Shown one piece after another: positions 1 through 64,000 of a DNA stretch of 64,000 nucleotides. Every line of letters begins with the position of its first letter. The first letter of the stretch is position 1. The notes beneath the pieces are model-generated. The model saw only the letters and a list, made by a program, of their open reading frames with translations. It did no database searches and was not told the origin of the DNA. Both the position numbers and the translations under genes were made by a program. Source of the DNA: Nesterenkonia sp. LB17 (GTDB taxonomy: Bacteria; Actinomycetota; Actinomycetes; Actinomycetales; Micrococcaceae); assembly GCF_022565915.1 (NCBI RefSeq), contig NZ_JAJOYX010000001.1, forward strand, positions 682,001-746,000. The letters run 5' to 3'.

Positions 1-600
1 CTGGACCGTGACCTGCGCACCGATGGGCACCCGGTGGGTGTCCAGGGCGGAGAGCGCATCCGGCACGGCGTCGTCGACCTGCTCCAGGCGCACCTTCATC
101 GCGGCCGGCACCCGGCAGAGCAGCAGGGTCTCGGGGTAGTCCAGCTGCAGGTCTGGACCGGGGATCGGATCACCGTGAGGGTCCACGCGTGGGTGGCCCA
201 GCCGCACATCGAGACGGTCCACGAAGGTCTCCGAGACGGCGTGTTCGAGCCGTTCGGCCTCCTCATGGACCTCCTCCCAGCCGTATCCGAGCTCGCGCAC
301 CAGCCAGGTCTCGATCAGACGGTGCCGGCGGACCATTGCCAGGGCGAGCTGGCGTCCGGCGGGGGTCAGCGCGATCGGCGCGTAGGGGCGGTGCTCCACC
401 AGCCCCAGGTCGGCCATCTTGCGCATCATCAGCGAGACCGAGGGGTTGGAGACGCCCAGGGTCCTGGCCAGCGCGGACGCGGTCACCGAGGCGCCGTCCC
501 ATTCGGCGAGGCCATAGATGGTCTTGGCGTAGTCCTCCACGGAGGTGGTGGCAGCCTCGATCGCGGTGGAACGGCCCTGAGCTGAGGTGCGCGGAGTCAT
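1..600 (-). CDS. DtxR/MntR-family metal-dependent repressor (partial, C-terminus outside window)
   Basis: The frame is open from an ATG at 600 to the window edge: 200 codons without a stop, so the C-terminus is missing. The N-terminal 65 residues form a winged helix-turn-helix (KTIYGLAEWDGASVTASALA, then SNPSVSLMMRKMADLGLVEH). The metal-binding and dimerisation region follows (RRHRLIETWLVRELGY, then EEVHEEAERLEHAVS, which carries the family Glu/His ligands). The last visible residues start the SH3-like FeoA domain. It begins directly after the stop of the Mn-type permease, so it is very probably the last gene of that operon. It is likely the manganese-responsive repressor acting on the operator at 3329-3344. 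Iron (IdeR-like) specificity cannot be excluded from sequence alone. Confidence 0.9.
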   Translation of the reverse strand, partial: MTPRTSAQGRSTAIEAATTSVEDYAKTIYGLAEWDGASVTASALARTLGVSNPSVSLMMRKMADLGLVEHRPYAPIALTPAGRQLALAMVRRHRLIETWLVRELGYGWEEVHEEAERLEHAVSETFVDRLDVRLGHPRVDPHGDPIPGPDLQLDYPETLLLCRVPAAMKVRLEQVDDAVPDALSALDTHRVPIGAQVTVQ

Positions 601-1512
601 CTAGGCGGGATCCTTCACGTCGAGGAGCGTATCGATCGAGCGGGTCGGCCTCGCCTGCTCGGAGGGTGGGCGCTGACGTCGCTGGCGCAGCCGCGGGATC
701 ATCCCTTTCACCGGGGCGAAGAGGTAGGCCAGCGCGAACTGGCCCGACTGTGCCAGCACGATCGAGCCTCCGGTGGAGATGTCGAGCCAGTAGCTGGCAT
801 AGACGCCGATCACCGCGGAGGCTGCCGCGCTGGACGCGGCGACCGCGAGCATCGGCCCGAAGCGGCGGCACAGCAGCAGTGCGGTGGCGCCGGGCACCAC
901 CAGCATAGCGACCACCAGAAGGATCCCCAGGGTCTGCAGCGCGGTCACGGTGGTCAGCGCGAGCAGGGCCAGCAGCAAGATGGACAGGGCGCCGGTGGAG
1001 AGTCCGATCGTGTGGGCGTGGACCTTGTCGAAGGCCAGCAGCACGAAGCTGCGCCGCAGCGTCAACAGCACCGCCACGGTGGCCAACCCCAGACCGGCGG
1101 TCTGCAGCAGGTCCTGCTGCGAGATGCCCAGCACATTGCCGAAGAGGATGTGGGTCAGGTGCGTCTCGCTGGGGGTCCTGGAGACCAGGACCAGGCCCAG
1201 CGCGAAGAGCGAGGTGAACACCACGCCGATGGAGGTGTCATGCTTCAGCGTCGAGCCTCCGCTGATCCCGCCGATGAGCAGCACCGCGAGCATCCCGAAG
1301 ACGAAGGCGCCCAGCGCCATGGGCAGACCGAAGATGTGCGCCAGCACGATCCCGGGCAGGATCGAGTGCGCCACGGCGTCACCCATCAGGGACCAGCCCA
1401 TGAGCACCAGCCAGCAGGAGAGCAGGGCGCAGACCACCGAGGAGATGATCGCCGCCGTCAGGGCGTGCTGCATGAAGGCGAACTCCATCGGTTGGACCAG
1501 CAGCTCCCACAT
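601..1512 (-). CDS. Manganese/zinc-type ABC transporter permease
   Basis: A 303-residue integral membrane protein of the ABC-3 (ZnuB/MntB/SitC) family with about eight hydrophobic segments and the family motif SLMGDAVAHSILPG near residue 43. It forms the membrane channel for a divalent cation brought by the upstream binding protein. The start is set at MWELLVQPMEF because upstream codons are Arg/Cys-rich and overlap the ATPase gene, whereas this start lies 16 nt after the ATPase stop. The next gene, a DtxR-family repressor, starts immediately after its stop. Mn is preferred over Zn because the partner regulator is DtxR-like and a separate Zur-boxed zinc system lies at 18.1-20.9 kb. That assignment is inference. 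Confidence 0.9.
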   Translation of the reverse strand: MWELLVQPMEFAFMQHALTAAIISSVVCALLSCWLVLMGWSLMGDAVAHSILPGIVLAHIFGLPMALGAFVFGMLAVLLIGGISGGSTLKHDTSIGVVFTSLFALGLVLVSRTPSETHLTHILFGNVLGISQQDLLQTAGLGLATVAVLLTLRRSFVLLAFDKVHAHTIGLSTGALSILLLALLALTTVTALQTLGILLVVAMLVVPGATALLLCRRFGPMLAVAASSAAASAVIGVYASYWLDISTGGSIVLAQSGQFALAYLFAPVKGMIPRLRQRRQRPPSEQARPTRSIDTLLDVKDPA

Positions 1513-1528
1513 CAGCTTGCCTCCCTCA

Positions 1529-2314
1529 TCAGTTCGTCTCGCGCAGCACGGCGCCGAAGCTGCGGCCGAGCTGTTCCTCGGTGAGCACCTCGCCCGGAAG
1601 TCCCGCGGCGAGCACCCGCTGGTGCAGCAGCACCACCTCATCTGCGAGGTCCTCCACGCCGGCGAGGTGGTGGGTGGAGATCAGCACGGTGGTGCCCGTG
1701 GTGTCGCGCAGCGTCTTGAGCACCGAGCTGATCAGCTCCTCCGAACCGCGGTCCACGCCGGCGAACGGCTCATCGAGCAGCATCAGAGGCGCCTGCTGGG
1801 CGATCGCACGGGCCAGGAAGGCGCGCTTGCGCTGGCCTCCGGAGAGCTCACCGATCCCGCGCCGGCGCAGCTGGCTCAGGCCCACCTGGTCCAGCGCCTG
1901 GTCGCAGGCCTGCCGGTCCGCAGGGCGGGTGCGGCGGGTGAAGCCCATGTGCCCGTAGCGACCCATCATGACCACCTGCTCCACGCTGATCGGAAAGCTG
2001 GTGTCCACCTGTTCGTGCTGCGGCACGTAGCTGACCTGGTTGCGCCGTCGGGCCTTCGTCGGTTCCATGCCGAAGAGCCGCACGGTCCCGGCGGTGGGTC
2101 GGTGCAGTCCCAGCAGCGCCTTGAACAGCGTGGACTTCCCGGAGCCGTTGGCTCCCAGCAGGGCGCAGATGCTGCCCGTGCCCACGGTGATGCTGACCTC
2201 GTCCAGAGCCTGGACGCCTGGATAGCCGGCGCTCAGCTGATCGACGACGACGGCGGCAGCACCGGGTGGGGCGTCCACGCCTGTGGCTGATCCAGTGTCT
2301 ATGTCAGTGCTCAT
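1529..2314 (-). CDS. Manganese-type ABC transporter ATP-binding protein
   Basis: A 261-residue ABC ATPase with Walker A GANGSGKST, Q-loop YVPQHEQVD, signature LSGGQRKR, Walker B LMLLDEPFAG and the switch histidine in ISTHH. It powers uptake through the permease encoded just downstream. The first 25 residues are a non-conserved acidic/Ala-rich extension. Its start overlaps the stop of the binding-protein gene by 4 nt, indicating translational coupling in a binding protein-ATPase-permease-repressor operon on the minus strand. Confidence 0.92.
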   Translation of the reverse strand: MSTDIDTGSATGVDAPPGAAAVVVDQLSAGYPGVQALDEVSITVGTGSICALLGANGSGKSTLFKALLGLHRPTAGTVRLFGMEPTKARRRNQVSYVPQHEQVDTSFPISVEQVVMMGRYGHMGFTRRTRPADRQACDQALDQVGLSQLRRRGIGELSGGQRKRAFLARAIAQQAPLMLLDEPFAGVDRGSEELISSVLKTLRDTTGTTVLISTHHLAGVEDLADEVVLLHQRVLAAGLPGEVLTEEQLGRSFGAVLRETN

Positions 2315-3315
2315 CGCTGGGCTCCTTCGATGATCAGGTCCAGGTCGTGTTCCAAGAGCTCGAGGTAGCTCGGTGCCGGTCCGTCAGGCTCGGTGATCGA
2401 GTCCACGTGCAGGGGCTCGCTCAGGGTGGCGCCGGTGGTCTCGGCCACCTGCCGCTGGGTGGAGTCATTGACAGTGGACTCGCAGAAGATCGTGGGCACC
2501 TGGTGCTCCTCGACGTAGCGGATCTGCGCCTCGACCTGCTTCGGGCTTCCCTCGTCCTCGGCGTTGAGCGGCCACAGGTAGTGCTCGCGGAGATCCAGGT
2601 CCTTCGCCAGGTAGCTGAAGGCGCCCTCGCATGTCACCAGGTGGATCTCACCGTCCTGCTGCAGCGGTGCCAGCCGCTCCTCGGCCTGGTCCCAGACCGC
2701 TTGGATCTGCTCCCGGTAGCGGCCGGCGTTCTCGGTGAACTGCTCGGCGTCGGCGGGGGAGAGCTCGCTCAGTGCGGCCTCGATGTTGTCCACATAGACC
2801 ATGGCCTGTGCCGGAGACATCCAGGCGTGCGGGTTGACCGGCAGCTCGGCGGTCTCCTCCGCGCCGGCACTCTCGGAAGCCCCGGGGTCCTCGACGTCGT
2901 CGGACTCGCCGGAGCCCGGAGAAGCTTCGGGCAGCCGGGTGACCGGCAGGGTCTCCACCGACTCGGAGAGCATCACCACCTCCGCCGAAGAATGGCTCAG
3001 GAACTGCTCGTACCAGGCCTCCAGGCCCAGTCCGTTGAAGAAGATCACGTCCGCCGCTGCGGCATCGCGGAGATCGCCGGGGGTGGGGGAGTACTCGTGC
3101 ACCTCGGCGCCGGGCGGGGTGATGGAGCGGGTGTCCACCAGGTCGCCGCCCACGGCCCGGGTCATGTCTGCCAGCACCGAGAAGCTGGTGAGCACCACGG
3201 GAGGCTGGTCCTCCGTGGAGGCGCCCTGCTCATCGGAGTTCGCCGCGGCACAGCTGCTCAAGGCCAGGGCGCAGATCAGTCCGGCGGTGACAGTGAAGAA
3301 CCTGGTGTGGCGCAT
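2311..3315 (-). CDS. Metal ABC transporter substrate-binding lipoprotein (ZnuA/MntC family)
   Basis: A 334-residue lipoprotein: signal peptide with lipobox ALSSC, then a cluster A-I binding protein fold. The family metal ligands are recognisable as His in GAEVHEYSPTP, His in NPHAWMSP and Glu/Asp residues in the C-lobe (FCESTVNDS). An acidic and Ser/Gly/Pro-rich insertion (about residues 135-160) lies before the second histidine, where zinc-binding homologues carry a His-rich loop; this one has no histidines, which fits manganese better than zinc. The start MRHTRFF is preferred to an in-frame start 24 nt upstream because that codon lies within the operator and upstream of the -10 box. The -10 box is 6 nt before the chosen ATG, so the mRNA is probably leaderless. 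Confidence 0.88.
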   Translation of the reverse strand: MRHTRFFTVTAGLICALALSSCAAANSDEQGASTEDQPPVVLTSFSVLADMTRAVGGDLVDTRSITPPGAEVHEYSPTPGDLRDAAAADVIFFNGLGLEAWYEQFLSHSSAEVVMLSESVETLPVTRLPEASPGSGESDDVEDPGASESAGAEETAELPVNPHAWMSPAQAMVYVDNIEAALSELSPADAEQFTENAGRYREQIQAVWDQAEERLAPLQQDGEIHLVTCEGAFSYLAKDLDLREHYLWPLNAEDEGSPKQVEAQIRYVEEHQVPTIFCESTVNDSTQRQVAETTGATLSEPLHVDSITEPDGPAPSYLELLEHDLDLIIEGAQR

Positions 3316-3321
3316 GCCCAC

Positions 3322-3351
3322 AGTATGATTTAGGCACACCTAAAACTGCAA
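3322..3351 (-). promoter_or_regulatory. Promoter with DtxR/MntR-type operator for the manganese ABC operon
   Basis: On the minus strand a -35 TTGCAG (3346-3351) and a -10 CATACT (3322-3327) are 18 bp apart, and the spacer contains the palindrome tttaggcacacctaaa (3329-3344), with perfect 6-bp arms typical of DtxR/MntR/IdeR boxes. The -10 ends 6 nt before the ATG at 3315. Repressor bound here would cover the promoter core. The DtxR-family gene at the end of the operon is the likely ligand-responsive repressor; this pairing is inference. Confidence 0.75.
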
Positions 3352-3451
3352 GTGGGGCCGGCAGGACGAAGCAGACCCGGCTCTGACAGCGCTGCTGGGC
3401 TCAGGAAGGTGCTGGACCCAGGCCTGTGCTGGACTCAGGCCGGGGCGGAAC

Positions 3452-4264
3452 TCAGAACGGGGCGGGGCGATCTGCGGCGAGCGCGCCCAGGGCGGCCTCG
3501 TGGAGCAGTCCGTTGGTGGCCAGGCCGTTGGCACCGGTGCATCCGGGCTCACCGTCCAGGGAGGTGAAGATGCCGCCGGCTTCGCGGATGATCGGCACCA
3601 GGGCCGCCATGTCGTGCAGGCTCAGCTCCGGTTCGGCGGCCATGTCCACCTGACCCTCGGCGACCATGCAGTAGGACCAGAAGTCACCGAAGGCGCGGGT
3701 GCGCCAGACGGTCTCGGTGAGCTCCAGGAAGTTCTGGCTGCGGCCGATCTTCCGCCACCCGGCGAGCGAGGAGTAGGAGAAGAACGCGTCCTCGAGCTGG
3801 GGCACCTTCGAGACCTGGAGCCGCTTGGCCGAGGCGAGGGCCTTGCCGGTATAGGCGCCGCCGTCCTTGGCCGCCCACCAGCGCCGACCCAGCGCGGGTG
3901 CGCTGACCAGTCCGACCACCGGTTCGCCGTCATCGACCAGCGCGATCAGCGTGGCCCAGGCGGGCACCCCGCGGATGAAGTTCTTGGTCCCGTCGATCGG
4001 GTCGATGACCCACTGGCGCGGTCCGGATCCGGTGGAGCCGAACTCCTCGCCCAGGATGGCGTCGCGGCCGCGGGCCCGGCTGAGCTGGCCGCGGATGAGC
4101 TCCTCGGCTTGGCGATCAGCCTCGGTGACCGGGGTCAGATCGGGCTTGGTCTCGACCTCGAAGTCCATGGAGGAGAAGAAGGACATCGTCTTCGCATCCA
4201 CGGAATCGGCGATCATATGCGCCAGGCGCAGGTCATCGGTGTAGGCGCTGGTGCTAAGGCTCAT
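3452..4264 (-). CDS. hisN: Histidinol-phosphatase, inositol monophosphatase family
   Basis: A 270-residue inositol-monophosphatase-fold enzyme. The metal and substrate motifs are visible: TPVTEADRQAEELIR, GEEFGSTG, WVIDPIDGTKNFIRG (the DPIDGT signature) and WSYCMVAEGQVDMAAEP. Actinobacterial members encoded beside aroA and rsgA are histidinol-phosphate phosphatases (HisN), which remove phosphate from L-histidinol phosphate in histidine biosynthesis, so that name is used. It follows rsgA after a 47-nt gap and has its own -10 box 6 nt before the ATG, so it can probably be transcribed alone. A general IMPase role is the main alternative. Confidence 0.85.
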   Translation of the reverse strand: MSLSTSAYTDDLRLAHMIADSVDAKTMSFFSSMDFEVETKPDLTPVTEADRQAEELIRGQLSRARGRDAILGEEFGSTGSGPRQWVIDPIDGTKNFIRGVPAWATLIALVDDGEPVVGLVSAPALGRRWWAAKDGGAYTGKALASAKRLQVSKVPQLEDAFFSYSSLAGWRKIGRSQNFLELTETVWRTRAFGDFWSYCMVAEGQVDMAAEPELSLHDMAALVPIIREAGGIFTSLDGEPGCTGANGLATNGLLHEAALGALAADRPAPF

Positions 4265-4270
4265 AGCGCC

Positions 4271-4276
4271 ACGCTA
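4271..4276 (-). promoter_or_regulatory. Putative -10 box of an internal leaderless hisN promoter
   Basis: TAGCGT on the minus strand, exactly 6 nt upstream of the hisN ATG at 4264 and inside the rsgA-hisN gap. No clear -35 is seen. Called because the same -10/6-nt/start spacing recurs at many other genes in the window. Confidence 0.45.
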
Positions 4277-4311
4277 GCAATCACCGAGCGGCAGGACCCG
4301 CATTCACGGCT

Positions 4312-5427
4312 TTACGCGCCGAGCCGCTTCTCTTCCGGACCGTCCTCGGTGCCCGCCATGGACCTGATCAGACCGCGCATCGAGGCCAGCCGGGCGGCGC
4401 CGTGGTCGCCGGCGTGGCCATCGGCCACCCAGGCGTCCAAGGCGCAGCCCCCCTCGGGGGAGACGTGGGCGCAGCCGGACTCGCAGGCCGCGGAGCCTTC
4501 GACCAGATCGGAGAAGGCGCCGAGCACATCGTCGGGGGCCACATGGGCCAGGCCGAAGGTGCGCACCCCGGGGGTGTCGATGATCCAGGAGTTCCGTGCT
4601 GCGGCGACGTCGAGGGAATCGGCAGGCTCCAGGTTCAGCGCGACGGCGGAGGAGGAGGTGTGCCGGCCGCGCCCGGTGACCGCGTTGACCCCGCTGGTGG
4701 CCCGATCCGCGCCGGTCAGGGCGTTGACCATGGTGGACTTGCCCACCCCGGAGTGTCCGATCATCGCGGTGACCCGTTCGGTCAGCGAGCTGCGCAGCGC
4801 GATGACCGCGGCGGAGTCCAAGGTGGGGGTGCCCGAGGCTGTGCCGGTGGCCTGCTGGGAGACCACGGTCTGCAGGTCCAGCTCCGCGTAGTGGCTGATC
4901 AGTCCGGCCGGATCCGCAGGGTCCTCGACCAGGTCGGCCTTGGTGACCAGCAGGATCGGGGTGATCCCGGCGTCGTAGGCTGCGACCAGGGCCCGGTCGA
5001 TGAATCCGGTGCGTGGGGCAGGATCCGCCGCTGCGACCACGATCAGCAGCTGATCAGCGTTGGCGACGATCACCCGTTCGGCGTCGTCGGTGTCCTCGGC
5101 GCTGCGGCGCAGCAGCGTGGAGCGCTCCTGGATCCGGATCAGCCGGGCCAGTGAACCCGCATCGCCGGTGGTGTCCCCGACCAGGCCCACGATGTCGCCC
5201 GGGACCACCGGGGTGCGGCGCATCGCACGCGCGCGCACTGCGGAGATGATCCGCTCTCCGCCGTCGGGGTCATCCAGGCGCACCGTGTAGCGCCCGCGGT
5301 CCACCGTGACGACCCGGCCCAGCTCGGCGTCGGCGTAGTCGGGTGACTCCTTGGTCCGGGGTCGGGAGCCCTTCTTGTTCGGGCGCACTCGCACGTGGGA
5401 CTCGTCCCAATCGGCCCAGCGGTTCAT
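4312..5427 (-). CDS. rsgA: Ribosome small subunit-dependent GTPase RsgA
   Basis: A 371-residue protein with the RsgA architecture: a basic N-terminus (VRVRPNKKGSRPRTKE), an OB fold, a circularly permuted GTPase domain (G4 TKAD first, then G1 GHSGVGKST, then G3 DTPG) and a C-terminal zinc site (CESGCAHVSPEGGC). RsgA acts in late maturation of the 30S subunit by displacing immature-site contacts in a GTP-dependent way. Its start overlaps the aroA stop by 4 nt, so it is translationally coupled to aroA; hisN follows. The aroA-rsgA-hisN order is a conserved actinobacterial arrangement. Confidence 0.95.
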   Translation of the reverse strand: MNRWADWDESHVRVRPNKKGSRPRTKESPDYADAELGRVVTVDRGRYTVRLDDPDGGERIISAVRARAMRRTPVVPGDIVGLVGDTTGDAGSLARLIRIQERSTLLRRSAEDTDDAERVIVANADQLLIVVAAADPAPRTGFIDRALVAAYDAGITPILLVTKADLVEDPADPAGLISHYAELDLQTVVSQQATGTASGTPTLDSAAVIALRSSLTERVTAMIGHSGVGKSTMVNALTGADRATSGVNAVTGRGRHTSSSAVALNLEPADSLDVAAARNSWIIDTPGVRTFGLAHVAPDDVLGAFSDLVEGSAACESGCAHVSPEGGCALDAWVADGHAGDHGAARLASMRGLIRSMAGTEDGPEEKRLGA

Positions 5428-6983
5428 CCGCGCGCCCCCGACGCGGAGACAGAACCGGAGCCGGGCACGGAGTCAGCCGCGCAGCCAGGCCCGACGCCAG
5501 GCGCGGCGTCCGACGCCGGCGCCAGCAGCCCTGCCCAGAGCTGCGGGAAGTCAGGCATGGTCTTCGCGGTGCAGGCGATGTCTTCGACCTCGACGTCGTC
5601 GAGCACCAGACCGAGCACCGCGCCGAAGGTGGCCATCCGGTGATCGGCATAGCTGCGCACCAGACCGCCATGGGTCACGGGTGAGGTGACCTCGAACCCG
5701 TCCTCGGTCTCCTCCGCAGATCCGCCGAGTCGGCGGATCTCCGTGACCAGGGCCGCGATCCGATCCGTCTCGTGTCCGCGCAGGTGTCCGACCGAGGTGA
5801 ACAGTGTGGGGCTCTGGCACAGGGCGGCGAGGGCCGCCACCGTGGGGGTCAGCTCGGCGGTGCCGTCCACGGCGCCGGGGGTGCGCAGCTGCGTGCCGCG
5901 GACTCGCAGGGTCACCGTGGTGGGGGTCTCCGGGTCCGTCTCGATCTGGGCGCCGAAGGCCGGCAGCAGCTCGGTCCAGCGGCGTCCGATCTGGGCGGAG
6001 ACGATCGGCCAGCCGCGCATGGTCACCTCTCCGCCGGTGACGGCGGCCGCGCAGAGGAAGGGTCCGGCATTGGAGAGGTCCGGCTCCACGCGGACGCTGA
6101 AGGCCCGGATCTCGCCGGGCTCCACCCGCCAGGTGTGCTTCGCGGGGGAGCTGACCTTCACCCCGACCTCGGTCAGCACCTGCAGCGTCATCTCCACATG
6201 CTCCAGCGAGGGCACCGATTCGCCGACATGACGCAGCGTGAGTCCGTGCGGCATCCGTGCCGCGGTGAGCAGCAGCCCGGAGACGAACTGGGAGGAGGCT
6301 GAGGCGTCGATGGTGATCTCTTCCCCGGTGATGCCCTCCGGGGCGTGCACGGTGAACGGCAGATGGCCCTCGCCGCCGGGTGCGGGAGCGCCCGGGCCGG
6401 TGATCTCGACGCCGAGATCGCGCAGCCCGTGCTGGACCGCGCCCATCGGGCGGACGCGGGCCTCGGGGTCGCCGTCGAAGTGGACCCGTGCGCCGGTCAG
6501 CGCGGCCACGGCTGGCATGAACCGCATCACGGTGCCGGCCAGGCCGCAGTCGATGCTCACCGCCCTGGTGGTCGGGGCGGTGCCGGAGGAGTCAGCGGTG
6601 CCGGGAGAGTCAGCGGCGGAAGAGTCAGCACCGGGAGAGTCAGCGCCGGAAGAGTCAGGGATGGGGCCGGGGTGAGAGGCGCTGGTGAGGGCCGGAAGCG
6701 GGGAGATCCGCACGGCGGGAACCCCGGAGTTCTCCCAGTCCGGGATGTGCTCCACGACGCTGCCCAGGGCCGCCAGCGCATCGAGCATCAGCCGGGAGTC
6801 CCGGGACCGCAGCGGGTTGATGACCACGGACGGGCCGTCGGCGAGGGCGGCCAGGAGCAGGTAGCGGTTGGTCAGGGACTTCGACCCGGGAACGGTGACC
6901 TCTGCGCGCAGAGGTGCCCCCGCCCGTGGCGCAGGCCACGGCTGCGGGGGCACCGATGCAGCGTGTGTAGATGTAGTGCTCAC
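5424..6983 (-). CDS. aroA: 3-phosphoshikimate 1-carboxyvinyltransferase (EPSP synthase)
   Basis: A 519-residue EPSP synthase joining phosphoenolpyruvate to shikimate 3-phosphate in the shikimate pathway. Signatures seen: VPGSKSLTNRYLLLAALADG near residue 30, GLAGTVMRFMPAVAALTGAR, and RSYADHRMATFGAVLGL near the C-terminus. It is longer than the usual 430 or so residues for two visible reasons: a low-complexity insertion of about 40 residues (near 100-140) built from repeated Ser/Pro/Gly/Ala/Asp units, and an Ala/Gly-rich C-terminal tail after the last conserved helix (about 30 residues). The start is a GTG. A possible -10 TAGAAC lies 8 nt upstream. It is the first gene of a minus-strand aroA-rsgA unit. 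Confidence 0.93.
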   Translation of the reverse strand: MSTTSTHAASVPPQPWPAPRAGAPLRAEVTVPGSKSLTNRYLLLAALADGPSVVINPLRSRDSRLMLDALAALGSVVEHIPDWENSGVPAVRISPLPALTSASHPGPIPDSSGADSPGADSSAADSPGTADSSGTAPTTRAVSIDCGLAGTVMRFMPAVAALTGARVHFDGDPEARVRPMGAVQHGLRDLGVEITGPGAPAPGGEGHLPFTVHAPEGITGEEITIDASASSQFVSGLLLTAARMPHGLTLRHVGESVPSLEHVEMTLQVLTEVGVKVSSPAKHTWRVEPGEIRAFSVRVEPDLSNAGPFLCAAAVTGGEVTMRGWPIVSAQIGRRWTELLPAFGAQIETDPETPTTVTLRVRGTQLRTPGAVDGTAELTPTVAALAALCQSPTLFTSVGHLRGHETDRIAALVTEIRRLGGSAEETEDGFEVTSPVTHGGLVRSYADHRMATFGAVLGLVLDDVEVEDIACTAKTMPDFPQLWAGLLAPASDAAPGVGPGCAADSVPGSGSVSASGARG

Positions 6984-6994
6984 GTCGCTAGGTT

Positions 6995-7651
6995 CTACGC
7001 TCCGACCTTCTTCTTGGCGCTCTTGACACCCTTGTTGGCACCCTTGGAGGCGTTGGTGATCGCCTTCAGGGCATCCTTCTCGGCGCGCTGGAAGTTCTTC
7101 TTGGCGTGCTTCTCGAAGTCGCGCACCTTCTTGGTGGCGTCGCTGCCGAGATCATCGGCCCACTTGAAGGTCTTGTCGCCGAACTTGGCGCCCTTCTTGC
7201 GGGTGGTCTTGGCCAGGTGCTCGGCGCGCCAGCCCAGCGACGGCTTGCCGTCGAGGTCCACCATGGCCAGGCTCAGGCCGCCCAGGATGGAGGCGTTCTT
7301 CAGCAGCGTCTTGCGCTGAGCGGTGACGTCAGAGTCACTCTCGATCTCAGCGTTGCGGTATTCGGCGTAGCTGTTGAACTTGTGGACTCCTGCCAGCATC
7401 AGGGCCGAGGCGCGGGGGAACCGGCCCAGCGCCAGTGCGGTTCCGGCAACGACCTCGACACCGCCCAGGACCTGGGTGGTGAGCTTGGCGTTGGAGACCA
7501 GGGGTTCGGCCTGGGGGAGAAGTGAGCCGATCTCCTCGAGGGTGGACCCGATTCGCGCCGAGGCATCATCGGTGTTGCGCAGGCGGTCGACACCGCTGGC
7601 GATGAAGCTCGCGCCCAGCAGTGGGCGGGCGAATTTACGAAGCAGAGACAT
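6995..7651 (-). CDS. DoxX-family membrane protein with lysine-rich C-terminal tail
   Basis: A 218-residue protein. The N-terminal 140 residues match the DoxX/quinol-oxidase-subunit-like family: LLRKFARPLLGASFIASGVDR, then hydrophobic segments including GGVEVVAGTALALGRFPRAS. The final 65-70 residues are strikingly basic (KTTRKKGAKFGDKTFKWAD, KKVRDFEKHAKKNFQRAEKD and a closing KSAKKKVGA), resembling a histone-H1-like tail. The start at 7651 is chosen because of an upstream AGGAGG-like ribosome binding site and because extra upstream codons are not DoxX-like. Function is not known. It is divergent from sigR, so a redox-stress role is possible but unproven. Confidence 0.8.
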   Translation of the reverse strand: MSLLRKFARPLLGASFIASGVDRLRNTDDASARIGSTLEEIGSLLPQAEPLVSNAKLTTQVLGGVEVVAGTALALGRFPRASALMLAGVHKFNSYAEYRNAEIESDSDVTAQRKTLLKNASILGGLSLAMVDLDGKPSLGWRAEHLAKTTRKKGAKFGDKTFKWADDLGSDATKKVRDFEKHAKKNFQRAEKDALKAITNASKGANKGVKSAKKKVGA

Positions 7652-7798
7652 AGTGTCCTCCTGTAGGAGTGTGGCGCTGAAGCATCGTTCAAGGTCCAAT
7701 CTACCCAATCAGGGCTGTCACGGGAATCAGCAGGCCCTATGGGCGCTCATCCGACGCGGATGCGGCGCTCATCCGGTGTGGACGTCAGGTGATGAGCA

Positions 7799-7824
7799 GG
7801 AATGCACAGCGCGGCGTCGTCGTT
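7799..7824 (+). promoter_or_regulatory. SigR/SigH-type promoter (GGAAT-N18-GTT) upstream of sigR
   Basis: GGAAT at 7799-7803 and GTT at 7822-7824 are separated by exactly 18 bp, matching the published consensus for actinobacterial SigR/SigH promoters. The expected transcription start, about 7-10 nt after GTT, coincides with an in-frame ATG at 7834. This suggests positive autoregulation of sigR and a leaderless mRNA for a longer SigR form. Confidence 0.78.
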
Positions 7825-7912
7825 GTGCCCTTTATGACCACGCCGACTCTCACCCCGAAGCGCGTCCGCGCCCCCACACCTGACGCCCGACGACCGGTGT
7901 GCGCTGTGCGAG

Positions 7913-7918
7913 TAGACT
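7913..7918 (+). promoter_or_regulatory. Putative housekeeping -10 box just before the short sigR start
   Basis: TAGACT lies 8 nt before the ATG at 7927 and 5 nt before an in-frame GTG at 7924. It could drive a basal transcript giving only the short SigR form. No convincing -35 is seen. Confidence 0.4.
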
Positions 7919-7926
7919 CAGAGGTG

Positions 7927-8565
7927 ATGGAAAAGCCCGCAGCCACCGGCACCGACGCTGATTCAAGCAGCGTCGTCGTCGCCGAAGAGACCGAACAGCA
8001 GCGTCGCGTGCGTTTTGAGAGCGAGGCTCTCCAGTACGTGGACCAGCTCTACTCAGCTGCCATGCGGATGACGCGCAATCCGCAGGACGCTGAAGACCTC
8101 GTGCAGGAGGCCTATACCAAGGCGTACTCCGCATTCCACCAGTACAAGCCCGGCACGAATCTCAAAGCCTGGCTCTACCGGATCCTGACCAACACCTACA
8201 TCAACATCTACCGGAAGAAGCAGCGCCAGCCCCTGCAGGCCAACACGGACACCGTGGAGGACTGGCAGATGGCCCAGGCCGCAGAGCACACCTCTTCGGG
8301 GCTGCGCTCGGCTGAGGCAGAAGCGCTGGATCATCTGCCTGACTCCGACGTCAAGGACGCGCTGCAGCAGATCCCCGAGGAGTTCCGCCTGGCGGTCTAC
8401 TTCTCCGATGTCGAGGGATTCGCCTATAAAGAGGTCGCCGAGATCATGAACATCCCGATCGGCACGGTGATGTCGCGACTGCACCGCGGCCGGAAGCTGC
8501 TGCGCGAACTCCTGAAAGACTATGCCCGCGAACGTGGCTTCAAGAAGCAGGAGGCCAAACCATGA
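7927..8565 (+). CDS. sigR: ECF RNA polymerase sigma factor SigR/SigH (redox stress)
   Basis: From the ATG at 7927 the protein has 212 residues. Region 2 is clear ([20 protein letters not shown], then [15 protein letters not shown], then [15 protein letters not shown]), as is region 4 ([20 protein letters not shown], then [20 protein letters not shown]). It is a group 4 sigma factor of the SigR/SigH subfamily, which directs transcription of thiol-redox and protein quality genes when its zinc anti-sigma factor is oxidised. The anti-sigma gene overlaps its stop by 4 nt. An in-frame ATG at 7834 would add 31 residues and fits the start point of the SigR-type promoter, recalling the long SigR isoform of Streptomyces coelicolor. 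Confidence 0.93.
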
Positions 8566-8903
8566 ACGACCAAGATCGCAGCCAGGCCACCGAGGTCAGC
8601 CCCGGGAAATGGCTTGATGAGAACTGCAGAGACGGTGACTGCACCGAGAAGCAGACCCGCATGGAGCGCATCTATGAGTACGCCGACGGTGCGCTGAGCC
8701 GGGAGGACATCGATGAGGTCGAGGCCCACCTGCATGCCTGCCCGGAGTGCGCCGACGACTACGACCTGGAGTGCATCATCCGCACCGTGGTCCGCCGCTC
8801 CTGCGCCGAGCGCGCACCGGAGACGCTGAAGGTCACGATCCTGGAGCGGATCAGTCAGATCCGCGTCGAGGCAGGACACCAGCAGGACGACGACCAGTCC
8901 TGA
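8562..8903 (+). CDS. rsrA: Zinc-binding anti-sigma factor (RsrA/RshA family)
   Basis: A 113-residue protein with the ZAS motif HLHACPEC (His-x3-Cys-x2-Cys) near residue 56. An upstream cysteine pair (ENCRDGDC) and a later Cys in [10 protein letters not shown] can join in redox sensing. In reduced form such proteins bind zinc and hold SigR; disulfide formation releases zinc and sigma. The start ATG overlaps the sigR stop (ATGA), giving the equimolar coupling expected of a sigma/anti-sigma pair. It is followed by a strong hairpin terminator. Actinobacterial homologues are about 100 residues. Confidence 0.93.
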
Positions 8904-8950
8904 GCCGGCACCAGCCCTGAACCTCGGGCTCGCTTCAAGCCCTGAGCACG

Positions 8951-8989
8951 ACAGAACCCCCTGCAGAGATTCTCTGCAGGGGGTTCTGT
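8951..8989. terminator. Strong hairpin, bidirectional terminator between sigR-rsrA and the bL37 gene
   Basis: Perfect inverted repeat with 19-bp arms (8951-8969 and 8971-8989), core accccctgcagag, single central base. It lies between two converging transcription units. No long T-run follows, so it is called on hairpin strength and position. Confidence 0.8.
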
Positions 8990-9047
8990 GTTCTGCGCTG
9001 CCGCTTCGAAACGCGTCAGCCGCAGCAAGGGCCTTGGACCACTGAGA

Positions 9048-9122
9048 TCAGGAGTTGGGGCGCTTGCCGTGGTTGGCGTTCTTCTTGCGACGTGCGCTGC
9101 GCTTGCGTCCACGCTTGCTCAT
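9048..9122 (-). CDS. 50S ribosomal protein bL37 (24 residues)
   Basis: A very short gene of 24 codons plus TGA. The protein starts MSKRGRKRSARRKK and ends NANHGKRPNS; 11 of 24 residues are Lys or Arg. It matches the small actinobacterial large-subunit protein bL37 found in mycobacterial ribosomes, whose C-terminal NHGKRPN pattern is conserved. A strong ribosome binding site (AAGGAG) sits 6 nt before the ATG. It ends about 60 bp from the sigR-rsrA terminator hairpin. The identification rests on remembered family sequence and is quite specific. Confidence 0.85.
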   Translation of the reverse strand: MSKRGRKRSARRKKNANHGKRPNS

Positions 9123-9152
9123 GATGAACTCCTTTCGTCGGCTGGGGTAATT

Positions 9153-9821
9153 CTAGGCCACGGGCTCTTGGAGCCCTAACCACGGATACCACCCGCGGTG
9201 CAGCACCAGCCAGGCGATCAGACCATAGCCTGCCTGGCCGGGGAGTCCGCCGTTGGCCGCGAGGTCGCTGCGCCACTGTTCGTGGCTGACCAGGGGCGTG
9301 TAGGCGTCCACATAGACATGTGAGCGCCGTGAGGCCACGTCCCGGTAGGCCGCGTTGAGCTCGGAGATCCGCTGGTTGCGCTCCGCATCCAGGGTCGGGA
9401 CCGGCCCGAGCACCAGGCACCGGATGCCCTCCTGGGAGGCCCGGTCCAGGATATTGGCCAGGTTCAGCCGGGATCGGGCGGAGGAGGTGGCGCTGTAGAG
9501 GTCCGTGTCGTTCAGCGCGATGACCAGATGACGCTCGGGTGTGCCGCCGTCCGTCGTGGCGCCGGAGAACCGGGCGACGGCCTCGTCCTGCCACCGCTCG
9601 GAGAGCGCCTCGGTGCCCTCACCGGGCATGGCCAGGGCGTAGCTCTCCAGGGTGAGTCCCTCGATCGGAGTCTTGGAGATCACCCGACCGAACCACCCCA
9701 GCGCCCGGGGGTCACCGACGCCGCTGAGCAGCTCGTCGCCAAGGGCGACGATGCGCACGTGGCGCCGGTGACCGGAGGCTGCGGCTCTGAGATCCTGAGT
9801 GGAGTGTTCCATCCGGTTCAC
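9153..9821 (-). CDS. SGNH/GDSL-fold protein lacking the canonical catalytic residues
   Basis: A 222-residue protein with the block order of SGNH hydrolases. Block I reads VALGDELLSGVGDPRALGW, where Glu replaces the nucleophilic Ser of GDSL. Block III is present as IALNDTDLYS. The block V region reads ANGGLPGQAGYGLIAW, where homologues usually have DGxHP, so the catalytic Asp and His also seem absent. A GTG start overlaps the kgd stop by 4 nt, so it is translated with kgd. Its biochemical role is unknown; the sequence argues against a classic serine esterase. Related GDEL-type proteins may be a distinct actinobacterial subfamily. Confidence 0.75.
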   Translation of the reverse strand: MNRMEHSTQDLRAAASGHRRHVRIVALGDELLSGVGDPRALGWFGRVISKTPIEGLTLESYALAMPGEGTEALSERWQDEAVARFSGATTDGGTPERHLVIALNDTDLYSATSSARSRLNLANILDRASQEGIRCLVLGPVPTLDAERNQRISELNAAYRDVASRRSHVYVDAYTPLVSHEQWRSDLAANGGLPGQAGYGLIAWLVLHRGWYPWLGLQEPVA

Positions 9822-12800
9822 AGGTCCAGGTGCGGGAAGGCCTTGCTGAGCAGGCCCTCCAGCTCCTTGGCGTGACGCTTGGCCTGCCCCACCGAGGTGG
9901 CGGCAGACTCAGCGCGCGAGACCAGCTTGAGCTCCTGCTTCAGCAGCGGACGCAGGTTCATGCCGAGGAACGGCCATGGACCCTGGTTGACCGGCTCGTC
10001 CTGGGCGTAGACGACCTCCTCTGCCGAGGAGTAGCGGTCCAGCTCGGCCTGCAGCTCCTCCACCGGCATCGGGTAGAGCTGCTCGAGCCGCACGATGGCG
10101 GTGGCCTCGTCCTTGTGCTTGTTCCGGGTGGCGACGAGGTCGTAGTAGAGCCGGCCTGAGACGATCAGGACGCGCTTGACCTTCGCGGCGTCCACTTCCC
10201 GGTCCGGGATCACCTCCTGGAAGGTGCCCGTGGTGAAGTCCTCCACCGAGTTCGCCGCAGCCTTCAGGCGGAGCAGCTGCTTCGGTGAGAAGACGATCAG
10301 CGGACGGCGCGGACGCGCCACCGCTTGACGGCGGAGCAGGTGGAAGTAGTTCGCACCCGAAGAGGGCAGCACCACGGTCATGTTGTCCTCGGCGCAGAGC
10401 TGCAGGAAACGCTCGGGACGGCCTGACGAATGGTCCGGTCCCTGGCCCTCATAGCCGTGCGGAAGCAGCATGACCACCGAGGAGTTCTGGCCCCACTTCT
10501 GCTGGGCGGTGGCGATGAACTCGTCGATGATGATCTGGGCGCCGTTGACGAAGTCGCCGAACTGAGCCTCCCAGAGCACCAGCGCATTCGGGTTCTCCAC
10601 GGAGTAGCCGTACTCGAAGCCCAGTGCGCCGTATTCGGAGAGCAGCGAGTCATAGATGAAGAACCGTGCCTGATCCTCGGTCAGGTTCTTCAGCGGGTAC
10701 CACTCGTCGCCGTTGACCCGGTCGTGGAAGACCGCGTGGCGCTGCACGAAGGTGCCGCGGCGCGAGTCCTGACCTGCCAGACGGACCTCGGTGCCCTCCA
10801 TGAGCAGCGAGCCGAAGGCCGCGATCTCCGCGAAGCCCCAGTCGATGCCGCCTTCGCGGGCCATCTTGGCCCGCTTCTCCAGCAGCGACTTCAGCTTCGG
10901 GTGCGGGGTGAAGCTCTCCGGGATGTTGGTGTGGACCTCGCCGATGTGCGCGAGGGAGTCCTCACTGATCTTGGTGTCATCGCCTTCACGGTCCGGGGTG
11001 CTGGTCTCGTCCTCGGAGGCGGTCGGGGCCATGCCCCGGGTGCCGGAGGCGTCGGGATCAGCCGTGGAGATCGGCTGGGTCTGGGCGGCGTGGGTCTCGG
11101 TGAAGACCCGCTCCAGCCGCTGGCGGAAGTCCCGCAGCGCCTGGTCGGCCTCTTCCTGGGTGATGTCGCCACGTCCGACCAGCGCCTCGGTGTAGAGCCG
11201 ACGCGTGGTGCGCTTGGCCTCCACCAGGTTGTACATCTTGGGCTGGGTCATCGAGGGATCGTCACCCTCGTTGTGACCGCGTCGGCGGTAGCAGACCAGA
11301 TCGATCACGACGTCCTTGTTGAACCGCTGGCGGTAGCGGAAGGACAGCTGGGCCACGCGGGCCACCGACTCCGGGTCATCGGCGTTGACGTGGAAGATCG
11401 GCGCCTGGATGGCCTTGGCCATATCGGTGGAGTAGGTCATGGACCGAGCCGCCGAGGGGGCGGTGGTGAAGCCCACCTGGTTGTTCACGACCACGTGCAC
11501 GGTGCCGCCGGTGCGGTAGCCGCGCAGCTGGGACATGTTCAGCGTCTCCGCGACCACGCCCTGGCCGGCGAATGCCGCATCGCCGTGGACCAGCAGCGGC
11601 ATCACCGAGAATGAGTTCAGCGCATCCGCGCCCTGGTTGATCCGGTCCTGCTTGGCGCGCACCACACCTTCGAGCACGGGGTTGACCGCCTCCAGGTGTG
11701 AGGGGTTCGCGGCCAGGTAGACGCTGGTGGAGTTGCCGCGGTCCGAGGTGAAGGAGCCCCGGGTGCCCAGGTGGTACTTCACGTCGCCCGAGCCGGTGCC
11801 GGCCTCGCGGCCCTCGAACTCGCGGAAGACCTGTGCGTGGGTCTTGCCGGCGATGTTGGTGAGCACGTTGATGCGTCCGCGGTGAGCCATGCCGATCGCG
11901 ACCTCGTCGAGGCCCTCATCGGCCGCCTCGGAGAGGATCGTGTCCAGCAGCGGGATCAGCGATTCGCCGCCCTCGAGCGAGAAGCGCTTCTGCCCGACGA
12001 ACTTGGTCTGCAGGAAGGTCTCGAACGCCTCGGCCGCATTGAGCCGGCCCAGGATCCGGAACTGCTCATCCCGGGTGGGCTTCTCGTAGGGATGCTCGAT
12101 CTCGTCCTGGAACCACTGGCGTTCCTCGGGGGACTGGATGTGCATGTATTCCACGCCGGTGCTGCGGCAATAGGTGTCACGCAGCACGCCCAGGATGTTG
12201 CGCAGCGGCAGCATGGAATTGCCGCCGAAGCCGCCCGTGGGCCATTCGCGGTCGAGGTCCCACAGGGTCAGCCCGTGAGACTCGATGTCGAGGTCCGGGT
12301 GGCTGCGCATCTGGTACTCCAGCGGGTCCACCGAGGCCATCAGGTGACCGCGGACCCGGTAGGAGTGGATGAGCTGCTGGATCCTGGCGACCTTGTTGAT
12401 CTGGTCCTCAGGGTTGACCTGGATGTCGGCGGACCATGCGATGGGCTCATACGGGATCCGCAGGGCTTCGAAGATCTCCTCGTAGAAGCCCTCCTTGCCG
12501 AGCAGGTACTGGTGGATGGTCTTGAGGAACTCACCGGACCCGGCGCCCTGGATGACGCGGTGGTCATAGGTGGAGGTCAGCGTGATGACCTTGGAGACAG
12601 CGAGGTTGTTCAGCGTCTTCTCCGAGGCGCCCTGGAACTCGGCGGGGTACTCCAGCGCGCCCACGCCCACGATCACGGCCTGGCCCTTGGAGAGCCGAGG
12701 CACCGAGTGCACGGTGCCGATGCCGCCGGGGTTGGTCAGCGAGACGGTGGTCCCGGCGTAGTCCCCGGGGGTGAGCTTGTTGTCCCGGGCGCGCTTGACG

Positions 12801-13768
12801 ACGTCGTCGTAGGCGGCCCAGAACTCGGTGAAGCTCATCTCCTCGGCGGCCTTCATGTTCGGCACCACCAGCGCACGGGTGCCGTCGGGGCGGGGCATGT
12901 CGATGGCCAGCCCGAAGTTCACATGGGCCGGGTGAACAGCCACCGGCTTGTTGTCCTGCACGTCATAGGTGACGTTCATCGACGGGTGCTTGCGCAGCGC
13001 CTTGAGCAGGGCATAGCCGATCACATGGGTGAAGGAGACCTTGCCGCCGCGGGTGCGCCTGAGGTGATTGTTGATCACGGTGCGGTTGTCGATGAGCAGC
13101 TTCGCCGGCACCGCGCGCACCGTGGTGGCGGTGGGCACGGTCAGCGAGGCATCCATGTTCGCCGCGATGGCCTTGGAGATGCCCTTCAGCGGCATCACCT
13201 TGTCCTCCTTCTCCTCCTTCGTCGCCGACTCGGCCTTGGCGGCAGAGGGCTCGGAAGGGATGGGAGTGCTGGAGGAGCCTTCGGACTTCTTCGTCGTCGG
13301 GGTCCGCGGGGCCACCGGCTTGCTGACCGAGGGGCCCTTCTCGCCGGCCGGCTTCTGCGACTTCTCGGGCTCGGCGGGCTTCGCGGTGGCCGGAGTGGTC
13401 TCAGCGGTGGACTCGCGCTGGTTGTCCGCGCTGGGTTTGGAGTCCACGGCAGGCTTCGCCGGAGACTTGGCGGACGACTTCTCACCTGAGGCGGTGCTGG
13501 CCTTCGCGGCACCGTTGCTGTCAGACCCGGCAGCCTTGCCGGAGCTGGAGCTGCTCTTCGGCTCGGCGGGGGTGGCCGCCGTCGGCGCAGGGGCGGAGGA
13601 GGTGCCGGACGGACGGGAATCACCGTCGCCCTCGAGCTGGCGGAAGATCTCAGCCCACTTCCGATCCACCGAATCCGGATCGTCCTTGAACTTGTCGTAT
13701 ATGTCGGCGACCAACCATTCGTTCCCCGGGAATTCCTCGGCAAGACGGCTGGACGTTAGCTCTGGCAC
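9818..13768 (-). CDS. kgd: Multifunctional 2-oxoglutarate decarboxylase/dehydrogenase E1 with fused succinyltransferase domain
   Basis: A 1316-residue fused enzyme typical of Actinobacteria. The N-terminus (EEFPGNEWLVADIYDKF) is the E1 N-terminal segment. It is followed by about 140 residues of Ala/Pro/Lys/Ser-rich linker, then an E2-like acyltransferase domain without lipoyl domain (active-site region TYDHRVIQGAGSGEF near 405), then the thiamine-diphosphate E1 domain (GMAHRGRINVLTNIAGK, VNNQVGFTTAPSA, HNEGDDPSMTQP) to the C-terminus (EPVNQGPWPFLGMNL). It oxidatively decarboxylates 2-oxoglutarate in the TCA cycle, working with lipoylated E2 and E3 encoded elsewhere. In this class activity is controlled by the FHA protein GarA/OdhI; that gene is not in the window. 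GTG start. Confidence 0.96.
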   Translation of the reverse strand: MPELTSSRLAEEFPGNEWLVADIYDKFKDDPDSVDRKWAEIFRQLEGDGDSRPSGTSSAPAPTAATPAEPKSSSSSGKAAGSDSNGAAKASTASGEKSSAKSPAKPAVDSKPSADNQRESTAETTPATAKPAEPEKSQKPAGEKGPSVSKPVAPRTPTTKKSEGSSSTPIPSEPSAAKAESATKEEKEDKVMPLKGISKAIAANMDASLTVPTATTVRAVPAKLLIDNRTVINNHLRRTRGGKVSFTHVIGYALLKALRKHPSMNVTYDVQDNKPVAVHPAHVNFGLAIDMPRPDGTRALVVPNMKAAEEMSFTEFWAAYDDVVKRARDNKLTPGDYAGTTVSLTNPGGIGTVHSVPRLSKGQAVIVGVGALEYPAEFQGASEKTLNNLAVSKVITLTSTYDHRVIQGAGSGEFLKTIHQYLLGKEGFYEEIFEALRIPYEPIAWSADIQVNPEDQINKVARIQQLIHSYRVRGHLMASVDPLEYQMRSHPDLDIESHGLTLWDLDREWPTGGFGGNSMLPLRNILGVLRDTYCRSTGVEYMHIQSPEERQWFQDEIEHPYEKPTRDEQFRILGRLNAAEAFETFLQTKFVGQKRFSLEGGESLIPLLDTILSEAADEGLDEVAIGMAHRGRINVLTNIAGKTHAQVFREFEGREAGTGSGDVKYHLGTRGSFTSDRGNSTSVYLAANPSHLEAVNPVLEGVVRAKQDRINQGADALNSFSVMPLLVHGDAAFAGQGVVAETLNMSQLRGYRTGGTVHVVVNNQVGFTTAPSAARSMTYSTDMAKAIQAPIFHVNADDPESVARVAQLSFRYRQRFNKDVVIDLVCYRRRGHNEGDDPSMTQPKMYNLVEAKRTTRRLYTEALVGRGDITQEEADQALRDFRQRLERVFTETHAAQTQPISTADPDASGTRGMAPTASEDETSTPDREGDDTKISEDSLAHIGEVHTNIPESFTPHPKLKSLLEKRAKMAREGGIDWGFAEIAAFGSLLMEGTEVRLAGQDSRRGTFVQRHAVFHDRVNGDEWYPLKNLTEDQARFFIYDSLLSEYGALGFEYGYSVENPNALVLWEAQFGDFVNGAQIIIDEFIATAQQKWGQNSSVVMLLPHGYEGQGPDHSSGRPERFLQLCAEDNMTVVLPSSGANYFHLLRRQAVARPRRPLIVFSPKQLLRLKAAANSVEDFTTGTFQEVIPDREVDAAKVKRVLIVSGRLYYDLVATRNKHKDEATAIVRLEQLYPMPVEELQAELDRYSSAEEVVYAQDEPVNQGPWPFLGMNLRPLLKQELKLVSRAESAATSVGQAKRHAKELEGLLSKAFPHLDL

Positions 13769-13853
13769 TGTGGATACGCCTCTTCCATTGTGTTGTGTAG
13801 TTATCCGGCACAGCTTCGTGCACGTGGATCTTCACCTCGTCCAAGCATAGTGA

Positions 13854-15437
<1,584 letters not shown>

Positions 15438-15462
15438 TCCAGGCGGTAGGCTCTGAGATCTC

Positions 15463-15564
15463 ATGGAGCATCGACAACCTGGCCGCGGCCCGCACCTGAT
15501 CCACGCCCACCCCCTGATCCACACGCCCGAGGCGCAGCGCCTCGGCCGGGGGTGGCTGCGCTAA
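15463..15564 (+). CDS. Possible 33-codon upstream ORF/leader peptide before the CNNM gene
   Basis: An ATG at 15463 opens a 33-codon frame starting MEHRQPGRGPHLIHAHP, with His and Pro clustered at its centre. Its TAA is immediately followed, in the same frame, by the GTG start of the CNNM gene. A -10-like TAGGCT (15447-15452) is 10 nt upstream, and the CNNM GTG has no ribosome binding site, so reinitiation or coupling is plausible. No homologue is recognised and expression is unproven. Confidence 0.35.
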   Translation: MEHRQPGRGPHLIHAHPLIHTPEAQRLGRGWLR

Positions 15565-16965
15565 GTGGAACTGCTTCTGCTCGGCCTGGGGTTCCTGCTG
15601 ATCCTGGGCACCGGGTTCTTCGTCGCCGTCGAATTCTCGCTGGTCGCTCTGGACCAGCCCACCGTCCAGCACGCGATCGATCGCGGAGACAAGTCTGCTC
15701 CGGCGGTGATGCGGTGCCTGAAGTCGCTCTCCACCCAGCTCTCCTCCTGTCAGCTGGGCATCACCCTGACCACCCTGCTCACCGGCTATGTGGCCGAACC
15801 GGCGCTGGGCGCGCTGCTGGCAGCCCCGCTCGAAGCCCTGGGCGTGCCCGAGCAGGCGCTCTCCGCGGTCTCGCTGACCGTGGCGCTGATCATCGCGACC
15901 ATGGTCACCATGATCATCGGCGAGCTGGTCCCGAAGAACCTCGCGATCGCCGAGGCCTACGGGGTGGCCCGGGTGCTGGCGAAGCCGCAGCTGGTCTTCA
16001 CCGCCGTCTTCCGCCCGCTGATCAAGGTGCTCAACGGCTTCTCCAACAAGGTCCTGCACCGCTTCGGCCTGGAGGTCAAAGAGGAGCTCTCAGGGGCTCG
16101 CACCCCGGAGGAGCTCTCCTCCATGGTGCGCCGCTCCGCGATGCTGGGCACCCTCGACGAGGGCACCGCCACCTTCCTGGACCGCACGCTGCGCTTCTCC
16201 GACCAGACCGCCGCCGACGTGATGACCCCGCGCCCGCGGATGGCCAGCGTCGACGCCGACGCCTCCCTGGAAGCCCTCATCGATCTGGCCCGGCAGACCG
16301 GGTTCTCCCGCTTCCCGGTCCTGGGAGACAGCGTCGACGACGTCCGCGGGGTGACCCACGTGAAGAAGGCTGTGGCCGTGCCCCGCGAGAAGCGCCAAGG
16401 CCTGGTCGCCGCCACCGTGATGTCAGAGATCACCCGGGTGCCCGAGACCATCCACCTCGATGCGCTGCTGCCGGTGCTGCGTGAGGCCTCGCTGCAGGTG
16501 GCCATCGTGGAGGACGAATACGGCGGCACCTCCGGTGTGGTCACCCTGGAGGACCTGATCGAGGAGATCGTGGGCGAGGTCGCCGATGAACACGACCGGA
16601 TCGCTCCCGGAGTGCTGCAGAGCGCCTCCGGCGACTGGTTCTTCCCCGGGCTGCTGCGCCCCGACGAGATCAACGCCCAGATCCTGGAGCTCGCCATCCC
16701 CGAACATCCCGCCTATGAGACGGTGGCCGGCTTCATGCTGCTCACCCTGGGCCGGGTGGCCGGACTGGGAGACGCCGTCGAGGTCGACGGCGGCAGGCTC
16801 GCCGTCGTCGGGGTCGACGGTCGCCGGATCGACCGGCTCTGCTTCACCCCTGACCCACGGGCCCGCGACGCCGCGCTGCAGCACGCCGCCGCCCGGGCCG
16901 AGAAGCTGGCCGAGGACCGCGCGGACCATGTCCGTCATGCCCGCGAAAGGGGTGAACGACGATGA
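15565..16965 (+). CDS. CNNM/CBS/CorC_HlyC transmembrane transporter-like protein
   Basis: A 466-residue protein with the full HlyC/CorC layout: CNNM transmembrane domain with four helices (residues 1-150, starting MELLLLGLGFLLILGTGFFV, motif IIGELVPKNLAIA), paired CBS domains (ADVMTPRPRMASVDAD to VTLEDLIEEIVGEV, about 210-345), then a CorC_HlyC domain (about 355-445). These proteins are linked to magnesium or cobalt efflux and homeostasis. The GTG directly follows the stop of a small upstream ORF and lacks a ribosome binding site. The next gene, a paralogue, overlaps it by 4 nt; adjacent CNNM pairs are usual in Actinobacteria and may work as heteromers. Confidence 0.9.
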   Translation: MELLLLGLGFLLILGTGFFVAVEFSLVALDQPTVQHAIDRGDKSAPAVMRCLKSLSTQLSSCQLGITLTTLLTGYVAEPALGALLAAPLEALGVPEQALSAVSLTVALIIATMVTMIIGELVPKNLAIAEAYGVARVLAKPQLVFTAVFRPLIKVLNGFSNKVLHRFGLEVKEELSGARTPEELSSMVRRSAMLGTLDEGTATFLDRTLRFSDQTAADVMTPRPRMASVDADASLEALIDLARQTGFSRFPVLGDSVDDVRGVTHVKKAVAVPREKRQGLVAATVMSEITRVPETIHLDALLPVLREASLQVAIVEDEYGGTSGVVTLEDLIEEIVGEVADEHDRIAPGVLQSASGDWFFPGLLRPDEINAQILELAIPEHPAYETVAGFMLLTLGRVAGLGDAVEVDGGRLAVVGVDGRRIDRLCFTPDPRARDAALQHAAARAEKLAEDRADHVRHARERGERR

Positions 16966-18041
16966 ACCCCGACCTGATGGGCATCCTCTGGCTGGTGATC
17001 CTGCTCGGCGCCAACGCCTTCTTCGTCGGCGGCGAGTTCGCGGTGATGAGCGCCCGGCGGAGCCAGATCGAGCCGAAGGCCGAGGCCGGGTCCGCCCGCG
17101 CCAAGACCGCGCTCTACGCGATGGAACACGTCTCGCAGATGCTCGCCATCGCCCAGCTGGGCATCACGGTGTGTTCGCTCCTGATCCTGATGGTCTCCGA
17201 GCCTGCGATCCATCACCTGCTGACCGAGCCGCTGACCTCGTTCGGGCTGAGCTACACCGCCGCCAGCGTGATCGCCTTCATCATCGCCCTGGCGCTGGTC
17301 TCCTTCCTGCACGTGACCATCGGCGAGATGGTGCCCAAGAACGCCGCCGTCTCCGTGGCGGACCGCGCGGTCCTGCTGCTGGCCCCGCCGCTGGTCTTCC
17401 TCTACCGGATCCTGATGCCGCTGATCTGGGTGCTGAATCTCACCGCGAACCTGGTGCTGCGCGCCTTCGGGATCACCCCGCGCGACGAGGTGGTCTCCAC
17501 CTTCACCCTGGAGGAGATGGAATCGATCGTGGCCGAGTCCAAGCGCGGCGGCACGGTGCGCGACGACGCCGGGATCATCGCCGGTGCCATGGAGTTCAGC
17601 GACTACACCGCCGCCGAGGTGATGATCCCGGTCGAAGAGGTGATCACGCTGCCGGCCGACGTCACCCCGCGCAAGGTGGAGAAGGCCGTGGGACGCACCG
17701 GGTTCTCCCGCTTCGTCAGCACAGATGATCAGGACGTCTACACCGGCTACGTGCACCTCAAGGACGTGATGAGCCTGCCCGCCTCCGCCTCCGGGGAGCC
17801 CATCCCGGTGACCGTGGTGCGCTCCCTGGGCAACATGGGCCTCACCGACGAGATCGAGGAGTGCCTGGCGCAGATGCAGCGCACCGGATCCCACCTGGCC
17901 CGCGTGATCGACGCCGAGGGCGTCACCCGCGGCATCCTGTTCCTCGAAGACGTGCTGGAGGTGCTCGTCGGCGAGATCCACGACGCCACCCAGTCCTGGG
18001 ACTCCCGCCGACGGCACACGGTGAGCGCAGAGGAGAGCTGA
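16962..18041 (+). CDS. CNNM/CBS membrane protein lacking the CorC_HlyC domain
   Basis: A 359-residue paralogue of the previous gene: CNNM domain (LLGANAFFVGGEFAVMSARR, then TIGEMVPKNAAVS) and a CBS pair (AEVMIPVEEVITLPADVT to GILFLEDVLEVLVGEIHD), ending soon after the second CBS without the C-terminal CorC_HlyC domain. This short form is common as the second member of actinobacterial CNNM pairs. Its ATG overlaps the first gene's stop. The last codons sit in a 17-bp tandem duplication that runs past the stop codon, so the extreme C-terminus (VSAEES) may be recent. Confidence 0.9.
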   Translation: MNPDLMGILWLVILLGANAFFVGGEFAVMSARRSQIEPKAEAGSARAKTALYAMEHVSQMLAIAQLGITVCSLLILMVSEPAIHHLLTEPLTSFGLSYTAASVIAFIIALALVSFLHVTIGEMVPKNAAVSVADRAVLLLAPPLVFLYRILMPLIWVLNLTANLVLRAFGITPRDEVVSTFTLEEMESIVAESKRGGTVRDDAGIIAGAMEFSDYTAAEVMIPVEEVITLPADVTPRKVEKAVGRTGFSRFVSTDDQDVYTGYVHLKDVMSLPASASGEPIPVTVVRSLGNMGLTDEIEECLAQMQRTGSHLARVIDAEGVTRGILFLEDVLEVLVGEIHDATQSWDSRRRHTVSAEES

Positions 18042-18056
18042 GCGCAGAGGAGAGCT
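18023..18056 (+). repeat. 17-bp tandem duplication across the CNNM2 stop codon
   Basis: Two identical head-to-tail copies of gagcgcagaggagagct, followed by a partial third (gagcg). The stop codon is at the junction of the copies. Consistent with a replication slippage event. Confidence 0.9.
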
Positions 18057-18091
18057 GAGCGACAGAGGGAGACGCGGCGCACCACGGCCTA

Positions 18092-18128
18092 GTTGAGATT
18101 TGTTCTCAACAAAGTCTGGCCGTACGCT
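18092..18128 (+). promoter_or_regulatory. Zur box overlapping the znuA promoter
   Basis: The palindrome gttgagatttgttctcaac (18092-18110) has perfect 7-bp arms and resembles the actinobacterial Zur box (TGA/TCA-bounded, AT-rich). It covers a plausible -35 TTGTTC (18100-18105), which is 17 bp from a -10 TACGCT (18123-18128). The zur-like gene lies convergent at the end of the operon. Zinc-dependent repression is inference from this layout. Confidence 0.75.
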
Positions 18129-18181
18129 GGTCTCAGCTGCTCACGCCCCGGCAGCGCCTCCCCACGACGAAAGTACGATCC

Positions 18182-19267
18182 ATGCCCGCGCCACGTCTGC
18201 TTCCCTCCGCCGCCCTGCTGGGCGCCACGACCCTGTTGCTCAGCGCCTGCACCGGCTCGGCGGGCTCGCCCGACGAGGACGGTGGCGCCGCGGCAGACCA
18301 GGGCGAGACGCTGAGCGTGGTCACCTCCACCGACGTCTACGCCGACCTGGCCCAGCAGATCCTCGGCGACACCGCCGAGGTCACCGCGCTGGTGGACAAC
18401 GCCGCGGCGGACCCGCACTCCTACGAGGCCACCCCGCAGGATCGGTTGACCGTGGACGGCGCCGACGTGATCCTCGCCAACGGCGGCGGGTATGACCCCT
18501 TCCTCACCCGTCTGGCCGCCACCTCAGGCAAGGAGGACGCGGTCTATCAGCTCATCGAGGGCGAGAATGCCCACGCCGAGGAGGACGAAGGGGAAGACGC
18601 CGCGGACGACCACGCTGACGACGAGCACGACGACGACCGTGCTGAGGACGACCACGACGACGACCAGGCTGAGGACGACCACGCCGAGGACGACCAGGCT
18701 GAGGATGCGCACGAGGGACACGGCCACTCCGACGATTTCGTCAACGAGCACATCTGGTATGACCTCGCCGCGATGAGCGACTTCGCCCGGGGCTTCCATG
18801 AGCACATGGCCGAGATCTCCCCGGAGAACGCCGAGCTCTACCAGGACAACGCCGCCGCCCTCGCCGAGGAGATCGACGCCATGGATCAGCGGAACCGGGC
18901 CATCAACGCCGACGGGATGAGCTTCCTCGCCACCGAGGCCGTCTCGCAGTTCCTGCTCACCGACGCCGGCTTCGAAGACGCCACCGACCCGCAGTTCCTC
19001 GCCGCGATCGAACACGGTGACGACGTCTCGGCCCGGCTCTACCAGCAGGCGCTGAGCGCCGCCGCCGATCAGGAGATCGATCTGCTCTCCTATAACCCGC
19101 AGACCGAGACCAACCAGTCCGCGCAGATCCGAGAGGCCGCCGAGGACGCCGGCGTCGCCGTCCTGGACTTCAACGAGACCATCGGCGACGAGCACGACTC
19201 CTACCTGGAGTGGATGGACGCCAACATCACCGCCGTCGAGACTCTGGTCGAGGAGTCGCGTGGCTGA
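18182..19267 (+). CDS. znuA: Zinc ABC transporter substrate-binding lipoprotein (ZnuA family)
   Basis: A 361-residue lipoprotein with lipobox LLLSACTG, then a cluster A-I metal-binding protein. Ligand histidines are seen in ADPHSYEATPQDR, NEHIWYDLAAM and AAIEHGDDVS. Between the first and second is a roughly 55-residue acidic, His-containing loop (about residues 129-184) made of repeated Asp/Glu/His/Ala units; such loops are typical of zinc-specific binding proteins and are thought to collect or sense Zn. Its stop overlaps the ATPase start by 8 nt. It contrasts with the non-His-rich insertion of the Mn-type protein at 2.3-3.3 kb. Confidence 0.92.
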   Translation: MPAPRLLPSAALLGATTLLLSACTGSAGSPDEDGGAAADQGETLSVVTSTDVYADLAQQILGDTAEVTALVDNAAADPHSYEATPQDRLTVDGADVILANGGGYDPFLTRLAATSGKEDAVYQLIEGENAHAEEDEGEDAADDHADDEHDDDRAEDDHDDDQAEDDHAEDDQAEDAHEGHGHSDDFVNEHIWYDLAAMSDFARGFHEHMAEISPENAELYQDNAAALAEEIDAMDQRNRAINADGMSFLATEAVSQFLLTDAGFEDATDPQFLAAIEHGDDVSARLYQQALSAAADQEIDLLSYNPQTETNQSAQIREAAEDAGVAVLDFNETIGDEHDSYLEWMDANITAVETLVEESRG

Positions 19268-20066
19268 CCCGCTGGTGACGCTGCGCGACGCGAGCGTCGG
19301 GTTCAGCGGCCGCACCCTCTGGGAGGGTCTGGACCTTGATCTGGCTCCGGGTGAGTTCCTCGCCGTGCTGGGGCCCAACGGGGCCGGGAAGTCGACGTTC
19401 CTGAAGGTCCTGCTGGGACTGACCAGACTCACCTCCGGATCGGCAGAGATCGCCGGTGCCCCGGTGCGCCGCGGCAGCAGCCGGGTCGGCTACATCCCGC
19501 AGCAGCAGACCATGCCCGAAGAGACCCCGCTGCGCGCCCGCGACATGGTCGCGCTGGGTCTGGACGGGCACCGATTCGGCATCCGACTGCACCCCCGCGC
19601 GCTGCGCCGCCGCGTCGATGAGCTGCTCGAGGCAGTGGGCGCCACCGCCTATGCGGACATGCCGGTGGGCCTGCTCTCCGGCGGGGAGCAGCAGCGACTG
19701 CGCGCCGCCCAGGCGCTGGCCTCGAACCCCGCCGTGCTGCTCTGCGACGAGCCGCTGCACTCGCTGGATCTGCACCATCAGCAGGCCGTCACCGAACTCA
19801 TCCGACGCCAGGCCGTGGAGCGCGGCTCCGCGGTGGTCTTCGTGACCCACGAGATCAACCCGGTGATCGAACACGTCGACCGGGTGCTCTACTTCGCCCG
19901 CGGACAATACCGGATCGGCACCACCGCCGAGGTGATGCGCTCCGAGGTGCTCTCCGAGCTGTACGGCTCCTCGGTGGACGTCATCGAGCACAAGGGACGG
20001 CTTCTGGTCATGTCCGCCCATGACGAGGGATGCCACCACCACCCCGAGGAGCTGGCGCTGCCATGA
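19260..20066 (+). CDS. znuC: Zinc ABC transporter ATP-binding protein
   Basis: A 268-residue ABC ATPase: Walker A GPNGAGKST, Q-loop YIPQQQTM, signature LLSGGEQQRLRAAQAL, Walker B VLLCDEPLHSLDLHHQQ, H-switch FVTHEINPVIEHV. The C-terminus ends in a His-rich patch (MSAHDEGCHHHPEE), as in several ZnuC proteins. The GTG start overlaps the binding-protein gene by 8 nt, and its own stop overlaps the permease ATG by 4 nt. It energises zinc import. Confidence 0.92.
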   Translation: MADPLVTLRDASVGFSGRTLWEGLDLDLAPGEFLAVLGPNGAGKSTFLKVLLGLTRLTSGSAEIAGAPVRRGSSRVGYIPQQQTMPEETPLRARDMVALGLDGHRFGIRLHPRALRRRVDELLEAVGATAYADMPVGLLSGGEQQRLRAAQALASNPAVLLCDEPLHSLDLHHQQAVTELIRRQAVERGSAVVFVTHEINPVIEHVDRVLYFARGQYRIGTTAEVMRSEVLSELYGSSVDVIEHKGRLLVMSAHDEGCHHHPEELALP

Positions 20067-20947
20067 TGGAGACGCTGACCGGCTCATTCACCACCGAAGG
20101 CTATTGGGAGCTGTTCTCCCTGGTCCGGAACTCGGTGATCACCGCCGGTGTGCTCGGCCTGATGGGCGGCCTGATCGGGGTCTTCATCATGCTCCGCCGG
20201 ACCGCTCTGGTGGTCCACGGCATCGCCGAGATCTCCTTCGCCGGAGCGGCCCTGGCGCTGCTCATCGGAGTCGACGTCGTCGCCGGTTCAGCGCTGGGCG
20301 CCGTCGCAGCCTCGGTGCTGATCGGGGTGCTCAGCCTGAAGGACCGAGACACCTCCGCCGTGACCGGGGTGCTGATGCCCTTCGGACTCGGACTCGGCAT
20401 CCTCTTCCTCTCGCTCTACCAGGGGCGCAGTGCGAACAAGTTCGGGCTGCTCACCGGGCAGATCGTCGGCGTGGACGACATCCAGACGCAGACCCTGGTG
20501 ACCGGCGCCGTGGTGATCAGCATCGTGCTGCTGCTGATCTGGCGCCCACTGATGTTCGCCTCGGTGGACCCGCAGCTGGCCCGGGCCCGCGGGGTCCGGG
20601 TCAACCTGCTCTCCATGGTGTTCATGGTGCTGCTCGGCGTCGCGGTGGCGATGTCGGTCCAGGTGGTCGGGGCGCTGCTGGTGCTCGCGCTGCTGGTGGT
20701 GCCGGCGGCGGCAGCGCTGAAGGTCACGGTGCGTCCGTATCTGGCAGTGCTGCTCTCGATGCTCTTCGCGCTGATCTCCTCGGTGGGCGGGATCATGCTC
20801 GCGATCACCGGCACGGTGCCGATCAGCCCCTACATCACCACGATCTCCTTCATGATCTACGTGGTCTGTGTGCTCGTCGGCCGCGGCGGTCGCAACCGCC
20901 GACGCCAAGCCGCAGCCGTGCTGACCGGCTGGCCGCTGACCGCCTGA
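20063..20947 (+). CDS. znuB: Zinc ABC transporter permease
   Basis: A 294-residue membrane protein of the ABC-3 family with about eight hydrophobic segments; it has the coupling-helix region VVHGIAEISFAGAALALLIG and the family segment VVGALLVLALLVVPAAAA. Start at the ATG 20063 overlapping the ATPase stop; a second ATG follows immediately. It completes the znuACB operon and ends 3 bp before the convergent zur-like gene, with no room for an independent terminator. Confidence 0.92.
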   Translation: MMETLTGSFTTEGYWELFSLVRNSVITAGVLGLMGGLIGVFIMLRRTALVVHGIAEISFAGAALALLIGVDVVAGSALGAVAASVLIGVLSLKDRDTSAVTGVLMPFGLGLGILFLSLYQGRSANKFGLLTGQIVGVDDIQTQTLVTGAVVISIVLLLIWRPLMFASVDPQLARARGVRVNLLSMVFMVLLGVAVAMSVQVVGALLVLALLVVPAAAALKVTVRPYLAVLLSMLFALISSVGGIMLAITGTVPISPYITTISFMIYVVCVLVGRGGRNRRRQAAAVLTGWPLTA

Positions 20948-20950
20948 GCC

Positions 20951-21376
20951 TCAGCTGCGGGCGATGGCGGCGCAGCTGGCGCAGAGCCCGAAGATCTCCA
21001 GCGTGTGCCGGACATCGGTGAAGTGGTGCTCCTGCGCGAGCGTGGTCGCCCAGTCCTCGATGACGGGGGCCTCGAACTCAACGGTGAGGCCGCAGGAGCG
21101 GCACACCAGGTGATGGTGGTGCTCCTCGCGCTCACAGAGCCGGAAGATCGCCTCACCGTCGTCGGGGCGCAGCACGTCGACGAGTCCCTCTTCCTGATGT
21201 GACTGCAGCACCCGGTACACCGTGGCCAGGGAGACCTTCTCGCCGCGACCGTCGAGGATCTTGTGCAGATCCTGGGCGCTAACGAAATCGTCGAGGGAGT
21301 GCAGGGCGGCCCATACGGCACGTTTCTGTCGCGTGGATCTGCCGCGTGCCGGAGGGGTGGAGGTTCTCTCGTTCAT
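20951..21376 (-). CDS. zur: Fur-family zinc uptake regulator
   Basis: A 141-residue Fur-family repressor: winged helix (RQKRAVWAALHSLDDFVSAQ, then VSLATVYRVLQSHQEEGLVD), the regulatory HHHHLVCRSCG segment, and a second CxxC (GLCASCAAIARS), which together form the structural zinc site. Its position convergent to znuACB, and the palindromic box before znuA, point to Zur rather than Fur or PerR. A ribosome binding site GGAGCGAG precedes the ATG, and a -10-like TAGTCT lies 9 nt upstream (21386-21391). Confidence 0.9.
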   Translation of the reverse strand: MNERTSTPPARGRSTRQKRAVWAALHSLDDFVSAQDLHKILDGRGEKVSLATVYRVLQSHQEEGLVDVLRPDDGEAIFRLCEREEHHHHLVCRSCGLTVEFEAPVIEDWATTLAQEHHFTDVRHTLEIFGLCASCAAIARS

Positions 21377-21402
21377 GCTCGCTCCAGACTAGCAGTCAGG
21401 CT

Positions 21403-21408
21403 TAGAGT
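21403..21408 (+). promoter_or_regulatory. -10 box of a leaderless promoter for the HIT gene
   Basis: TAGAGT, exactly 6 nt before the ATG at 21415. No clear -35. Divergent from the zur promoter, only 38 bp between the start codons. Confidence 0.55.
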
Positions 21409-21414
21409 AGATGC

Positions 21415-21849
21415 ATGAGCACAGTCTTCAGCAAGATCATTGCAGGTGAGATCCCGGGCCGCTTCGTCTGGCAGGACGAGACCTGCGTCGGGTTCCTGTC
21501 CATCGCCCCGATGGCCTACGGGCACACACTGGTGGTGCCGCGGCAGGAGGTGGACAAGTGGACCGATGCAGAGGGCTCTCTGATGGCGCACCTGTTCCAG
21601 GTGGCGCACCGGATCGGCAAGGCCCAGGTCGAGGCCTTCGGCTCCCAGCGGGCCGGGCTGAGCATCGCCGGCTTCGAGGTGCCGCACCTGCATCTGCATG
21701 TCTGGCCGTCGAACTCGATGTCCGATCACAGCTTCGCCCATGCCGACGACGACCCGGACCAGTCCCGGATGGACGAGTCCGCCGAGAAGCTGCGGGTGGC
21801 GCTGCGCCTGATGGGCGACGCCGAGCACGTCCCCGCCGAGAAGGACTGA
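21415..21849 (+). CDS. HIT-family nucleotide hydrolase/transferase
   Basis: A 144-residue histidine-triad protein with the signature VPHLHLHVWP (His-x-His-x-His) near residue 91 and the N-terminal pattern VFSKIIAGEIPGRFVWQDE. HIT proteins of this branch cleave nucleoside phosphoramidates or dinucleotides such as AMP-linked substrates; the natural substrate here is unknown. A -10 box 6 nt upstream suggests a leaderless mRNA. It ends 57 bp before the convergent hrpA. Confidence 0.9.
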   Translation: MSTVFSKIIAGEIPGRFVWQDETCVGFLSIAPMAYGHTLVVPRQEVDKWTDAEGSLMAHLFQVAHRIGKAQVEAFGSQRAGLSIAGFEVPHLHLHVWPSNSMSDHSFAHADDDPDQSRMDESAEKLRVALRLMGDAEHVPAEKD

Positions 21850-21906
21850 CCCACCGGCCCAGCGGCCAAGAAGTCCAGCGGCCAGGACGTCCAGCGGCTC
21901 AGAAGC

Positions 21907-24900
21907 TCAGGGGCGCGAAGTCTTGATCGCGCGGCGGATACGCTTGACCGAGACCGTCTGCGCGGTGCCCAGCTGCTGGGCGAAGAGGTTCACCCGAAAC
22001 TCCTCGAGCATCCATTTCACCTGCGCGAGCTCCGCGGGCACCGGCAGCTGCGCCGGGACTGCCTCCAGCGCGGCGTCGTACTCATCCTCCAGCTCCTGGA
22101 CCGCCGCCATGTCTTGGGCGTCCCGGGTCAGCCCCTGTCCTGACTCCAGCCGATCCAGCCGGGTCTTCATCGCCTGCAGGTAGCGCGGCATATGCTGCAG
22201 CTGCGCCTGGCCGGTGGCGGTGACGAAGCCGGGGTGGACCAGCTGCTGGAGCTGGGCGGTCATATCGCTTCGCGCGGCCTTCAGCGCCGGGGAGCTGACC
22301 CGCTCCAGGCGTGAGCCGAGCTCTGTGGAGAGGCTCAGGACCTGCGCGAGCACATCGGTGAGCCGCAGCACCGTCTCGATCAGCTCGGCCCGGCAGTTCC
22401 GGGCGATCACCTCGAACTCCGCCTCGCGGTAGGGCAGCTGCACGGGCACCAGGTGAGCCAGCGCCGCCGTCGTCGCATCGGAGACCAGCGATTCCACGGT
22501 GCCGTGCGGCGACTGGCTGAACGCCAGCCGCTCCCGGTTGCTCAGATGATCCAGCACATAGCGCTGCGGGGAGGGGAGCACCTCGCGCAGCAGCGCGACG
22601 ACGCCGGTCCGGTGGACCCGGGCCTGCTCGGCGGCGGAGTCCTGGATCGTGTAGGAGACGCCCTGGGCGGTCTGCTTCGCAGAGTCGGCCCCGGCACCGT
22701 TGCCGACGCTGCCGGCCGGAGCCAGGGCGGGATAGCCGATGATCTGGCGCCCGGAGACCACCGTGGTGATCTCCTGGGGCAGATCCCCGAAGGTCCACGA
22801 GGTCTGCTGCTGCCTGCCCGCCGGGACAGAGGCTGCGGGCTTCTGCGGCTTCTTGCCGCGACCGTTACGGGTCTGCGCGGCGGCGCCGGACGGAGCCGAA
22901 GACCCGGACGGAACCGAAGACCTGGACTGAGCCTGCGATGCAGCGCCGGGGCGACCCGGCTGCGGTGCTGGCTGCCGGCCGTCGGCGGTCTGCTCCTCCG
23001 AGAGGCTGCGCCCGATGGCCTCGCGGTTCTCCCCGGAGAACCGGATCTGGAGCTCACGCAGATCGAAGCCGCTGTCCAGGACCCGGCCGCGCTCACTGAT
23101 CACCGCGAAGGTGAACCGCAGGTGCTCGGGCAGCGCGCTGGTGTCGAAGACCTCCGGATCGACCACATGTCCCTTGAGCTGGCGCAGCACCGCGGCCAGC
23201 GAGCCGGTCAGCGAGTCCACGCCCGGGGTGAAGTCCTGCTCCAGCCCGGCGCGGGCCTTCGCGGCGACGTCGGGGGCGGGGACGAAGTTCTTCCGCACCG
23301 GTTTGGGCATGTTGCGGATCAGCGCGGTGATCAGCTCGGTGCGCAGCCCGGGGATCAGCCAGTCGAAGCGCTCGGGCTGGAGCTGGTTCAGGAACACCAC
23401 AGGGACCCGCACCGTGACGCCGTCGGCCGCCGCGCTGGGGGAGGAGCCGGACTCGGCGGTGTATCGGGTGGGGTTGAACTCGTACTGCAGCTCGAGCGCC
23501 AGCCCGTCGTGATCGAAGTGCTCCGGGTAGGAGTCGATGTCCAGCTCGTCGGCCGCCTGCGCCATGAGCTCGACGTCGGTGAGGTCCAGCAGCTCAGGGG
23601 TTGTGATGCGCTGGTTCTTCCACCAGGAGTCGAAGTGCCGCTGCGAGACGATGTTCTCCGGGATCCGCGCGTCGAAGAAGTTGAACAGCTCCTCATCCGA
23701 GGCGCGCAGGTCCTTGCGGCGAGTGCGGTTCTCGAGCTCGTCGAGCTCGGCGAAGCGCTCCCGGTTGCGCCGGTCGAAGTGGTGCCGGGTGGACCAGTCC
23801 CCGTCGACCAGGGCACGCTGGATGAACAGCTCGCGGCTGTATTCGGGGTCGACCTTGGAGTAGAGCACCTGCCGGTCAGCGATCACCGGGACCCCGAAGA
23901 GGGTGACCTTCTCGGTGGCCACCACGGCGCCCTGGCGGGCGGACCAGCGCGGCTCCGAATGGCTGGTCTTCACCAGGTGCGGGGCGAGCTCCTCCACCCA
24001 CGCGGGGTCGATCTTCGCCACCGAGCGCGCCCAGAGCCGGGAGGTCTCCACCAGCTCGCTGGCCATCACCCAGTCGTGGTTCTTCTTGAACAGGTGCGAA
24101 CCCGGGAACACCGCGAAGCGGGTCCCGCGGGCACCCTGATAGTCCCGGGTGCGGGGATTGTAGAGACCCACATGGCTGAGCAGCCCGGAGAGCAGCGACT
24201 GGTGGATCTGGTCATGCTTAGCCGCAGGATCCACCGCGGGCAGCTTCTTGCCCCGGCGCCCGGAGGAAGCATGACGCCGGCCGGAGCCCTTTCCGCTGAA
24301 CTCCACCTGATCGGCGATCTCGGTGAGCTGGCTGACCAGCTCCTGCCATTCCCGCACGCGCAGGTAGTTCAGATGTTCGCGGTGACAGAGCTTCCTGAAC
24401 TGGTTGCCCGAGAGCTCGGTCTGCTTGTCCTGCAGGTAGCGCCAGAGGTTCAGCAGCGCGGAGAAGTCGGAGTTCTCATCCTTGAACCGGGAGTGGAGCT
24501 CATCGGCCTGCGCCCGCTTCTCGGCCGGACGCTCCCGGGGATCCTGGATCGAGAGCGCCGCGGTGAGCACCGTGACCTCGGGCAGGCAGTCCCGGCGGGC
24601 CGCCTCGACCATCATCCGGGCCATCCGCGGGTCCACCGGCAGCTGGGAGAGCATCCGCCCCACAGGGGTCACGGCGCTGGTGCCGCGACCCTTCCTGCCA
24701 CCCGCCTGGGATCCTGAGTCGGCTCTGAGGCTCAGCGCGCCGAGCTCGGTGAGCAGCCGGACGGCGTCGTTGACCGCCTTGGAGTCGGGCTTCTGCACGA
24801 AGGGGAAGTCCAGCAGATCTTCGGGGGTCCGCGTGATGCCCATGGAGGACATCTGCAGCAGCACCGAGGCCAGGGAGGTGCGCAGGATCTCGGGATCGGT

Positions 24901-26172
24901 GAAGGCCGGTCGGGAGTCGAAGTCCTCCTGTGAGTACAGCCGGATGGCGATGCCGTCGCTGGTCCGTCCGGACCGGCCGGAGCGCTGATTGGCGCTGGCC
25001 TGAGAGATCGCTTCGATGGGCAGCCGCTGCACCTTCGTCCGGGTGGAGTAGCGCGAGATCCTGGCGGTGCCGGTGTCGATCACATACTTGATCCCGGGCA
25101 CCGTCAGGGAGGTCTCCGCCACATTGGTGGCCAGCACGATCCGGCGGCGGCCGCCGGGGGAGAAGACCCGCTTCTGCTCCGCCATGGAGAGCCGGCCGAA
25201 GAGCGGGAGTATCTCCGAGCCGCGCAGCCGTCGGTCCGCCGCGATGGTCTCGGTGAGCGCCTCCGCCGCGTCGCGGATCTCGCGCTCCCCGGGGAAGAAG
25301 ATCAGCACGTCGCCGTCGGGTTCGGCGCTGAGTTCCAGCACCGCGTCGCTGACCGCGTCGAGGAGATCCCGCTCCTCATCGGCCGCGGCCGGGACCTTGG
25401 CACCTGGCTGCGAGCCGCGCTGGGGTGTGCGCTGGGGGATGCGCGAGTCGCCGTCCTCGGTCTCACCGAAATGCTCGGACTCGTCGAAGTCCTCGAGCTC
25501 CGCCTCTGGGTTCACCGGGCGGTATCGGATCTCCACCGGATAGGTGCGTCCGGAGACCTCGATGATGGGCACGTCGGAGGTCTCCCGGGTCCAGTTCTCC
25601 GGGTCCGGGCTGAAATGCCGGGCGAAGCGCTCCGGGTCGATCGTGGCCGAGGTGACGATCACCTTGAGGTCAGGCCGGGAGGGCAGCAGTCGACGCAGGT
25701 AGCCCAGGATCACGTCGATGTTGAGGCTTCGCTCGTGGGCCTCGTCGATGATGATGGCGGAGTAGCGCTGCAGGTTCGGGTCGCGCTGGATCTCCGCGAG
25801 CAGGATGCCATCGGTCATCAGCTTCACTGCGGTGGACCCGGAGACCTCGGCGTTGAACCTCACCTGGTAGCCGATGTCGCGCCCCACCGAGGTGCCCAGC
25901 TCCTCGGCCAGCCGCTCGGCCACGGTGCGGGCGGCCAGGCGGCGCGGCTGAGTGTGGCCGATCATCCCCTGGTTGTGCAGCCCGAGCTCCAGGACCATCT
26001 TCGGCAGCTGGGTGGTCTTGCCGGAGCCGGTCTCCCCGGCGACGACGATGACCTGGTGGTCGGTGAGGGCCTTCAGGATGCGTTCGCGCTCGCCGCTGAC
26101 CGGAAGCGCAGGGGGATAGGCGAGGTCCTCGGGGGACCAGGACTCGCGGCGGGCTGTTCTGGGCTCAGACAT
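21907..26172 (-). CDS. hrpA: ATP-dependent RNA helicase HrpA
   Basis: A 1421-residue DEAH-box helicase. The N-terminal motor has GETGSGKTTQLPK (motif I), TDGILLAEIQ, IIDEAHERSLNIDVILGY (motif II), VTSATID (III) and QRSGRSGRTSDGIAIRLYS (VI). HA2 and OB-fold regions follow, then the DUF3418 C-terminal region, which defines HrpA. An Arg/Pro/Ser/Ala/Gln-rich unstructured stretch of about 60 residues breaks the C-terminal half (near residues 1055-1120). HrpA helicases act on mRNA and stalled or collided ribosomes. A ribosome binding site GGAGGG and a -10-like TAGTAT lie just upstream. Long open frames on the opposite strand are GC-rich shadows. Confidence 0.95.
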   Translation of the reverse strand: MSEPRTARRESWSPEDLAYPPALPVSGERERILKALTDHQVIVVAGETGSGKTTQLPKMVLELGLHNQGMIGHTQPRRLAARTVAERLAEELGTSVGRDIGYQVRFNAEVSGSTAVKLMTDGILLAEIQRDPNLQRYSAIIIDEAHERSLNIDVILGYLRRLLPSRPDLKVIVTSATIDPERFARHFSPDPENWTRETSDVPIIEVSGRTYPVEIRYRPVNPEAELEDFDESEHFGETEDGDSRIPQRTPQRGSQPGAKVPAAADEERDLLDAVSDAVLELSAEPDGDVLIFFPGEREIRDAAEALTETIAADRRLRGSEILPLFGRLSMAEQKRVFSPGGRRRIVLATNVAETSLTVPGIKYVIDTGTARISRYSTRTKVQRLPIEAISQASANQRSGRSGRTSDGIAIRLYSQEDFDSRPAFTDPEILRTSLASVLLQMSSMGITRTPEDLLDFPFVQKPDSKAVNDAVRLLTELGALSLRADSGSQAGGRKGRGTSAVTPVGRMLSQLPVDPRMARMMVEAARRDCLPEVTVLTAALSIQDPRERPAEKRAQADELHSRFKDENSDFSALLNLWRYLQDKQTELSGNQFRKLCHREHLNYLRVREWQELVSQLTEIADQVEFSGKGSGRRHASSGRRGKKLPAVDPAAKHDQIHQSLLSGLLSHVGLYNPRTRDYQGARGTRFAVFPGSHLFKKNHDWVMASELVETSRLWARSVAKIDPAWVEELAPHLVKTSHSEPRWSARQGAVVATEKVTLFGVPVIADRQVLYSKVDPEYSRELFIQRALVDGDWSTRHHFDRRNRERFAELDELENRTRRKDLRASDEELFNFFDARIPENIVSQRHFDSWWKNQRITTPELLDLTDVELMAQAADELDIDSYPEHFDHDGLALELQYEFNPTRYTAESGSSPSAAADGVTVRVPVVFLNQLQPERFDWLIPGLRTELITALIRNMPKPVRKNFVPAPDVAAKARAGLEQDFTPGVDSLTGSLAAVLRQLKGHVVDPEVFDTSALPEHLRFTFAVISERGRVLDSGFDLRELQIRFSGENREAIGRSLSEEQTADGRQPAPQPGRPGAASQAQSRSSVPSGSSAPSGAAAQTRNGRGKKPQKPAASVPAGRQQQTSWTFGDLPQEITTVVSGRQIIGYPALAPAGSVGNGAGADSAKQTAQGVSYTIQDSAAEQARVHRTGVVALLREVLPSPQRYVLDHLSNRERLAFSQSPHGTVESLVSDATTAALAHLVPVQLPYREAEFEVIARNCRAELIETVLRLTDVLAQVLSLSTELGSRLERVSSPALKAARSDMTAQLQQLVHPGFVTATGQAQLQHMPRYLQAMKTRLDRLESGQGLTRDAQDMAAVQELEDEYDAALEAVPAQLPVPAELAQVKWMLEEFRVNLFAQQLGTAQTVSVKRIRRAIKTSRP

Positions 26173-26367
26173 AACCCTCCAATACTAGGGTTGATGCGGG
26201 GCGCGGCTGGCAACGCCGGGCGGGCGCAGCCAGGTGAGCCGCCCGGGGGTCCCTGCGGCAGCCCGGCGATTAGGCATCCGGTCCAGATTATGGGTAATAT
26301 GTTTCTCGCTGCCGGGGAGCGATCGCCGGTTGTGAGACAGGCCCGAAAGAGCCTGAACAGCAGGTAT

Positions 26368-26451
26368 GCGCGAGTGGCGGAATAGGTAGACGCGCTGGCT
26401 TCAGGTGCCAGTGCCTTCACGGGCGTGGGGGTTCAAGTCCCCCCTCGCGCA
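26368..26451 (+). tRNA. tRNA-Leu (anticodon CAG)
   Basis: 84 nt folding as a class II tRNA: acceptor GCGCGAG pairs with CTCGCGC, with discriminator A; anticodon stem CTGGC/GCCAG encloses loop TTCAGGT, anticodon CAG; a long variable arm follows; T-arm GGGGGTTCAAGTCCCCC. The 3' CCA is not encoded. A strong hairpin follows 17 nt downstream. No integrase or att duplication was found near it. Confidence 0.95.
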
Positions 26452-26468
26452 CAGAGTATCGAACAGAG

Positions 26469-26518
26469 GCGAAGGCTCCGTCTCCGATGATCACGATCAT
26501 CGGAGACGGAGCCTTCGC
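26469..26518 (+). terminator. Long hairpin terminator after tRNA-Leu
   Basis: A perfect inverted repeat with 24-bp arms (26469-26492 and 26495-26518) and a 2-nt centre. Inner arm sequence is tctccgatgatc. It directly follows the tRNA; only a short T-rich stretch (tccttttcc) comes later. Confidence 0.8.
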
Positions 26519-26684
26519 TGTGTCCGGACCTCCTTTTCCTGCATCGGTGCGGGTTCTTGGGCATGGCGCATCCACGGCGCCCGCAAAGAATGTGCCTCTA
26601 TGTGAACGAAAAGTTGTACATAGTTGAAGATAATGTCTCATAGTGGTGCTCAGCACACTTCGTCCCACTACGAGAGGCGCACCG

Positions 26685-27890
26685 ATGAGCACCGATGAGA
26701 CGACTGCCGGGCCAGCGGCCCCGGCGCCGAAGAAATCCCCGGGCAAGACCGTGATCGCCGTGGTCGCCGCGACGGCACTGGCCGGGACGGCTGGCTTCGT
26801 GGTGGCGAACTCCACGGGAGATGACCCGGCAAGCGGCTCGTCCACCGCATCCGGGGCCACCGCATCCGGGGCCGCCGAGACCGGCGACGGCGAGACCGCC
26901 ACCACGGTCGTGGCCGTGGACATTCCGGGGGAGAATCGCGGGTTCGACGACGTCCACACCGATGAGCCGCTGGTCAGCACCGACTGGCTGGCTGAACGCC
27001 TCGATGAGGGAGACTTCCACGAGCAGGACATCGTGCTGCTGGACGTCTCGGAGGACCTGCCCAGTTCCGAGCTCACCCCATACGCCGAGGCGCACATCCC
27101 GCAGGCACAGTATGTGGAATGGTCTCAGGAGTTCACCGCGCCGAACACTCGTGAGTCCATCTCCGCCGAAGCGTTCACCGAGCTGGCCCAGTCGCTGGGC
27201 ATCAATGAGGACTCGACCGTGGTCCTCTACGGGGACAACAACAACTGGTTCGCCGCCTACGCCTCCTGGGTGTTCAACCTCTACGGCGTCGAAGACGTGG
27301 TGCTGCTCGACGGAGGTCTGCACAGATGGGAGCTCTATGACGAGCGCAAACTCGTCGAAGAGGTTCCCGCGGTTCCGGCGGGGAACTTCCAGGCCAGTCC
27401 GCAGAACCACGACATCCGCGCCTTCCAGCCTGAGGTGCTCGAGGTTGCGGAGCAGAACACCGAGGCCGACGGCGACGCCGTGGCCGCCGTCAACCTGGTC
27501 GACATCCGTTCGGCCGAGGAGCACGACGGCGAGGTCGGCGTGGACCCCGACATCTTCCAGGGCGAGGGCGCCGCGGTCTGGGGACACATCCCCGGCTCCG
27601 TGAACGTCACCTGGACCCAGATCGTCGACGAGGAGACCGGAGAGTTCCTCCCCGCCGAGGAGATCCGCAGCATCTACGAAGCGGCCGGGGTGGACTTCCA
27701 GAACCCGATCATCGCCTACTGCCGGATCGGGGAGTGCGCCTCCCACACCTGGTACGCGCTGAGCCAGATCCTCGGCGAAGACGTCGAGGTCTACGACGGC
27801 TCCTGGTCGGAATGGGGCAACAGCGTTGGGGTGCCGGTGGCGAACAGCTCCGGGCAGCGCGCCGGACTCTGGGGCCAGTCCGGAGACTGA
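26685..27890 (+). CDS. Membrane-anchored tandem-rhodanese sulfurtransferase
   Basis: A 401-residue protein with an N-terminal uncleaved anchor (KTVIAVVAATALAGTAGFVV, about residues 19-38), then an Ala/Ser/Gly-rich linker, then two rhodanese domains outside the membrane. In the first, the active-site position reads VLYGDNNNWFAAY, with no cysteine, so it is structural. The second has IAYCRIGECASHTWYAL with Cys in the loop, like thiosulfate sulfurtransferases (SseA-like). The start is the ATG with ribosome binding site GAGAGG; an in-frame codon 42 nt upstream is unlikely. Next comes the disrupted YeeE/YedE transporter gene, which suggests a joint role in thiosulfate or sulfane-sulfur handling. 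Confidence 0.88.
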   Translation: MSTDETTAGPAAPAPKKSPGKTVIAVVAATALAGTAGFVVANSTGDDPASGSSTASGATASGAAETGDGETATTVVAVDIPGENRGFDDVHTDEPLVSTDWLAERLDEGDFHEQDIVLLDVSEDLPSSELTPYAEAHIPQAQYVEWSQEFTAPNTRESISAEAFTELAQSLGINEDSTVVLYGDNNNWFAAYASWVFNLYGVEDVVLLDGGLHRWELYDERKLVEEVPAVPAGNFQASPQNHDIRAFQPEVLEVAEQNTEADGDAVAAVNLVDIRSAEEHDGEVGVDPDIFQGEGAAVWGHIPGSVNVTWTQIVDEETGEFLPAEEIRSIYEAAGVDFQNPIIAYCRIGECASHTWYALSQILGEDVEVYDGSWSEWGNSVGVPVANSSGQRAGLWGQSGD

Positions 27891-27906
27891 CCTCTGCCAC
27901 GTGACC

Positions 27907-27936
27907 TCTGAGCGTGGAACATCTGAGCGTGGAACA
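27907..27936 (+). repeat. 15-bp tandem duplication in the rhodanese-transporter gap
   Basis: Two perfect head-to-tail copies of tctgagcgtggaaca. Non-coding; 16 bp after the rhodanese stop. Confidence 0.9.
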
Positions 27937-27941
27937 TCTCA

Positions 27942-27973
27942 GGAACCGGGCCCGCCGCGGTGGGCCCGGTTCC
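27942..27973 (+). terminator. GC-rich hairpin between the rhodanese and transporter genes
   Basis: Inverted repeat with 12-bp arms ggaaccgggccc and gggcccggttcc and an 8-nt centre that can pair partly. It ends 7 nt before the ribosome binding site (aggaaggga, about 27981-27989) of the transporter gene. It could be a partial terminator or an mRNA processing/stability element setting different expression of the two genes. Confidence 0.6.
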
Positions 27974-27994
27974 CCTGTGCAGGAAGGGAACCTC

Positions 27995-28215
27995 ATGACC
28001 GTCGACGTCAGAGCAGACCGAGAGCTGGGCTGGACCCGTGCGGACACCGTCCGCACCACGATCGCGGTCGCAGTCGCAGCGGTGCTGCTGGGACTGGCCT
28101 GGTATCTCTCCGCCACGGAGGGGGAGGGGGCCGGTGGCTCCAACGCCGCCCTGATGCTGCTCGTCGGTGCAGGGCTGGGCATCCTGTTCGAGCGCGGCCG
28201 GTACTGCTTCTTCTG
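27995..28215 (+). pseudogene. 5' fragment of YeeE/YedE-family sulfur-compound transporter, interrupted by IS30-type element
   Basis: The ATG has a good ribosome binding site and encodes 73 residues: a basic N-terminus, a first membrane helix (IAVAVAAVLLGLAWYLSA), and a second ending in LGILFERGRYCFF, the first signature of YeeE/YedE (TsuA-like) thiosulfate transporters. Reading then enters the mobile element and stops at 28468 after 84 foreign codons. Joining base 28215 to base 31888 completes the split codon (tg + c = Cys) and gives CFFCVFRDLFEKHD in one frame with the 3' fragment, 413 codons in total. The insertion is therefore clean, and no other damage is visible. Confidence 0.92.
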
Positions 28216-28268
28216 GGTGGGCTCAACCGATCAGTGCACCGCCCTTGGCTTCGAGATTAGCGCGGACG
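28216..28268. repeat. Solo 53-bp IS30 end, direct repeat of 30634-30686
   Basis: Identical over 53 bp to the transposase-3' end of the complete IS30 copy at 30634-30686, in the same orientation. It contains the terminal inverted repeat and, on the minus strand, the last 11 or so codons and stop of the transposase. Identity ends abruptly at 28268/30686, so this is a remnant of a second IS30 copy or a duplicated end. Confidence 0.93.
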
Positions 28269-28493
28269 AGGCAGGACACTTTAATGGGCGCAACTTCTGG
28301 AACACAGACGCGCCGGTTCCTGCTGGGTTGAACGGCTGGGGGTGGAAGTCGTCCCACATCCAAGGAACTGAGACGGCTCTCAGGGCATCGCCAGACCACG
28401 TGACTTCCTTCGCCGCTGGTGCTCTGGCGACCTGGCACGGCTGGCCCCGGAGGCGGAGCGGTCGCTGAGACGGTTCGACCCCGAACCCCGCCG

Positions 28494-28499
28494 TACACT
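28494..28499 (+). promoter_or_regulatory. -10 box of a leaderless promoter for the passenger hydrolase
   Basis: TACACT, exactly 6 nt before the ATG at 28506. The -35 is weak (possibly ttcgac). The 225 bp between the solo IS end and this box show no gene. Confidence 0.5.
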
Positions 28500-28505
28500 G
28501 ATCGG

Positions 28506-29288
28506 ATGAGTCTTCACCATGTCCGAAGAGGCAACGGAAGCCCCCTACTGCTGGTGCACGGCCTCGGGGCTGGTTGGCACTCCTGGGATCCGATCATCGA
28601 CGCCTTGGCCGAGCACCGTGAGATCATCGCGGTCGACCTACCCGGATTCGGCCAGACACCGCCGCTACCAGGCGAGGTGTCGATCGCCACACTTGCCGAT
28701 TCGGTGGCGCAATTCATCGGCGAGCAGGGCCTGGACGGTGTGGCCACTGCCGGGCAGTCGATGGGTGGACGGATCGTGCTTGAGCTCGCCAGACGCGGAG
28801 TCGGTGGTGACACCGTGGCATTGGACCCTGGGGGCTTCTGGAGCGACCGCGAGCTGGCGGTCTTTGGCTATACACTTCGACCCTCGATCGCCCTGGTCCG
28901 TGCTTTGCGCGGCGTCCTGCCGACACTGTTGGGCAATCGCGTCAGTCGGACCGCGCTGCTCGCGCAGTTCTCAGCCCACCCGTGGTCGCTGACGCAGCAG
29001 ACGGTGCTGCCCGACCTGCTCGGGTTGGCCGATGCTCCAGCGACGGATGCAGCGCTGGACGCGCTCACGAAGGGGCCCAAGCAGCAGGGCGCTTCGCTCG
29101 GGAAGGTTCCCGGTCGCGTCACCATCGGGTGGGGACGTCGAGACCTCGTCACCGTTCCGCGGCAGGCCCATCGCGCTGTTGCGGCGTTCCCCGATGCGAC
29201 CCTGCACTGGTTCCCCCGGTGCGGACACTTCCCGCAATGGGACGCGCCGCACGAGGCAGTGGAGCTCATCCTGACCGGTACTCACTGA
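28506..29288 (+). CDS. Alpha/beta hydrolase (passenger gene)
   Basis: A 260-residue alpha/beta-hydrolase-fold protein. The oxyanion motif is VHGLGAGWHSWDPI, the nucleophile elbow AGQSMGGRIV gives Ser near residue 84, the acid is Asp in WGRRDLVTVP and the base His in RCGHFPQWDAPHE. It has no signal peptide, so it is probably cytoplasmic. Substrate unknown; relatives include esterases, lactonases and C-C hydrolases. It is the only plus-strand gene among the passengers and has its own leaderless-type promoter. It lies inside the IS30 composite and is therefore an acquired gene. Confidence 0.85.
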   Translation: MSLHHVRRGNGSPLLLVHGLGAGWHSWDPIIDALAEHREIIAVDLPGFGQTPPLPGEVSIATLADSVAQFIGEQGLDGVATAGQSMGGRIVLELARRGVGGDTVALDPGGFWSDRELAVFGYTLRPSIALVRALRGVLPTLLGNRVSRTALLAQFSAHPWSLTQQTVLPDLLGLADAPATDAALDALTKGPKQQGASLGKVPGRVTIGWGRRDLVTVPRQAHRAVAAFPDATLHWFPRCGHFPQWDAPHEAVELILTGTH

Positions 29289-29437
29289 CACATGCTCGAA
29301 CCACCTCCATCGACGCTGCGCGCGCATCCGCGGCCGAACTCGAAGAAAAGGTGGTCGCCGCCTCCTTCAGACAGGAGGGGCGTATCATCACCTTTTACCA
29401 ATCTGAGTCGACGGGTAACGAGGCAAAGAGGATTCGT

Positions 29438-29464
29438 GTCTCATTAACCTTAGGTTGATGAGAC
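29438..29464. repeat. Inverted repeat in the passenger intergenic region
   Basis: Arms gtctcattaacc (29438-29449) and ggttgatgagac (29453-29464) match at 11 of 12 positions around tta. It sits in the 292-bp gap 29289-29580 between two converging genes, which holds no supported ORF. It may be a bidirectional terminator or an old element end. Confidence 0.7.
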
Positions 29465-29580
29465 GTCAACGTTAGTCGTGGGACCACGATGAATGGCGCG
29501 ATAAGGGCCCCTAGAGCCAGCTCTCCGAGAGTGATTCGGATGACGAGAAACTGTGGCTTGGTCAGGCGTGGACCCTTCTT

Positions 29581-29898
29581 CTAGTTCTGCGGCCGAGCGG
29601 CGGAAGGGTTCTCTGGTTCATCCACGGGAGACCCTTTGCCGGTGTCCTTGGCTCTCATTGCAGGTGCTTTCCGTACCTCTTTAGTGGTGGGTTCGTGGTT
29701 CTCCCGGCGCAGCAGGTCGCCAGGTTCACAGTCGAGGGCTTCGCAGAGTGCTTCCAGGGTGGAGAACCTGATGGCCCGAGCATGATTGTTCTTCAATATC
29801 GAGATGTTGGCAGGAGTGATTCCGACCTTCTCGGCCAACTCGCCCACTGACATTTGGCGTTCGGCGAGCATGACATCGATGGCGACCCTGATGGCCAT
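29581..29898 (-). CDS. XRE-family helix-turn-helix regulator (passenger gene)
   Basis: A 105-residue protein. The first 70 residues are a Cro/CI-type helix-turn-helix of the YozG-like group (VAIDVMLAERQMSVGELAEK, VGITPANISILKNNHARAIR, FSTLEALCEALDCEPGDLL); the rest is a polar, probably disordered tail. The ATG overlaps the DUF2975 stop by 1 nt (TGATG), so the two are co-translated. DUF2975 membrane protein plus small XRE regulator is a recurrent gene pair in Gram-positive genomes; the role is unknown, and autoregulation of the pair is likely but not shown. Confidence 0.88.
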   Translation of the reverse strand: MAIRVAIDVMLAERQMSVGELAEKVGITPANISILKNNHARAIRFSTLEALCEALDCEPGDLLRRENHEPTTKEVRKAPAMRAKDTGKGSPVDEPENPSAARPQN

Positions 29899-30374
29899 CA
29901 GACGACCCCCGCCAGTTCGCTGCGGTAGTCGATCGCCTGGGCCAACAGGCCGCGCATGACCGCGAGAAGCAACAAGAGTGACACTCCCAGTGCCACGGCG
30001 CCACCCAGCCCGAGCAGCGCCGGAGGACCGCCGACCTGGACAATGAATATCAGGTGGACGAAAACCGATGCGGCCAATGCGGTGGAGACGATCAGCGCAA
30101 CGATGATGACGTTGACCCATTTCAACGCAGACCTATCGAAGATCCGGTCCTTCGACACCATCGATGCGAGGCGCCACGTAGCGACCAACCCGACTTGGAC
30201 TCCCACGATGGCGGCGATCGCGAGAATCGCGTAGGACATGGTCAGCGGTTCAATCTCAGGAAACACCTCTCCGGCACTTCGTGCGTTGACAGGGATCGCC
30301 ACCTGGACGATGAGACTTCCCAGCAGCAGAAGGCCTATAGCAGCTCGTAGCGCGGTCGAGTAAAGAGTAGACAT
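29898..30374 (-). CDS. DUF2975 membrane protein (passenger gene)
   Basis: A 158-residue protein with four predicted membrane segments: about 10-28 (AIGLLLLGSLIVQVAIPV), 47-66 (YAILAIAAIVGVQVGLVATW), 88-110 (VNVIIVALIVSTALAASVFV) and 122-145. Between helices 2 and 3 is the family-like MVSKDRIFDRSALKWVNVI. It is transcribed leftwards from a good promoter with the XRE gene behind it. A membrane sensor-plus-regulator module is an attractive but unproven reading. Confidence 0.82.
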   Translation of the reverse strand: MSTLYSTALRAAIGLLLLGSLIVQVAIPVNARSAGEVFPEIEPLTMSYAILAIAAIVGVQVGLVATWRLASMVSKDRIFDRSALKWVNVIIVALIVSTALAASVFVHLIFIVQVGGPPALLGLGGAVALGVSLLLLLAVMRGLLAQAIDYRSELAGVV

Positions 30375-30380
30375 ATATTG

Positions 30381-30409
30381 AGTATCAGGCGATTCATATT
30401 GTTAGTCAA
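30381..30409 (-). promoter_or_regulatory. Promoter of the DUF2975-XRE pair
   Basis: On the minus strand TTGACT (30404-30409), a 17-bp spacer and GATACT (30381-30386), which ends 6 nt before the DUF2975 ATG at 30374: a near-consensus housekeeping promoter for a leaderless mRNA. Two caatat copies flank the core and could be a repressor site. The rest of 30410-30633 holds no supported gene. Confidence 0.7.
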
Positions 30410-30633
30410 TAGAGGGAGGTTTCGCGCTAATGGTGTCCTGGTCGCGAGTTTCGATCTTGGGCGGACAGTAGGGGTTTCAGCGTCATCGCCCTGTGATGGG
30501 TTCTCCGCGGACTCGCACGGTGGAATCGTGGCGGTCGTTGCGACAGTGCCATCCTTCTTGCTGGCTGTGACTGTGGAGAACCGCTTCACGTGGGTCGAGA
30601 TTCAACGCCTCTCGACCTGTCTCAAGTATCTGT

Positions 30634-31885
30634 GGTGGGCTCAACCGATCAGTGCACCGCCCTTGGCTTCGAGATTAGCGCGGACGCACCCTGATCGACA
30701 TGCCAAGTCCTGATGAGGTCGTTCGAACTGGACCAATCCAGGACATGTCGAGGTCGATCATTGAGTCGTCCGGCGATCTCGTTGAGCTCGTCAGGAGTGA
30801 AGCGTCGAAGATCAGATCCTTTGATGAGGTATTGCCGCAGCAACCGGTTGGTGTTCTCGTTCGACCCCCGTTGCCATGGACTCCCCGGGGCGCAGAAGTA
30901 AACATCCATGCTCAGATCCTTGGAGAGCTGCGCATGCTCTGCCATTTCCCGACCTCGGTCCCACGTCAATGACCGGCGCACCTCCTCGGGAATCTCACCC
31001 AGAGCAGCTGTGAGCGCGAGCCTCACAGCGTCGGCCTTGTACCCGTTCGGCAGCGGGACGATCTTCAAGAACCGGGTACTTCGTTCCACCAGAGTCGCGA
31101 CCACCGAAGGCCGTTTCCCCATCACAAGGTCACCCTCCCAGTGCCCGACTTCAACACGGTTCTCGACTGATGCGGGACGGGCACTGATGGGCACCATGTT
31201 CTTCAGGCGACCACGCCCCGATGGTTGGACGCGTCGCCGCGGCCGACGAACGGTGCGCCCAGACCGTAAATGCTGGGATGTGCCTCGATCGAGTTCACGC
31301 CGATAGACGTAGTAGATCGACCGGTAGATCGCCTCGTGCGATAGCCGCATGCTCTGATCATCGGGGTAGGCCTTCTTCAGCCAGGCAGAGATCTGTTCTG
31401 GAGACCAGTCCAGTTCCAGCTTCGCTCTGACCACCTGCAATAGTGCGGGCTTTTCCCTGAGCCTGGTGACTTTCGGTCGTTTCACTCGAATACCCTGCGG
31501 CGTGCTCGGCCGCAGCGGCGCGATAGGCCAGGCGCCCGCCGTTCCTTGTGAGTTCTCTGGAGATGGTGGAATGCGGACGGTTCAGGGCCGCTGCGATTTT
31601 GCGTAGCGACCAACCAGCGGCGATTCCTCTCGAGATCTCTTCGCGCTCGTCGTGGGCGAGGTGCCGGCGGTCTCGTTGAGACGGCTTCGGTCTGATGCCT
31701 CCGTGACTTCGGAGGAAGTATTGGATGACGTGGGCGCGTTGCCCAACCCTGTCAGCGACTCGTTGGAAGGACTCGCCCTCTCGCCAACCGTCCCAGATGG
31801 CCTGCTGTTGCTCTGGTGTGAACTCCATGCGCACCTCCACCACTCATTTTGCCGAGTAGCGGTGCATTCACCGGTTGAGGCCACC
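30634..31885 (-). mobile_element. IS30-family insertion sequence, full-length copy
   Basis: 1252 bp bounded by the terminal inverted repeats at 30634-30658 and 31861-31885, in the size range of IS30-family elements. It carries one transposase gene on the minus strand, read from the right end to the left end. Its left end duplicates the 53-bp segment at 28216-28268. Inside the composite this copy has no separate target duplication of its own on the left. Confidence 0.9.
30649..31828 (-). pseudogene. IS30-family transposase, split by a one-base frameshift
   Basis: The N-terminal part (from ATG 31828, ribosome binding site GGAGG) encodes MEFTPEQQQAIWDGWREGES and the IS30 helix-turn-helix region (AAALNRPHSTISRELTRNGG). 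The frame then shifts at the ggg at 31493-31495; skipping one base continues in the C-terminal frame (RVKRPKVTRL) to the stop at 30649. That frame holds the DDE residues: Asp in VGHWEGDLVMG, Asp in TWDRGREM, Glu in SPWQRGSNENTNRLLRQYL. Corrected length would be 392 residues, normal for the family. It could be a mutation or a programmed +1 frameshift; programmed shifting is not usual in IS30. Confidence 0.88.
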
Positions 31886-31887
31886 TG

Positions 31888-32908
31888 CGTATTCCGAGAC
31901 CTCTTCGAGAAGCATGACAGCAGAGGGATGTACGCGATCCTGGTCTCGATCGCTGTCGGCACGATCGGCTACGCGGTGATCTTCTCCACCCGGATTCCCA
32001 CGCCCACCGCGGACAACGTGCCGACGGACGCGCATATCGCCCCGGTCTCGCTGGCGCTGGTCATCGCCGGACTCTCCTTCGGGCTGGGCATGGTGATCTC
32101 CGGGGGCTGCATCGCCGGGCACCCGTACCGTCTCCCGGAGGGTCACCTGCGGTCCATACCGGCCCTGCTCGGCGTCGTCCTGGGCTTCGGTCTCGGGTTC
32201 CTCAGCTGGGACACCATGTACTCCCGGTTCATCCTCGGCTCCCCGGCCACCTGGCTGGCGGCGGACAACGGGTACGCGCTCGCGGTACTGCTGCAGCTCG
32301 GCGTGCTGGTGTGCCTGGGTGTCTGGCTGCTGCGCTGGAACCCGCCGGTCCAAGGTCGAGGCGACCGGACGGTGGACGCCACCGAAGTTCGACGGCTCGT
32401 GTTCTTCAAGCGCTGGCCGGCGCTGTTCACCGGCTCCAGTGTCGGAATCCTGGCGATTCTGGCCTACTACAAGGACCAGCCGCTGGGGGTCACCCAGCAG
32501 ATCTCCTCGATGACCCGGACGTCCATGACCGAGGCCGGCTGGATGGAGCGCCTCATGCCGGGGCTCGACGAGCGCCTGGCCGGATGCGTGGCCATCATGG
32601 TCGACACCATCACCACCAACGGCTGGCTGATCGTCGGGATCGTATTGGCTTCGCTGGCCGTGGCGCTGCCGGGTCGGTGCGTGCGGCTCGAGAAGACCAC
32701 GGCGTTCAACTCGGTCACCGCCCTCGGCGGAGGGGTGCTGCTGGGGTGGGGTGCGATGATCGGGCTGGGCTGCACCATCGGGGTCCTGCTCTCCGGGACG
32801 CAGGCGCTCGCGCTCTCCGGATGGGTGTTCGGCGCGGCGATGGTCCTCGCGGCCGGCCTGGGGTTCCGCTTCGGCCTGCACCGGAAGGCTGCGCCGGGGG
32901 TGTTCTGA
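31888..32908 (+). pseudogene. 3' fragment of the interrupted YeeE/YedE-family transporter
   Basis: The fragment encodes the remaining 340 residues: VFRDLFEKHDSRGMYAILVS, many membrane helices, and the family glycine/cysteine signatures GLGMVISGGCIAGHPYR (about residue 138 of the joined protein) and MIGLGCTIGVLLSGTQALAL near the end. YeeE/YedE proteins import thiosulfate or related sulfur compounds through conserved cysteines. In its present state it has no promoter or start of its own; an ATG at 31929 could begin a truncated product. It converges with plsC, whose stop is 27 bp away. Confidence 0.92.
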
Positions 32909-32935
32909 GCGCCCCGGGATGTGGGCGTGCCTCGC

Positions 32936-33739
32936 CTAGTCGGCGGACGGGTCCACGGTGCGGCGCCCGCTGTGGTGGCGCAGCGCCTTGCGCGCCGCCT
33001 TCGCGTCGGCCTTCTCCGCCTCCAGCTGACGCTTCACATCCGAGGCGTACACATCGACGTATTCCTGGCCAGAGAGCCGCATGATCCGGTACATGATCTC
33101 GTCGGCCACGGCGCGCTGGGCGAAGCGATCCTCGGCGTTGTCGTAGTACGACTCGAAGGTCATCGGTTCGCCCACGATCATCCCCACCCGGCCCAGCCGG
33201 GGGATGTTCTTCCCGATCGGCTGGACCTTGTCGGTGCCGATCAGGGCGATCGGGATCACCGGAGCGCGGGTGTTCAGCGCCAGCCGCGCGATGCCGAGCT
33301 TGCCGCGGTAGAGCCGCCCGTCCGGGCTGCGCGTGCCCTCGGGGTAGATGCCCAGCACCTCTCCGTCGCGCAGCGCCTGCTCCCCGGCGTTCAGCGAGTC
33401 CTGGCTGGCCTTGCCGCCTGAGCGGTCCATCGGGATCTGGCCCGAGAGGTCGAAGAACTTCCGCATCCCCCACCCGTAGGCGCCCTGTCTGCCCCAGTAG
33501 TCGTCCTTCGCCATGAAGTGCACCTGCCGAGGCACCTTCACCGGCATGAACACCGAATCGGAGAAGGACATGTGGTTCGACGCCAGGATCGCCGGACCTT
33601 CGCTGGGGATGTTGTGCAGGCCGCGGACCCAGGGGCGGAACACCGTGTTGACCACCGGGGCCACGACGAATTTCTTGGCGACGCTGTAGAACGACACGGT
33701 GGGAGGGGGTCCTTTCAGGCGGCTGAGCTTGGAGACCAC
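32936..33739 (-). CDS. 1-acyl-sn-glycerol-3-phosphate acyltransferase (PlsC family)
   Basis: A 267-residue acyltransferase with block I NHMSFSDSVFMP (NHx4D), the substrate region MAKDDYWG, block III YPEGTRSPDGRLYRGKLGIA and block IV PVIPIALIGTDKVQPIGKN. It acylates lysophosphatidate to phosphatidate on the membrane inner face. The C-terminal 30 residues are basic (KADAKAARKALRHHSGRR). The GTG at 33739 is used; a second in-frame GTG at 33697 (TVSFYSVAKKF) aligns better with homologues and may be the real start. It diverges from the next gene with 23 bp between starts. Confidence 0.88.
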   Translation of the reverse strand: MVSKLSRLKGPPPTVSFYSVAKKFVVAPVVNTVFRPWVRGLHNIPSEGPAILASNHMSFSDSVFMPVKVPRQVHFMAKDDYWGRQGAYGWGMRKFFDLSGQIPMDRSGGKASQDSLNAGEQALRDGEVLGIYPEGTRSPDGRLYRGKLGIARLALNTRAPVIPIALIGTDKVQPIGKNIPRLGRVGMIVGEPMTFESYYDNAEDRFAQRAVADEIMYRIMRLSGQEYVDVYASDVKRQLEAEKADAKAARKALRHHSGRRTVDPSAD

Positions 33740-33750
33740 TGTAGAGGCAA

Positions 33751-33756
33751 TAGAGT
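33751..33756 (+). promoter_or_regulatory. -10 box of a leaderless-type promoter for the esterase gene
   Basis: TAGAGT, exactly 6 nt before the ATG at 33763. The six intervening bases (gaagga) also resemble a ribosome binding site but are too close to act as a usual one. Confidence 0.5.
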
Positions 33757-33762
33757 GAAGGA

Positions 33763-34509
33763 ATGGACATGTCCGGCTTCGGAGTTTCCGTCTTCCACGG
33801 ATTCACCTCCACGCCCGCTTCGATGCGCCCGCTCGCCGACGCGCTGCAGGCCGCAGGCTTCACGGTGGATCTCCCGCTGCTGCCCGGTCACGGCACGAGC
33901 TGGGAGGAGCTGGCGAGCACCCCGCGCGCTGAGATCATGCGCGCGGCGCTGGCCAGCTACGACCGGCTCGCCGCCCGCTGCCCCCGGGTGGCGACCGTGG
34001 GCCTCTCGATGGGAGGGTCGCTGGCGCTGCATGTGGCCGCCCACCGTGGGGTGGAGGCCGTCTCGGTGATCAATCCCGGACTCCGGCTGGCGCCGCTCAC
34101 CGGACCGAAGGCCTGGGCGCTGGGCCGGATCCGGCCCTCGGTGGCGAGCATCGCCGGAGACATCGCCAAGCCCGACGTCGTGGAGGAGGCCTACGCACAG
34201 ACCCCGCTGCGCGCCGTCGTCGAGCTCGACCGGCTCTTCGCGCAGGTCCGCCGCGAGCTTCCGGTGCTCGCCCGTCGGGGCACGCCGGTGCTGCTGTTCC
34301 GCTCAGGCGTGGACAACGTCCTGCCCCCTTCCTCAGCCGATACCCTGGGCAGGGCGCTCTCGGCGGAGCAGCTCGAGGTCGTGGCGCTCACCCGCAGCCA
34401 GCACGTGGCGACGCTTGACCATGAGGCCGAGATCATCCACGAGCAGCTGATCGACTTTCTTCACCGACGGCACCACGCCGCCGAGCCCCCTGAGAGGATG
34501 GCGCCATGA
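33763..34509 (+). CDS. Alpha/beta hydrolase, carboxylesterase/monoacylglycerol lipase type
   Basis: A 248-residue protein of the Est30/monoacylglycerol lipase group: oxyanion motif VFHGFTSTPASMRPLADAL, LPGHGTSWEEL, nucleophile elbow TVGLSMGGSLALHVA (Ser near residue 89), acid in FRSGVDNVLPPSSAD, base His in RSQHVATLDHEAE. It probably hydrolyses short- to medium-chain esters or monoglycerides in the cytoplasm. Its stop overlaps the next gene's ATG. Placement opposite an acyltransferase and upstream of an acyl-CoA synthetase suggests lipid turnover. Confidence 0.88.
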   Translation: MDMSGFGVSVFHGFTSTPASMRPLADALQAAGFTVDLPLLPGHGTSWEELASTPRAEIMRAALASYDRLAARCPRVATVGLSMGGSLALHVAAHRGVEAVSVINPGLRLAPLTGPKAWALGRIRPSVASIAGDIAKPDVVEEAYAQTPLRAVVELDRLFAQVRRELPVLARRGTPVLLFRSGVDNVLPPSSADTLGRALSAEQLEVVALTRSQHVATLDHEAEIIHEQLIDFLHRRHHAAEPPERMAP

Positions 34510-34895
34510 GCACCTATCGCGACGACGAACCCAGCAGAGTCTTCGGTCGAGGCGGCCGCTCACGGCCGCTGCCCGGCCAGGGAGGTCCGGGTCAGGGCGG
34601 CCCGGGTCAGGGTCCCCGGGATCACAGCGTGGATGACTCCGCGCTCGAAGAGATCGACGACTTCCAGCCGCCCAACCCGAAGAACCCGCTCGCCGGCGCC
34701 AAGCCTGCCGTGGTGCTCGGGGCGGTGCTCAGCATCGGCGCGATCCTGGCGCTGATCATCGTGCCGTTCCTGCCGCTGAATGCGCCCGGCTGGACCGTGC
34801 CCGCGCTGATCGGCGTGGTGCTGGCCGGACTGGTCATCCTCTTCCTGCAGATGCCGCGCAGCCGCACCGGGTCAGGCGACGGCGCACAGGTCTGA
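34506..34895 (+). CDS. Small membrane protein of unknown function
   Basis: A 129-residue protein: a polar N-terminus with three Gly-Gln-Gly-Gly-Pro-like repeats (GQGGPGQGGPGQGP, about 24-37), an acidic stretch (DDSALEEIDDFQPP), then two membrane helices (about 68-87 and 97-115). Overlaps the esterase gene by 4 nt, so it is co-translated. It has the look of the short actinobacterial proteins encoded beside lipid enzymes; no family is recognised with confidence. Confidence 0.75.
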   Translation: MSTYRDDEPSRVFGRGGRSRPLPGQGGPGQGGPGQGPRDHSVDDSALEEIDDFQPPNPKNPLAGAKPAVVLGAVLSIGAILALIIVPFLPLNAPGWTVPALIGVVLAGLVILFLQMPRSRTGSGDGAQV

Positions 34896-34991
34896 GCAAG
34901 TTTTCCATGGGGACACGAATCATCCAGCTACCGTTCAGTAACGGGCTGTGAGACGATGATGTGAGATAGCACACACGATGGAGGAGCCCCC

Positions 34992-36815
34992 GTGAAGGAA
35001 ATCGCAACACCGCCCGCAGTCGATGTTCCCGCCGAGCTGAACATCACTGACCTGCTCGAACGTCAGGTCACCGCGGACCCGCAGAACATCCTCTTCGGTC
35101 GCCAGCTCACCCCGGGCCAGTGGACCGACGTCAGCGCCGCCGAGTTCCGCGACCAGGTGGTGCAGCTCGCCAAGGGCATCATCGGTTCCGGCGTCGAGGT
35201 CGGTGACCGGGTCGCCATCATGGCCCCCACCCGCTACGAGTGGACGCTGCTCGACTTCGCGATCTTCTACGCCGGCGCCGTGACCGTGCCGGTCTACGAG
35301 ACGTCTTCGCCCTCCCAGGTCGCGTGGATCATCGAAGACGCCGGCGTGAAGCTGCTCGTCGCCGAGACCCCGGCCCACCAGAAGATCGTCGAGCGCGCCG
35401 TCGCCCAGGAGAACCTCACGGGTCTGGGCAACGTCTACACCATCGAAGGCTCCGGCCTGGATCAGCTGCGCGCCAAGGGCGCTGAGGTCACCGAGGCGCA
35501 GGTCGCCACTCGACGCAGCGCCGCCGTCGGTGCTGACCTCGCGACGATCATCTACACCTCCGGGACCACCGGGCGGCCCAAGGGCTGCGAGCTGACCCAC
35601 TCGAACTTCACCGAGCTCTCGCTCCAGGCGCTGGGCTCCTCGCTGGGCACGGTGGTCGACAAGAACGCCTCCACGGTGATGTTCATCCCGCTGGCCCACG
35701 TCTTCGCCCGCTTCATCTCCGTGCTCGCCGTCGCCGGCGGCTCCCGGGTCGGACACACCTCCGACATCAAGGAGCTGGTGGACGACCTGGGCACCTTCCA
35801 CCCGACCTTCCTGCTGGCCGTGCCGCGGGTCTTCGAGAAGATCTACAACGCCGCGATGCTCAAGGCCGAGTCCGACGGCAAGGGAGCCATCTTCGAGAAG
35901 GCGGCGAACACCGCCATCGAATGGTCCCGCGCCAAGCAGAACGGCAAGGTCCCCTTCGCCCTGGGGCTCAAGCACACGGTCTTCGACAAGCTCGTCTACT
36001 CCAAGCTGCGCGCCCGGATGGGCGGACAGGTCGCCCATGCGGTCTCCGGCGGCTCGCCGCTGGGGGAGCGGCTCGGCCACTTCTTCTACGGCGTGGGCGT
36101 GCAGATCCTCGAGGGCTACGGGCTGACCGAGACCACGGCGCCGCTGACCGTGAACACCCCTGCGCTGAGCAAGATCGGCACCGTCGGGGCGCCGCTTCCC
36201 GGGTGCGCGGTGAAGATCGCTGAGGACGGCGAGATCCTCGGCCGCGGCATCTGCGTCTTCCGCGGCTACCACAACCGGCCCGAGCTGAACCAGGAGATCT
36301 TCACCGACACCGGCTGGTTCCGCACCGGCGACGTCGGCACCCTGGACTCCGACGGCTGCCTCACCATCACCGGCCGCAAGAAGGAGATCCTGGTCACCGC
36401 GACCGGGAAGAACGTCTCACCGGCCCAGCTGGAAGACCTGATGCGCTCCGACGCGATCGTCTCCCAGGCTGTGGTGGTCGGCGACAACCGGCCCTTCGTG
36501 GCGGCGCTGATCACCCTGGACGAGGAGACCCTGCCGCAGTGGCTCGAGCGCAAGGGACTGGACCCCAAGACTCCGGTCTCCGAGCTGGCGAAGCACGAGA
36601 CGATCATCGCCCACGTGCAGTCGGTGGTCGACCGGGCGAACGAGTCGGTCTCCCGCGCCGAATCGATCCGCGACTTCCGGCTGCTGCACACCGACTTCAC
36701 CATCGAATCCGGCCACCTCACCCCCTCCCTGAAGATCAAGCGACCTGTGGTGATGAAGGACTTCGCCGAAGAGGTCGAGGCGCTCTACACCGAGGCTGCC
36801 GCCAAGAAGGGCTGA
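34992..36815 (+). CDS. Long-chain fatty acid--CoA ligase (FadD15 type)
   Basis: A 607-residue AMP-forming synthetase: P-loop TIIYTSGTTGRPKGCELTHS (near residue 184), IPLAHVFARFI, GYGLTETTAPLTV, TGWFRTGDVGTLDSDGCLTI and the catalytic Lys region near the C-terminus (LTPSLKIKRPVVMK). It activates long-chain fatty acids to acyl-CoA for lipid synthesis or breakdown, at the membrane. GTG start with an excellent ribosome binding site GGAGGAG 6 nt upstream (34979-34985). Followed by a hairpin terminator. Confidence 0.93.
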   Translation: MKEIATPPAVDVPAELNITDLLERQVTADPQNILFGRQLTPGQWTDVSAAEFRDQVVQLAKGIIGSGVEVGDRVAIMAPTRYEWTLLDFAIFYAGAVTVPVYETSSPSQVAWIIEDAGVKLLVAETPAHQKIVERAVAQENLTGLGNVYTIEGSGLDQLRAKGAEVTEAQVATRRSAAVGADLATIIYTSGTTGRPKGCELTHSNFTELSLQALGSSLGTVVDKNASTVMFIPLAHVFARFISVLAVAGGSRVGHTSDIKELVDDLGTFHPTFLLAVPRVFEKIYNAAMLKAESDGKGAIFEKAANTAIEWSRAKQNGKVPFALGLKHTVFDKLVYSKLRARMGGQVAHAVSGGSPLGERLGHFFYGVGVQILEGYGLTETTAPLTVNTPALSKIGTVGAPLPGCAVKIAEDGEILGRGICVFRGYHNRPELNQEIFTDTGWFRTGDVGTLDSDGCLTITGRKKEILVTATGKNVSPAQLEDLMRSDAIVSQAVVVGDNRPFVAALITLDEETLPQWLERKGLDPKTPVSELAKHETIIAHVQSVVDRANESVSRAESIRDFRLLHTDFTIESGHLTPSLKIKRPVVMKDFAEEVEALYTEAAAKKG

Positions 36816-36867
36816 GCAGCAAGAGACGCTGAAACCTTCAGACGTCGATCGATGCAGAACAGCTGAG

Positions 36868-36898
36868 GAGCCCGGGGGCGCACACCGCCCCCGGGCTC
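36868..36898 (+). terminator. Hairpin terminator after the acyl-CoA synthetase gene
   Basis: Perfect 13-bp arms gagcccgggggcg and cgcccccgggctc around cacac. No T-run follows, so it is a strong hairpin rather than a textbook intrinsic terminator. Confidence 0.75.
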
Positions 36899-36956
36899 AC
36901 TTCGTCCGCATGATGGAATGCCGCTCCGCCATTAGGCGCGCCCGTGCGCGGCGGAC

Positions 36957-36962
36957 TACCCT
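36957..36962 (+). promoter_or_regulatory. -10 box of a leaderless promoter for the DAHP synthase gene
   Basis: TACCCT, exactly 6 nt before the GTG at 36969; no ribosome binding site is present, which supports leaderless initiation. Confidence 0.55.
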
Positions 36963-36968
36963 GAACAG

Positions 36969-38375
36969 GTGACTACCACGCCAGAGCCCCGAACCGACGC
37001 CCCGCTGACCGCCCCCGGAGAGATCCTCCACGTCGGGGCAGCAGACTATCCGGGCCTGGACGAGTGGCGTTCATTGCCGCTGAGCCAGCAGCCGGACTGG
37101 CGCAGCCACGAAGACTTCGACTCCGCCTATGCGGAGCTCTCCGCGCACCCTCCGCTGGTCTTCGCCGGGGAGGTCGACAAGCTCAAGCGACGCCTGGCCA
37201 AGGTTGCCAACGGTGAGGCGTTCCTGCTCCAGGGCGGCGACTGCGCCGAGACCTTCGACGGCGTCACCGCCGACCGGATCAGTGCCAAGATCAAGACCAT
37301 CCTGCAGATGGCCGTCGTGCTCACCTACGGCGCCTCGCTGCCGGTGGTGAAGATGGGGCGCATGGCCGGGCAGTACGCCAAGCCGCGCTCCTCCGATGTG
37401 GAGACCCGCAACGGCGTGACGCTGCCGACCTTCCGCGGCGAGATCGTCAACGGCTTCGAGTTCACCGAGGAATCCCGCGTGCCCGACCCCAAGCGGATGG
37501 TCGCGGCCTACCACAAGTCCGCCGCCACGCTGAACCTGGTCCGGGCCTTCACCGAGGGCGGCTTCGCCGACCTTCGCGCGGTGCAGCAGTGGAACAAGGG
37601 ATTCATGGAGAACCCCGCCCACGCCCGCTATGAGCAGCTCGCCGGGGAGATCGACCGCGCGGTGCGCTTCATGGAGGCCTGCGGTGCTGACTTCGAAGGA
37701 CTCAAGCGCACCGAGTTCTACGCCGCCCACGAGGCGCTGCTGCTGGACTACGAGCGCGCACTGACCCGGATCGACTCCCGCACCGGAAAGCCCTACGTGA
37801 CTTCCGGCCACTTCGTCTGGATCGGCGAGCGGACCCGCGAGCTCGACGGCGCACACATGGACTACCTCTCCCGGGTGCAGAACCCGGTCGGGGTCAAGCT
37901 GGGCCCCAGCACCACCCCGGAGACCGTCCTGGCGATCATCGACAAGCTTGATCCCGAGCGGGAGCCCGGACGGCTGACCTTCATCGTGCGGATGGGCGCC
38001 TCCAACGTCCGGGAGAAGCTCCCGCCGCTGGTGACCGCGGTGCGCGACTCCGGCGCCAAGGTGGTCTGGGTGACCGACCCGATGCACGGTAACACCATCA
38101 CGGCCGACAACGGCTACAAGACCCGCCGCTTCGACGACATCCTCGACGAGGTGCGCGGCTTCTTCGAGGTCCACCGCTCGCTGGGCACCTACCCGGGTGG
38201 GCTGCACGTGGAGATGACCGGCGACGACGTCGCCGAGTGCCTCGGCGGCTCCGACATGGTCGACGAATCAGCCTTCGATCAGCGCTATGAGTCCCTGGTG
38301 GACCCGCGGCTGAACCACAAGCAGTCCCTGGAGCTGGCGTTCCTGGTGGCAGAGTCCCTCACCCAGGTGAGATAG
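36969..38375 (+). CDS. aroG: Class II 3-deoxy-7-phosphoheptulonate synthase (DAHP synthase)
   Basis: A 468-residue class II (plant-type) DAHP synthase: FAGEVDKLKRRLAKVANGEA, LLQGGDCAETFDG with the metal-binding Cys, MAGQYAKPRSS, VWIGERTRELDGAHMDYLSR, KLGPSTTPETVLAII, WVTDPMHGNTI and GGLHVEMTGDDVAECLGG. It condenses phosphoenolpyruvate with erythrose 4-phosphate, the first step of the shikimate pathway that aroA (5.4-7.0 kb) also serves. In actinobacteria this class is feedback-regulated and can bind chorismate mutase. It converges with the kinase gene; the 76-bp gap has no obvious terminator. Confidence 0.94.
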   Translation: MTTTPEPRTDAPLTAPGEILHVGAADYPGLDEWRSLPLSQQPDWRSHEDFDSAYAELSAHPPLVFAGEVDKLKRRLAKVANGEAFLLQGGDCAETFDGVTADRISAKIKTILQMAVVLTYGASLPVVKMGRMAGQYAKPRSSDVETRNGVTLPTFRGEIVNGFEFTEESRVPDPKRMVAAYHKSAATLNLVRAFTEGGFADLRAVQQWNKGFMENPAHARYEQLAGEIDRAVRFMEACGADFEGLKRTEFYAAHEALLLDYERALTRIDSRTGKPYVTSGHFVWIGERTRELDGAHMDYLSRVQNPVGVKLGPSTTPETVLAIIDKLDPEREPGRLTFIVRMGASNVREKLPPLVTAVRDSGAKVVWVTDPMHGNTITADNGYKTRRFDDILDEVRGFFEVHRSLGTYPGGLHVEMTGDDVAECLGGSDMVDESAFDQRYESLVDPRLNHKQSLELAFLVAESLTQVR

Positions 38376-38451
38376 GCCCCAGCGGCAGGTTCTCGGGACG
38401 GGCCGCTGACGCGGGCCACAGGCGAACCGGTCCCAGGCCGCGCGCAGGTCC

Positions 38452-39909
38452 TCAGCCCCCGAGGCTGGGGATCAGCGCGCTGCTCACGCCGATCCAGCCG
38501 GCCAGCAGCACCAACAGGGCGCTGCCGATCATGATCGCGGCGATCATCAGCCAGACCCGGGTGGCATCGGGGCCAGCAAGCTCGACCGTGGGGCGCTGAC
38601 GCTCGCGCTTCTCCGTGCGGACCCGTTCCACCGGCCGTCGGGCGCCGACGGAGGGCTGCATGCCGGTCGCCGGCTCTGCGACGCTGAGCCGGGGCGGGCG
38701 CAGCTGCAGCCCGCTGGTGGGCACCTCGGTGACCAGCTGGCGATCCTCCTCGGCCAGGCTCGAGGGGCGCCCGTGGGCGGCGTCGCGATGCTCGGCCTCC
38801 AGGTGGGTGGTCCGCGCGTTGCCCAGGGCCGCGTCGATGTCCTCGTCCCAGGGCTGCAGGTCGTCGGGCTGCGGCTCGTCCCCGGGAGTCTCGAACAGGG
38901 AAGCCGATGCCTGCTGCGCTCCGGTCTCCAGGAAGGCCTCGTCGGAGTCCCCGGGCAGCATCGTGGTGGGCCGCTGGCCGGTGCGCTCGGACGCTCGTGC
39001 GGAGACGCCCATGGCGGGGATCGGTCGCGTCGCGGGGCTCCTGAGCGCGCCGTCGAAGTCGAGCTCGGCGTCGCTGAGCAGGCCGCGGGTCTCACGCAGC
39101 ATCTTCAGCAGCTCATCGGCGTTCTTCGGCCGCAGCGCCACCTCGGGCCGGGTGGCGATGCTGACCAGGTCATCGAGCTCGCCGGCGAGTCCCTGGACCT
39201 GAGCCGAGGGGACCGGCACGGTGGAGTTCACGTGCTGGTAGGCGACCCGCACGGGGGAGTCTCCGGTGAAGGGCTGCACGCCGGTGAGCATCTCGTAGAG
39301 CAGGATGCCGATGGCGTAGATGTCGGAGCGCTCATCGGCTCCCTCTCCGGAGAGCAGCTCCGGAGAGATATAGGCCACGGTGCCCATCAGCGTCGAGGTC
39401 CCGGAGTGGTGGGTCGCGGCGCGGGCCAGCCCCAGATCGGCAAGCTTGATCCGCCCGTCATGGGAGACCAGCACGTTCTCCGGCTTGATGTCTCGGTGGA
39501 CCAGGCCGGCGCGGTGTGCCGCAGCCAGGCCCTGCAGGATCGAGTCCATGTAGGTCAGCGCCAGCCGAGGCGTCATCGCCCCGTGCTTGAGCAGCGTGCG
39601 CAGGGTGGCGCCGGGGACGTACTCCATCACCAGGTAGGCGGTCTCCTGGGCCTGTCCCTGATCGAGCACCTGGACCACATTGGGGTGGGCGATCAGCGCG
39701 GAGTTCCGGGCCTCCTGCTCGAATCGCTCCACGACCTTGCGATCCTCCGCCATGTGCGGGAACAGCACCTTCAGGGCGACCTCTCGGCCGAGCCGCTGGT
39801 CCTGGGCGCGGTAGACCGTGGACATGCCGCCACGTGCGATGCGCTCATCGATCACATAGCGGTCATCGATCCTGGAACCTATCCACGGGTCAATCTGTTC
39901 AGAGCTCAC
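38452..39909 (-). CDS. Serine/threonine protein kinase (PknL-like)
   Basis: A 485-residue Hanks-type kinase: glycine-rich loop IARGGMSTVYRAQD, VAIK-type Lys in REVALKVLF, HRDIKPENVLV catalytic loop, ADLGLARAATHHSGTST (DLG in place of DFG) and GTVAYISPELLSGEG. The kinase domain ends near residue 280. A roughly 170-residue disordered juxtamembrane region and one transmembrane helix (VWLMIAAIMIGSALLVLLAG) follow; there are no PASTA domains outside. Neighbours (class II DAHP synthase and polyprenyl synthetase) match the mycobacterial pknL locus. A -10 TACCCT lies 6 nt before the GTG start, so leaderless expression is likely. Confidence 0.92.
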   Translation of the reverse strand: MSSEQIDPWIGSRIDDRYVIDERIARGGMSTVYRAQDQRLGREVALKVLFPHMAEDRKVVERFEQEARNSALIAHPNVVQVLDQGQAQETAYLVMEYVPGATLRTLLKHGAMTPRLALTYMDSILQGLAAAHRAGLVHRDIKPENVLVSHDGRIKLADLGLARAATHHSGTSTLMGTVAYISPELLSGEGADERSDIYAIGILLYEMLTGVQPFTGDSPVRVAYQHVNSTVPVPSAQVQGLAGELDDLVSIATRPEVALRPKNADELLKMLRETRGLLSDAELDFDGALRSPATRPIPAMGVSARASERTGQRPTTMLPGDSDEAFLETGAQQASASLFETPGDEPQPDDLQPWDEDIDAALGNARTTHLEAEHRDAAHGRPSSLAEEDRQLVTEVPTSGLQLRPPRLSVAEPATGMQPSVGARRPVERVRTEKRERQRPTVELAGPDATRVWLMIAAIMIGSALLVLLAGWIGVSSALIPSLGG

Positions 39910-39915
39910 AGCCCC

Positions 39916-39921
39916 AGGGTA
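39916..39921 (-). promoter_or_regulatory. -10 box of a leaderless promoter for the kinase gene
   Basis: TACCCT on the minus strand, exactly 6 nt upstream of the GTG at 39909. Confidence 0.5.
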
Positions 39922-39987
39922 TCGAACCTGCCCAACTCCGAGTTGCCGCGGCGCGAGTCGATCCCGGGCCCCGCGCGGGTCTCGACG

Positions 39988-41076
39988 CTAGACCGTGCGC
40001 AGCACCAGGTGTCCGCGCAGCTGGTCGAACTCCTCGAGCACCTCCGCGGAGACGCCGAGATCCACAAGGTGCTGTGTCCGGGCGACGCTCTCGCCGGTGA
40101 GCTTCTCGATGCTGCGCTCGACCTCGTCGACGGCTCCAGACTCGGTGAGGATGGCGCGGGCCCGCTCCACCTGCTCCTCGCTCAGCGCCGGGTCTCCCAG
40201 CATCTGGCTGAGCTCCTGGGCTCCCGCCGCGGAGGAGCGGAACAACCCGTAGGCGATGAGCTCGGTGCGCTTGCCCTCACGCAGATCATCACCGACCGGC
40301 TTGCCGGTGGTCTCCGGGTCTCCGAAGACCCCGAGCAGATCGTCGCGCAGCTGAAACGCCTCTCCTACCGGCAGCGCCGCCGCGGCGAAGGCGCGGCACA
40401 GCTGGTCCGAGCCGCCGGCCAGGGCCGCGCCGAGGACCACCGGGTACTCGGTGGAGTACTTGGCAGCCTTGTAGCGCAGCACCCCGCGGGCCCGACTGAC
40501 CGCCTCGGTCTCGGTGTCGGCCGGGGTGCGCACCTCCTCCAGCACGTCGAGGTACTGCCCGGTGATGACCTCGGTGTGCATCTGATGGAAGGTCCGCGCG
40601 GCGAGCGGACTGCTCGCCAGCCCGTCCCGGGCGGCGGTGGACTGGGCATGGAAGAAGGCCTCCGAGGCCCAGGCGAGGGCGAGGTCGCCGGAGAGGATCG
40701 CACCGGTGGTCCCGAAATGACCGCGGTCTCCGCTGAAGCCGGATTCGCGGTGGAGCTGCTCGAAGCGGATGTGCGCGCTGGGCAGACCCCGGCGGGTCGC
40801 GGAGCGGTCGATCACGTCGTCGTGGACCAGCGCAGCCGCCTGGAACAGCTCCAGCGCCACCCCCAGCTCGACGACGCCCGCGCCGCGCCCGGAGGCCGCC
40901 TGCCAGCCCAGTCGTGCCAGGGCGGGACGCATCTTCTTCCCACCCCGGGTCAGTGACATCAGCGCCGTGACCAAGGGGACCGCGTGTCGGGAGACTGCAT
41001 GGACCTCTGCGTGCCGCGCCTCGAGAAAGCCGGCGCACCTCGCGTTGACCTCGCTGATGAATTCTTCGCGCTTCAT
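39988..41076 (-). CDS. Polyprenyl (geranylgeranyl-type) diphosphate synthase
   Basis: A 362-residue trans-isoprenyl diphosphate synthase: first Asp-rich motif AALVHDDVIDRSATRRG (DDxxD, near residue 86), GGKKMRPALARLGW and second Asp-rich motif QLRDDLLGVFGDPETTGKPV. The chain length cannot be fixed; relatives in Micrococcales make GGPP or all-trans polyprenyl chains for carotenoids, menaquinone or lipid carriers. Divergent from dinB with only 18 bp between the start codons and overlapping -10 boxes. Confidence 0.9.
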   Translation of the reverse strand: MKREEFISEVNARCAGFLEARHAEVHAVSRHAVPLVTALMSLTRGGKKMRPALARLGWQAASGRGAGVVELGVALELFQAAALVHDDVIDRSATRRGLPSAHIRFEQLHRESGFSGDRGHFGTTGAILSGDLALAWASEAFFHAQSTAARDGLASSPLAARTFHQMHTEVITGQYLDVLEEVRTPADTETEAVSRARGVLRYKAAKYSTEYPVVLGAALAGGSDQLCRAFAAAALPVGEAFQLRDDLLGVFGDPETTGKPVGDDLREGKRTELIAYGLFRSSAAGAQELSQMLGDPALSEEQVERARAILTESGAVDEVERSIEKLTGESVARTQHLVDLGVSAEVLEEFDQLRGHLVLRTV

Positions 41077-41082
41077 GGCGGA

Positions 41083-41089
41083 TAGCCTA
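41083..41089. promoter_or_regulatory. Overlapping divergent -10 boxes for the polyprenyl synthase and dinB genes
   Basis: The palindrome gatagcctatc (41081-41091) gives TAGCCT on the plus strand (41083-41088), 6 nt before the dinB ATG, and TAGGCT on the minus strand (41084-41089), 7 nt before the synthase ATG. Both transcripts would be leaderless, and RNA polymerase could occupy only one direction at a time. Each -35 would lie inside the opposite coding region. Confidence 0.6.
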
Positions 41090-41094
41090 TCGGT

Positions 41095-42288
41095 ATGGCA
41101 CCGTCCCCACCGGCTGATTCACGCGTCCTCGCGCATGTGGATATGGATGCCTACTACGTGGAGGTCGAGCTGCTCACCCGCCCCGAGCTGCGCGGGCGCA
41201 AGATCATCGTCGCGCAGGACTCGGGTCGCTCCGTGGTGCTCTCGGCCTCCTATGAGGCCCGCGCGGACGGGGTGCGCTCGGCGATGCCGCTGGCCCGGGC
41301 GCGCCGGGCCAGTCCCGACGCCGTCGTGATCTCGCCCCACATGGACGTCTACCGAGAGCTCTCGCGGCGGATCATGAGCTATTTCGACACCGTCACCGAC
41401 GCCGTGGAGCAGCTCAGCGTGGACGAGGCCTTCCTCGATCTCACCGGGGCTCGACGGCGGTTGGGCGGACCCGAGCAGATCGGGCAGAAGATCCGCCGTG
41501 AGATCCGTGAGGAGTTCAACCTCCCCGCCACCGTGGGGATCGCCGACCGCAAGTTCATCGCCAAGATCGCCTCCACCCGGGCAAAGCCGGACGGGCTGAT
41601 GCTGGTCCCGCCGCACCGCCGCCTGGAGTTCCTGCATTCCCTGCCGGTGACCGCGATGTGGGGCGTCGGGGGAAAGACCGCAGAGTCCCTGAAGGCCTTC
41701 GGGATCACCACGGTGCTCCAGCTCGCAGAGACCCCGGAACCGGCGCTGCGCCGCCGCTTCGGGGTCACCGGCACGGCATTGCACCGGCTGGCCTGGGGAG
41801 AGGACGCCCGCGAGGTCCAGCCGCACCGGATCGAGAAGTCCATCGGGGCCGAAGAGACCTTTGCGGTCGATGTCGAGGATGAAGCGGCGCTGCGCGCAGA
41901 GCTGCTGCGACTCAGTCACCGGGTCGCCGCGCGGCTGCGCGAGTCGGGGGTCTCCGCCGAGGGGATCAGCCTGAAGCTGCGCTACAGCGACTTCGAGACG
42001 CTGACCCGTTCGTCCACCCTCTCCCATCCCACCCATTCCGCACTGGCCATCTACGCCCGCGTGCTGGGGATGCTGGAACGGCTGGGGGAGCGGCCGCAGC
42101 CGGTGCGCCTGGTCGGAGTCCGGGCGGAACGGCTGGTGGATGAGGGAGGCTCGCTGCAGCTGAGCTTCGATCGCACGGAGACGAACTGGCTCGACGCCGA
42201 GAGTGCGCTCGACGCGATCGCGAAGAAATTCCCACAGGTCCAGACTGCTCCTGCCTCGCTGCTGCGCGCTCGCCGCGAGGATCCATGA
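41095..42288 (+). CDS. dinB: DNA polymerase IV (Y-family translesion polymerase)
   Basis: A 397-residue Y-family polymerase: AHVDMDAYYVEVELL (first catalytic Asp), SYEARADGVRSAMPLARARR, QLSVDEAFLDLTGARR (Asp-Glu pair near residue 108), the thumb helix-hairpin-helix (AMWGVGGKTAESLKAFGITT) and a little-finger domain. The C-terminus ends soon after the little finger, without a beta-clamp-binding peptide that could be recognised. It copies past damaged bases. No LexA box was recognised upstream; its start is set by a -10 box only 6 nt away. Confidence 0.93.
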   Translation: MAPSPPADSRVLAHVDMDAYYVEVELLTRPELRGRKIIVAQDSGRSVVLSASYEARADGVRSAMPLARARRASPDAVVISPHMDVYRELSRRIMSYFDTVTDAVEQLSVDEAFLDLTGARRRLGGPEQIGQKIRREIREEFNLPATVGIADRKFIAKIASTRAKPDGLMLVPPHRRLEFLHSLPVTAMWGVGGKTAESLKAFGITTVLQLAETPEPALRRRFGVTGTALHRLAWGEDAREVQPHRIEKSIGAEETFAVDVEDEAALRAELLRLSHRVAARLRESGVSAEGISLKLRYSDFETLTRSSTLSHPTHSALAIYARVLGMLERLGERPQPVRLVGVRAERLVDEGGSLQLSFDRTETNWLDAESALDAIAKKFPQVQTAPASLLRARREDP

Positions 42289-42364
42289 CTGGAGGGTTCC
42301 TGGGCACCAGCCCAGAGATCGCCGCAGGGCGGACTGCGGGCTAGGTCTGCGGTGACGAAACCGC

Positions 42365-42375
42365 TAGACTATACA
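42365..42375 (+). promoter_or_regulatory. Promoter region of the DUF3040 gene
   Basis: Overlapping -10-like boxes TAGACT (42365-42370) and TATACA (42370-42375), about 60 nt before the ATG at 42432. The -35 is not clear. The dinB-DUF3040 gap (42289-42431) holds nothing else recognised. Confidence 0.45.
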
Positions 42376-42431
42376 CCTAGGCGTATCCAGATCGTCCACC
42401 ACGCCATACGACGACCGCGAGGAGCTTCACG

Positions 42432-42839
42432 ATGCCACTGTCGGAGCGTGAACAGCGCATGCTCAAGCAGCTCGAAGAACAGCTGCAGTCGGAGGATCCG
42501 AGCTTCGCAAGCTCCATGCAGGACTCCCCGACGGGAAAGCTCAACGTGCGCAACATTGTGCTCGGCGCTCTGGTCGCAGTCCTCGGCATCGTCGTCCTGC
42601 TGGTCAGCATCTACAACCAGTGGATCCCTGTCGGTGTGATCGGCTTCCTGATCATGGGTGCAGGCGTCTACTACGCCACCACCGGAGGAACCTCCGGAAA
42701 CTCCCGCGGCAACGGCGGCGGCAACGGCAACGGCGGTGGAGGCGGCGGCGGCGGACCCCGCAGCTCGGCCCCGAGTCCGTCCGGAAACTTCATGACCGGA
42801 CTCGAACAGCGCTGGGAAGAACGACGCCGGCAGGACTGA
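42432..42839 (+). CDS. DUF3040 membrane protein
   Basis: A 135-residue protein with the DUF3040 signature MPLSEREQRMLKQLEEQL, two membrane helices (about 37-56 and 60-77) and a Gly/Asn-rich tail (GNGGGNGNGGGGGGGG) ending in a conserved-looking FMTGLEQRWEERRR. Widespread in Actinobacteria upstream of mraZ and the division cluster; function unknown, but position suggests an envelope role. Good ribosome binding site (GAGGAG) and a clear intrinsic terminator after the stop. Confidence 0.9.
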   Translation: MPLSEREQRMLKQLEEQLQSEDPSFASSMQDSPTGKLNVRNIVLGALVAVLGIVVLLVSIYNQWIPVGVIGFLIMGAGVYYATTGGTSGNSRGNGGGNGNGGGGGGGGPRSSAPSPSGNFMTGLEQRWEERRRQD

Positions 42840-42864
42840 CTCCTCCAGGCATCACCTGACTTCG

Positions 42865-42892
42865 AAAGGCCCCTCTCCGGAGGGGCCTTTTT
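42865..42892 (+). terminator. Intrinsic terminator after the DUF3040 gene
   Basis: 11-bp arms aaaggcccctc and gaggggccttt around tccg, followed directly by further T residues: a classic rho-independent terminator, separating the DUF3040 gene from the division cluster. Confidence 0.93.
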
Positions 42893-42912
42893 CGTGCCTG
42901 ATCGCAGCGCCT

Positions 42913-43037
42913 CCACTTCCCACCATCGGGTACCTCCACTTCCCACCATCGGGTACCTCCACTTCCCACCACACAACACCCCCACTTCCCACCCCACAGC
43001 ACCCCACATCCCGCCACAACGGTCCTCAGTTCCCGCC
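42913..43037. repeat. Phased array of 12-bp boxes upstream of mraZ (possible distal MraZ-binding array)
   Basis: The core ccacttcccacc occurs at 42913, 42936, 42959 and 42982, exactly 23 bp apart; degenerate copies follow at 43004 (ccacatcccgcc) and 43026 (tcagttcccgcc). Spacers of copies 1 and 2 are identical, but those of the rest diverge while the core stays, as expected for protein-binding sites. The reverse complement ggtgggaagtgg matches the proximal mraZ operator (43269-43280) at 11 of 12 bases. The rest of the 455-bp gap 42893-43347 holds no gene. Confidence 0.8.
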
Positions 43038-43264
43038 GCTGCGCCCGTCTCGCCTGGTCAGAGGCGGATCATCCAGGCTCTCGCGACGCTGCTCCGGGTC
43101 GCTCCGCACGGCGCGACACTCACCCGGCGCACCCGGAGCGGGCCTGTCCGGGAGAAGCCCTCCACCGCCCTCCACCTGCACCTGAGTGGTATCACTCCAG
43201 GTCAGAGGCTTGAAATCGCCGACGTGGGGGAAGTGTCGGCCGTGCGACGGCAGATTTTGGTTGC

Positions 43265-43292
43265 AAGTGGGGGGAAGTGGGGTAAAGTGGAG
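43265..43292 (+). promoter_or_regulatory. Probable MraZ operator (three AAGTGG direct repeats)
   Basis: AAGTGG at 43265, 43275 and 43285, exactly 10 bp apart, each followed by G or A. MraZ operators in other bacteria are TGGG-containing direct repeats with a 10-bp period just before mraZ, so this is very likely the autoregulatory site of the division cluster. Confidence 0.8.
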
Positions 43293-43347
43293 CTCGGTAG
43301 AGGGAGAAGGAATGATTCTCCTCAACAAGTGAGGTGGTGAGTGTCCT

Positions 43348-43779
43348 TTGTTCCTGGGCACATACACGCCTCGCATGGATGAGAAGGCTCGCCTGATCCT
43401 TCCCGCGAAGTATCGCGAAGAACTGGCCAACGGCCTGGTCCTCACCCGCGGGCAGGAACGCTGCATCTATGTGTTCAGCACGGAAGAGTTCAAGAACGTC
43501 CATCAGCAGATGCGGCAGGCTCCTCTGACCTCACGCCAAGCACGCGACTACATCCGCGTATTCCTCTCCGGAGCCTCTGACGAGATTCCGGACAAGCAGG
43601 GCAGGATCACGGTTCCCGCCGCGCTGAGGGAGTACGCCGGACTGGACCGCGATGTCACGGTCATCGGAGCGGGAGACCGCGCCGAGATCTGGGACACCGC
43701 AGCCTGGAACGAGTACCTGGAGGCGAAGGAGTCGGAGTTCTCATCCACCGATGGGGACGCCATTCCCGGTCTCTTCTGA
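43348..43779 (+). CDS. mraZ: Division/cell wall cluster transcriptional regulator MraZ
   Basis: A 143-residue AbrB-like double-domain protein: [20 protein letters not shown] (first domain with DEKxRxxLPxxxR) and [20 protein letters not shown] (second). It assembles as a ring that binds direct repeats at the head of the dcw cluster and usually represses it. TTG start, chosen because homologues begin MFLG and the other codons upstream are out of frame; ribosome binding site GAGGTGG at 43331-43337. The next gene begins 197 bp downstream. Confidence 0.95.
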
Positions 43780-43976
43780 GCACCGAAGGCGCTCGACGCG
43801 ACACGCCGACCGAACAAAGTACGACAAGTGAAGACGGTTCGAACACTTCAAGGGGATCCTTGGGTGAGTTCTTCCGCCGCCCGGCCGCACTCCTGACTTA
43901 TCTTCCCCGATGTCAGGCAGCAGGCCGGAGCGGAGGAGGAGCTGGTCCAAGGATCCTTTCCCATGACGGAGGCAGT

Positions 43977-44984
43977 ATGGCGCAACGAGAGACAGCAGAC
44001 CGGCACGTGCCGGTGATGCGAGATCGCTGCATCAGACTGTTGGCCCTCGGAGTGGAGAACATCCGGGCCGCCGGCCACCGTCCCGTGGTCATCGACGCCA
44101 CCCTGGGCATGGGCGGCCACGCCGAAGCCATGCTTGCGGCCGACTCCGAGGTGCTCGTGCTCGGCCTGGACCGGGATCCCCAGGCGCATGCCCTCGCGGC
44201 GCAGCGCCTCTCCGCCTACGGCGACCGCTTTCGCGGCATCCACACGGTCTACGACCGCGTGGACGAGGTCGCCGCAGAGGAGCTGGACTCCGATCAGCGA
44301 GTCGCCGGGGTGCTTCTCGACCTCGGGGTCTCCTCGCTGCAGCTGGACGAGGCCTCCCGCGGCTTCGCCTACTCCTACGATGCCCCGCTGGACATGCGCA
44401 TGGATGCCTCGGAGGATTCCCCCGACGAGTCGGTCGCCGAGCTGCTGGCGCGGATCGAGGTGCCCGAGCTGAGGCGGATCCTGCGCGAATACGGCGAAGA
44501 GCGCTTCGCCGGACGCATCGCCTCGGCCATCGTCTCCCGGCGAGAGAGTCGCCCCTTCACCACGACCGCGGACCTCGCCGCCGTGGTGGACCGCGCGGTC
44601 CCCGCGGCTTCCAAGCGCACCGGGGGACACCCCGCCAAACGCACCTTCCAGGCCCTGCGCATCGCGGTCAACGAGGAGCTCGAGGTCCTGCAGCGCACCA
44701 TCCCGAACGCCCTGGACGCCGTGGCGCCGGGCGGTCGGATCGTGGCGATGAGCTATCACTCGTTGGAGGACCGCATCGTGAAGCAGGCCTTCGCTCGACG
44801 CACCAAGTCCTCGGCGCCGACGGGGCTGCCCGTGGAGCTCGAAGAGCACAAGCCGACATTCAGATCCCTCACCCGCGGGGCAGAGCTGCCCGACGAGGCC
44901 GAGATCGCCGAGAACCCCCGCGCAGCGTCAGCGAAGCTGCGTGCAGTGGAGAAGCTGACCGACTCCAGGAGAACCGCCGCATGA
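43977..44984 (+). CDS. rsmH: 16S rRNA (cytosine(1402)-N(4))-methyltransferase
   Basis: A 335-residue methyltransferase: DRHVPVMRDRCIRLL, VVIDATLGMGGHAEAML (SAM motif I), VAGVLLDLGVSSLQLDEASR, RGFAYSYDAPLDMRMD, FQALRIAVNEELEVL and AMSYHSLEDRIVKQAF. It modifies 16S rRNA C1402 at the decoding centre. The ATG at 43977 with GGAGG at 43968-43972 is preferred to a start 117 nt upstream. Overlaps ftsL by 4 nt. The 197-bp mraZ-rsmH gap holds no recognised gene. Confidence 0.95.
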   Translation: MAQRETADRHVPVMRDRCIRLLALGVENIRAAGHRPVVIDATLGMGGHAEAMLAADSEVLVLGLDRDPQAHALAAQRLSAYGDRFRGIHTVYDRVDEVAAEELDSDQRVAGVLLDLGVSSLQLDEASRGFAYSYDAPLDMRMDASEDSPDESVAELLARIEVPELRRILREYGEERFAGRIASAIVSRRESRPFTTTADLAAVVDRAVPAASKRTGGHPAKRTFQALRIAVNEELEVLQRTIPNALDAVAPGGRIVAMSYHSLEDRIVKQAFARRTKSSAPTGLPVELEEHKPTFRSLTRGAELPDEAEIAENPRAASAKLRAVEKLTDSRRTAA

Positions 44985-45658
44985 GCGCAGAAGCACATTC
45001 CCTCGCCCCGGCCAGCCGCGGGTCACTGGCGCGCAGCCTCTCCTTCCCCGGACGCACCGACGACGCAGGCTCCCCAGCACGCCCCAGTCCGATGCTCCGC
45101 GCCCTGCCCAAGCTCCGGGGGCGGCAGAAGGGACTCATCGGCGGGATCATCGCACTGCTCGGGCTCGCGCTGACGATCGTGCTCGCGGTGAACATCCACG
45201 TGGCCAACGCGCAGTACACCGTCGTGGACCTGCAGAATCAGCACCTCTCGCTGGTCCAGGCGAACCAGGCGCTGACCGAAGAGGTCCAGCACCTGGAATC
45301 GCCGCAGGCGCTCTCCAGTGCCGCCGTCGGACTGGGCATGGTCATGCCTGCCGAGGCCGCGGCCCTGGATCTCGGCAACGGTGAGGTCACCGGCACCGCG
45401 GCGCCCGCGGACAGCGGCGACCGTCCCTCCAGCTTCGTGGCCTCGCCCGCAGTTCCCGGAGGCGACTCCGCCGCTGCGCTGAACGTCTCGGATGCCGTGA
45501 CCGGCGCGCCGTCAGGGATTCTCGGCGGGGGCGCGTTGAACACGCTCATCGAGGCTCCCAGCGGGCAGAATGGCCAGGAGGCATCTGCAGGGACGCAAGA
45601 CCAGTTCAGCCCTGCTGAACTCAACGGCGGGACCATACCGGCGCCCTCATTCGACTGA
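44981..45658 (+). CDS. ftsL: FtsL-like cell division protein with long C-terminal tail
   Basis: A 225-residue bitopic protein in the ftsL position: about 50 basic cytoplasmic residues, one membrane helix (about 52-72, GLIGGIIALLGLALTIVLAV) and a short coiled coil (YTVVDLQNQHLSLVQANQAL, TEEVQHLESPQAL), as in FtsL, which links the FtsQBLWI complex. After residue 125 comes a roughly 100-residue low-complexity tail rich in Ala/Gly/Ser/Asp, so the protein is nearly twice the usual length. Assignment rests on position and topology, as FtsL diverges fast. Confidence 0.85.
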   Translation: MSAEAHSLAPASRGSLARSLSFPGRTDDAGSPARPSPMLRALPKLRGRQKGLIGGIIALLGLALTIVLAVNIHVANAQYTVVDLQNQHLSLVQANQALTEEVQHLESPQALSSAAVGLGMVMPAEAAALDLGNGEVTGTAAPADSGDRPSSFVASPAVPGGDSAAALNVSDAVTGAPSGILGGGALNTLIEAPSGQNGQEASAGTQDQFSPAELNGGTIPAPSFD

Positions 45659-45685
45659 TCGACTTGTTGGGAGAACGCTGACGCC

Positions 45686-47476
45686 ATGGCAGCCGCTCAG
45701 AAGAAACGCGCAGAACGGGTCCTTTCGTTCCGGATGCGCATCGGACTCACCCTGATCCTGGTGATGCTGCTCCTGCTCGGAGGACGCCTCTTCCACGTGC
45801 AGGGCCTGGACCCTGCAGGAAACGCCCAGGCGGCGGTCTCCGAACGGCTGCGCAGCGTCCCGCTGCCCGCACACCGCGGGGACATCCTCGACACCGAAGG
45901 TCGAGTGCTCGCCGCCTCGGTGAACCGCTATGACCTGGTCGTCGACCAGGCGGTGGTGGAAGACTTCGAGCGCAGCGACGAGGCCACCGGGCTGCGCGAG
46001 GAGATCTCGGTGCAGGCCGGGATCGCCGAGCTCGGCGAGGTGCTGGATCGCAGCACCGAGGAGCTCACAGACCTCATCGTGGGCGAGAGCCGCTATTCGG
46101 TGGTGGCTCGATCACTGACGCCTGAGCAGAGCGAGCAGGCCGTGGACATCGGGCTCCCCGGCCTCTACGCCGAGCCGGTGTCCCAGCGCAGCTACCCGTC
46201 CGGCGCCGTGGCGGGTTCGATCATCGGATTCATGGGCGCTGACGGCCCCCTCGAAGGAATCGAAGCCGCCCAGGACGAGGCGCTCAGCGGCGTCGACGGG
46301 GAACGGATCTATGAGGTCGGCGGCGACGGCGTGCGGATTCCGGTGGCCACCTATGAGGAGCTCCCGGCCGAGGACGGCCAGGACGTCCGTCTGACCATCG
46401 ATCAGGACCTGCAGTGGTTCGCCCAGGAGGCGATCGCGAAGAAGTCGAACCAGTACAACGCAGCCTGGGGCAATGCCACCGTCGTGGACCTCACCACTGG
46501 AGAGATCCTGGCCATGGCCGACTCCGAGACGGTCGATCCGGCCGAACCGGGAGAGACCGACGAGCTCTTCCGCCGACCGCTCGCGCTGACCCAGGACTTC
46601 GAACCAGGCTCCACCGGCAAGGCCATCACCTTCGCCATGGCGCTCGAGGAGGGGACGCTGAACCCCACCGACGGCTTCACCGTGGACAACCGCTACGAGG
46701 TGGACGGCCAGACCATCAGCGACGCCACCCGCCACCCGACCCTGGACATGACGGCCGCAGGCATCTTCGCCCGCTCCTACAACACCGGCACCGTGATGAT
46801 CGGCGGAGAGATCCCCGAAGAGACCCGGTACGACTACATGCGCCGGGTCGGCCTCGGCGAACCGCTCGACATCGGGCTCGGGACCGAAGCGAACTCGGTG
46901 CTGCGGCCCCCCGAGGAATGGGACGCCCGCCAGCACCTGACCACGCAGTTCGGGCAGGGCTACACGACCTCGGTGCTGCACAATGTGCAGGCCTTCCAGA
47001 CCATGACCAACGGCGGAGTCGACGTCCCGCTGCGCCTGATCGACGCCTACGTCGACGCCGACGGCACCGAGCACCCGGTTCAGACCCAGCCGGGTGAGCG
47101 GATCTTCTCCGAGGAGACCTCCGCGGAGATGCTCCGGATGTTCGAAGGCGTGGTGGACTACGGAACCGGCGGCCAGGCCGCCGTCTCCGGATACCGCGTG
47201 GGCGGCAAGTCCGGGATCGCGGAGGCAGCCGGTGCTGGCGGAGGGTTCGACGGCCACACCCAGTCCTTCATCGGAATGGCGCCGCTGGATGACCCGCAGT
47301 ATCTGGTCTCCGTCACCGTGCACCGCCCGCAGGGCTACTGGCGTGACTGGGAGGTCACCGACACGTTCCGTGAGATCATGGCCTACGTGCTTAGCAGTTA
47401 TGACGAGGCGCCCAGCGGGGCGGAGAGCGAGGCCTACGACGGCTTCGAAGGCGAGAATCAGGATCAGCCCTGGTGA
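45686..47476 (+). CDS. ftsI: Peptidoglycan D,D-transpeptidase, penicillin-binding protein 2/FtsI
   Basis: A 596-residue class B PBP: short cytoplasmic N-terminus, membrane helix (about 17-35), pedestal domain (VPLPAHRGDILDTEGRVLAA) and transpeptidase domain with FEPGSTGKAITFAMA (catalytic Ser of SxxK near residue 308), SYNTG (SxN, near 367) and VGGKSGIAEAAG (KSG replacing KTG, near 507). It cross-links septal peptidoglycan with FtsW. The C-terminal 25 residues are acidic. Start codon after GGGAGA 14 nt upstream; overlaps murE by 4 nt. Confidence 0.95.
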   Translation: MAAAQKKRAERVLSFRMRIGLTLILVMLLLLGGRLFHVQGLDPAGNAQAAVSERLRSVPLPAHRGDILDTEGRVLAASVNRYDLVVDQAVVEDFERSDEATGLREEISVQAGIAELGEVLDRSTEELTDLIVGESRYSVVARSLTPEQSEQAVDIGLPGLYAEPVSQRSYPSGAVAGSIIGFMGADGPLEGIEAAQDEALSGVDGERIYEVGGDGVRIPVATYEELPAEDGQDVRLTIDQDLQWFAQEAIAKKSNQYNAAWGNATVVDLTTGEILAMADSETVDPAEPGETDELFRRPLALTQDFEPGSTGKAITFAMALEEGTLNPTDGFTVDNRYEVDGQTISDATRHPTLDMTAAGIFARSYNTGTVMIGGEIPEETRYDYMRRVGLGEPLDIGLGTEANSVLRPPEEWDARQHLTTQFGQGYTTSVLHNVQAFQTMTNGGVDVPLRLIDAYVDADGTEHPVQTQPGERIFSEETSAEMLRMFEGVVDYGTGGQAAVSGYRVGGKSGIAEAAGAGGGFDGHTQSFIGMAPLDDPQYLVSVTVHRPQGYWRDWEVTDTFREIMAYVLSSYDEAPSGAESEAYDGFEGENQDQPW

Positions 47477-49209
47477 GCGCGGTAGAGGCAGGGCTGAGCG
47501 TCGCGCAGCAGGACCGAGTCTTCCGTCCAGACGGCGTGCTCGGCACCAGTGTGGAAGAGCTCGTCGCCGAGCTCGCCAGCACCGGCTATGACCCGCTGGT
47601 CACCCCCGTGGGTCGTGCCGCAGGCGAGATCCGGCTCACCGGTGCCGCCATGGACCCCAAGGCCGTAGGCCCCGGGGACCTCTTCGTCGCGGTCTCCGGC
47701 TCCCGCGCTCATGGTGCTGACTTCGTGATGACCGCTCTGGACGGCGGGGCGGCAGCGATCCTCACCGACGTCGCCGGCGCCGAGAAGGTCCGTGAACGCG
47801 TGGGCTACCGCATCCCGGTCATCGAGGTGCGCCGCGTGCGCGAGGCGGCGGGCCCGTCGGCCGCGCTGATCTACGGAAACACCGCCACCTCCGGGCCGGC
47901 GCTCTTCGGGGTCACCGGCACCAATGGCAAGACCACCACGACCTACTTCCTGCGCTCCCTGCTGGACACGCTGCTGCGCCCGCACGAGCGCGCCACCGGC
48001 CTGATCGGCACCATCGAGATCGCCTCCGGTGCGGCGACCATCCCCTCGAAGATGACGACGCCGGAGGCCGTGCAGCTGCACAGCCTGATGGCGCTCTTCC
48101 GCGAGGCCGACGTCGCCGCCGCCGCGATGGAGGTCTCCTCCCACGCCATCTCCTATCAGCGCACCTCCGGGCTCTTCTACGCCGTGGCGGGCTTCACCAA
48201 CCTCACCCAGGACCACCTGGACCTGCACGGGTCGATGGAGGAGTACTTCGCGGCCAAGGCGGCCCTGTTCGCCCGTCGCCGCACCCGCAGCAGCGTGGTC
48301 ATCGTGGATGATCCCTGGGGCTGGCGGATGGCTGAGACCGCAACCGGCCACGTCGTGACGCTTGCCACCGCAGAGGTGCCGGACCCGGCCGCGGACTGGA
48401 GCGTCACCGAGGTGACCCCGCATCTGCTCGGCAGCGCCTTCACGCTGCGCAACCGCCACACCGGGGAGAGCATCCGCTCCCGCACCGGGCTGCCCGGCCG
48501 GTTCAACGTCGCCAATGCGGCGCTGGCCGCCGTGATGGTGCTCACCGCCGATGAGTCCACCGCGCTCGGAGTCAGTCGCGACGAGATCGTCACCGCGCTC
48601 GAGCAGGCCGACCCCTTCACGATCAGCGTCCCAGGCAGGATGCAGGTGATCGGCACCGAGCCCGCCGCGATCGTCGACTTCGCGCACAACCCCGATGCCA
48701 TGATCCGTACCCTCGAGGCCGCCGCGAGCACCTCGCGCGGGAAGACCATCCTGGTCGTCGGCGCCGCGGGGGAGCGTGACAGCGCCAAGCGCCCGCTGAT
48801 GGGCGCCATCGCGGTGCGCATGGCCGATCACGTGATCATCAGCGACGACGATCCGCACGGCGAGGACCCCGCGCAGATCCGCGCCGGGCTCCTGGAGGGC
48901 GCCCGTGAGGCCCTGGCCGAAGAGGATCTGGACACCACGTTGGAGGAGATCTCGCCGCGACTCGACGCGATCACCCGCGCCGTGGCGGTGGCCGAGCCCG
49001 AGGACACCATCATCCTCGCGGGACGCGGACATGAGGTCCACCAGGACTTCGCCGGGACGAAGCACCCGATCGACGACCGGGTGGAGCTGGCCCGGGCGCT
49101 GCGCCTGCGCGGATTCCCCACCGCCGACGATGCTCCGCAGACCGAGTCCGCTCCGAACACCGACAAGACCCACAGCTTTTCCACAGCAGAAGGAGGCGAC
49201 AAGGCATGA
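47473..49209 (+). CDS. murE: UDP-MurNAc-L-Ala-D-Glu ligase MurE, probably L-lysine adding
   Basis: A 578-residue Mur ligase: N-terminal UMAG-binding domain, [20 protein letters not shown] (ATP loop near residue 153), MEVSSHAISYQRTSGLFYAV, FTNLTQDHLDLHGSMEEYFA with carbamylated-Lys region, and C-terminal VVGAAGERDSAKRP. The amino-acid specificity motif reads ISDDDPHGEDP. Meso-DAP enzymes have Asp-Asn-Pro-Arg here; the absent Arg and DDP pattern favour L-Lys, as found in Micrococcaceae walls. GTG start overlapping ftsI (GTGA). The C-terminal 30 residues are polar and non-conserved. Confidence 0.93.
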   Translation: MSAVEAGLSVAQQDRVFRPDGVLGTSVEELVAELASTGYDPLVTPVGRAAGEIRLTGAAMDPKAVGPGDLFVAVSGSRAHGADFVMTALDGGAAAILTDVAGAEKVRERVGYRIPVIEVRRVREAAGPSAALIYGNTATSGPALFGVTGTNGKTTTTYFLRSLLDTLLRPHERATGLIGTIEIASGAATIPSKMTTPEAVQLHSLMALFREADVAAAAMEVSSHAISYQRTSGLFYAVAGFTNLTQDHLDLHGSMEEYFAAKAALFARRRTRSSVVIVDDPWGWRMAETATGHVVTLATAEVPDPAADWSVTEVTPHLLGSAFTLRNRHTGESIRSRTGLPGRFNVANAALAAVMVLTADESTALGVSRDEIVTALEQADPFTISVPGRMQVIGTEPAAIVDFAHNPDAMIRTLEAAASTSRGKTILVVGAAGERDSAKRPLMGAIAVRMADHVIISDDDPHGEDPAQIRAGLLEGAREALAEEDLDTTLEEISPRLDAITRAVAVAEPEDTIILAGRGHEVHQDFAGTKHPIDDRVELARALRLRGFPTADDAPQTESAPNTDKTHSFSTAEGGDKA

Positions 49210-50708
49210 TCGAACTCTCAGCCGAAGAGATCGCCGAGATCACCGCAGGGACCCTGCGCGGCGTCCCTGACCCCGCCGCGGTCCGCGTGCGCCACGCGGA
49301 CACCGACTCGCGCAGCATGGTCGCGGACTCGCTGTTCATCGCCAAGCCCGGGGAGACCACCGACGGTCACCGCTTCATCGACGTCGCCCTCGCCGCCGGC
49401 GCCACCCTCGTGCTGGCCGAGCGCGAGACCCAGACCCCACACGGAGCCCCGCATCCCAGCGTGATCGTGACCGACGTGGTCACCGCCATGGGACAGATCG
49501 CCGCGGCGATCCTCGACCGGGTGCGCGCCCATTCGGCCACCACCGTCATCGGCATCACCGGGTCCGCCGGCAAGACCACCACCAAGGACCTGCTGAAGTC
49601 GATCCTCGAGCCCGAGGGCCCCACCGTGGCGCCCCAGGGCTCCTACAACGGCGAGGTCGGAGTCCCGCTGACCATCTTCACCGCTGAGCTGGACACCCGG
49701 TACGTGGTCGTGGAGATGGGCGCAGACGCCCCCGGCAACATCCGCGAGCTCGCGGAGATGGTCCGCCCCGACATCGGGGCGGTGCTCATGGTCGGATCCG
49801 CCCATGCCGGCAAGTTCGGCGGCGCGGACAAGATCGCCGCCGTCAAGGCGGAGCTCGTCGAGGAGATCAGCGCCACCGGCGCCGTCGTGCTCAACCGCGA
49901 CGACGCCCAGGTCGCCCCCATGGCGAAGGCCGCGAAGGCTCCGATCACCTGGTTCAGCGAAGACACCGGCCAGGAGACGGGTCCGGACGCCGGTCAGGCC
50001 GCCGGCGGTGACCACGCCGCCGGGACCCCGGACCAGGTGCGCGCTGTGGACCTCAGCCTCGACGAGGCCGGGCACCCGAGGTTCCAGCTGCGCTTCACCG
50101 AGTCCGGCGAAGAGTTCCCGCTGGTCTCCGGCCTCACCGGCGCCCACCACGTCTCCAACCTCCTTGCCGCGGCGGCCTGCGCGCTGCGCGCAGGCGTCGC
50201 CCCTCACGCCATCGCCGAGCGGCTGAACGGGCTCGGCCCGGCGAGCCGCTGGCGGATGGAACGCACCGAGCGCGCGGACGGGGTCACCCTGATCAACGAC
50301 GCCTACAACGCCAACCCCGAATCCATGCGGGAGGCGCTGCGCACCCTGGCGATGCTCACCAGACCCGGTCAGGGCCGCCCGGCACGCCGCTCGGTGGCCG
50401 TGCTCGGCGCGATGCTCGAGCTCGGCGACGTCTCCATCCCCAAGCACACCCAGCTGGGGGAGACCGTGGTGCGGCTGAACATCGACAAGACCCTGGTGGT
50501 GGGCGATCTGGCCTACCCGCTCTACCGCGGCGCCATCGCGGAGGGAAGCTGGGGCTCTGAGGTGCACTGGGTCGCCACGGTCGAGGAGGCCGAGGCCTAC
50601 CTGGACCAGGAGCTCGCTCCCGGTGACATCGTGCTGTTCAAATCCTCCAACAGCGCAGGGCTTAGACTCCTGGGTGACAAGATCGCCGCAAAGGAAGGGG
50701 CCCTGTGA
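49206..50708 (+). CDS. murF: UDP-MurNAc-tripeptide--D-alanyl-D-alanine ligase
   Basis: A 500-residue Mur ligase: [20 protein letters not shown] (ATP loop), [40 protein letters not shown] and [20 protein letters not shown], plus a C-terminal ligase domain ([20 protein letters not shown]). It adds D-Ala-D-Ala, completing the cytoplasmic muropeptide. A Gly/Ala/Asp-rich 20-residue insertion lies near residue 260. ATG overlaps the murE stop by 4 nt and its own stop overlaps mraY by 4 nt. Confidence 0.95.
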
Positions 50709-51808
50709 TCGCTGTAGTCATCGGTGCCGTCTTCGGCCTGGGACTCACCCTCGTCGGGACGCCGTTGTTCATCCGCTTCCTGGTGAAGCGAGGATACGGC
50801 CAGTTCATCCGTGACGACGGCCCCACCACCCACCATGTGAAGCGCGGCACGCCCACGATGGGCGGAGCGGTCATCATGATGGCCGTGGTCGCCGCGTACC
50901 TGCTGACCCACCTGCTGCTGAGCATCACCGGCGACACCGCCGGACCGACAGCCTCCGGGCTGCTGCTGCTGATGCTGATGGTCGGCATGGGCCTCGTCGG
51001 CTTCGCCGATGACTTCGCGAAGATCAGCAGGAAGCAGTCGCTGGGACTGACGCCCTGGCGCAAGATCGCCGGGCTGGTCGCCGTCGGTGTGCTCTTCGCC
51101 GTGCTGGCGCTGAACTTCCCCGACGCCGACGGGCTGACCCCTGCCTCGACGAACATCTCCTTCGTCCGCGAGACGGTGCTCGACCTGGCCTTCGCCGGCC
51201 CGATCATCGGCATGATCCTCTTCGTGATCTGGGCGAACCTGATCGTCACCGCGACCACCAACGGCGTGAACCTCACCGACGGCCTCGACGGGCTCGCCAC
51301 GGCGGCCACGGCAATGGTGACGGCCGCCTACACGATCATCTCGATCTGGCAGTTCAACCAGGCCTGCGGCAGCCGCAGCGCCGTGGAGAGCGTCTGCTAC
51401 GAGGTGCGCGACCCGATGGACATGGCCATGATCGCCGCGATCATCACCGGCGCGCTGATCGGCTTCCTCTGGTGGAACACCTCACCGGCGAAGATCTTCA
51501 TGGGCGACACCGGCTCCCTCGCCCTCGGCGGCGCTCTGGCCGGCTTCGCGATCCTGACCCATACCCAGCTGCTCTTCGTGATCCTGGGCGGGCTCTTCGT
51601 GCTGATCACCCTCTCGGTGATCATCCAGGTCGGCTACTTCAAGTTCTCCGGCGGCAAGCGGGTGTTCCTGATGGCCCCGCTGCAGCACCATTTCGAGCTC
51701 AAAGGCTGGGCAGAGGTCACCGTGGTGGTCAGGTTCTGGATCATCGGCGCCCTCGCCGTGGGCATCGGTCTGGCCGTCTTCTACGGCGAATGGGTGATCC
51801 GTCAGTGA
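50705..51808 (+). CDS. mraY: Phospho-N-acetylmuramoyl-pentapeptide transferase
   Basis: A 367-residue membrane enzyme with about ten helices: [40 protein letters not shown] (catalytic Asp-Asp), [20 protein letters not shown] and [20 protein letters not shown], plus the C-terminal [20 protein letters not shown]. It transfers phospho-MurNAc-pentapeptide to undecaprenyl phosphate, giving lipid I. GTG start, 4-nt overlaps on both sides, so fully coupled in the operon. Confidence 0.96.
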
Positions 51809-53379
51809 GCGTGTCCGACTCTCAGGACCCACAGCACGCGCAGCACCAGAATTCCCGGCAGCCGCAGATCCGCCCCGAGCTTCGCGGCTGGGACGGCCCC
51901 TGGAAGGGACTGCGCGCGATGGTCACCGGGCTCGGCGTCTCGGGATTCGCCGCCGCCGACACCTTGGCCGAGCTGGGCGCGCGCGTCGTCGTCGTCGATG
52001 GAACCGATGCACCCAAGACGCGCCGCGACGCCGAGACGCTGCGGCTGGTCGGGGTGAGTCAGATCCTGCTCGGCGAGGAACACCTCTCCGAGCTGCCGCT
52101 GCTCGACGGTGAGCCCGTCGAGCTCGTGGTCACCTCTCCGGGCTGGCGGCCCGACTCCGCGCTGATCAGTGCGGCGCGCACCGCCGGGATCCCGGTCCTC
52201 TCCGAGGTGGAGCTGGCCTGGCGGCTCGGACCCCGCCCGGGCGCCACGAAGCCCAGCTGGCTCGTGGTCACCGGCACCAACGGCAAGACCACCACCGTCA
52301 CGCTGCTGGAGTCGATGCTGATCCACGACGGTCAGCGCGCCATCGCCTGCGGCAACATCGGTGTACCGGTGCTCGACGCGATCCGCGATCCGGAAGGCTA
52401 TGACGCCCTGGCCGTGGAGCTCTCCAGCTTCCAGCTCGAATACACCGAGCTGCTCTCCCCGCTGGCCTCAGCGGTGCTCAACATCGCCGAGGACCATGTC
52501 GACTGGCACGGCAGCTTCGAGGACTACCGCGCGGCGAAGGCCAAGATCTACGAGAACACCGAGCTGGCCTGCGTCTACAACGCCGACCAGCGGGTCACCG
52601 AGGACATGGTCGCCGAGGCCGACGTCCAGGAGGGATGCCGAGCCATCGGCTTCACCACCGGAGCCCCCGGACCCTCGATGCTCGGCGTGGTCGATGACCT
52701 GCTGGTGGACCGAGCGTTCCTGGCCGATCGCGCGCACCAGGCGCTGGAACTGGCGGAACTTGCCGACTTCGGCCCGCTCGCCCCGCAGCACCTCATCGCC
52801 AATGCCCTTGCCGCCGCCGCCCTGGCGCGCGCCGCCGGCGCCGCACCGGACGCGATCCGAGCGGCCGTGCAGGCCTACGAGGCCGGTGATCACCGCATCC
52901 AGCCGGTGGCGAAGGCCGACGACGTGCTCTGGATCAACGACTCCAAGGCCACCAACCCACATGCCGCCGCGGCCTCGCTGCGCAGCTTCACCGATGTCAT
53001 CTGGATCGCTGGGGGACTGCCCAAAGGGGTGGTCTACGACGAACTCGTCCGGGAGATCGCCCCACGGCTGCGTCAGGTGATCCTGATCGGCACCGACTCC
53101 TCCCAGCTGAGGTCCAGCCTCGAGCGACACGCGCCGGGAGTCCCGGTGATCGGTGGACGCCTGCGGGAGGATGAGAGGCGCAGCGAGTTGGACGCGTCGC
53201 TGGCGGGTGAGGACGGGGTGCGCGCGATGCGGACCGCCGTCGCCGAAGCCGCCAAGGCGCTTGCGCCGCACCACACGGTGCTGATGGCCCCGGCCGCTGC
53301 CTCGATGGACCAGTTCGCCTCCTACGCAGCCCGCGGGGAAGCATTCATCGAAGCAGTGGCAGAGCTCATGACCGATTGA
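51805..53379 (+). CDS. murD: UDP-MurNAc-L-alanine--D-glutamate ligase
   Basis: A 524-residue Mur ligase with N-terminal Rossmann domain ([20 protein letters not shown]), [80 protein letters not shown] and C-terminal [20 protein letters not shown]. It adds D-Glu to UDP-MurNAc-L-Ala. The GTG at 51805 overlaps the mraY stop; the long open frame upstream is a shadow of mraY. The first 25 residues are Gln/His-rich and not conserved. A gap of 47 bp with a strong ribosome binding site leads to ftsW. Confidence 0.95.
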
Positions 53380-53426
53380 TCGCAGACGTGGAGCCCCGCA
53401 GGGGACTTCACCAGGAGGAGGACTGG

Positions 53427-54923
53427 ATGGACAAGCGGAGACCTCGAGTCCCAGCCTCCCCCGAACAGCGCAGGTCCCAGCTTCGCGCCGTGGACGACCA
53501 CACCGACCCGGGCGACGAGCCTGTCGAACCGGCGGCTGAGCGGCGCGTGCATCGGTCGACTGCGGCCAAGACCTCTGCCCCGAAGACCTCCGCTGCCAAG
53601 ACCTCCACCGCGAAGACCCCCGCCGCCAAGGGCCCCGCCGCGGACACCCGGGACGCCGACACCTCCGACGGCGCCGCAGGTCGGCGCTGGAAGGCGGAGC
53701 GGGCGGACTCCCGGCAGAACCGGGTCCAGCGCTTCTGGAGCTTCCTGGAGATCGGGAACCCCTACACCACGTTCTGGCTGATCCTCGGCTCCACCCTGGC
53801 CCTCTCGATCATCGGGCTGACCTTCGTGCTGTCCTCGACCTCGGTGGATCCGACCGGGGGAGCCTTCACCACAGCGACCCGCCAGGCCACCTGGGCGGCC
53901 ATCGGGCTCGTCGGCATGCTGGTCATGATGGTCCTGCCCACCCGCTGGCTGCGCGCCATCGGCTGGTTCCTGATGCTGCTCTCCGCCGTCCTGCTCGCCC
54001 TGGTCGCGTTCACCCCGTTGGGCCATACCGGCGGCGGCTCGACGAACTGGCTCCGGATCGGACCGGTCCAGGGACAGCCCTCCGAGGTCGCCAAGCTGGG
54101 CCTGGTGATGTGGGGCGCCGCGGTGCTGGCCAAGAAGGGCCGGCTGCTCTCCCAGTTCGCGCACTGGGTCACTCCCTTCGTGGCTCCCGGTGCCCTCTCG
54201 GTGCTGGTCCTGGTGCTCGCCGGCGGCGACCTGGGCACCAGCCTGATCATCATCCTGATCGTCGGGACGCTGCTCTTCGCCGCCGGGGTCGCCATGCGGT
54301 ACTTCGTGATCGCGGCCAGCCTCGCCGCGGTGATGGTGGCGCTGCTGATGCTGGTGACGCCCTACCGCATGATGCGGGTCTGGGCGTGGCTCGGGGTCAA
54401 CTGCGACCACCCCACCGATCCCTGTCACCAGATGCAGCAGGGCTACTACGCGCTGGCCTCGGGCGGCTTCTGGGGCGTCGGCCTGGGCCAGTCGCGGCAG
54501 AAATGGGACTACATCCCCGAGGTCCACAACGACTTCATCTTCACCATCATCGGAGAGGAGCTGGGACTGCTCGGCACCCTCACGGTGCTGGGCCTCTTCG
54601 CGGTGCTCGCCGTGGGGATGTTCCGCGTGGCCTACAACACGAACGACCAGTTCACCCGACTGGTCTGCCTCGGGGTCATCGCCTGGATCAACGGTCAGGC
54701 CTTCATCAACATCGGCATGGTCACCGGGCTGCTCCCGGTGGTGGGCGTGCCGCTGCCGTTCATCTCCTACGGCGGCTCGGCGCTGACCGTGACCCTGATC
54801 GCCGTCGGGGTGGTGCTGAACTTCGCCCGCAGGCAGCGCCTGGACGGCCGACCCCGGCCTCGCCGGAGCAGCTCCCCGTCGAAGGCCACCAAAGCCTCCC
54901 ACCGAAACCCCATGTCCGTCTGA
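53427..54923 (+). CDS. ftsW: Peptidoglycan glycosyltransferase FtsW with repetitive N-terminal extension
   Basis: A 498-residue SEDS protein with ten helices. The core includes MMVLPTRWLRAIGWFLMLLS, LRIGPVQGQPSEVAKLGLVM, GDLGTSLIIILIVGTLLFAA, a VGLGQSRQKWDYIPEVHNDF signature and GMVTGLLPVVGVPLPFISYG. It polymerises lipid II at the septum with FtsI. The cytoplasmic N-terminus is about 100 residues, with six Ala-Lys-Thr-like repeats (STAAKTSAPKTSAAKTS, near 48-70) of possible Thr phosphorylation sites. The ATG at 53427 follows AGGAGGAG; an in-frame TTG 51 nt upstream overlapping murD is less likely. Confidence 0.94.
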   Translation: MDKRRPRVPASPEQRRSQLRAVDDHTDPGDEPVEPAAERRVHRSTAAKTSAPKTSAAKTSTAKTPAAKGPAADTRDADTSDGAAGRRWKAERADSRQNRVQRFWSFLEIGNPYTTFWLILGSTLALSIIGLTFVLSSTSVDPTGGAFTTATRQATWAAIGLVGMLVMMVLPTRWLRAIGWFLMLLSAVLLALVAFTPLGHTGGGSTNWLRIGPVQGQPSEVAKLGLVMWGAAVLAKKGRLLSQFAHWVTPFVAPGALSVLVLVLAGGDLGTSLIIILIVGTLLFAAGVAMRYFVIAASLAAVMVALLMLVTPYRMMRVWAWLGVNCDHPTDPCHQMQQGYYALASGGFWGVGLGQSRQKWDYIPEVHNDFIFTIIGEELGLLGTLTVLGLFAVLAVGMFRVAYNTNDQFTRLVCLGVIAWINGQAFINIGMVTGLLPVVGVPLPFISYGGSALTVTLIAVGVVLNFARRQRLDGRPRPRRSSSPSKATKASHRNPMSV

Positions 54924-54943
54924 TGGCTGCCGAAGGAAAACCC

Positions 54944-56062
54944 ATGAATGAGCTCTCCATAGTTCTCGCAGGCGGGGGAACCGCCGGGCACGTCAGCCCG
55001 ATGCTGGCAGTCGCCCGTGCCCTCGATCGCCTCGCCCCCGAGGTCCGCCAGACCGTCATCGGCACCGCCGCCGGACTCGAGACCCGGCTGGTCCCCGAGG
55101 CCGGCTACCGACTGGAGACCATCGACAAGGTCGCCATGCCCCGGCGGCCCTCCCGTGACATGCTGCGCTTCCCCTCCCGCTTCGGGCAGGCCGTGCGCGA
55201 CGCCGCCGGGATCCTCCGCGCCGAGCAGGCCGACGTGGTCATGGGCGTCGGCGGGTACGTGTGCACCCCGGTGTTCGTAGCGGCCCGCCGGCTGGGCATC
55301 CCCGTGGTCATCCACGAGGCCAACGCTCGTCCCGGTCTGGCGAACAAGCTGGGCCACCGGTTCGCCGCCTTCACCGGCGTCGCCTTCGAAGGCACCCCGC
55401 TGAAGGGCTCCGAATGGGTGGGCATGCCGATGGCCCGAGAGATCTCCCAGCTCGACCGCGCCCAGCAGCGGGAACAGGCCCGCAAGACCCTGGGCCTGGA
55501 CCCGGAGAAGGTCACCCTGGTGATCACCGGCGGCTCCTCCGGGGCGCTGTCGCTGAACAACTCGATCAAGGCGGCGCTGACCGATCTGCTCGGCACCGGG
55601 GCCCAGGTGCTGCACCTGACCGGCCGGGACAAGGCGCTCACCGGTGAGCACGGCGCGCTGATCCAAGCCCCCGGCTACCACCAGCGGGAATACCTCGACG
55701 GCATGGAGCTCGCCTACGCCGCCGCGGACCTCATCATCGCCCGCGCCGGCGCCGCCACGGTGAGCGAGGTCGCCGCCGTGGGGCTTCCCGCGATCTTCGT
55801 GCCGCTGCCGGTGGGCAACGGCGAGCAGGAGCTCAACGCCCGCGAACTTGTCGCCGCAGGCGGCGCCCTGCTGGTCAAGGACGAACATTTCAACAAGTCC
55901 TGGATCCGGCGCAACATCGTTCCGCTGCTCGAGGACCCGCAGCTGCTGGCCACCATGGAGCAGCAGTCGGCCTCGCGCGGGATCACCGATGCCGACGATC
56001 GGATGGCCCGCGCCACCCTCGCCGCCGCCGGCCACCCGATGAGCAAGTCCGAGACCGCGTAG
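54944..56062 (+). CDS. murG: UDP-N-acetylglucosamine--lipid I transferase
   Basis: A 372-residue GT-B glycosyltransferase: VLAGGGTAGHVSPMLAVARA, VMGVGGYVCTPVFVAARRLG, PVVIHEANARPGLANKLGHR, LVITGGSSGALSLNNSIKAA, and the C-lobe IARAGAATVSEVAAVGLPAI with PLPVGNGEQELNARELV. It converts lipid I to lipid II on the inner membrane face. The ATG at 54944 is chosen for the GAAGGA ribosome binding site; an in-frame ATG at 54923 overlapping the ftsW stop would add 7 residues. Its stop overlaps the murC GTG by 1 nt. Confidence 0.95.
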   Translation: MNELSIVLAGGGTAGHVSPMLAVARALDRLAPEVRQTVIGTAAGLETRLVPEAGYRLETIDKVAMPRRPSRDMLRFPSRFGQAVRDAAGILRAEQADVVMGVGGYVCTPVFVAARRLGIPVVIHEANARPGLANKLGHRFAAFTGVAFEGTPLKGSEWVGMPMAREISQLDRAQQREQARKTLGLDPEKVTLVITGGSSGALSLNNSIKAALTDLLGTGAQVLHLTGRDKALTGEHGALIQAPGYHQREYLDGMELAYAAADLIIARAGAATVSEVAAVGLPAIFVPLPVGNGEQELNARELVAAGGALLVKDEHFNKSWIRRNIVPLLEDPQLLATMEQQSASRGITDADDRMARATLAAAGHPMSKSETA

Positions 56063-57513
56063 TGACCCTGCCTCCCATGAATCCTGCTCACGCCGCGGAG
56101 CCCACCGCCCGGCCCAGCTCCGCTGAACCTCCCGCCGCCGGACTCGGGCACGTCCACTTCCTGGGGCTCGGCGGAGTGGGCGTCTCCGCCGTCGCACGCC
56201 TGATGGCCGCCGACGGCGTGCCGATCTCCGGCACCGACGCCAAGGAGCTCCCCGTGCTCGAGGAGTTCCGTCGCGGCGGCGCCGCCGTGCAGGTGGGCTA
56301 CCGCGCCGAGAACCTGGCCGCGGCGGAGGAACAGCTGGGCCAACCCATCACCGCGGTGATCGCCTCCTCGATCGCCGCTGCCGGCAATCCCGAATACGAC
56401 GAGGCCGTGCGCCGCGGCCTGCCGGTGCTGCACCGCTCGCAGGGTCTGGCGGCGCTGATGCGGACCCGCCGCGCCGTCGCCGTCGCGGGCACCCACGGCA
56501 AGACCACCACCTCCTCGATGGCCACCGTGCTGCTGGAGCAGGCCGGACTCTCCCCGACCTTCGCCGTCGGCGCCAACGTCGCCGGACTCGGCGTCAACGC
56601 CGCGGCGGGCACCGGGGAGTGGTTCATCGCCGAAGCCGACGAGTCCGACGGTTCGCTGCTGAACTACGCCCCAGAGGTCGGTGTGGTCACCAATGTCGAA
56701 GCCGACCACCTCGATCACTACGGCACCGCGGAGGCGGTGGAGCAGGTCTTCGTGGACTTCACCGAGCGGATCACCGACGGCGGGGCGCTGATCATCTGCG
56801 CCGACGACTCCGGTGCCCGCGAACTGCTGGCGAAGGTGGAGCAGCCGCTGGCCGCCCGCGGCGTGAGCATCACCAGCTACGGCACCCGCGAGGACGCCGA
56901 CCTTCGGCTGAGCAGCGTCACCCGCGACGGCGGGGTGGTGCGTGAGGGCGCCGAGGAGGCGCTGCTGCGCCTGGCGGTGCCCGGAGTGCACAATCAGCTC
57001 AACGCCCTGGCCGCCATCGCGGTGGGGCGCCGAGCCGGACTCTCGCTGGGAACCAGCGTCGCGGCCGTCTCGCACTTCCAAGGCACCTCGCGCCGCTTCG
57101 AGCTGCGCGGAGAGGTCTCCGGGGTGCGCGTCTACGACGACTACGCCCATCACCCCACCGAGGTCGCCGCCGTGCTCCAGGCCGCGCGCGCCTCGCTGAC
57201 CGCTGCTGACGGGCAGGTCCATGTGATCTTCCAGCCGCACCTGTTCAGCCGCACCGCCGCCTTCGCCGCTGACTTCGGGACTGCACTGACCGCGGCGGAC
57301 ACCGTGGCGGTGCTGGAGATCTACCCGGCCAGGGAGGAGCCCATCGAGGGCGTCACCGCCGCCCTGCTGGGGCACCCGGTGCGCAGCGTCGCCGGAGCCG
57401 TCGACGCCGTGGCCTCGGCCGCCCGTCCAGGAGACCTGATCATGACCCTCGGCGCCGGTGACGTCACCGCATTGGGCGCAGACGTCCTCAGCGCGCTCAC
57501 GGAGCGCCGATGA
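56062..57513 (+). CDS. murC: UDP-N-acetylmuramate--L-alanine ligase
   Basis: A 483-residue Mur ligase: VHFLGLGGVGVSAVARLMAA, VAVAGTHGKTTTSSMATVLL, FIAEADESDGSLLNYAPEVG, VVTNVEADHLDHYGTAEAVE, LAAIAVGRRAGLSLGTSVAA, YDDYAHHPTEVAAVLQAARA. It adds L-Ala to UDP-MurNAc, the first peptide step. The GTG start overlaps murG by 1 nt, and its stop overlaps ftsQ by 4 nt. The first 20 residues are non-conserved. Confidence 0.95.
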   Translation: MTLPPMNPAHAAEPTARPSSAEPPAAGLGHVHFLGLGGVGVSAVARLMAADGVPISGTDAKELPVLEEFRRGGAAVQVGYRAENLAAAEEQLGQPITAVIASSIAAAGNPEYDEAVRRGLPVLHRSQGLAALMRTRRAVAVAGTHGKTTTSSMATVLLEQAGLSPTFAVGANVAGLGVNAAAGTGEWFIAEADESDGSLLNYAPEVGVVTNVEADHLDHYGTAEAVEQVFVDFTERITDGGALIICADDSGARELLAKVEQPLAARGVSITSYGTREDADLRLSSVTRDGGVVREGAEEALLRLAVPGVHNQLNALAAIAVGRRAGLSLGTSVAAVSHFQGTSRRFELRGEVSGVRVYDDYAHHPTEVAAVLQAARASLTAADGQVHVIFQPHLFSRTAAFAADFGTALTAADTVAVLEIYPAREEPIEGVTAALLGHPVRSVAGAVDAVASAARPGDLIMTLGAGDVTALGADVLSALTERR

Positions 57514-58355
57514 GGCTGCGGTTCCCCCGCCGCGCCCCGGACCACGACAAGCCCTCCGACGCGGACCACGATGAGTTCTCCGACACGGACGACGATGAGT
57601 TCGGTGACGCGTCCCCGCTGGACTTCCCCGAGCCTGCCGCCGTCATCGGCAGGCGGCGCCGCCGCCGACGGATCCTCGCCCTGCTGATCAGCCTCGCGGT
57701 GCTGCTCGGCGTGGTGGCCACCCTCTACTTCTCCCCGCTGCTGGTGGTGCGCGCGATCGCGGTTCAGGACAACGACCTGCTCACCGATCAGCGCGCCCAG
57801 GAGCTGCTGGCGCCGCTGCACGGCAGGCCGCTGGCTCAGGTCAGTCAGCGCGACGTCGAGCGGCTGCTGCAGGACGAGCGCGCGGTCGACGAGGTGATCG
57901 TCGCCGCCCGGCTCCCCGAGGGCCTGGACATCGTGGTGATCGAACATCCCCCGGTGGCAGAGGTCCACGTGGGGGAGGAGATCCTCTTCTACAGCCAGGA
58001 GGGAGAGCTGATCAGGACCTTCGACGAGTCCCAGGCCGAGGATGCGCAGGGCTACGCCACCCCGGTGATCTCCGCGGAGGCCGCCCTGGAGAACGAAGCG
58101 GTCTTCCAGACCATCGTCTCGGTGCTGGGCCAGCTGCCCGAGGGCGCCCGCGAGTCGCTGGAGTCCGCCACCGCGGAGTCTCGGGATTCGGTGCAGCTTG
58201 AGCTGCAGGACGGGCGGACCGTCGTCTGGGGCGACGACCAGCGCGGGGACGAGAAGGCCACGGTGCTTGAAGCGATCCTGGGCTCCTCGGCGGGCGAGTT
58301 CGAGGGCGTCGAGGTGCTCGACATCTCAACTCCGAGCGCGCCGGTGACGCGCTAG
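57510..58355 (+). CDS. ftsQ: Cell division protein FtsQ
   Basis: A 281-residue bitopic protein: an acidic cytoplasmic N-terminus with two Asp/Glu repeats (HDEFSDTDDDEFGDASPL), a poly-Arg patch (GRRRRRRRIL), one membrane helix (about 54-74), a POTRA domain (VVRAIAVQDNDLLTDQRAQE) and the FtsQ beta domain (PVAEVHVGEEILFYSQEGEL). It recruits FtsL/FtsB and the septal synthase. The long acidic N-terminus is unusual and could bind a basic partner. ATG overlaps the murC stop by 4 nt; followed by the long ftsZ leader. Confidence 0.9.
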   Translation: MRLRFPRRAPDHDKPSDADHDEFSDTDDDEFGDASPLDFPEPAAVIGRRRRRRRILALLISLAVLLGVVATLYFSPLLVVRAIAVQDNDLLTDQRAQELLAPLHGRPLAQVSQRDVERLLQDERAVDEVIVAARLPEGLDIVVIEHPPVAEVHVGEEILFYSQEGELIRTFDESQAEDAQGYATPVISAEAALENEAVFQTIVSVLGQLPEGARESLESATAESRDSVQLELQDGRTVVWGDDQRGDEKATVLEAILGSSAGEFEGVEVLDISTPSAPVTR

Positions 58356-58423
58356 GCGCGTGTGGCGCGTAGGCTTATGACCGAAAAGGACATCAGACAG
58401 GGACTGCCTACCTGGGATCCCCT

Positions 58424-58448
58424 AAGGTTCAAGTAAAGCTTGAACCTT
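58424..58448. promoter_or_regulatory. Perfect palindrome in the 328-bp ftsQ-ftsZ leader
   Basis: Arms aaggttcaag and cttgaacctt around taaag: a perfect 10-bp inverted repeat 236 bp before the ftsZ start. A second, weaker inverted repeat (ctgttg/caacag, 58450-58470) follows at once. The gap 58356-58683 contains no supported gene. The site could be a regulator-binding site for ftsZ promoters or an RNA hairpin in a long 5' leader; no typical T-run follows the hairpin. Confidence 0.6.
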
Positions 58449-58683
58449 GCTGTTGGTTCGCAGGCAACAGAACAATGTCTCAGGTACGGAGGCTCCCGTC
58501 CGCTGAAGAGCCGCTGCGACGTCACGGGTTGCCGCCCATGATTGAACCGATGTACCCGCGAATGACATCGGCACGATCAGGTGGCCCGAGACGGGTGAAG
58601 ACAGTGAGGAGTCGCGCTGCGGCTCACTCAGCGACGGGGGTCTCCGTACATTTGAGACCAGAGACGAGCAAGGGACACACAAC

Positions 58684-59931
58684 GTGGCATCACCGAACAA
58701 CTACCTGGCCGTGATCAAGGTCGTCGGCATCGGTGGCGGCGGCGTCAACGCCGTCAACCGCATGATCGACGTCGGTCTCCGTGGCGTGGAATTCATCGCC
58801 ATCAACACTGACGCGCAGGCGCTGCTGATGAGCGACGCCGACGTGAAGCTCGACGTTGGCCGAGAGCTGACCCGTGGACTGGGAGCCGGTGCCAACCCTG
58901 AGGTCGGCCGCCAGGCCGCCGAGGACCACTCCGAGGAGATCGAAGAGGTCATCCGCGGCGCCGACATGGTGTTCGTCACCGCAGGCGAAGGCGGCGGCAC
59001 CGGAACCGGCGGCGCCCCCGTGGTCGCCCGGATCGCCCGCTCGCTCGGCGCGCTGACCATCGGCGTGGTCACCCGCCCGTTCACCTTTGAGGGCCGCCGG
59101 CGCGCCGGCTCGGCCGAAGAGGGCATCGAACAGCTCCGCGACGAGGTCGACACGCTCATCGTGATCCCCAACGACCGGCTGCTCTCGATCTCGGACAAGA
59201 ACGTCTCGGTCCTGGACGCCTTCCGCTCCGCGGACCAGGTGCTGCTCTCCGGCGTGCAGGGCATCACCGACCTGATCACCACACCGGGCCTGATCAACCT
59301 CGACTTCGCCGACGTGAAGTCGGTCATGCAGGGTGCCGGCTCCGCCCTGATGGGCATCGGCTCGGCCAACGGTGAGGACCGTGCGGTGAAGGCCGCGGAG
59401 CTCGCCATCGCCTCGCCGCTTCTGGAAGCCTCCATCGACGGCGCACACGGTGTCCTGCTCTCCATCCAGGGCGGCTCGGATCTCGGACTCTTCGAGATCA
59501 ACGAGGCCGCCAGGCTGGTCCAGGAGGTCGCCCACCCGGAGGCCAACATCATCTTCGGCGCCGTCATCGACGACGCCCTCGGTGACGAGGCTAGGGTGAC
59601 GGTCATCGCCGCCGGCTTCGACCAGGTCGACGCCACCTCCCGTCCCGCGCAGCCGCTGCAGAACCAGGCGCCTGCTCGCAGCGTCGGCTCCGCAGCCCCG
59701 CCCGCGCGCACCGCCCCGCCCGTCCCCGGAACCGTGCCCGGCACGATCCCGATGGGCGGCTCAGGTGCTGCACGCTACGCCGGCTCCCAGGACACCGCAC
59801 CTCAGCAGCGGTTCGACCCCTCGCGTCGTCGTCATGAGAACGAGGAGCAGCAGGACATCCCGGACATCGTCGAGTCGGACTACACCGGAGGTCGCAACGA
59901 CGACCTCGATGTGCCTGACTTCCTGAAGTGA
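58684..59931 (+). CDS. ftsZ: Cell division GTPase FtsZ
   Basis: A 415-residue tubulin homologue: [40 protein letters not shown], the G-box [40 protein letters not shown] and the T7-type [21 protein letters not shown] 90-residue linker leads to the conserved tail [10 protein letters not shown] that binds SepF and other partners. It forms the Z-ring. GTG start with AAGGGA 11-16 nt upstream. Its stop overlaps pgeF by 4 nt. Confidence 0.98.
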
Positions 59932-60758
59932 CCTCGGCCCCCACGAACAAGGGGGCCAGGTCCGCTGTGTCCCCGTCGCCGTTCTGGTGGCGGGGCCACG
60001 CCGGGGACTCCGTGCAGCTGGGCTTCACCTCGGTGGATGCCGGGAATCTGGCGCGTCACGCAGGTTCCCAGCAGCGGGTCTCCGAGGATCGCCGCCGTCT
60101 CGAGGCGACGATGGGCGTGCCAGCGGGGTCCCTGCGCTTCCTGAACCAGGTCCACTCCGCAGACGTGCTCGACGCCGAGGCCGCGGCCTCCGCGCAGGAC
60201 GGCGTCAGCTCCGCCCCGGTGCCCACCGGGGATGCCTGGGTCTGCGCCGACGGCTCGGTGCCGCTGGCGATCATGGTCGCCGACTGCCTGCCGGTGCTGC
60301 TCTACGGGCAGCGCGCCGGCAGCGATCCCGAGCATCAGGTTCCGGTGACAGCTGCGGCCCACGCCGGGCGTCCAGGCCTGCTGGCCGGGGTCCTGGAGAA
60401 CACCGTGGCCGCCATGCGGGAGCGCGGCGCCGTCGCGATCACCGCGTGGATCGGCCCGGGAGCCTGCGGCGCCTGCTACGAGATTCCAGAACCGATGGTC
60501 GCCGAGGTCTCCCGTGACCGTCCCGCCATCGCCTCCACCACCAGCTGGGGCACCAGTGCGCTGAACCTGCGCGCCGAGGCCCAGGCCGTCCTCGCCCAGC
60601 AGGGAGTCACGGTCGATGACCTCGCCGGCTGCACCCTCGAGGACGACTCGCTCTTCTCCCATCGCCGAGAGCCTGACCGCGGACGGTTCGCCGGTGTGAT
60701 CTGGATGCCAGCATCCTCATCCCGGTCAGGATCCCCGGCGGAGCTCCCGGCTCGATAG
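59928..60758 (+). CDS. pgeF: Peptidoglycan editing factor PgeF (laccase-domain protein)
   Basis: A 276-residue YfiH/DUF152 protein: [60 protein letters not shown] and [18 protein letters not shown], with the conserved His-Cys-His zinc ligands. The family removes non-cognate UDP-MurNAc-L-Ser-type precursors or acts as a purine nucleoside phosphorylase. It is coupled to ftsZ by a 4-nt overlap (GTG start) and is a normal member of the actinobacterial ftsZ-pgeF-yggS-sepF run. Confidence 0.92.
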
Positions 60759-60761
60759 GCT
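60756..60761 (+). promoter_or_regulatory. -10 box of a leaderless promoter for yggS
   Basis: TAGGCT straddles the end of pgeF, exactly 6 nt before the GTG at 60768. No ribosome binding site precedes the GTG. Confidence 0.5.
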
Positions 60762-60767
60762 CTCCTC

Positions 60768-61574
60768 GTGCAGACCAGACCAGATCCCGCCGGCCCAGAT
60801 CCCGCTTCTACGGATTCGGCCACCGACCCCGCAGCCCGCGACCCCGCAGCCCAGGACCCGCGGAGCGAGGAGCTCGCAGCGAACCTCGCGGCGGTCCACG
60901 CCCGGATCGACCGGGCGATGGCCGCCGTCGGACGCCAGGATCGGCCGAAGCTCATCGTGGTCACCAAGTTCTTCCCCGCCGCGGATGTGCTCAGGCTGCA
61001 CCGGCTGGGCGTTCGCGACGTCGGCGAGAACCGCGATCAGGAGGCCGCCGTCAAGGCCGCGGAGGTCACACAGCTGCTCGGCGGTGACACGGACGCCCTG
61101 CACTGGCATTTCATCGGCCAGCTGCAGTCCAACAAGGCCCGCTCGGTCCTCGGCTACGCCGATCACCTGCACTCGGTGGACCGGTCGTCCCTGCTGAAGG
61201 CGCTGGTCAAGGTCGCACCTGCAGCGGATGCGCCGCCGCTGACCTGCCTGATCCAGGTGGACCTGCGTGACCCCGTGCCGGCCGACGGCAGGGGAGGGGC
61301 GGACCCCGCGTCGATCCCCGCGCTGGCCGCCGGGATCGCTGAGGCACCGGGGCTTGAGCTCGGCGGACTCATGGCTGTCGCGCCCCTGGATGAGCCGGCC
61401 GCACCGGCCTTCGGCCGACTTGCGCAGCTCTCCGCCGAACTGCAGGACGCCCACCCTCAGGCGCACATGATCTCCGCCGGAATGAGCGGTGACCTGGAGG
61501 AAGCGGTGGCCCACGGTGCGACACACCTGCGGGTCGGTCGAGATGTCCTGGGTGAGCGTCCGCTTCAGCGATAG
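60768..61574 (+). CDS. YggS-family pyridoxal phosphate homeostasis protein
   Basis: A 268-residue PLP-binding barrel protein: LIVVTKFFPAADVLRLHRLG carrying the PLP Lys, GENRDQEAAVKAAEV, HFIGQLQSNKARSVL and MISAGMSGDLEEAVAHGATH followed by LRVGRDVLGERP. It regulates free PLP and amino-acid pools rather than acting as an enzyme. Two oddities: about 30 Pro/Ala/Asp-rich residues at the N-terminus with repeated Asp-Pro-Ala units, and a short insertion (VPADGRGGADPASIPAL) near residue 170. A -10 box 6 nt upstream suggests it may be transcribed separately. Confidence 0.92.
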   Translation: MQTRPDPAGPDPASTDSATDPAARDPAAQDPRSEELAANLAAVHARIDRAMAAVGRQDRPKLIVVTKFFPAADVLRLHRLGVRDVGENRDQEAAVKAAEVTQLLGGDTDALHWHFIGQLQSNKARSVLGYADHLHSVDRSSLLKALVKVAPAADAPPLTCLIQVDLRDPVPADGRGGADPASIPALAAGIAEAPGLELGGLMAVAPLDEPAAPAFGRLAQLSAELQDAHPQAHMISAGMSGDLEEAVAHGATHLRVGRDVLGERPLQR

Positions 61575-61622
61575 TCTCGAGACCGCGCAGTGACAAATCA
61601 ACCTTTCCTCAGGAGAACCCTC

Positions 61623-62273
61623 ATGGCCGGTGCCTTCAAGAAGACCATGATCTACCTCGGCCTCGCCGACGGAGACGACTACAGCGAGGACAGCTTCTCC
61701 AAGGAGCCCTCCTCCACGACCCGCAGCCCCCAGGGCTCGGCCTCCGAGCCCAGCTCGGTGAGCCGCAGCTCCTCCATGGCGGCCTCGGTCCGCGAGACCC
61801 CGGCGCCGACGAGCGCCACCTCTTCCGCGCGCGGAAACGAGGTCGTCTCCCTCGGCATCGACCACGCCGACGACAGCTCACACACAGGCCAGTACAACAG
61901 CTCCAACTTGGCAGTGGACCCGGACTACCGTGCTCCGGTCACCCCGATCAAGCGAGCCCCCTCATCCCGGGATGAAAGTTCACCGATGCGAAAAATCACC
62001 ACCGTTCACCCGCGCTCCTACAACGACGCGAAGGTCATCGGCGAGTCCTTCCGGGACAACATCCCGGTGATCATGAACGTCACCGACATGGGCGAGGCCG
62101 AGGCCAAGCGACTGGTGGACTTCTCCGCCGGGCTGGTCTTCGGCATGGGCGGATCCATCGAGCGTGTCACCAACAAGGTGTTCCTGCTGACCCCGAAGAA
62201 CATCGAGGTGCTGGCTGAAGAGCGCGCCGCCGCAGAGACCCCGTCCTCGGCCCAGTTCTTCAACCAGAGCTGA
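61623..62273 (+). CDS. sepF: Cell division protein SepF
   Basis: A 216-residue SepF: the N-terminal amphipathic segment ([20 protein letters not shown]) that binds membrane, a 100-residue Ser/Thr-rich linker, and the globular domain ([40 protein letters not shown], then [20 protein letters not shown]). It anchors FtsZ to the membrane in Actinobacteria, which lack FtsA. ATG with AGGAGA upstream, chosen over a start 33 nt earlier. A linker this rich in Ser/Thr is a plausible kinase target. Confidence 0.93.
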
Positions 62274-62293
62274 ACCAAGTACGCTTCTGAGCT

Positions 62294-62581
62294 GTGGATC
62301 TCTTAACCGCGCCCCTGTACCTGCTGCTGACCATCTACCAGTTCGCTCTGGTGGTCCGCATCGTCTTCGACCTCACCCAGCAGTATGCCCGCAGCTGGCG
62401 ACCCAAGGGCTTCGCGCTCATGATCGCCGTCGGGGTCTACACCATCACCGACCCGCCGATCCGCTGGATCCAGCGCAAGGTGCCGCCGCTGAACCTGGGC
62501 GGAGTGTCCCTGGACATGGGATTCCTGCTGGTGTTCCTGGTCGTGGTGATCGCGAAGATGGTGCTGCGCGGATTCGCCTGA
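62294..62581 (+). CDS. YggT-family membrane protein
   Basis: A 95-residue protein with two membrane helices (about 5-24 and 72-92) and the family motif YTITDPPIRWIQRKVPPLNL in the loop. The YggT family is conserved between sepF and divIVA across Actinobacteria and is linked to division or osmotic balance. GTG start 20 nt after sepF; a -10-like TACGCT is 8 nt upstream. Confidence 0.9.
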   Translation: MDLLTAPLYLLLTIYQFALVVRIVFDLTQQYARSWRPKGFALMIAVGVYTITDPPIRWIQRKVPPLNLGGVSLDMGFLLVFLVVVIAKMVLRGFA

Positions 62582-62755
62582 CCCGAAGGTACCTCGCGGG
62601 TGAGCGTCCAGCACTGCGCCGTTGGACGGACCTCGACGCGTGAAAGCCGCACTTGAAGGTTGTAGTCGAAGGCAACGAATCGCAATGGGTATCCTGATGG
62701 ATGACCCAAAGACCAGCTTCACAGCTTCCCCAGCCACTCGATGAGGTGACACCGC

Positions 62756-63664
62756 ATGGCCCTGACCCCCGATGACCTCCTGAACAAGGAATTCCCCGAG
62801 ACCAAGTTCCGTCCCGGTTACGACAAGGACGAGGTCGATGACTTCCTTGACGAGGTGGTCGTCGAATGGCGGCGCCTGGCCCAGGAGAACGAGGAGCTCA
62901 CCGCCAAGGTCGCGGCTCTTGAGGAACAGCTCGAGGAGAACCCGGCGAACCTGGAGCCCGATGAGCTCAAGGATGCGGGCCTCTCGGGCTACGCCGGCAC
63001 CACCTCGACGATGACCGGCTCCGCGGACCCCAGCACCGAAGAGCACGAGCTCAGCGCCGACTCGTCGGTCACCGCGCACCCCGAGTACGCGCTCGGAACC
63101 CGCCCCGCACAGGAGCGTCCCGTCGCCGCGGAGCCCGCTGCGAGCGACCAGGCCACCTCCGCCACCGGCGTGCTCGCCATGGCGCAGCAGCTGCATGACC
63201 AGTACGTCTCCGAGGGGGAGCAGACCCGCGCGGCCTACATCGCCGAGGGCGAGGCCAGGCGCACCGAATACATCACCGAAGGTGAGCAGACCCGCAGCGC
63301 CTACATCGCCGAGGGCGAAACCACCCGGGATGCCTACATCGCCGAGGGTGAGACCCGCCGCGACGAGCTGGTCAGCACCGCAGAGGCCACTCACGCCCAG
63401 CTGCTGGCCGAGGCCGAGCGCCGCCGCAACGAGATCGTCACCGAGGCCGAGACCCGCGCCGAGAACGTGATCGAAGAGGCGGAGCTGACCTCGACCCGCA
63501 CGCTGAACGCGCTGGAGCGCAAGAAGGCCGACCTGGAGTCCAAGGTCGGCGAGCTGACCAGCTTCGAGCGGGACTACCGGGCACGGCTCAGGGACTACAT
63601 CGAAGGTCAGCTGGCAGATCTGAACAGTCGCGGCTCCATCGAGAAGGAAGCCACCGTCAACTGA
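62756..63664 (+). CDS. divIVA: DivIVA/Wag31 polar growth protein with hendecad repeats
   Basis: A 302-residue protein. The N-terminal lipid-binding domain is typical (ALTPDDLLNKEFPETKFRPG then YDKDEVDDFLDEVVVEWRRL), followed by a coiled coil (to about residue 68), an 80-residue disordered linker, then five 11-residue repeats (YIAEGExxRxx) and a long coiled coil to the C-terminus. DivIVA marks poles and septa and guides wall synthesis. Ribosome binding site GAGGTG. The repeat block makes this protein diverge from mycobacterial Wag31. No promoter is certain in the 174-bp gap upstream. Confidence 0.94.
   Translation: MALTPDDLLNKEFPETKFRPGYDKDEVDDFLDEVVVEWRRLAQENEELTAKVAALEEQLEENPANLEPDELKDAGLSGYAGTTSTMTGSADPSTEEHELSADSSVTAHPEYALGTRPAQERPVAAEPAASDQATSATGVLAMAQQLHDQYVSEGEQTRAAYIAEGEARRTEYITEGEQTRSAYIAEGETTRDAYIAEGETRRDELVSTAEATHAQLLAEAERRRNEIVTEAETRAENVIEEAELTSTRTLNALERKKADLESKVGELTSFERDYRARLRDYIEGQLADLNSRGSIEKEATVN
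63203..63367 (+). repeat. Five 33-bp tandem repeats in divIVA
   Basis: Residues 150-204 comprise YVSEGEQTRAA, YIAEGEARRTE, YITEGEQTRSA, YIAEGETTRDA and YIAEGETRRDE, in a strict 11-residue period, matching hendecad coiled coils. Codon use is nearly the same between copies, indicating expansion by unequal crossover or slippage. Confidence 0.93.
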
Positions 63665-63707
63665 TCCAGCTCCTCGACGCCGAGCGCTCAGGGTGACACC
63701 TGACCTG

Positions 63708-63713
63708 TAGAAT
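63708..63713 (+). promoter_or_regulatory. -10 box of a leaderless promoter for lspA
   Basis: TAGAAT, exactly 6 nt before the GTG at 63720; no ribosome binding site. The -35 is weak. Confidence 0.55.
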
Positions 63714-63719
63714 TCAACG

Positions 63720-64000
63720 GTGTCGAAACAGCTCTCAGATGACCATCAGCGGTCCATGCGAACCCCGTCCCGCCGAACTGCGCTCATCGTGGCAGCGGCC
63801 CTGGCGGTGTTCGCCTGGGCCGCTGATCAGTTAACGAAGGTGTGGGTCGAAACCACGATGACCCTGGGGGAGCGGACCGAGGTGCTGCCCCCGGTGCTCT
63901 ACTGGCGCTACCACCTGAACCCGGGTGCCGCCTTCTCCATGGGCACCGACTACACCTGGGTCTTCACGCTGATCATGATCGCGGTGCTCGGCTATGTGGT
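63720..64000 (+). CDS. lspA: Lipoprotein signal peptidase (partial, C-terminus outside window)
   Basis: The frame is open from GTG 63720 to the window end (93 codons). It shows the first membrane helix (TALIVAAALAVFAWAADQLT), WVETTMTLGE and the LspA signature YHLNPGAAFSMG, with a second helix starting (WVFTLIMIAVLGYV). The catalytic C-terminal aspartate is beyond the edge. It removes signal peptides from prolipoproteins such as the two binding proteins in this window. An ATG at 63756 in frame is an alternative, but the -10 box 6 nt before the GTG favours the longer form. Confidence 0.92.
   Translation, partial: MSKQLSDDHQRSMRTPSRRTALIVAAALAVFAWAADQLTKVWVETTMTLGERTEVLPPVLYWRYHLNPGAAFSMGTDYTWVFTLIMIAVLGYV

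Follow-up and report, generated by a model that had tools for sequence, protein, structure and literature searches.

The repeats upstream of mraZ in Nesterenkonia sp. LB17 are one case of a widespread arrangement, a variant of the MraZ operator in which further boxes lie upstream of the promoter operator in the opposite orientation. This inverted-doublet arrangement is general in Micrococcales and patchy elsewhere. Comparative sequence analysis makes it somewhat probable, in our view, that the distal repeats serve MraZ as auxiliary operators in inverted orientation and form a repression loop by bridging to the operator at the promoter. The original prediction, which had seen a phased array of MraZ-operator-like boxes and thought looping conceivable, is partly supported: its interpretation was right in direction and incomplete. 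The window analysed here is a stretch of 64,000 nucleotides, and the features on which the argument draws are the following.

42432-42839, plus strand: DUF3040 gene, upstream of the array and on the same strand as mraZ
42911-42926, minus strand: distal inverted unit 1, CTCCACTTCCCACCAT, second box imperfect
42934-42949, minus strand: distal inverted unit 2, the same as unit 1 including the spacer
42957-42972, minus strand: distal inverted unit 3, perfect doublet CTCCACTTCCCACCAC
42980-42995, minus strand: distal inverted unit 4, second box imperfect (CACCCC)
42992-43017, minus strand: three inverted boxes at a 10-bp period (strict doublets from 42992 and 43002)
43024-43039, minus strand: decayed distal unit CCTCAGTTCCCGCCGC, read from the sequence
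43160-43175, minus strand: near inverted doublet CTCCACCGCCCTCCAC, with 117 bp from the start of its second box to the last proximal GTGG
43198-43206, plus strand: CAGGTCAGA, a copy of a second conserved motif, close to the near doublet
43261-43292, plus strand: promoter and proximal operator, the promoter read from the sequence
43348-43779, plus strand: mraZ, TTG start (Pfam MraZ PF02381, E 2.5e-35)

The predicted core CCACTTCCCACC occurs exactly at 42913, 42936, 42959 and 42982 with the expected 23-bp period, and the two decayed copies were also found, at 43004 (two mismatches) and, read from the sequence, at about 43026. The array thus lies at -435 to -309 relative to mraZ. However, the true repeated unit is not this 12-bp core but a 16-bp doublet, CYCCACTTYCCACCAC (GTGGTGGRAAGTGGRG when reversed), with an inner period of 10 bp. 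On the other strand the doublet reads as two GTGG boxes 10 bp apart, an arrangement that follows the grammar of the promoter-proximal MraZ operator; the element conserved in relatives is CYCCAC-N4-CNCCAC, or GTGGNG-N4-GTGGRG on the other strand. The second box is perfect in the units at 42957, 42992 and 43002 and imperfect in those at 42911 and 42934 (both CACCAT) and 42980 (CACCCC). Three boxes are contiguous in the proximal set; in the distal set this holds only at 42992-43017, and doublets make up the rest. Distal array and proximal operator form complementary arms (87-93%). Strict inverted doublets start at 42957, 42992, 43002 and 43160, which gives four in 42840-43261; 2000 dinucleotide shuffles averaged 0.019 and never exceeded 2. 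Exact CCACTTCCCACC has four copies in the whole genome (2.82 Mb) and the backward-read pattern none; a genome-wide dispersed repeat was excluded, since all four copies lie in the array.

Two details of the array depart from the original prediction. Not every spacer has diverged. Units 1 and 2 match each other throughout, spacer included, and recent tandem duplication therefore accounts for part of the strict 23-bp period. The distal units lie where they had been placed, but a further inverted doublet at 43160-43175 had been missed; it is separated from the array by 120 bp without strict doublets. The six-unit array of the window is an expanded version of the far element, and the near doublet is its positionally better-conserved partner. 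The exact near-doublet sequence GTGGAGGGCGGTGGAG is also present elsewhere in the same genome (G000:C3:611518-611533), as expected by chance at the rate of that pattern. The highest-scoring tandem repeat in the window lies at 63203-63352 (66 bp x 2.3, also listed with period 33; score 179).

At the promoter, TTGCAA (43261-43266) precedes the three predicted AAGTGG boxes at 43265-43292, whose GTGG cores at 43267, 43277 and 43287 keep the 10-bp spacing, and TAAAGT (43283-43288), a putative promoter element, overlaps the third box. The protein encoded downstream contains PF02381 in two stretches (120.7 bits), and its predicted structure, of low confidence (pLDDT 64.5), aligns to MraZ structures with Z 16.6-18.6 and rmsd 2.6-3.1 over 135-137 residues. 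Between the DUF3040 gene and the array lie a hairpin and T run, read from the sequence at about 42866-42892. An mraW RNA (RF01746; 55.2 bits against a threshold of 50) is located at 43851-43963, between mraZ and mraW. An RNA element at the array itself was rejected, as this mraW RNA was the only Rfam match above threshold over 42300-44100 and others scored far below.

We analysed the upstream regions of 130 mraZ loci from 73 Micrococcales genera; L256 and L271, which lie at contig ends, and duplicate loci of the class set were left out. A proximal operator, recognised by two or more forward boxes spaced 10 bp apart close to mraZ, was present in 127 of the 130. Across the 130 loci, 7 of them in the wrong orientation, same-strand box spacings of 10 bp numbered 128, against 0.32 in shuffles. 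Absence of the array from close relatives had been named as a refuting condition, and checking it did not refute the prediction: 104 of the 127 loci, representing 60 genera, carry a strict inverted doublet between -600 and the operator, and 23 carry none. Strict doublets number from 0 to 5 per locus. Orientation was almost uniform, with 198 strict upstream doublets inverted and 1 forward; under a loose definition, CCACN6CCAC alone, 215 were inverted and 1 forward, compared with shuffle means of 3.4 and 1.0 (maxima 8 and 4). A strict inverted doublet is present in 55 of 80 named Micrococcaceae loci; L143, which is among the 25 that lack it, offers just 119 bp of upstream sequence.

Outside Micrococcales the signal is sparser. 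In other orders of the class, the proximal chain was found in 57 of 61 loci and a strict inverted doublet in 12, leaving 45 of the 57 without one. Strict doublets there were 17 inverted and 5 forward, and loose doublets 19 and 3 (shuffles 0.9 and 0.65). A phylum-wide sample of 30 loci yielded a loose inverted doublet in 10, of which two belong to the same order, three to one family of the same class and five to one family outside the class. Doublet pairs 22 or 23 bp apart recur in three loci of this sample (L299, L306 and L310).

The distal boxes share the grammar of the proximal operator. A matrix trained solely on proximal boxes (n = 354) matched the distal boxes on the reverse strand, which marks them, as sequence, as a second site for the same protein. 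Reverse and forward matches upstream numbered 104:6 (-250 to -150), 164:2 (-350 to -250), then 41:0, 25:3 and finally 4:7 (-900 to -700). Together with the 198 to 1 bias, these matches bear out the original description of the boxes as MraZ-operator-like and inverted. Loose doublets also resemble the proximal box at positions on which they had not been selected, with G at +5 of both boxes (0.95 and 0.92) and A preceding the inner GTGG (0.61 and 0.55). What they lack is the TA of the promoter -10: of 127 loci, 95 have TAA ahead of the last proximal box, and 2 of 396 inverted boxes are preceded by it. Overlap with or adjacency to the promoter is a property of the proximal set and not of the inverted boxes; the distal set is therefore named an auxiliary rather than a core operator. 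A divergent promoter or operator was rejected, the upstream gene being on the same strand and the inverted boxes being without TAA.

Within the genus of the window, hardly any copy of the doublet pattern lies outside the regions upstream of mraZ. The pattern CYCCACTTYCCNCCAC gave 61 matches in 27 of 30 genomes, and its backward-read version gave none. Of these matches, 56 fall in the 600 bp before mraZ: 24 belong to the proximal operator, and the other 32, from 21 genomes, are inverted. Two in G437 and two in G439 fit the loci L153 and L145 by position or spacing, and a single match, on contig 23 of G005, lies away from mraZ. Other MraZ targets in the genome of the window were considered and rejected: six further loose-doublet matches stand against 15 for the backward-read pattern, which places them at chance level.

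Eight genomes without mraZ had no doublet, on either strand, in the 1.5 kb upstream of mraW. These genomes retain mraW and comprise all seven of one genus with genomes of 7-10 Mb and one reduced genome; four with neither an mraZ nor an mraW match (G036, G328, G384 and G418) were left out. The mraZ-less genus belongs to family f37 (G456, G476, G493, G509, G524, G535 and G545). The joint absence of doublets and mraZ fits MraZ as the ligand, with other sequence changes in those lineages also possible. Taken with the shared grammar, we infer that MraZ is very probably the protein that binds the distal boxes.

We then considered spacing. Of 39 gaps of up to 60 bp between successive strict Micrococcales doublets, 19 measured 22 or 23 bp and 7 measured 10 bp. 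The 22/23-bp spacing recurs in 8 of the 73 sampled genera, so the period in the window is more than local duplication. The 23-bp period can be read only in part as the sign of a lattice, copies 1 and 2 being a fresh duplication.

When measured from the last proximal GTGG, the nearest inverted doublet lay at distances that clustered at 85-88, 96-100, 107-112, 116-122, 128-131 and about 142 bp. With one distance per genus (n = 60), in a statistic that takes genera as independent and controls relatedness incompletely, the mean vector strength at 10.5 bp reached 0.52 when the nearest doublet was used and 0.48 when all were. None of 2000 jittered sets reached this strength, and a control that took distances from the start codon gave 0.09-0.12 for these doublets. 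Inside the genus of the window this phase bias is weak (R 0.27, 14 distinct nearest distances). The best period by bootstrap was divided between 10.5 and about 11.3 bp, the commonest near distances, 86 and 99, are about 13 bp apart, and in the other-class set by itself phasing was not significant. Among 33 sister pairs, which held few informative changes, near distances were mostly unchanged or had moved by 1-3 or about 10 bp; a 10-bp shift may mean that a box was gained or lost within one lattice. A preference of proximal-distal distances for one helical phase is supported but not proven by these distances.

A second motif accompanies the near doublet. Between -260 and -60, 37 of 130 Micrococcales loci contain TGACCTG, as do 12 of the 61 other-class loci (shuffles average 2.2 and 0.7); the reverse complement, CAGGTCA, occurs in 21 of the 130. 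In 26 Micrococcales cases TGACC follows a doublet within 40 bp, and 19 of these have a gap of 5 or 6 bp; in the genus of the window the motif is mostly in reverse orientation. A reader of TGACCTG is a possible partner of the array. An imperfect 18-bp direct repeat with GGTCAGAGGC, at 43048-43065 and 43192-43209, overlaps the TGACCTG/CAGGTCA motif.

In the mechanism that we propose, the distal repeats would be auxiliary MraZ operators in inverted orientation. MraZ oligomers would bind the 10-bp-spaced GTGGRG box pairs at 42911-43039 and the near doublet at 43160-43175, and the same or stacked MraZ rings would also hold the three boxes overlapping the mraZ promoter. The intervening DNA, 60-300 bp long, would be folded into a short loop, and this loop would strengthen autorepression of mraZ and the dcw operon. 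Given MraZ as the ligand, the distal sites probably act by such bridging. More tentatively, and with less than even confidence, MraZ rings might clamp the opposed inverted arrays into a phased loop or wrapped hairpin over the dcw promoter, each 22-23-bp doublet seating one ring and a second, TGACCTG-reading protein helping to set the loop; this would be an ancestral Micrococcales control device with looser relatives elsewhere in the phylum.

The closest alternative keeps MraZ on the distal boxes and dispenses with looping, the boxes buffering or titrating free MraZ or raising its local concentration by its own gene. A buffering site could tolerate copy numbers anywhere between 0 and 5 strict doublets at a locus, the range observed, and the boxes are located at the MraZ gene itself. 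Titration is, however, indifferent to orientation, and 198 of 199 strict upstream Micrococcales doublets are inverted; nor would it account for distances that are phase-biased to the operator and not to the start codon. Because a fixed relative orientation is expected from bridging and not from titration, we prefer bridging and regard titration as unlikely. It is less likely still, indeed improbable, that another GTGG-reading protein uses the distal array, for example to activate the dcw promoter. The fixed 5-6-bp distance of TGACCTG/CAGGTCA from the near doublet would suit such a protein, and MtrA is described as binding the mraZ promoter of Dietzia in a passage of PMC9602371. Yet the 10-bp spacing and the unselected positions are common to distal and proximal boxes, and both sets are absent from the eight mraZ-less genomes.

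Explanations without a dedicated protein fare worse. Inverted boxes are complementary to proximal ones by construction, a G-quadruplex-like stretch lies on the minus strand at 42988-43012, and a G-quadruplex at the Staphylococcus aureus mraZ promoter is reported in a passage of PMC11796246, so the complementarity could in principle serve as an RNA stem, a cruciform or a G-quadruplex. Distal doublets nevertheless match the variable positions of their own genome's proximal boxes hardly better than those of other genera (3.24/6 and 3.10/6; genus-level Wilcoxon p 0.16, pairing p 0.32), and a canonical G4 motif is present in just 21 of 104 loci. Moreover, a transcript from the promoter would contain neither box set, because the -10 element sits at the third proximal box. 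We therefore consider a pairing function highly improbable. Just as little credence goes to a functionless tandem repeat spread by slippage after the DUF3040 terminator: the identical units 1 and 2 are what slippage would leave, but the doublet is found in 60 Micrococcales genera, where spacers and copy numbers differ and the orientation is the same. A protein-coding repeat was also rejected, as 23 bp is not divisible by three and the overlying ORF (42894-43340) has no Pfam match.

Bridging between separated operators has well-known precedents. The lac, gal and ara repressors use auxiliary operators and DNA looping, with two sites per multivalent protein, tens to hundreds of bp apart and in a preferred helical phase; their operators are dimer operators in small numbers. 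The mraZ region would resemble these systems in offering two candidate sites for one multivalent protein at a distance, and would differ from them in that the sites are direct-repeat box arrays in opposed orientation and the protein is a ring.

Among MraZ operators, passages of PMC5282649 and PMC8475190 give that of Mollicutes as (AAAGTGKN3)3, the former describing MraZ as binding as an octamer and the latter stating that in Mycoplasma genitalium the MraZ motif occurs once, at mraZ. For Burkholderia cenocepacia, a passage of PMC7761207 describes four 7-nt repeats with 3-nt spacers and an inferred octameric toroid. Like these, the operators described here have GTG-cored boxes at a 10-bp period upstream of mraZ and are probably bound by an MraZ octamer. 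Unlike these, which the passages present as one direct-repeat cluster at the promoter, they include a second set 60-330 bp further upstream in the opposite orientation, built of doublets that often recur every 22-23 bp. The original view that a second array lies outside standard operator accounts agrees with these passages, and no distal or inverted MraZ array was recognised among the open-licence literature matches listed. Two M. genitalium MraZ-promoter complexes (PDB 9r4j and 9sz7, the latter with four boxes) have the same protein family on a multi-box promoter; compared by title alone, neither refers to arrays that are inverted or distant.

MraZ stands at the head of the division and cell-wall operon of a great many bacteria, and a single operator of three or four boxes leaves the many DNA-binding faces of its ring without obvious reason. 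With a conserved second array facing the other way, the additional faces would have something to bind, and the looping model can be tested directly on small promoter fragments.
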